This document shows, in pieces, positions 1-23,045 of a DNA stretch of 23,045 nucleotides. The stretch lies in the IMG/VR virus record IMGVR_UViG_3300025132_000320, positions 1 to 23,045 of that record; one strand, written 5' to 3'. The notes below the pieces were generated by a model. That model was not told the DNA's origin. It did no database searches and saw nothing but the letters and a program-made list of their open reading frames with translations. How positions within the stretch are numbered: the stretch's first letter is position 1; each line of letters opens with the position of its first letter. Made by a program: the position numbers and the translations under genes. Source of the DNA: a virus.

Positions 1-22
1 GCATAGAAAGAATCAAGGAAAG

Positions 23-388
23 ATGTATAAGATTAATCCTAACAACCCTTTTAGCCTCGTAAATGACCTATCTATTTGGTTATTACAACATTATAATATC
101 AGCATCACTTGGAACGAAATGCTAGGTATAAAATTAACAGATGGATTATATGATGAAAGTAATAAGCCTTACTTTATGTCAAGAACAGCAGATTCTAAAC
201 TAAAAACTAATTTAGGGTATGTAATGCATCAAGCAGATGCGATGGCAGCTAGAATTGAATTTGAAATGTGGTATAAAGGTAAGCCGACTCAATCAGCACC
301 TATTAAAAAACAATATGCTAAAAAAGGATTATCTAATCCTAATGTAAATGCACAAGAAATGTTTAAAGATTTATTTGGAGATAAATAA
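23..388 (+). CDS. Small protein of unknown function, 121 aa
   Basis: I do not recognise a family. The product is soluble-looking, with no signal peptide or membrane segment. It has an aromatic-rich N-terminal half (FSLVNDLSIWLLQHYNI, about residues 10-26) and a basic middle. The C-terminal tail (SNPNVNAQEMFKDLFGDK) looks like a short docking helix. An AAGGA at 15-19 lies unusually close to the ATG, only about 3 nt away, but no better in-frame start is visible. The few bases before it contain TAG at 4-6, which may close an upstream gene outside the window. The next gene begins 1 nt after the stop. Composition resembles the neighbouring phage genes. It is a real gene by length, codon pattern and packing; its function is unknown. 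Confidence 0.75.
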   Translation: MYKINPNNPFSLVNDLSIWLLQHYNISITWNEMLGIKLTDGLYDESNKPYFMSRTADSKLKTNLGYVMHQADAMAARIEFEMWYKGKPTQSAPIKKQYAKKGLSNPNVNAQEMFKDLFGDK

Positions 389-389
389 T

Positions 390-533
390 ATGGAAACAAT
401 TATATTAGTGACAGTTATATTAGGAATAGTGTTTATAGGTAAGTATGCTATACGAGAAGGGCAGAGAATAGAACAACAAAAAGAATTTGAAAAAAATCTT
501 AAAAACTTTGATAAAAAGAACAAACAACAATGA
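390..533 (+). CDS. Small single-pass membrane protein, 47 aa
   Basis: The frame is open from ATG 348, but that start lies deep inside the previous gene. The ATG at 390 is chosen because GGAG at 377-380 sits 9 nt upstream and because the protein then begins with a clean hydrophobic helix (ETIILVTVILGIVFIGKYAI, residues 2-21). A short charged, Lys/Gln-rich tail follows (to residue 47). This predicts one membrane-spanning segment with a highly basic tail. The stop overlaps the next start (ATGA at 530-533), so the two are probably translationally coupled. It resembles the small membrane proteins common in phage genomes; spanin or holin roles are possible but nothing specific supports them. Confidence 0.65.
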   Translation: METIILVTVILGIVFIGKYAIREGQRIEQQKEFEKNLKNFDKKNKQQ

Positions 534-814
534 TAACAACAATTATAATTTTATCGATATTATTAGCAGCATCATTAGCTGTTAACATTAATCAGTTACG
601 TAAACAAGAAGCAAGTGCAGATTACATTGAAGAATTAGAAAATTCAAATACCGAATATTATACATTCTTTCAGAGACTGAAAACTCAAATAAGTCAGTCG
701 ACTACAAAATTAAAGCAGATTGATCGATTAGGTTCATTTGAGTCTGATGATGAAACTGGTTTTGCATTCAAAGAGCTCAAAGATATTTATGATGACTTAA
801 ATAGAGGATTTTAA
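530..814 (+). CDS. Membrane-anchored coiled-coil-like protein, 94 aa
   Basis: Residues 2-20 (ITTIIILSILLAASLAVNI) form a membrane anchor or uncleaved signal. They are followed by a charged helical region with Glu/Gln/Lys-rich repeats (NQLRKQEASADYIEELENSN and onward) and an acidic C-terminus. There is no Cys lipobox. It overlaps the 47-aa membrane protein by 4 nt and the sigma gene by 1 nt (TAATG), so the three form one translation unit. Two consecutive single-pass proteins ahead of a transcription factor could make a membrane pair, but no lysis motif is seen. Function unknown; the gene itself is well supported by its coupling and amino acid composition. Confidence 0.75.
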   Translation: MITTIIILSILLAASLAVNINQLRKQEASADYIEELENSNTEYYTFFQRLKTQISQSTTKLKQIDRLGSFESDDETGFAFKELKDIYDDLNRGF

Positions 815-1629
815 TGACAGAAACAGAAGAAATACAAATCGAATATAAAGAAGGCGAATCGCCAGTAGATAAATTTTACATATGGCATGCCGCTGAAATG
901 AAAGACCTTGAAGAAAATGGTCCTAAAAAGCGAAGGGGCCGTAAGCCAAGTAAAAAACAATATTTTACTTATATAACAGATAAGGCAATTATTGCATATA
1001 ATTTTGAACCTAGTTGGTCTAAAAGAAACAAAGTATTTTCAGAATTTATTAATTATCCGTTTAATAAATTAGTTGAAAATATTTATCATACATTTCGATT
1101 TTCGTATTTTGATGTTCCTTATGAAGATATAAAAGCTGAGGTAGTTGCTTTTTTAACTGAAAAGATTGGAAAATTTAAAGAAGGTAAAGGTAAGGCCTTT
1201 TCATATTTTAGTATTGTTGCTAAAAATTATCTTATTATTCAGAATAATGCAAATTATGCTAAAATGAAACAAAGATCAGATTTATCTGTAGTAGATGATT
1301 CTAGAAACTTAATAGGTGAACAAACTTTGACAGATCATCAAGAGTCATTAAAAGATTTTACTAATCAATGGTGTGATTGGTATGATGAAAATCTTAATAA
1401 AGTATTTTCAAATAAACGAGATATTATAGTTGCTGATACTATTATTGCATTATTTAGAATGCGTGATAATATCGAAAACTTTAATAAAAAAGCTCTCTAT
1501 ATTTTAATTAGAGAAAGAACCGGCCTTAAAACTCAAAACATTACAAAAGTAATTAATGTAATGAAAAGAGATTATGCTAAGATGTGGTCTATTTATAGCA
1601 AAAGTGGTCATATAATAGGCAATGCATAA
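814..1629 (+). CDS. gp55-like late-transcription sigma factor with AT-hook-like N-terminus
   Basis: Probably binds host RNA polymerase core and directs it to late promoters, as T4 gp55 does. The segment at about residues 88-150 looks like sigma region 2: FRFSYFDVPYEDI, then KIGKFKEGKGKAFSYFSIV and AKNYLIIQNNANY. This matches the gp55 pattern of an aromatic core, a helix starting near an FxE/K stretch, and an AxxYxxxxxxN helix. A second helical region at about 226-258 (KKALYILIRERTGLKTQNIT) resembles a helix-turn-helix. The protein is 271 aa, longer than T4 gp55 (about 185 aa). The extra N-terminal part holds a basic RRGRKPSKK stretch (residues 40-48) like an AT-hook. The start overlaps the previous stop by 1 nt, with GAGG just upstream. 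The sigma call rests on motif memory, not on a search. Confidence 0.7.
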   Translation: MTETEEIQIEYKEGESPVDKFYIWHAAEMKDLEENGPKKRRGRKPSKKQYFTYITDKAIIAYNFEPSWSKRNKVFSEFINYPFNKLVENIYHTFRFSYFDVPYEDIKAEVVAFLTEKIGKFKEGKGKAFSYFSIVAKNYLIIQNNANYAKMKQRSDLSVVDDSRNLIGEQTLTDHQESLKDFTNQWCDWYDENLNKVFSNKRDIIVADTIIALFRMRDNIENFNKKALYILIRERTGLKTQNITKVINVMKRDYAKMWSIYSKSGHIIGNA

Positions 1630-1642
1630 TTATAAAGTCCTT

Positions 1643-1657
1643 ATATTTATATAAAAG
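1643..1657 (+). promoter_or_regulatory. Repeated element ATATTTATATAAAAG before the gene at 1666
   Basis: This is one of four matches to ATATTTATWWAAAAG, each placed just before a start codon in one of the larger gaps. It ends 8 nt before the ATG and runs directly into the AAGGG ribosome site. It is a candidate late promoter for the gp55-like sigma encoded just upstream, or a combined promoter/translation signal. The core TATTTATA is the reverse complement of the T4 late promoter core TATAAATA. Confidence 0.45.
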
Positions 1658-1665
1658 GGCAAATT

Positions 1666-2079
1666 ATGAGTAACGAATTCGAACTATTTAAAGGAACAAA
1701 TTTTTCTGATTTGATGCGTGATATTTATCATAATTCAAAAAAGAAAGGAAGACAAATTGATGGTCTTATAAAAGAATTACAGCCATTAATTAAAAATACA
1801 GGCGATGCTACTGTAATTGTGCCTATGATAAAAGATTATCTAGAAGTTTCTGTTAAGAATGATGATGCATTAGTAAAATTAGCAGCAGTAGTTCAACGAT
1901 TAGTAACTGCTTCAAGTAAAGATGATGATGGAAACGAATTTGGATTAACTGAAGATGAAAGAGCTCGTTTAATAGAAGAAGCAGAATCAGAAATAGAAAA
2001 ATTAAAACCAGAACAAACACAGGAGATTACAGATGTCGATAGTGACAGCGGAAGTAGTAGGGATAGACAAAGCATTTAA
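1666..2079 (+). CDS. Conserved small protein next to the spike gene, 137 aa
   Basis: Not identified to a named family. The first 85 residues are helical and well ordered (FELFKGTNFSDLMRDIYHNS; IVPMIKDYLEVSVKNDDALV; KLAAVVQRLV). The rest is acidic (SSKDDDGNEFGLTEDERARL) and ends in a Ser/Asp-rich tail. No membrane segment. Proteins of this general look (ELFKG...DLxxDI...IVPxIKDYLEV) are, from memory, common in T4-like phages near tail genes, so a tail-assembly role is plausible but not shown. Its last 47 nt overlap the spike gene in another frame, an unusually long overlap for this genome. The element at 1643-1657 stands just before its start. Confidence 0.75.
   Translation: MSNEFELFKGTNFSDLMRDIYHNSKKKGRQIDGLIKELQPLIKNTGDATVIVPMIKDYLEVSVKNDDALVKLAAVVQRLVTASSKDDDGNEFGLTEDERARLIEEAESEIEKLKPEQTQEITDVDSDSGSSRDRQSI
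2021..2025 (+). promoter_or_regulatory. Ribosome binding site deciding the spike start at 2033
   Basis: AGGAG lies 7 nt before ATG 2033, inside the preceding coding region. This strong Shine-Dalgarno supports the spike start at 2033 even though it overlaps the upstream gene by 47 nt. Confidence 0.75.
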
Positions 2080-3220
2080 GCCGTCTAGAAGTAAGCTAGG
2101 TATTCCATTAAATTTAGGTGCTGTAAAGATACGACTATCATCAAAATCCGGAGGTGGTAGTCCTAGAATCGAACGATTTGCATATCCTATGTTTAATTTT
2201 CAACAAGTACCATTAGTAGGAGAACATATTGCTTGTGTTAAAGGACCTTCGAGTATGACTAATCCTGGCACAATGTCTACTACATATTTTTATTTAGGTC
2301 CTATTAATATTCATGGTAATAATCATCTCAATCCTATGCCTGGCTCAATGGATGTAGATAAAGCCGGCGGAGGAGGATTAGGGTTAGCTCAATCAGTAGG
2401 AGCGACAGCCTTAGGTAAATTTAGATATAAGCCTGGTGCTAACTTTAAGGAAAAGAAAGATGTTCTTAAGTTACAACCGTATGAAGGTGATATAATATTA
2501 GAAGGAAGAAATCGTCAATCTATCCGATTAGGCTCATCAATGATGGGTATAACAACACAGTATGCTAAACAACCATTCTATAAAGGTAAACAAGGAGCTC
2601 CGATTACAATTATTTCAAATGGACATAAAAAACAATCTGGAGCGGCTGCTGTTGCTAAAGTTGGAATTGGTCGATTAAAAAAATCATTTTCTACACCTAC
2701 ATATGGAATAGAAGATCCTGATACTACCGATTCAATATTAATTATGTCATCCGATTCTCATAAAATTAGTATGGATTTGGCCAAAAGAAATAAACAATAT
2801 GGAAAAGGTGTTGAAAAATTATCTGTATATCTTAAGCCGCAAATTATTGCTTCATCAGATCGTATTATTTTAAATGCAAAAAAAGACGAAATATTATTGG
2901 TAGCTAAAAAAGATGTCAAAGTTGTTACTAAAGGTTGGAAAACTGATATGGAAGAATTTTTTGATACTATGTTAGATTTTATGGAAGAAGTAATTAAACA
3001 AAACAAAGAATTAGAAAAATGTTATAAAGAATTAGGTTCAGTTGCACAAAATAATGCAACTCAAATTCATCCAACCGGTGTTGGTCCGTCAGGTCCACCT
3101 ACAAATGCTGGCTCATTTATCAAATCTAAAACAAAAGCCACTACCGGTGCTAGTAAAACAAAAAATATACGTACTAAGATCACTAAACTTAAAGACGTAA
3201 TTAAAAAAATGAAAGGATAA
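2033..3220 (+). CDS. gp5/VgrG-type tail spike with OB-fold, no lysozyme domain
   Basis: Likely forms the trimeric spike at the centre of the baseplate that punctures the host envelope. The N-terminal part (about 1-90) looks like an OB-fold: a short strand, GAVKIRLSS, then VPLVGEHIACVKGP. The middle carries the spike motif GDIILEGRNRQSIRLGSS (about residues 151-168), typical of gp5/VgrG-like proteins. Then come short beta repeats (DSILIMSSDSHKISM; IIASSDRIILNAKKDEILLV; AKKDVKVVTKG) consistent with a triangular beta-helix. The end is a helix (about 305-340) and a Pro/Gly/Ser/Lys-rich tail. T4 gp5 carries a lysozyme domain; I see no lysozyme motif here, so the spike may rely on another enzyme. 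The downstream gene starts 2 nt after the stop. Confidence 0.75.
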   Translation: MSIVTAEVVGIDKAFKPSRSKLGIPLNLGAVKIRLSSKSGGGSPRIERFAYPMFNFQQVPLVGEHIACVKGPSSMTNPGTMSTTYFYLGPINIHGNNHLNPMPGSMDVDKAGGGGLGLAQSVGATALGKFRYKPGANFKEKKDVLKLQPYEGDIILEGRNRQSIRLGSSMMGITTQYAKQPFYKGKQGAPITIISNGHKKQSGAAAVAKVGIGRLKKSFSTPTYGIEDPDTTDSILIMSSDSHKISMDLAKRNKQYGKGVEKLSVYLKPQIIASSDRIILNAKKDEILLVAKKDVKVVTKGWKTDMEEFFDTMLDFMEEVIKQNKELEKCYKELGSVAQNNATQIHPTGVGPSGPPTNAGSFIKSKTKATTGASKTKNIRTKITKLKDVIKKMKG

Positions 3221-3222
3221 AA

Positions 3223-3765
3223 ATGCCTGCAGTTTGGCCCGCTTTTCAATCACAATTAACTAGTTACTTACAAAGTAATAAAGCAAAATCAGAAGACGAG
3301 ACTGCAAAGAAAATAGGACAATTATATCATCAAGCAGTAAAAACTGCAATGCCTATATTAGTACCAGGTGCTACACCAATAGGAGGAAGTGCAAGTATTA
3401 TTGCTAATGGATTTAAGGCTTCATTTAAATTAGGAAAAGCTTTAGGAAAAATTCCTGCCAATCCAGCAATTTGGACACCTGCAGGAGTAGCTGTCGTTAC
3501 ATATTGGACCGGTAAAACATTTATGCCTGCTGCTCCAGCGCCCGGAGGTGCACCGCCAGCTACAACACATGTCACAACTATACCAGGGATTCCTCCTATA
3601 CCACAAATTTATGGAGCAATGCAAGCTAAAACAGCTGTAGGAGTGGCTTCTGGCCTAGTTGGTGCATTTACAACTCATCTATTATCAGTGAATGGATTAT
3701 GGACAGGATTTACTCCATCTGTACCTCCTGTTCCTTTACCATTTCCGTGGGTTGGAATAGCCTAA
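3223..3765 (+). CDS. Hydrophobic Pro/Gly/Ala-rich virion-associated protein, 180 aa, unknown
   Basis: Not recognised. Residues 1-45 are a helical, soluble-looking start. From about 46 on it is rich in Pro, Gly and Ala with few charges: LVPGATPIGGSASIIANGFK, an AVVTYWTGKTFMPAAPAPGG stretch, a PGIPPIPQ motif, a GVASGLVGAFTTHLL helix, and the end PSVPPVPLPFPWVGIA. One or two stretches could insert in a membrane. AAGGA just upstream and the 2-nt gap after the spike gene indicate coupling to the spike. A tail-tip or membrane-interacting role is an inference from position. PAAR proteins often follow spikes, but I see no PAAR metal-binding pattern. Confidence 0.75.
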   Translation: MPAVWPAFQSQLTSYLQSNKAKSEDETAKKIGQLYHQAVKTAMPILVPGATPIGGSASIIANGFKASFKLGKALGKIPANPAIWTPAGVAVVTYWTGKTFMPAAPAPGGAPPATTHVTTIPGIPPIPQIYGAMQAKTAVGVASGLVGAFTTHLLSVNGLWTGFTPSVPPVPLPFPWVGIA

Positions 3766-3779
3766 TTTCAGGTTAACTG

Positions 3780-3794
3780 ATATTTATTAAAAAG
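3780..3794 (+). promoter_or_regulatory. Repeated element ATATTTATTAAAAAG before the gene at 3805
   Basis: Second copy of the ATATTTATWWAAAAG element. It sits in a 39-nt gap and overlaps the AAGGAG ribosome site. It ends 10 nt before the ATG at 3805, where the gp25/gp6 gene run begins. Confidence 0.45.
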
Positions 3795-3804
3795 GAGAAT
3801 ACTA

Positions 3805-4266
3805 ATGAAAACCAAAACATTTGTAAAGTTATTACGTATGATAATTCGTGAAGAAGTTGGTAAAGCTATAAAAACTGCTTTGAATGAATCATCAATCAAT
3901 CAAGTTACCGATATTAATTTAAAAGAAATTGCAGAAGATCCTATGCCTAATAGACCTATAGCTAAAAAGCAATATGTTAAGGATAGTATGTTGAATGATA
4001 TACTTAATGAAACAGCAGCTATGCCTGCCGGCCAAGAAATGACTGATTGGAGTTCAATGAATTTTAAATCAGAAATGGCACAGTCATTTGGGAATCAAAG
4101 ACAACAAAATAATATTGCGCCAGTTGCAACTCAAGGTATTAATGGAGAGCCTGTTAATATGCAAAACGAAAAAGTTGCATCTGTTATGAATGCAATGACT
4201 AAAGATTATTCTGGATTGATTAAAGCAATTGATAAGAAAAATGGTAAAATGGGAATTAGTAAATAA
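3805..4266 (+). CDS. Unknown 153-aa protein at the head of the wedge genes
   Basis: Not recognised. The N-terminus (KTFVKLLRMIIREEVGKAIK, residues 4-23) is a strongly amphipathic basic helix of the kind seen at the start of phage structural or scaffold-associated proteins. The rest is polar and low in aromatics, with Asn/Gln-rich stretches (SFGNQRQQNNIAPVATQGIN) likely to be flexible. No membrane segment or enzyme motif. A strong AAGGAG (3792-3797) lies 7 nt before the start. The stop overlaps the next start as TAATG at 4264-4268, so it is coupled to the gp25-like gene. It may be a small tail or head accessory protein. Confidence 0.75.
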   Translation: MKTKTFVKLLRMIIREEVGKAIKTALNESSINQVTDINLKEIAEDPMPNRPIAKKQYVKDSMLNDILNETAAMPAGQEMTDWSSMNFKSEMAQSFGNQRQQNNIAPVATQGINGEPVNMQNEKVASVMNAMTKDYSGLIKAIDKKNGKMGISK

Positions 4267-4862
4267 TGGCTAGAACAATATATCAAATAGCGCCTATCGA
4301 TACTAATCGACAACAAGGAGTTGGCCTTTTATTGCCAATGAATAAATCAGCACATGCATCTAACCCTAATTTAAATTCTATATTAGGACAAACTACATCA
4401 GTTGGTAATGATTATGCAACTAAAGGTGGTAGTGGTGCTAGCGTATTTGCAATGTCTTATTCAACACAACAACAAGCTATAACTAATCTTAAAAATTTAT
4501 TAGCAACAAACAGAGGCGAAAGATATATGCAACCAGCATTTGGTACTAGAATTAAACAAGCAGTATTTCAACCTAATACAGAAAATTTAGAATTATTTCT
4601 TGAAGAAACAATTTCTGAGTCAATTGAGATGTGGTTGCCATATATTAAATTAGAAGGTGTTGATGTTATTCGTGATGTAGACAATTATTCTTTTGTAATT
4701 CAAGTTAATTTTTCAATTACCGAAACCGGCGCAAATCGTACAATTGTTATATTAGCTAATGAAAACAATATTGTAGTAACTGAAGAGCTAGACGGAGTTC
4801 AGAATGAAGCATTAACGGCGGTAGGAACATTTGGTGATACGTTTACTGCAGGATCATATTAA
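4266..4862 (+). CDS. gp25-like (GPW/W family) baseplate wedge and sheath initiator
   Basis: Homologues of T4 gp25 and P2 W join the wedge to the first ring of tail sheath. The diagnostic motif is clear: LLATNRGERYMQPAFGTRIK (about residues 78-97), with GER at 84-86 and PAFG at 90-93. An AVFQP follows, where the family has a [IL]FEP-like end. The C-terminal half has the expected beta strands (VIRDVDNYSFVIQVNFSITE). The protein is 198 aa against about 132 for T4 gp25. The extra length lies mainly in residues 27-58, a Ser/Gly/Asn-rich insert between the GVGLLLPMN strand and FAMSYST, plus a C-terminal tail after residue 170. The gp6-like gene follows 11 nt downstream, the usual W-J order. Confidence 0.88.
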   Translation: MARTIYQIAPIDTNRQQGVGLLLPMNKSAHASNPNLNSILGQTTSVGNDYATKGGSGASVFAMSYSTQQQAITNLKNLLATNRGERYMQPAFGTRIKQAVFQPNTENLELFLEETISESIEMWLPYIKLEGVDVIRDVDNYSFVIQVNFSITETGANRTIVILANENNIVVTEELDGVQNEALTAVGTFGDTFTAGSY

Positions 4863-4873
4863 GGAGATAAATA

Positions 4874-6727
4874 ATGGCAGAAATGATAAAAAAAGATGTA
4901 AGGTATTTAGGAAAAGATTTTAGTCAATTTAGACAAAATCTAATTACATTTGCCAAACAATACTTTCCAGGTACATATCAAGATTTTAATGAATCATCGC
5001 CTGGAATGATGTTTATGGAAATGTCTGCATATGTTGGAGATGTATTATCTTTCTATTCAGACCAAAATTTTAGAGAATCATTACTAAATAGTGCTCAGGA
5101 AGATGCAAATATAATTGCATTATCACATTTATTTGGATATAAACCAAAAGTAGGAACACCATCTCAAGTTAAATTAGATGCATATCAATTAGTACCAGCA
5201 ATTGGAAGTGGAGCTAATATTGCACCAGATTATAGATACGCCCTTTCAATAAAAAATGGCATGACTGTAGAAACACAAGATACCATTATATTTAGAACTC
5301 AAAATAATATAGATTTTAATGATAATGCTGATGTATCAGTATATGAAATAAATGAACAAGGTGAACCTACCAGATTTACATTAAAGAAAACAGTGTCTGC
5401 AGTTTCTGGTGAGGTTGTAGTAAATACATTTACATTTGAAGATCCAAAACAATATGACAAAATTTTATTACCAGAACATAATGTATTAGAAATATTATCT
5501 GTAGAAAGTGATTCTGGATATAGTTGGCACCAAACAGATTATTTAGCACAAGATACTATATTTGAAGATGTTGCTAATATTCCATTTAATGATCCAGAAT
5601 TGTCAGAATTTAGATCTACAGTTCCTTATATATTAAAATTGACAAGAACGCCTAGACGATATGTAGCTCGTGTTAGAGGAGATCTTCGAACTGAATTACA
5701 ATTTGGTGCTGGTATATCTTCTGATGCAGATGAAGAAATAATTCCTAATCCAAAAAATGTAGGAGCTGGATTAGAGTATTTACGAAGAACAACTACATCA
5801 GCTATTGACCCAACAAACTTTTTAGCTACTAGTACATATGGATTAGCTCCTAATAATGAAACATTGACAGTTACATATACGGTTGGAGGAGATGTTTCAG
5901 AAAATGTACCAGCTAATACATTGACAGAAAATCCAGCACCAGTTTATTTAAATGATAATCCTACAGTAGATTTAACAGATACAAAAGCAACATTAGCTGT
6001 AAATAATCCAGAACCGGCTCAAGGTGGAAACAAACGAGAGAGTATAGAAGCAATTAGACAAAATGCAATATCAGCATTTGCAGCTCAGAGTAGAGCTGTA
6101 ACAAGAGAAGATTATATAGCTAGATGTTATGCTTTACCAGCAAGATATGGAACAGTTGCGAAAGCATATGTTATTCAAGATACTCAACAAGATACTATGG
6201 ATCAATTATATCCGCAAGATACTATATCAAATCCATTGGCACTAAATTTATATACATTAGGGTATGATGGAAATGGTAATCTAACTGAATTAAATCTAGC
6301 ATTAAAAGAAAATTTACGTACTTACCTTTCTAATTTTAGAATGTTAACTGATGCTATTAATATTAAATCAGCACATATTGTTAATATAGGAATTGATTTT
6401 GAGATAATTCCACAGCCTAGTTATAATTCAAATGACGTTGTTATAAGATGTATTGAAAGATTAAAGGTATTATTTCATGTCGATCGTATGCAAATCAACG
6501 GAAGTATTAATCAATCAAATTTAATATCAGAATTAGATAAGGTAGAAGGAGTGCAAAGTGTTGCTAGTATTAATATTTATAATAAATTTGATGGTAGTTA
6601 TTCTAACGTTGTTTATGATACCAGTACAGCCGTAAAAAACAATATTATTTATCCGTCATTAGATCCGATGATATTTGAAGTAAAATATCCAGATTCGGAT
6701 ATTAAAGGAAGGATAGTTAAGCCGTAG
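4874..6727 (+). CDS. gp6-like (J family) baseplate wedge protein
   Basis: Forms the ring of wedges that closes the baseplate, as T4 gp6 and P2 J do. The N-terminal signature DFNESSPGMMFMEMSAYVGD (about residues 38-57), followed by LSFYSDQNF, matches the family pattern (Y/F-N-E-x-x-PG-x-x-x-x-E-x-x-AY-x-x-D-x-L-x-x-Y-x-D). A second family segment is VTREDYIARCYALPARYGTV (about residues 409-428), next to a run of strands. The 617-aa length is close to T4 gp6 (about 660 aa). GGAGATAAATA precedes the ATG, the same ribosome-site context seen before the gene at 390. It lies directly downstream of the gp25-like gene and upstream of the DNRLRE-like gene. Confidence 0.9.
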   Translation: MAEMIKKDVRYLGKDFSQFRQNLITFAKQYFPGTYQDFNESSPGMMFMEMSAYVGDVLSFYSDQNFRESLLNSAQEDANIIALSHLFGYKPKVGTPSQVKLDAYQLVPAIGSGANIAPDYRYALSIKNGMTVETQDTIIFRTQNNIDFNDNADVSVYEINEQGEPTRFTLKKTVSAVSGEVVVNTFTFEDPKQYDKILLPEHNVLEILSVESDSGYSWHQTDYLAQDTIFEDVANIPFNDPELSEFRSTVPYILKLTRTPRRYVARVRGDLRTELQFGAGISSDADEEIIPNPKNVGAGLEYLRRTTTSAIDPTNFLATSTYGLAPNNETLTVTYTVGGDVSENVPANTLTENPAPVYLNDNPTVDLTDTKATLAVNNPEPAQGGNKRESIEAIRQNAISAFAAQSRAVTREDYIARCYALPARYGTVAKAYVIQDTQQDTMDQLYPQDTISNPLALNLYTLGYDGNGNLTELNLALKENLRTYLSNFRMLTDAINIKSAHIVNIGIDFEIIPQPSYNSNDVVIRCIERLKVLFHVDRMQINGSINQSNLISELDKVEGVQSVASINIYNKFDGSYSNVVYDTSTAVKNNIIYPSLDPMIFEVKYPDSDIKGRIVKP

Positions 6728-6737
6728 GAGAAAAAAT

Positions 6738-7907
6738 ATGAATAGAATATATTACGCAGAACGAGATACAACATTATATGAAAAACATTCTGATCGAAAT
6801 ACTGGCCGAGATGAAGTATTAGAGTTAGTTAAAATTGCATCTGGTTCGCGTCATTTTGAAGGCGATATTAATTTAGGAATACAAGAAAATACTTATAATA
6901 GTAGAATACTAATAGACTTTGGTACAGAAATAAATGCATTGTCTCAATCAATTGTAAATGAAGAAATTCCATTATTAGGAAATACTCCGTTGAGAACTAG
7001 TGTATTTTTAAGTTTGAAATCATCGACCGCATCTGATATACTTAGATCTTATACAATAAAAGCTTATCCAGTATCTCAATCATGGGAAGAAGGATTAGGA
7101 CATTCTTCTGATCAACCAGAATCTAATATAGGAGCTTCATGGTTGTATAGATCTGGCGATGCTAAAGCACAAGTAGCCATACCATGGACAACTGGTTCAG
7201 TACATAGTGATGGTACATCAGCAGGTACGTCAGAACCATTGGGCGGTGGGTCATGGATAACTGGTTCTGGATTTGAAGCTTCTCAATCATTTCAAAATGA
7301 AATACCTGATTTAAGAATAAATGTAACAGATATTGTACAAAAATGGTTAAATGGGAATGCAACTAATAATGGATTTATAATTAAACGTCCTTACGCAGAT
7401 GAAGTAGATGGTGTAGTTCGTGGTTCATTAAAATTCTTCGGCCGAGATACTCATACAATATTTGTACCAAGATTAGAAGTATGTTGGGATGATAGTGCAA
7501 TTGGAACTTCTGACAATGTTATTACTAGTAATACATATGTGCCATACTTTAAAAATATAAAAGCAGAATATAGAACATCAGAGATTGCTAGATTTTTTGT
7601 AGGAGTTCGTCCAGAATTTCCAACCAGATCATATGCAACATCATCATTTTATATAACAAAAGATCAACTACCTGTATCAAGTTCTTATGAAATTATTGAT
7701 TCAATAACAAATGATGTCATCATTAAAGATGAAAAAGAATTTGGCAATTCAACAACAAAAATAAGTACAAATCTTAATGATGGTAGTTTCTTTGATTTAA
7801 GAATGGATAGTTTTATGCCAGAAAGATATTATAAAATTAAGTTAACATGTAGGAGATCATATGATACACAAACGTTTGATGATTTCTATTTTAAAGTAGT
7901 GAATTAA
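6738..7907 (+). CDS. DNRLRE-like virion protein, 389 aa
   Basis: Residues 1-255 look like the DNRLRE beta-sandwich fold found in secreted and phage adhesion or adaptor proteins. It starts with IYYAERDTTLYEKHSDRNTG, has the segment DILRSYTIKAYPVSQSWEEG, then DLRINVTDIVQKWLNGNATN and GFIIKRPY, and closes with a final strand near FVPRLEVCW. The C-terminal 130 residues (from about 270) form a separate beta-rich domain, probably for binding a partner. It sits between the gp6-like and the larger wedge genes, so a baseplate or fibre-attachment role is likely. AGGAG lies 8 nt before the start. T4 places other wedge proteins nearby, but I cannot match this to a named T4 protein. Confidence 0.7.
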   Translation: MNRIYYAERDTTLYEKHSDRNTGRDEVLELVKIASGSRHFEGDINLGIQENTYNSRILIDFGTEINALSQSIVNEEIPLLGNTPLRTSVFLSLKSSTASDILRSYTIKAYPVSQSWEEGLGHSSDQPESNIGASWLYRSGDAKAQVAIPWTTGSVHSDGTSAGTSEPLGGGSWITGSGFEASQSFQNEIPDLRINVTDIVQKWLNGNATNNGFIIKRPYADEVDGVVRGSLKFFGRDTHTIFVPRLEVCWDDSAIGTSDNVITSNTYVPYFKNIKAEYRTSEIARFFVGVRPEFPTRSYATSSFYITKDQLPVSSSYEIIDSITNDVIIKDEKEFGNSTTKISTNLNDGSFFDLRMDSFMPERYYKIKLTCRRSYDTQTFDDFYFKVVN

Positions 7908-7908
7908 G

Positions 7909-10590
7909 ATGACACATCCGATTTATAATTATAAAGGCAATTCGAAAACAAGTCCGTTAAATGGACTTGGCGGAGTTCCTCCAAATAGTCCAAATTTCAA
8001 TCCGGTTGATGGTAATATGATGCGTGCGATTATATCATCATGGATGAGAGAAAGATATCCAGACAGCGCTACTTATAAGTCTGGCAATGTACTTTATTAT
8101 CCGGAGATGGAGGTCAGTCCTGTAATACTTACTCCTGGACTTCCAGAAGAAAATGGAATATATGTTGCTGAAACGAATAGGAACGCTAATAATTATGAAA
8201 CTCAAGGAACCTTTAAATTATTAGAAAAAGATATTAATAATGTTGAACCACAAGTTGATGAAGATTCTATAGACGATTTAATTGATGATAGTTTTTCTTT
8301 CTTTGTAGATGAACCGGAAGATGAAGAAGTAGTAGAAATAGCAGAACCGGAAAATGATATTTTCATCACACAAAAATCTACAGAATTGGAAGACTGCCAT
8401 GCTATGTATTTAGAAATGGGGCCAGGTGCTCCGAATCGTCCAATCGATCCTAATACATTTTGTGTTTTCTATATAGATCAAGGCCGTGCTCGTCCTATTC
8501 CTAATTATGAGACATTAGAAGTAATGTTAGTGGAACGACAAATAGGTTATGAATCTATAAGATTAGCAACTGAGGGAGAAATAGAATTATATGGTTTGCA
8601 AGGTAGATTAGCAGCACCAAATGAAGGAACATCTCCATTAGGTTCTACATTACAATATGAATTTAGTCGTATGCCAGATAGATACCAACAATGGAATTTG
8701 CAAATACGATTCGACTCAGGATATAGACCAGTTGCACCTTTTTTAAGAGATCCAGGAGATTATTTTGATCCGGATAATGTCAATGATTTAGGCACTCCTT
8801 ATGAATCATTAGTATATAATGAACAGTCGTCTATTGAAAAAATGCGTGACAAATATGAAGGTAAAATGGTTGTATATAATGTCACATACGGAAAGGTTGA
8901 TGATGTTCCAAATACTATAATCGATGCGGATATTAATAGTGTACGTATTATGACATTAGGTTATTGGAAATTGCCTATTGAATTAGAAACATATCGTGCG
9001 TATAATGAATTAATGGATATAGGCGCACAACCTCCTAATGAAAATTTTCATATTAATTGGTTGGACCGATTTAATAAAGCTGGATTTTTAACAGCTTTTC
9101 AAGGAGGTAGTGGAGGACAATTTATTTCTGGATGGAATGATTTTCCTCATATTGCTGGCGCTGATACATTAGATCAAGCTGAATATAATGAGTATTTTAC
9201 TAATGTCGGAGGCGATGTATTTTCAATAGATTATCTAGAACCATATGAACCTCGAGGGTCTATTCAATATTATTCAGCTGAACTTTCTCCTGAATTGCGC
9301 GCCCAGGCATTAGCAGCAATCCAAGAATTAGAAGATGATTATCAAGAACAACAAGCAATCAATGCAATGAAAGAAACTTTAAGAGAAGAATGGAAAGATT
9401 TGAAAGCAAAAGTACAATCCAGTATTAATTCATTAAGTGTTACTTTTAGTGATATAGCAGGAATTAAAGAAGCAAGAGACAAGGCCGGTAGTATACGCGA
9501 TGATTTAATGAGTTATTGGTATCCATCTTCCGGTAAATGGGGATATTATCGTAAGAGGAGATTTGGTAGTGGAGATAGGAAAAAAGGTGACTCATATGGT
9601 TTTTGGAAAATGATTGAAGATAAGATGAGAAATAGTCATGAAAAAGAGTGTATTAAAGCTTATATAATGTCATTAAATGATTTTGATGTTGCAGCTCCAG
9701 TTGATAATTCTATACAAACAAAATTATTACTTCCAGCTACAGAAATGACTAACAAGAGTGATATAAATAAACAGATACGTAAAGCTGGTGAAGTGGTTGC
9801 TCAATATTTAGATTCGATGCTAGGTAGTTTGGTTCCTGGCGGAGGAGGCCATTTTGGATTTGGAGCACAAATTAAACAAGCATGGGGAGATCTTAAAGAA
9901 AAAGTAAAAGGTATTTTTGCTGGCATCGGAAATACAATTGATGATCTAGCTCAATTATTTGGAAGATTTGATATAGCCGATATATATACCGAAAAAAGTA
10001 TGATTAGAAAACAAATATCTACATATAATAGAAGCCAGCCATGGGGCACTAGTACTAAACAAGTATTTACAGAGCAAGAACAAGAAGATTATGGATATCA
10101 ATATTATAGTTCTCCGATATATGGTAAGATGACGCCATTTGATGAATCAATTGAAAATATAATAGGATCAGAAGATTATGTAGAAGCAAGAGATGAGGTT
10201 CTGAATGACCTTACATGGAGAAAAAGTAAATGTAATATGGCTATAGGAGAAATAGATTCTGCAGGAAATTTGATTACCATGGACCAACTAATAGATTTAA
10301 GTGAGAGATTAGCGGGTAGGACATTAGGGTTCGAACAACTAAATCAAAACCTTCCGATTCCAGCACCAGAAACCATGCAAGAAATGTTAAACATTGTTGG
10401 TAAAAGATGGATAGCCAAATCACATAACACAGTTCAAACGGTAAGATCAGAATTTAGAAGATCAAGAAAGAAATTCTTTATTAGGTATAACTCTAGGAGT
10501 AAGGGTATAGTTAAAAAATATTTTCCAAATATTTCATCTACTCATTTTAAAGATAAAACTTATAAACAAATACCATATGATACTATATAA
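7909..10590 (+). CDS. Large baseplate-region protein of unknown family, 893 aa
   Basis: Not recognised. N-terminus: PIYNYKGNSKTSPLNGLGGV, then about 100 residues of mixed fold. Residues about 112-145 are strongly acidic (DEDSIDDLIDDSFSFFVDEP). The middle has Trp/Tyr-rich beta regions (DRYQQWNLQIRFDSGYRPVA). Residues about 470-520 form charged helices (LAAIQELEDDYQEQQAINAM). A Gly-rich loop (LVPGGGGHFGFG) lies at about 642-653. The C-terminal 60 residues are very basic (SEFRRSRKKFFIRYNSRSKG). The ATG is 1 nt after the previous stop with no clear Shine-Dalgarno, so it is probably coupled. It may be a large wedge or hub-peripheral protein. The acidic and basic ends may pair between copies. Confidence 0.75.
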   Translation: MTHPIYNYKGNSKTSPLNGLGGVPPNSPNFNPVDGNMMRAIISSWMRERYPDSATYKSGNVLYYPEMEVSPVILTPGLPEENGIYVAETNRNANNYETQGTFKLLEKDINNVEPQVDEDSIDDLIDDSFSFFVDEPEDEEVVEIAEPENDIFITQKSTELEDCHAMYLEMGPGAPNRPIDPNTFCVFYIDQGRARPIPNYETLEVMLVERQIGYESIRLATEGEIELYGLQGRLAAPNEGTSPLGSTLQYEFSRMPDRYQQWNLQIRFDSGYRPVAPFLRDPGDYFDPDNVNDLGTPYESLVYNEQSSIEKMRDKYEGKMVVYNVTYGKVDDVPNTIIDADINSVRIMTLGYWKLPIELETYRAYNELMDIGAQPPNENFHINWLDRFNKAGFLTAFQGGSGGQFISGWNDFPHIAGADTLDQAEYNEYFTNVGGDVFSIDYLEPYEPRGSIQYYSAELSPELRAQALAAIQELEDDYQEQQAINAMKETLREEWKDLKAKVQSSINSLSVTFSDIAGIKEARDKAGSIRDDLMSYWYPSSGKWGYYRKRRFGSGDRKKGDSYGFWKMIEDKMRNSHEKECIKAYIMSLNDFDVAAPVDNSIQTKLLLPATEMTNKSDINKQIRKAGEVVAQYLDSMLGSLVPGGGGHFGFGAQIKQAWGDLKEKVKGIFAGIGNTIDDLAQLFGRFDIADIYTEKSMIRKQISTYNRSQPWGTSTKQVFTEQEQEDYGYQYYSSPIYGKMTPFDESIENIIGSEDYVEARDEVLNDLTWRKSKCNMAIGEIDSAGNLITMDQLIDLSERLAGRTLGFEQLNQNLPIPAPETMQEMLNIVGKRWIAKSHNTVQTVRSEFRRSRKKFFIRYNSRSKGIVKKYFPNISSTHFKDKTYKQIPYDTI

Positions 10591-10601
10591 CGAGGAAATG
10601 A

Positions 10602-13600
10602 ATGTCATTAGATAGATTTATAAATAAAGAAGATATTTTACTTGCTGGTAATAATGGGCAATCGATTATTCCTATTAAATGGTCAGAAGAATTAAATGCT
10701 GGAGGTGCATTAAGTACCGTTAATTTAGGATCTCATGAGGCTATAAATTATGCCGATTCACAAAGGCCTGGAAATAGATTTTACGGACCTAGTGATTTCT
10801 TTAACTCTAATGCATATTATGCAGAAGTACATTTATATAGTATGCGTGATGGGTCATATGTTGATTCTGTACGTACTACTTTTAGAGTAGATCAAGCAAA
10901 TCAAGGTGGCATTAATATTGAAACTCAACATATTGTAGCAGGTTTAGGTATTAAGACCGGTACATATATATGTGTAGTAAATCTTCTATTACTGCAATTA
11001 GGATCAGATCAACATCCCGCGTTAAAGATTCAAGAAATATCAATTGATCGTACAGAACTATATTTACGAGGCCGTACTAGTCATCCAGATTATAAAGACT
11101 TTCTTAAGAATTTAGATTCTGATTATTTAGAAGATTCTCATGTTAATAAAGAATTGAGATCTGGTAATACTGTTCTGAATTTTGGTAAGAATCGTGTATA
11201 TACAATATTATCTCAAGCAGGGTGGACAGAAGATGATGGTATGATTGTTAAACTTCATAAACCATTATCTGAAGACTTAGCTGAAGAAGCGATGTGTTGG
11301 ATAAATTTTGAAGTAGCAGATCCAATTGTTAAATATTTAAGACTTGAATATAACGAAGAAGATAAAAAAGTATATTTACGTACTGCTAATTTTGATGCAG
11401 ATTCTGATTACAATACTATAACAGAATCTGATTTTAAAAGTTTTTCTCAATTATTAGGATCATCAACTTCAACATCAGAACAAGTTATTCAAAAACTATT
11501 AAGTGGTTCATTCGGAGATAGTCCAGTTGGTATTGATTATTCTGCATTTGAAAACTTTATATTTTATTCTTCGGCCGCAGAAAGAATGGCCAATTTTAAA
11601 TATAAAATACAACAAATTGAACATTATGATAATCAAATAAATTTATTATCAACCTCTGCTTCAATTATTCCGACATTAGGAACTGATAAACAAATTGCTG
11701 AAGCGCGCAAAAGTGAAGTTATTGGATCGTTTGATGGATTTGAAAAATGGTTGTATTATGAATCAACATCAAGTTTATTTACTCATCAAGCTGTTTATGA
11801 CACCGAACATAGAAAAGGAAATCCTACTAGATTGGAAGGAGGAGCATTAGGCTCAGATGTTTATCAAATTCAACCATATCCAAAATTTATTTCAGCTAGT
11901 GCTGGCAATAATGGCGGAGGATATTATGTTAATCATTTATCTGATTCAGCTATTGCAACTAGTTGGTATGAAGGAACATTGGCATCTGCATCATTATACG
12001 ATACTTTAAATGAAACATCATTAGTAAATACAATTCCAGAACATATTAGGTTAGATTCAAATAATGATCAGTATGAATTATTTATTAATATGATTGGACA
12101 TCATTATGATATTTTATATTCATATGCCGATGCCTTAGCTAAAACATATCATCCATTAGAGCATCCTAAATTAGGACATACAAAAGAAACATTATATAAT
12201 GTTGCAGAATCATTAGGTTGGAAATTATTTAATGGAAATCAAGCATCTTCATTATGGCAATATAAATTAGGCTATTCTCACGAAACTGGATCATTCTTTG
12301 CTAGCACCGGTAGTATATTTACTAAATCAGATGAGGCTATAACAACAGAAGTATGGCGTAGAATAGTTAATAATCTACCTTATTTACTTAAAACGAAGGG
12401 GACTGCAAGGGGCGTTAAAGCGTTAATGAATACATATGGTATTCCTCAGACTTTATTAAGTATTAGAGAATATGGGGGTCCTAAGGTTGCTGAAGATGTT
12501 CCTTTATTAATAGAAGATAGATTTTCATATGCATTACAATTTAAAGGTGCAGCATTAAATAGTGAAACTTCGCCTCATATTTTATATGGTAATAGAGATT
12601 ATACAACCGATATTGGAACATGGGGGTTTGTTAGGCCACATTTAACATCGGGAGATGATATACCATCACAAACTAAAGAGTTTAGATTTAAGCCTGGTGT
12701 TAAAGAATCTATGTTATTACTTACAAATACTGTAGATTATACACCTGCAGTTGATAGTAGAGTTGTATTCCAATTGGCAGTGCAATACACTGGAAGTTAT
12801 TCAGGATCAGACCAGTATGGTCGTTTAGTTTTCTCTCATGCACAAGGATATGCAAATCTTTATCCAATGACAGGATCAACAGATTGGGTTCCATTATATG
12901 ATGGCAATTTTTGGAATGTAAGATGGTTTTGGCAAGCAACTGGTTCTGATGCAGGTATATACAATACAAGTAACAATTTAAATACAACATACCATCTGCA
13001 AGTACAACAAGCTTCAGATTATATTTCAGCAAAAATAGTACATGATGTATCTGCATCATATACGCCAATAAGAAGTGATCATAATATAGGATGGGGAGCG
13101 GCTGGCAGTAATCAAGAAAAAAGAAAAACAAGGATCGGTGGATGGCCGGGAGTAGGAGGTTCAAGAGATCAGTATAGAGTAAACACATATCTTCGAAGAT
13201 TTATTGCAAATGATAATTCAATCTCCTTTTCAAATAGCAAAAAACCTAATTTACTTACATATTCTGGTTCTATGCAAGAGTATAGAGAGTGGTTAGAAGA
13301 TATCGGTGATACTGCATTTGATTTACATACAACAAATCCTACATCATATGTGTCCGGACTAAATCCTACAGCATCATATGATACATTAGTAAGACATTAT
13401 CCATTAGGAACACAATTAAATGCAGTTGATCATAATAATTCCAATTATTTTATATTATCATCATCACATCCAGCACAAACAGTATTAGATGCACAATTAC
13501 CGTATGAGACATTGACAGAAGCATTAATAGATTCTGGTAGTTCTTTTGCTTCTATGTCAAACTTTCCTGAACCAACAAATACGCAGAGAGGAAATTATGA

Positions 13601-15410
13601 AGCAGTTGAAGAAACATATTATGTGCAAGGAGTTTCATTAGGAGGTGCTTTACCAAAATCACAAAAAATTAGATTTGATGATAATAAGTTAATAACTAGA
13701 TTATCGCCTTCTGCTACTGCCGAAACATCAAAATTTGATGCAGCATCATTAGACACAAATCGATTAGGACTATTTTATTCTATAGCAGATCAAATCAACA
13801 AAGAAATTTTTAATCAAATCGGTGATATAGCTTTAGATGATTATGTAGGTGACCCAGATGATCAATATGAATATACATATCATGATTTAACTCATTTTGC
13901 AAAAGGATATTGGAAAAAGTATTCTGATAGAAATGATATTAATGCATATATGAGAATTTTTAGTCAATTTGATTTTTCATTATTTGAATCGATTAGACAA
14001 ATGTTACCAGATCGTGCTGATGAAGTAATGGGACTTTTAGTAGAACCTCATGCATTAGAAAGAGTTAAATCTGTTCCGTTTAAAAAGCCAGAAAAAGAAC
14101 CGTTACATTATGATGGATTCTTAAACGGAATGACGCCTACTTCATCAGGAGAGTATCCATATTATGAAGGAGAAATGAGTGCAACGCCAAGTACAGTTGA
14201 TTCTGTAGTAGCGTTCCATAAAGGAGATAATGGATATTCTGATAGTGGAAATTATTTTGGAGATTTTGAATTAAATACATCTGCTAGTACAGATTACTTT
14301 ACAAAACATATATTTCCGGTAGATGAAAGACCAACAATAACAGGTTCAGCTTTATCTATATATTCTGTAGTCCAATCAGAGCCACCATTTTTAGCAGATA
14401 ACGATTTTGTTTGGGATATAGTAAACGGCGGAAATATCAATGTTAATGACGGTGTTTATATGGCACAAAGTGCTGGGACAGTAGATGGTCTTCCGTATGC
14501 GTCAGACAAAATAAGGGTACAATATAAGACATATAATCAAACAGATACTATTGAAGATATTCGTGTCAATGTTACTCATAAAGATTTGGCAAATGGAGCT
14601 CAGACTATATTATATGGAAGAATTATATCAACTGCAGATAATGAAGCATCAAATCTTATAAGAATAGAGTCTACAGCATATCCATATCGTCATTTATCAG
14701 AAACTGCAAAGGCAGTCTTTACTTTTACTAGTACTGATGAACGTGAAGATACGTTATTATTTAAAGATGTGCATATACCTAGACGTACTAATGTAACATT
14801 GGAATTATTTTATTCAGGTCAAAAGCCAATTGGGACTGGAGGAGCTTCTGTTCGTCCAAATATTGATAGTATTGATTTTATTAGAACAATATCAAAAGCT
14901 GGGTATAGTGCATTAGATGATTTTATTGATGTTCCTAGAGCAAGTAAAGATTTCAAATTGAAGAAAATGCATTATCATTTATCGAATCCAGCATTTTCAA
15001 AATATAAAAATGATGAATTACGTAGGGTGAGTGCTTCATTACATATTGGCGTAGTTGGAAAGTATAATCAAAATTTGGCGCCATCATCATTTGTATATAG
15101 TCAATCATTAATTGATTCGCATTATCGTGATGATGAAAATAATAAAATTGCTTCAAAATATGTAGGTTCATCACTTTCAGCTCCAGGTGTAAATGTAGTA
15201 TCTGGTTATGCTGAAATAGGATATACACCAATAGTAGAAATATTTATTACAAATCCAAATCAAGTTGTATATAATACAACACCACAAGTTACTGAACAAG
15301 GACAAGAAAATCCTGGTAACTTAACTGTAGATGGTGGACCGGCTGTATTGGTAGCACGTCCAAATAGACCGGTTAGAAACACCGGTCGACCAAATGTAAG
15401 CTATAGATAG
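10602..15410 (+). CDS. Giant wedge/fibre-connector protein with a P2 I (gp7)-like segment and lectin-like region
   Basis: The largest gene in the window (1602 aa). The region at about 586-626 (NNLPYLLKTKGTARGVKALM, NTYGIPQTLLSIREYGGP) matches the pattern of phage tail protein I and the gp7 middle domain: a KTKGT turn, then a hydrophobic helix, then a GIP...EYGG end. A helical region before it (SLGWKLFNGNQASSLW) agrees. From about 640 a long beta-rich part looks like a concanavalin/LamG-type jelly roll, ending with FDLHTTNPTSYVSGLNPTAS (about 905-924). Further beta domains follow to the end, with a Pro/Arg/Asn-rich C-terminus (VARPNRPVRNTGRPN). Its position after gp25 and gp6 gives the W-J-I order. 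An inverted repeat lies in its last codons. T4 gp7 is about 1032 aa, so this is longer. Confidence 0.7.
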   Translation: MSLDRFINKEDILLAGNNGQSIIPIKWSEELNAGGALSTVNLGSHEAINYADSQRPGNRFYGPSDFFNSNAYYAEVHLYSMRDGSYVDSVRTTFRVDQANQGGINIETQHIVAGLGIKTGTYICVVNLLLLQLGSDQHPALKIQEISIDRTELYLRGRTSHPDYKDFLKNLDSDYLEDSHVNKELRSGNTVLNFGKNRVYTILSQAGWTEDDGMIVKLHKPLSEDLAEEAMCWINFEVADPIVKYLRLEYNEEDKKVYLRTANFDADSDYNTITESDFKSFSQLLGSSTSTSEQVIQKLLSGSFGDSPVGIDYSAFENFIFYSSAAERMANFKYKIQQIEHYDNQINLLSTSASIIPTLGTDKQIAEARKSEVIGSFDGFEKWLYYESTSSLFTHQAVYDTEHRKGNPTRLEGGALGSDVYQIQPYPKFISASAGNNGGGYYVNHLSDSAIATSWYEGTLASASLYDTLNETSLVNTIPEHIRLDSNNDQYELFINMIGHHYDILYSYADALAKTYHPLEHPKLGHTKETLYNVAESLGWKLFNGNQASSLWQYKLGYSHETGSFFASTGSIFTKSDEAITTEVWRRIVNNLPYLLKTKGTARGVKALMNTYGIPQTLLSIREYGGPKVAEDVPLLIEDRFSYALQFKGAALNSETSPHILYGNRDYTTDIGTWGFVRPHLTSGDDIPSQTKEFRFKPGVKESMLLLTNTVDYTPAVDSRVVFQLAVQYTGSYSGSDQYGRLVFSHAQGYANLYPMTGSTDWVPLYDGNFWNVRWFWQATGSDAGIYNTSNNLNTTYHLQVQQASDYISAKIVHDVSASYTPIRSDHNIGWGAAGSNQEKRKTRIGGWPGVGGSRDQYRVNTYLRRFIANDNSISFSNSKKPNLLTYSGSMQEYREWLEDIGDTAFDLHTTNPTSYVSGLNPTASYDTLVRHYPLGTQLNAVDHNNSNYFILSSSHPAQTVLDAQLPYETLTEALIDSGSSFASMSNFPEPTNTQRGNYEAVEETYYVQGVSLGGALPKSQKIRFDDNKLITRLSPSATAETSKFDAASLDTNRLGLFYSIADQINKEIFNQIGDIALDDYVGDPDDQYEYTYHDLTHFAKGYWKKYSDRNDINAYMRIFSQFDFSLFESIRQMLPDRADEVMGLLVEPHALERVKSVPFKKPEKEPLHYDGFLNGMTPTSSGEYPYYEGEMSATPSTVDSVVAFHKGDNGYSDSGNYFGDFELNTSASTDYFTKHIFPVDERPTITGSALSIYSVVQSEPPFLADNDFVWDIVNGGNINVNDGVYMAQSAGTVDGLPYASDKIRVQYKTYNQTDTIEDIRVNVTHKDLANGAQTILYGRIISTADNEASNLIRIESTAYPYRHLSETAKAVFTFTSTDEREDTLLFKDVHIPRRTNVTLELFYSGQKPIGTGGASVRPNIDSIDFIRTISKAGYSALDDFIDVPRASKDFKLKKMHYHLSNPAFSKYKNDELRRVSASLHIGVVGKYNQNLAPSSFVYSQSLIDSHYRDDENNKIASKYVGSSLSAPGVNVVSGYAEIGYTPIVEIFITNPNQVVYNTTPQVTEQGQENPGNLTVDGGPAVLVARPNRPVRNTGRPNVSYR
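15367..15387 (+). repeat. Perfect GC-rich inverted repeat at the 3' end of the 1602-aa gene
   Basis: GACCGGT (15367-15373) and ACCGGTC (15381-15387) are exact reverse complements around a 7-nt loop, within the coding region. In this AT-rich sequence a 7-bp stem with five G-C pairs stands out. No run of T follows, so it is not a standard intrinsic terminator. It is about 60 nt upstream of the element at 15444-15458. It may be an mRNA 3'-end stabiliser or processing hairpin, or only a coding coincidence. Confidence 0.4.
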
Positions 15411-15443
15411 TGTTTAAAATATATGAGAAACTATAGTACATGT

Positions 15444-15458
15444 ATATTTATTAAAAAG
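15444..15458 (+). promoter_or_regulatory. Repeated element ATATTTATTAAAAAG before the gene at 15471
   Basis: Third copy of ATATTTATWWAAAAG, in the 60-nt gap (15411-15470) that separates the giant wedge gene from the decoration genes. It is preceded by the palindrome TACATGTA (15437-15444), sharing one base. The ribosome site AGGG (15461-15464) follows. This is the widest gap in the virion block and the most convincing place for a new transcription start. Confidence 0.5.
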
Positions 15459-15470
15459 ATAGGGTAAATC

Positions 15471-16142
15471 ATGGGATACTTAAACAATTCGACAATTACA
15501 GTAGATGCAATCCTTACTAAAAAGGGGAGGGAAATTTTAGCATCAGGAAGAGATCAATTTAATATAACACAGTTTGCGTTAGCAGATGATGAAATAGATT
15601 ATGACTTATATAATCCAGACCATCCGCTAGGTACTGCATTTTATGGAGCGGCGATAGAAAATATGCCTGTAACAGAAGCATTACCAGACGAAACACAAAT
15701 GTTAAAATATAAATTAGTGACATTACCAAAAGGCACAGGACAAATACCAGTAGTGAGTGTAGGTAACTTACAAAATAATGGTATAACACTTAATTTTGGA
15801 GAATCATTTAACATCACTCCACAGACAATTAATATGCAAGCAGGAAATTCAACATTTGGATATACAGCCATTTTATCAGATTCTTCAGCATGTACAATTA
15901 ATGCATCAGGAGGAACAGGAGGAACAACAGTGCCTAGATTTGTTGGAGATTCGTCAGCAGCAAGAAGTGTAACAGTATCTGGAGGTAATTTTACTATTAC
16001 TGGTAAACAACATACTAAAGGAAATATAAATGCAACGTTATTAATTGTTGGTAATGAGACAGGAGGAAGAGTAATTATTCCAATTACAGTGTTAAAAGAT
16101 ACATTACCACAAGCCCCTGAAAATTTAACTTATGCATCTTAA
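15471..16142 (+). CDS. Tail decoration or fibre-base protein, 223 aa
   Basis: The N-terminal domain (residues 1-100) is a recurring phage structural module: MGYLNNSTITVDAILTKKGR, then ITQFALADDEIDYDLYN, then IENMPVTEALPDETQMLKYK. In my memory this occurs in many T4-related phages beside fibre or decoration genes. Residues about 105-215 are beta-rich, with ITPQTINMQAGNSTFGY and VTVSGGNFTITGKQHTKGN, consistent with an immunoglobulin-like domain. No signal or membrane segment. AGGG is 6 nt before the start. It begins the three-gene decoration set after the regulatory element at 15444. The exact role (attachment of a fibre, or a surface protein) is not determined. Confidence 0.7.
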   Translation: MGYLNNSTITVDAILTKKGREILASGRDQFNITQFALADDEIDYDLYNPDHPLGTAFYGAAIENMPVTEALPDETQMLKYKLVTLPKGTGQIPVVSVGNLQNNGITLNFGESFNITPQTINMQAGNSTFGYTAILSDSSACTINASGGTGGTTVPRFVGDSSAARSVTVSGGNFTITGKQHTKGNINATLLIVGNETGGRVIIPITVLKDTLPQAPENLTYAS

Positions 16143-16155
16143 AGGAGAACAATAA

Positions 16156-17454
16156 ATGGCACGATATACTGGTGGAAATAATAATAGAATGATGAGAATG
16201 GCGGCTCCTAATAGGAGTTTTGCAGGACAAGTATCCCAGCCATCCGTTCAGCAACAAATCCAAGCTCAAGCACAATTATTAGCTAATCAAATGTTGCAGG
16301 AAATGCAATTAGCTGATCAACAAGCAGCTTTAGGTAGAATATATACAACATTTGCGAGTGGTGATATTCAAGGAGAATATGAAGAAGTAGTAACAAAAGG
16401 ATTATTTACAGGAAATACTGGTAGTTTAACTACAATGTTTACTTCGTCATTATTAACTGCAACTCAAAAAACATATTATCAAGAAATTCATTCAACAGGT
16501 GATCCTAGTTTGAATAATCAAGCATCATCTGAATTTTCTATAGCATATGGTGATTTTAATGGTTCTGGTTCAAAGGATGTTACCGGTAATTTAAATAATG
16601 ATACTCCATCTAGAGCAATTTATAAACAATATGCACAATTATTATTAGCTCCTAATGATAAGAAATTTACTATTAACGGAACAGATACAGATTCAATATA
16701 TGTATTAAATTTTAATAGAGCAAGAATAAGAGAAAAAGTAGATCCTGGTAATTTTGAAATTACATTAGCTCAATTATCATCTTCATTAGATGGAGTAGCG
16801 GGGCCTGCATTTTCAAATGCTGGAAATACCGGATCAAATGTTAAGCTAGCTGGTACAGGTAGATATATACAAATTTGTGATGATAGTTCTATTAATGATC
16901 CATCAGCAACTGAAGGTGGCCTTGTTTATAATTTAGTATCAGGTTCTATTGATGGTGGAACATCTATATCAAATGCATCAAATCCAGTATATTATGGATT
17001 GTTATATCCACAACATGGTGTTGCTATATTGAATGGAGATAAATTAGATGATCAAATTGGCAATGGCGGTGTTAATTTTGGAACAGTTTCAGGTTCACAG
17101 ATTCAAGGTGATAATGCTGTTAAGTTATACCATTCTATTTCATCTTCCAATGGATTGATGCCATCTGGTAAGAGTGGTGGTGTTCAAGCAAGATCGTCAG
17201 AAAAAATTACTGCAACATATTATTTTGTAAGAGTTAAAAATGGAGAATATAATTATTCTAATAATCCAACCTTTACAACCGGATCATTAGGAGAAATAGC
17301 TTATTCATCATTTGTTTCAGATCCTCAAACATATATTACATCGATTGGATTATATAATAATTCACGTGAGTTATTAGCAGTTGCAAAATTAAGCCAACCA
17401 TTATTGAAATCATTTACGCGTGAAGCATTGGTTAAAGTAAAATTAGACTTTTAA
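16156..17454 (+). CDS. Virion surface/fibre protein with the shared 40-residue C-terminal module
   Basis: The N-terminus (RYTGGNNNRMMRMAAPNRSF) is basic, followed by a Gln-rich helix (about 24-60, QQQIQAQAQLLANQMLQEMQ). A long beta-rich body follows, with SSEFSIAYGDFNGSGSKDVT and SIYVLNFNRARIREKVDPGN. The last 40 residues (393-432, YITSIGLYNN...LLAVAKL...) align without gaps to the end of the next protein, with about 19 of 40 identical. AAGGAG precedes the start. Proteins of this shape occur in T4-like phages as structural proteins. The Gln-rich coil may form a trimer stalk. The C-terminal module is likely a shared folding or attachment unit rather than a receptor-binding tip, because it is conserved between different bodies. 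Confidence 0.75.
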   Translation: MARYTGGNNNRMMRMAAPNRSFAGQVSQPSVQQQIQAQAQLLANQMLQEMQLADQQAALGRIYTTFASGDIQGEYEEVVTKGLFTGNTGSLTTMFTSSLLTATQKTYYQEIHSTGDPSLNNQASSEFSIAYGDFNGSGSKDVTGNLNNDTPSRAIYKQYAQLLLAPNDKKFTINGTDTDSIYVLNFNRARIREKVDPGNFEITLAQLSSSLDGVAGPAFSNAGNTGSNVKLAGTGRYIQICDDSSINDPSATEGGLVYNLVSGSIDGGTSISNASNPVYYGLLYPQHGVAILNGDKLDDQIGNGGVNFGTVSGSQIQGDNAVKLYHSISSSNGLMPSGKSGGVQARSSEKITATYYFVRVKNGEYNYSNNPTFTTGSLGEIAYSSFVSDPQTYITSIGLYNNSRELLAVAKLSQPLLKSFTREALVKVKLDF

Positions 17455-17474
17455 AAATAAAATAATAAGATGAT

Positions 17475-19259
17475 ATGTCAAAAGTATTTAGACAAATTAA
17501 ATCAAATGACGTCCATCAACGACCATTTAAAGCGTACAAACATTACAAATTAAATAATTCTTTAATGTCGGTTGGATATGTAACTCATTCTGCTACATAT
17601 TATGGAGGCCGGATTGACCATAATGGAGAAATTGCATATCCTTTAAATTCTGATGGTACTAACGAACATGTTGCTTGGCATGCAATAAAACAAAAATTTT
17701 ATAGTCCTAGAACCGAATCATTACCTGAACATGTTTTGAATCCATTAAATGAAAGAACATTACACGTTTCAGCATCCACTTTAACTATACCTTATAACGA
17801 CTCCGGAGAACGTATTAAAAATGATACTATTGCAATAACTAGTAGTTGTGGTGCATTAGATGTATTTTTAGAAGATGATGGAGATGGAAATTTAATAGAT
17901 ACGAGTATAGATGCAACATCATTTGCATCATCTAGTAAAAATTTCTTTTATATGTCATTCAATGATAAATTTAATGACTATAGAGAATATAGATCTAATA
18001 ACAATGACTTTTCTCAATATGGTTTAGGAGTTTTTTCGGGTAGTTTTACATATGAATTGAGTGGTCAACAAAAGACGGCATTAAATGCTGGAAAATTTAA
18101 TATTGTTGAGGGTATAGCTGTTACAAGTAGTTCTGAGCCACATACACCTTCTGGGTTGGCTTGTAGATTTTTAGATGTGCAGGGAAGTCATATACGTATA
18201 CCTCATGAAGATATATTTGATAGTTTTGGTCATTGTGATGATTGGACTATATCATTTTGGACAAGAACTAAAGGTAATACAAGAACTGATGTAATTCTTT
18301 CTAAACATGCTTTAACATCTGAACTTAAGTATAATACAAATGATAATGTTTTAGAATTTCAAGATTTTACATTAGCTAATTTAGAAGGAACTGCTATATC
18401 TGAATCACGTGCGCGTGTGCCATTTCATGTAACATTAGCATCAAATCCTGGTAGTCAGCTTTTAGCTGTAGAAGCTAGCGATGGAACAAATAATATTGCA
18501 GGATCGATAGCTGGAGAAGATTTTCCTGCAGTATTTCAAACAAGTGCAACACCTAGCGGAAAATGGTGTCATTGGTTAATTAGAAATTCAGGCTCGTTAT
18601 TACAGGTATTTGCTAATGGTTCAACATTTGGTAGTTATTCAGGTTCATTGCCAGATCAACCAACTGCTAATAAAGCTGATATTACTATCGGAAATCGAAC
18701 TAAAGATGTTAACGAAACACAGAATGTAGATATTGCCGAAATAAGAATGTATGATTATGCTGTTAATGAAACTGGAATCCAATCATTAGCCAATAACAAT
18801 TATATATCAGCTTCATGTTATCAAACAAATATTGTAGGTAATGTATTTCATAGAAATGGTCAAATTGTTGCATCATCTCCATTACCTAAACATAATACAG
18901 GTTCTGGAATATTTAGTTCAGAACGTGATTGGAATGTACGATGGAGAGGAGTACATACTATATATGAAAATCAAGTTTTTGTACGTGTTCCAAAAGACGT
19001 ATTGAATGTATCAATTAATCCTACAGCAACATATAAACCACCTACAGATGGAGGAGATGTTTGTACTACAAATCAAAATAATGTATTGCCAGGAGAACGA
19101 AGAAAAGACTTGTTTATATCTGGTACATTAAAACCTTATATTACATCAATTGGATGTTATAATGACAAAGGCCAAATGTTAGCAGTAGCTAAATTAGCAC
19201 AACCTATACAAAAACGTGATGATATTGATATGAATTTTGTTGTTCGTTGGGACTACTAA
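17475..19259 (+). CDS. Fibre/adhesin protein with LamG-like (concanavalin) domain
   Basis: Probably part of host recognition. Residues about 228-440 match a LamG/concanavalin-like jelly roll: GSHIRIPHEDIFDSFGHCDD with WTISFWTRTKGNTRTD, then KWCHWLIRNSGSLLQVFANG, and VDIAEIRMYDYAVNETGIQS at the end. This fold often binds sugars. The N-terminal part (FRQIKSNDVHQRPFKAYKHY) is a likely virion-attachment segment. The last 40 residues (555-594) are the same module as in the upstream protein, preceded by a NVRWRGVHTIYENQVFVRVP strand pair. The start at 17475 has only a weak AGATGAT upstream, and the preceding gap is short. Sugar-binding is inferred from fold alone; no binding residue could be assigned. 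Confidence 0.75.
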   Translation: MSKVFRQIKSNDVHQRPFKAYKHYKLNNSLMSVGYVTHSATYYGGRIDHNGEIAYPLNSDGTNEHVAWHAIKQKFYSPRTESLPEHVLNPLNERTLHVSASTLTIPYNDSGERIKNDTIAITSSCGALDVFLEDDGDGNLIDTSIDATSFASSSKNFFYMSFNDKFNDYREYRSNNNDFSQYGLGVFSGSFTYELSGQQKTALNAGKFNIVEGIAVTSSSEPHTPSGLACRFLDVQGSHIRIPHEDIFDSFGHCDDWTISFWTRTKGNTRTDVILSKHALTSELKYNTNDNVLEFQDFTLANLEGTAISESRARVPFHVTLASNPGSQLLAVEASDGTNNIAGSIAGEDFPAVFQTSATPSGKWCHWLIRNSGSLLQVFANGSTFGSYSGSLPDQPTANKADITIGNRTKDVNETQNVDIAEIRMYDYAVNETGIQSLANNNYISASCYQTNIVGNVFHRNGQIVASSPLPKHNTGSGIFSSERDWNVRWRGVHTIYENQVFVRVPKDVLNVSINPTATYKPPTDGGDVCTTNQNNVLPGERRKDLFISGTLKPYITSIGCYNDKGQMLAVAKLAQPIQKRDDIDMNFVVRWDY

Positions 19260-19273
19260 TATTTATATAAAAG
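19259..19273 (+). promoter_or_regulatory. Repeated element ATATTTATATAAAAG before the endonuclease gene
   Basis: Fourth copy of ATATTTATWWAAAAG, identical over 15 bases to the copy at 1643-1657. Its first base is the last base of the upstream stop codon region, and it runs into AAGAGGA ahead of ATG 19285. It is in the 25-nt gap between the fibre gene and the nuclease gene, so a junction resolvase may be expressed with the late genes. Confidence 0.45.
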
Positions 19274-19284
19274 AGGAATAAGTT

Positions 19285-19704
19285 ATGGCATGGAGATCAA
19301 AATCCAAAGTTCGGAAGAACGCAATAAAACATGGTTATAGAAGCGGCTTTGAACATAAAGTAGCAGATCAATTAACAGAATCAAAAACTAAATTTGAATA
19401 CGAAACTACGGTTATAGATTATATCAAACCACAAACCAATCATACATATACAATTGATTTTACATTACCAAATGGTATTTTAATTGAAACAAAAGGTAGA
19501 TGGGTATTAGAAGATCGAAAAAAACATCTATTAATCAAAAAACAACATCCAGAATTAGACATAAGAATGGTATTTCAATCAGCCAAAACAAAAATAAGAA
19601 AAGGCAGTAAAACTACATATGGAATGTTTTGTGATAAGCATGATATATTATGGTCGGAAAAGACAATACCGGAAAGTTGGTTACGTGAGAAAAAAAGCCA
19701 GTAA
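19285..19704 (+). CDS. T7 endonuclease I-type Holliday junction resolvase
   Basis: Cuts branched DNA such as four-way junctions, clearing replication and recombination intermediates before packaging. The protein is 139 aa (T7 gp3: 149 aa) and aligns along almost its whole length with T7 gp3: SGFEHKV, TKFEYE, NHTYTIDFTLPNGILIETKG, DRKKHLLIKKQHPELDIRMV, and the end IPESWLRE. The four catalytic residues of T7 (E20, D55, E65, K67) are all present as E23, D58, E68 and K70, each shifted by 3, so it should be active. GAGGAA lies upstream. T4 itself uses the unrelated endonuclease VII (gp49), so this phage combines T4-type tail genes with a T7-type resolvase. Confidence 0.95.
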   Translation: MAWRSKSKVRKNAIKHGYRSGFEHKVADQLTESKTKFEYETTVIDYIKPQTNHTYTIDFTLPNGILIETKGRWVLEDRKKHLLIKKQHPELDIRMVFQSAKTKIRKGSKTTYGMFCDKHDILWSEKTIPESWLREKKSQ

Positions 19705-19835
19705 AAAACTTGAGCTTACGAGAAATTTTTAATATATTCATATTAATAAAATTTTTTATTAAATTTATTTAAGAAAAACATTATTATTGAAAGTATTGAA
19801 ATGATAATGAAATAGTATAATTAATTAATTCGCAA
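19705..19835 (+). other. 131-nt AT-rich gap between the late and replication modules
   Basis: No coding region or tRNA is visible. It is the longest non-coding stretch in the window. It holds an almost pure A/T inverted repeat, ATTAATAAAA (19742-19751) with TTTTATTAAA (19754-19763). This could be a weak terminator, a stalled-fork site or a simple composition effect. A possible -10 box lies near the right end (see 19816-19821). Confidence 0.5.
19816..19821 (+). promoter_or_regulatory. Possible sigma70-like -10 box (TATAAT) before the primase
   Basis: TATAAT lies 14 nt before ATG 19836. The best -35-like TTGAAA copies are at 19796-19801 (spacing 14, short) and 19787-19792 (spacing 23, long), so the match is weak. 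It would fit an early or middle promoter for the replication genes. No Shine-Dalgarno precedes the primase, and transcription starting near 19827 would give a very short leader. Confidence 0.25.
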
Positions 19836-20762
19836 ATGAGCAAATTCTCTATCATAAATCTTCTTGAATCTGTGTTGGGTAAAGGTAAGATTAATTCTAA
19901 TGATAACGTTGCATTCCATTGTCCATTTTGTCATCATAATAAAAAGAAGATGGAAGTTAATATTGTTACTCAATATTGGCACTGTTGGGTATGTAATGCA
20001 GCTGGAAGAAAGTTACCTATATTATTTCGTAAGTTAAATGTTCAACGAGAAAAAATATCAAAATTAATAGCATTACTTGATGATGTAGGATGGCGACCAT
20101 CGAAAACAACTACAGATACTCCGGTATTACAATTACCCGAAGGATATAGACCATTATGGAAACTACAAGAAATGAGTCCGGAATTTAGAAACGCTGTACA
20201 TTACCTTAAAGGTCGTAATATTAATATCCATGATATTCTAAAATATAGAATTGGATATTGTAGAAAAGGTCCTTATAAAGGTAAAATTATTATTCCTAGC
20301 TATGATGCAAATGGAAGCTTAAATTATTTTGTAGCACGTGCATATTATGCTGAAGATAAATTTAAACATAAGAATCCTCCGGCTTCCAAAGATATTGTAG
20401 GATTTGAATTACATATAAATTGGAATATGCCTATTATATTAGTAGAAGGAGCATTTGATGCAATCTCTATAAAAAGAAATGCTATTCCATTATTTGGTAA
20501 GACTATATCAAACACATTGAAAAGACGAATTGTAGAAAAGGGAGTAAAGGACATTTATATATGTTTAGATTTAGATGCCCGAAAACAAGCTCTCGAGACA
20601 GCACAGTATTTTATGGCAAATGGATTAAATGTATATTTTGTAGATATAACAGGAAAAGATCCTAGTGATTTAGGATTTGAAAAAATAACAAATGTGTTAA
20701 ATGAAACACATATTATGAGTGAGACAGAATTAATGGAAAAGAAGATATTATGCGCACTATAG
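19836..20762 (+). CDS. DnaG/gp61-type DNA primase
   Basis: Makes RNA primers for lagging-strand synthesis, working with the replicative helicase (not in this window). Zinc-binding domain: CPFCHH (C29, C32) and WHCWVC (C50, C53; H49 next to it). TOPRIM domain: ILVEGAFDAISIK (acid E204) and CLDLDAR (D245 and D247), the metal-binding acids. Between them is a linker and an RNA-polymerase-like segment (KGKIIIPSYDANGSLNYFVA). The length of 308 aa is close to T4 gp61 (342 aa). No clear ribosome site precedes the ATG at 19836. Its last 13 nt overlap the start of the Mre11-Rad50 gene in another frame, so the two are coupled. Confidence 0.88.
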   Translation: MSKFSIINLLESVLGKGKINSNDNVAFHCPFCHHNKKKMEVNIVTQYWHCWVCNAAGRKLPILFRKLNVQREKISKLIALLDDVGWRPSKTTTDTPVLQLPEGYRPLWKLQEMSPEFRNAVHYLKGRNINIHDILKYRIGYCRKGPYKGKIIIPSYDANGSLNYFVARAYYAEDKFKHKNPPASKDIVGFELHINWNMPIILVEGAFDAISIKRNAIPLFGKTISNTLKRRIVEKGVKDIYICLDLDARKQALETAQYFMANGLNVYFVDITGKDPSDLGFEKITNVLNETHIMSETELMEKKILCAL

Positions 20763-23045
20763 ATATTGGAATTGATAAAATAGATAAAATTTATCATATA
20801 GCAGATGTTCATGTTAGAAATGTAAAACGACATAAAGAATATCGATTAGTATTTAAACGATTATATTCCTATATAAAAAAGACAAAAACTGATAATTCTA
20901 TTATATATGTAGCTGGAGATATAGTACATGCTAAAACTGATATGTCACCAGAATTAATAGCAGTTGTATCAGATTTCTTTAAAAAATTATCAGATATAGC
21001 ACCTACATTAGTAATTACCGGTAATCATGACTGTAACTTAAATAATAGTTATAGAATGGACGCCCTCAGTCCGATCGTTAAAGCCTTGAATCATCAGAAT
21101 CTACATTATCTTAAAGACAATGGTATATATTTGATATCCGGAGTACACTTTAACGTATTATCAGTGTTCGATAAGCCAGTAGATTATATAAAAGCTGATG
21201 ATTTTGAAGGAGATTTTAAAATTGCTCTTCATCATGGTTCGGTACATAATGCTTCAACCGATGCTGGATTTACTTTAAGCAATACACATGTCACAACAAA
21301 AATGTTTGAAGGACATGATTTAGTATTATTAGGAGACATTCATAAACCACAATATTTAAATGATGAAAAAACTATAGCATATGCAGGATCATTAATTCAA
21401 CAAAATCATGGAGAAGCTTTAGGTCATGGGATAATGGTATGGGACATTGAGACTAAAAAATGTAATTTTATTGATATACCAAATGATTATGGATATTATA
21501 CGTATCAAATTGATAATGGAAAAATATTGAATCCTAGTGATAAAATACCATTACGTCCTAGATTAAGATTAAAGGTAAAAGATACCGATTCCGCAACATT
21601 AAAAGAAATAGTTGCTAAAATTAAATCTGAATATAAAGTACAAGATATTTCTATTCAAAAAATTAATGCATTAAATACTAATGATGAAAAGAAAAAAATT
21701 AATTTTGGTAATATAAGAGATGTAGAATGGCAAAACAAAGTTATAACAGAATATTTAACAGATGAATATGCATTAGATGATGAATTATTAGATACGATTA
21801 GGCATATTAATAGGACAGTACATAGTAAACTTCCGGCAAGTACATTGACTAGAAATATAACATGGCAACCTAAAAAGTTTGAATTTTCTAACATGTTTAG
21901 TTATGGAGATAATAATCAAATTGATTTTACAAACATGAATGGGTTATATGGGTTATTTGCTCCTAACGCATCTGGTAAATCAACATTGTTAGATGCTTTA
22001 TCATTTTGTTGTTTTGATAAATGTAGTCGTACCAAATATGCTAAACATGTATTAAATAATAAAAAATCTAGATTTCATTGTAAGTTCGAATTCGAGTTAG
22101 GTAAATATAAATACTTTATTGAACGTAATGCACGAAAACATAATAATGGACATGTTAAAGTAAATGTAGATTTTTGGAGAATAGACGAATCAGGAAACCA
22201 TGAAAGTTTAAATGGAGATCAAAGAGATTCTACAAATAAAATTATTCAACAATATTTAGGTACATATGATGATTTTGTTTTGACAGCATTATCACTACAA
22301 AATAACAATACTGGCTTTATTGATAAAAGTCAAAGAGAGAGGAAAGAATTGTTATCACAATTTTTAGATATTGATATATTTGAACAATTGTATCAAATTG
22401 GACATGATGATATTAGAGAAACAGCTGCTTTAATTAGAGAATATAAAAGAAAAGATTTTTCGACCGACTTATCATCAGCTAGAGATATTATAACTCAGTA
22501 TACAGGGTCTTATGAACAAATGAAGATTGATAAAAATGAACATGAAGAAATGAAAACAAATCTTAATGATATCATTTTTACTATGACAAAAGAGTTAAAG
22601 AAAGTTGATGATACATTAGCTAGTCCAGAAGATATTGATCAAGAAATTCAGAGTATAGAAGAAGATCTTGAAGACATTGTTATGTCAAGAGATACTCAAA
22701 AAGAAATGATTCGTGAACAAAAAAAGCTTATCAAAGAAACTACTCAAAAAATAAATAAGATCAATGAAAAATCTTTACAAGATGCATTAGTAGAACAAAA
22801 AGATTATCAAGACACGGTTGTTAAATTAAACAATGATCTTAAATTAAAACAATTAAAAATTCAACATGCCGAAAAAATGGTCTCTAAATTAGATAAGCAT
22901 GAATGGGATGAAGATTGTAGTTATTGTATGGCTAATCCGTGGTTACAAGAAACAAAACAAGTTGCAGATCTTTTACCTAAATTAATTGATGAAGAACAAG
23001 CTATTGAATTTGATATCAAACATTTTGAAGATGGTATTGCAAAAA
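20750..23045 (+). CDS. Mre11-Rad50 (T4 gp47-gp46) single-chain fusion, cut by window end
   Basis: One open frame of 765 codons up to the window edge, with no stop. Residues 1-370: Mre11-type phosphoesterase with motifs IADVH (D19, H21), GDIVH (D57, H60), TGNHD (N92, H93, D94), HHG (161-163) and GDIHKPQ (195-201), so the nuclease should be active. Linker about 340-375. Rad50/SbcC head from about 377: Walker A APNASGKST (404-412), then LLDALSFCCF. Q-loop at Q517 (LSLQNNNTG) and ERKELLSQFLD. Charged coiled coil from about 540. Zinc hook CSYC (C723, C726). Walker B and signature motif are expected downstream of the window. T4 encodes these as separate genes 47 and 46 in the same order. No internal ribosome site is seen near residues 370-400. 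Confidence 0.93.
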   Translation, partial: MRTIDIGIDKIDKIYHIADVHVRNVKRHKEYRLVFKRLYSYIKKTKTDNSIIYVAGDIVHAKTDMSPELIAVVSDFFKKLSDIAPTLVITGNHDCNLNNSYRMDALSPIVKALNHQNLHYLKDNGIYLISGVHFNVLSVFDKPVDYIKADDFEGDFKIALHHGSVHNASTDAGFTLSNTHVTTKMFEGHDLVLLGDIHKPQYLNDEKTIAYAGSLIQQNHGEALGHGIMVWDIETKKCNFIDIPNDYGYYTYQIDNGKILNPSDKIPLRPRLRLKVKDTDSATLKEIVAKIKSEYKVQDISIQKINALNTNDEKKKINFGNIRDVEWQNKVITEYLTDEYALDDELLDTIRHINRTVHSKLPASTLTRNITWQPKKFEFSNMFSYGDNNQIDFTNMNGLYGLFAPNASGKSTLLDALSFCCFDKCSRTKYAKHVLNNKKSRFHCKFEFELGKYKYFIERNARKHNNGHVKVNVDFWRIDESGNHESLNGDQRDSTNKIIQQYLGTYDDFVLTALSLQNNNTGFIDKSQRERKELLSQFLDIDIFEQLYQIGHDDIRETAALIREYKRKDFSTDLSSARDIITQYTGSYEQMKIDKNEHEEMKTNLNDIIFTMTKELKKVDDTLASPEDIDQEIQSIEEDLEDIVMSRDTQKEMIREQKKLIKETTQKINKINEKSLQDALVEQKDYQDTVVKLNNDLKLKQLKIQHAEKMVSKLDKHEWDEDCSYCMANPWLQETKQVADLLPKLIDEEQAIEFDIKHFEDGIAK

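Follow-up and report, generated by a model that had tools for sequence, protein, structure and literature searches.

A widespread single-chain Mre11-Rad50 fusion of the R555 type in a viral genome fragment

The joining of the nuclease Mre11 and the ATPase Rad50 in one polypeptide was described for Mimivirus R555 by Yoshida, Claverie and Ogata (Virol J 2011, PMC3175470), together with twelve more fusions in bacteria, plasmids, eukaryotes and a Bacillus phage. The same study found homologues to be abundant among aquatic viruses, and GOS scaffolds carrying them also held genes for a phage primase and a T7 gp3-like endonuclease. R555 departs from the Mre11 consensus at two sites: His replaces the third Asp of DXH..GDXXD..GNHD, and Asp replaces His206 of PfMre11 (PMC3175470). 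A review of jumbo phages describes SbcC/SbcD as practically universal in such phages, and fusions are not mentioned in the portion of that review drawn on here. The better-known pairs, T4 gp47/gp46 and Escherichia coli SbcD/SbcC, share domains, motifs, hook and presumed M2R2 assembly with the protein reported below, but they are made from two genes as two chains and carry GDxxD and GHxH, where that protein is one chain with GDxxH and GDxH.

The stretch of DNA that we analysed (hereafter the window) is a 23,045-bp IMG/VR fragment with a fusion gene of this kind at its 3' end (20750..23045, plus strand, as are all features given below). The gene is cut by the contig end after the first 765 of about 1050 codons: its open reading frame (20750..23044) begins with ATG, encodes 765 amino acids and runs without a stop to the contig end, so that the C-terminal ATPase lobe lies off the fragment. 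Within this single frame Pfam recognised Metallophos at residues 13-200 (E 2e-9) followed by AAA_23 at residues 380-641 (E 2e-12), the PHROGs match was the SbcC-like phrog_77, and a sequence search of the PDB returned Rad50, SbcC and Mre11. The fusion reported by the initial annotation is thus genuine, as the fused state of complete relatives also attests.

The phosphodiesterase (nuclease) domain of Mre11 occupies residues 1-240 (20750..21469; PF00149, alignment and the structural model described below). Alignment places motif I at D19xH21, motif II at residues 56-60 (GDIVH, 20915-20929), motif III at 91-94 (GNHD, 21020-21031), motif IV at 161-163 (HHG, 21230-21238) and motif V at 195-198 (GDIH, 21332-21343). 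The Rad50 N-terminal ATPase lobe follows at 21860..22369 (PF13476, PHROG 77 and the PDB matches to Rad50 and SbcC), with Walker A at residues 404-412 (21959-21985) and the Q-loop glutamine at Q517 (22298-22300). The remaining sequence (22370..23045; alignment and model) contains the ascending coiled coil and a CSYC zinc hook at residues 723-726 (22916-22927); the descending coil and the C-terminal lobe are off the contig. All of the motifs initially listed are therefore present, but two of them are not in textbook form, motif II reading GDIVH for GDxxD and motif V GDIH for GHxH.

An AlphaFold2 monomer model was obtained for a close relative (L005), 87% identical and with the same residue numbering as the window protein (mean pLDDT 80.5, pTM 0.45). 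Its domains run in the order phosphodiesterase (1-240), cap (247-305), helix-loop-helix (HLH; 325-359), a connection of 11 residues and the Rad50 head from residue 371, beyond which come the coiled coil, the hook near 723-726 and the C-terminal head. Among the best Foldseek matches in the PDB were Rad50 of the Chaetomium MRN complex (E 1.7e-19), E. coli SbcCD and Thermotoga maritima Mre11. Transferred to the window, the model places the DNA-binding cap subdomain, for which there are also Foldseek matches to the Mre11 chains 4o43 and 3qg5, at 21488..21664, the HLH at 21722..21826 and the linker of about 11 residues, from the HLH to the first strand of Rad50, at 21827..21859. The HLH of Mre11 docks at the base of the Rad50 coiled coil (PMC3175470 and structures cited there).

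In these features the window protein resembles R555, as far as the published description of the latter allows comparison. In both, one unbroken chain holds a Metallophos domain and, after it, an ABC ATPase of Rad50 type; both have GDxxH in motif II and Asp at the position of PfMre11 His206 in motif V (PMC3175470). The HLH and short linker of R555-type fusions are matched in the model, where the next strand begins at 371, and its linker falls in the range of 9-12 residues which, by the estimate of Yoshida et al., would suffice to span the 28 Å from the Mre11 C-terminus to the Rad50 N-terminus (PMC3175470). The two differ in virus and in size, R555 of an amoeba virus having 1351 amino acids and complete phage relatives of the window protein about 1055, mainly through a shorter coil.

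Relatives gathered from IMG/VR, GTDB genomes and phage records gave 168 loci with a clear match, of which 127 spanned the protein in full as a single open frame, 38 were contig-cut or otherwise partial and 3 were broken; every relative covering the whole protein (127/127) was thus a single frame. Complete relatives are about 1050-1080 amino acids long and carry in that frame the CxxC hook, SGME, Walker B (IDEG, in IDEGFG), a D-loop LD and an H-loop ISH. Hook and Walker B were found in 127/127, the H-loop and an SG[MY]E signature each in 125/127. The signature, Walker B and D-loop, which the initial annotation anticipated in the same frame past 23045, are hence all found in complete relatives, the window itself ending before them. 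Plain LSGGE and Walker B patterns gave no match because the family's signature is SGME and its Walker B is less hydrophobic. All the metal and nucleotide ligands that were expected are among the columns invariant across 28 diverse members. Of the 600 profile-search matches listed, 586 were relatives, and the family is therefore very common in aquatic virus metagenomes.

Cultured phages carry the fusion as well. The 1066-residue protein of Microcystis phage Mel-JY01 (WWT39521.1), annotated in its record merely as an AAA domain protein, aligns with 97% of the query at 43% identity and likewise is single copy with a primase upstream; it differs in its host, in being more divergent, in having a small additional gene that separates the primase from the fusion, and in a GIY-YIG gene in place of endonuclease I. 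ORF-075 of Tenacibaculum phage PTm1 (L086:3983-7939), recorded as a metallo-phosphoesterase, is actually a 1318-residue Mre11-Rad50 fusion with motif V GDxH as in the window, but it is very divergent (21% identity), with a longer coil and no primase neighbour. Chryseobacterium phage MA9V-1 has a similar 3,981-bp metallo-phosphoesterase gene matching Sphingomonas phage PAU (PMC10537231), and these two genes may encode fusions as well. A divergent fusion of 1202 residues with motif V GDIH is present but unannotated in a 735-kb uncultured phage (LR756501.1; L176:3983-7591). The joined architecture is thus found in phage and virus collections, in 127 complete single-frame loci and in cultured phages, and the statement in the initial annotation that no well-described natural case exists was mistaken, fusions having been described in 2011 (PMC3175470) and occurring in cultured phages Mel-JY01 and PTm1. 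Since the family was described then, the window fusion is not a new discovery; it is a functional-looking and widespread representative of a known type.

Some loci depart from the uninterrupted form. One member (L056) has a lone in-frame TGA in the coiled coil, near position 7066, in a fusion gene that is otherwise complete, probably a sequencing error or a mutation; a frame break makes another (L026) look shortened, and both interruptions could be sequencing errors. In a 484-kb uncultured phage (LR756508.1; L084:2938-7163) the gene is interrupted by about 900 bp directly after motif V (GDIHKRQ), and the frame picks up again at SGSLIQQN. The insert contains a zinc-finger ORF that includes a TnsA-like endonuclease domain (3659-4576) and may be either a mobile endonuclease element or an intron not recognised as such; a group I intron was considered, and Rfam gave no match.

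Upstream of the fusion in the window, a DnaG-type primase gene (19836..20762; PHROG 47) overlaps the fusion start by 13 bp and is preceded by a T7-type endonuclease I gene of the Holliday-junction resolvase family (19285..19704; PF05367, E 2e-55), so that 19285-23045 is arranged like the marine R555 homologues that adjoin primase and T7 gp3-like endonuclease genes. Among 147 loci with enough sequence, a primase lay directly upstream of the fusion in 145 and a T7-type endonuclease I no more than 4 kb upstream in 131. In six larger genomes examined, a RecA-family gene was present in five, and the fusion was the sole Metallophos match in four, with additional ones in the other two. Elsewhere in the window are baseplate wedge genes, gp25-like and gp6-like (4266-6727); the 617-residue wedge protein is 51% identical to that of Mel-JY01 and 42% to those of Flavobacterium immuto phages, phages in which no relative of the window's fusion protein was found.

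We consider it very probable that the window encodes a phage single-chain Mre11-Rad50 (SbcD-SbcC) of the R555 family that acts as an M2R2 end-processing clamp. What the data show is the conserved fusion with its motifs and fold, the genes beside it and a RecA-family gene in the same genomes. Two fused chains would pair via their Mre11 domains, via Rad50 heads that sandwich ATP and via the zinc hook to form the clamp, each nuclease being covalently tied to its own ATPase head and presumably docking in cis. The clamp would load onto DNA ends or hairpins and, if the nuclease is active, trim them using ATP; trimming may then yield 3' ends on which the phage-encoded RecA/UvsX-like recombinase could act in recombination-dependent replication. 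A resolvase, a primase, a recombinase and an end-processing enzyme would together fit such replication as it occurs in T4. The initial annotation proposed that fusion tethers nuclease and ATPase head at a fixed 1:1 ratio. The fixed ratio is soundly inferred, but it is not a new one, M2R2 being 1:1 already, and for that reason the fusion would mainly secure co-expression and docking in cis.

Motif V of characterised Mre11 nucleases contains a catalytic His, and the motif II consensus has Asp. With Asp in place of the former and His in place of the latter, nuclease activity of the fusion cannot be assumed. Alternatively, the fused protein may serve chiefly as an ATP-driven clamp or tether on DNA, the two changes weakening the nuclease or shifting its substrate. 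GDIH is near-constant in fusions (152 of 154 readable members, and also PTm1 and the 735-kb phage) and R555 carries the same Asp (PMC3175470), while all the unfused proteins examined, whether from phages or from cells, had GHxH. Against this, the remaining metal ligands are all invariant over the 28 diverse members, Asp is able to bind metal, and the nuclease domain is under strong purifying selection (pN/pS 0.19). We regard a predominantly tethering role as unlikely, though it is the strongest competitor of an end-processing clamp.

A second alternative, that T4 genes 47 and 46 were fused through loss of the stop between them, had been suggested initially from the identical gene order, and the PHROG 77 (SbcC-like) match can be added in its favour. 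In T4, however, two genes (46.2 and 46.1) lie between 47 and 46, and one small ORF separates the two genes in cyanophage S-PRM1 and Staphylococcus phage Stab22. The motifs of T4 gp47 are canonical (GDIFD, GHFH), where the window has GDxxH and GDxH as does R555; motif V is also canonical in S-PRM1, PaBG and E. coli SbcD, and Herelleviridae proteins combine GDLFH with GHYH. In trees of each half, T4 and S-PRM1 cluster with other unfused proteins, from phages and from cells, and lie away from the fusions. An origin from the T4 pair by stop loss is thus unsupported and highly improbable.

Least credible of all is that the join arose through faulty assembly or sequencing, or that two proteins are made via an internal start: about half of the members (59/123) do have some in-frame ATG, GTG or TTG shortly before the Rad50 part, but this start is not conserved, it is accompanied by a Shine-Dalgarno-like sequence in 1/123 members (a weak test, because the gene's own start passes in only 15/123), and the junction is under purifying selection. 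A separate gp46 from an internal start is not supported. The assembly join that the initial annotation wished to see excluded is excluded, because the same junction recurs in 127 complete loci from many independent metagenomes and in cultured phages, Mel-JY01 among them. At junction residues 356-376 pN/pS was 0.22, close to the 0.15-0.20 of the flanks, and the join is therefore constrained at the protein level.

In one lineage of gut phages the gene is divided inside Mre11, an arrangement for which a limited literature search found no report. It was seen in three MAG contigs (L091-L093) and four viral contigs (L177-L180; a side listing gives L177-L184). The nuclease lobe is encoded by a gene of 275-277 amino acids matching fusion residues 11 to about 255-266, and the partner gene (about 790-810 amino acids) begins with the strand-helix-strand of the cap and the HLH and continues into Rad50. 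A partner-protein model of modest confidence has strands at 15-22 and 49-56 flanking a helix at 28-42, further helices at 78-91 and 99-112, and Rad50 from 124. Profile comparison of the N-terminal part of the partner with fusion residues 241-371 gave E 7e-7 (probability 92), a coiled-coil control giving nothing, and the whole partner protein aligns from fusion residue 284 onward (E 1.5e-43). Where both genes are on one contig (L093, L177-L179), the cap-HLH-Rad50 gene lies downstream of the primase and the lobe gene across the primase in the opposite orientation; in L093 the two genes are at L093:1252-3633 (minus) and L093:5977-6804 (plus). L092 as fetched has the nuclease-lobe gene only, Rad50 genes being on other contigs of its bin.

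Motif V of the split lobes is GHIH, against GDIH in fused proteins. The split clade lies beside all fusions in the nuclease tree (support 74) and with the fused protein of the 735-kb phage in the ATPase tree (support 81); because the two trees disagree, only parsimony and the conserved location of the Rad50-bearing gene downstream of the primase favour a fused ancestor that underwent fission. It is possible, and we propose it tentatively, that the family is modular, with a lineage cut inside Mre11, and that the Asp of motif V tracks a tethered lobe and His an unfused or split one. If so, tethering altered how the nuclease lobe is held and works.

Beyond the 2011 report, our analysis adds 127 complete members, at least 586 relatives among the matches listed, a constant neighbourhood of primase and endonuclease I, and the lineage cut inside Mre11. 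A natural single-chain Mre11-Rad50, which available cultured phages encode, is a useful tool for fixing stoichiometry and for studying ATP-driven gating, and the split lineage would offer a direct test of whether it matters that the nuclease lobe is covalently attached.
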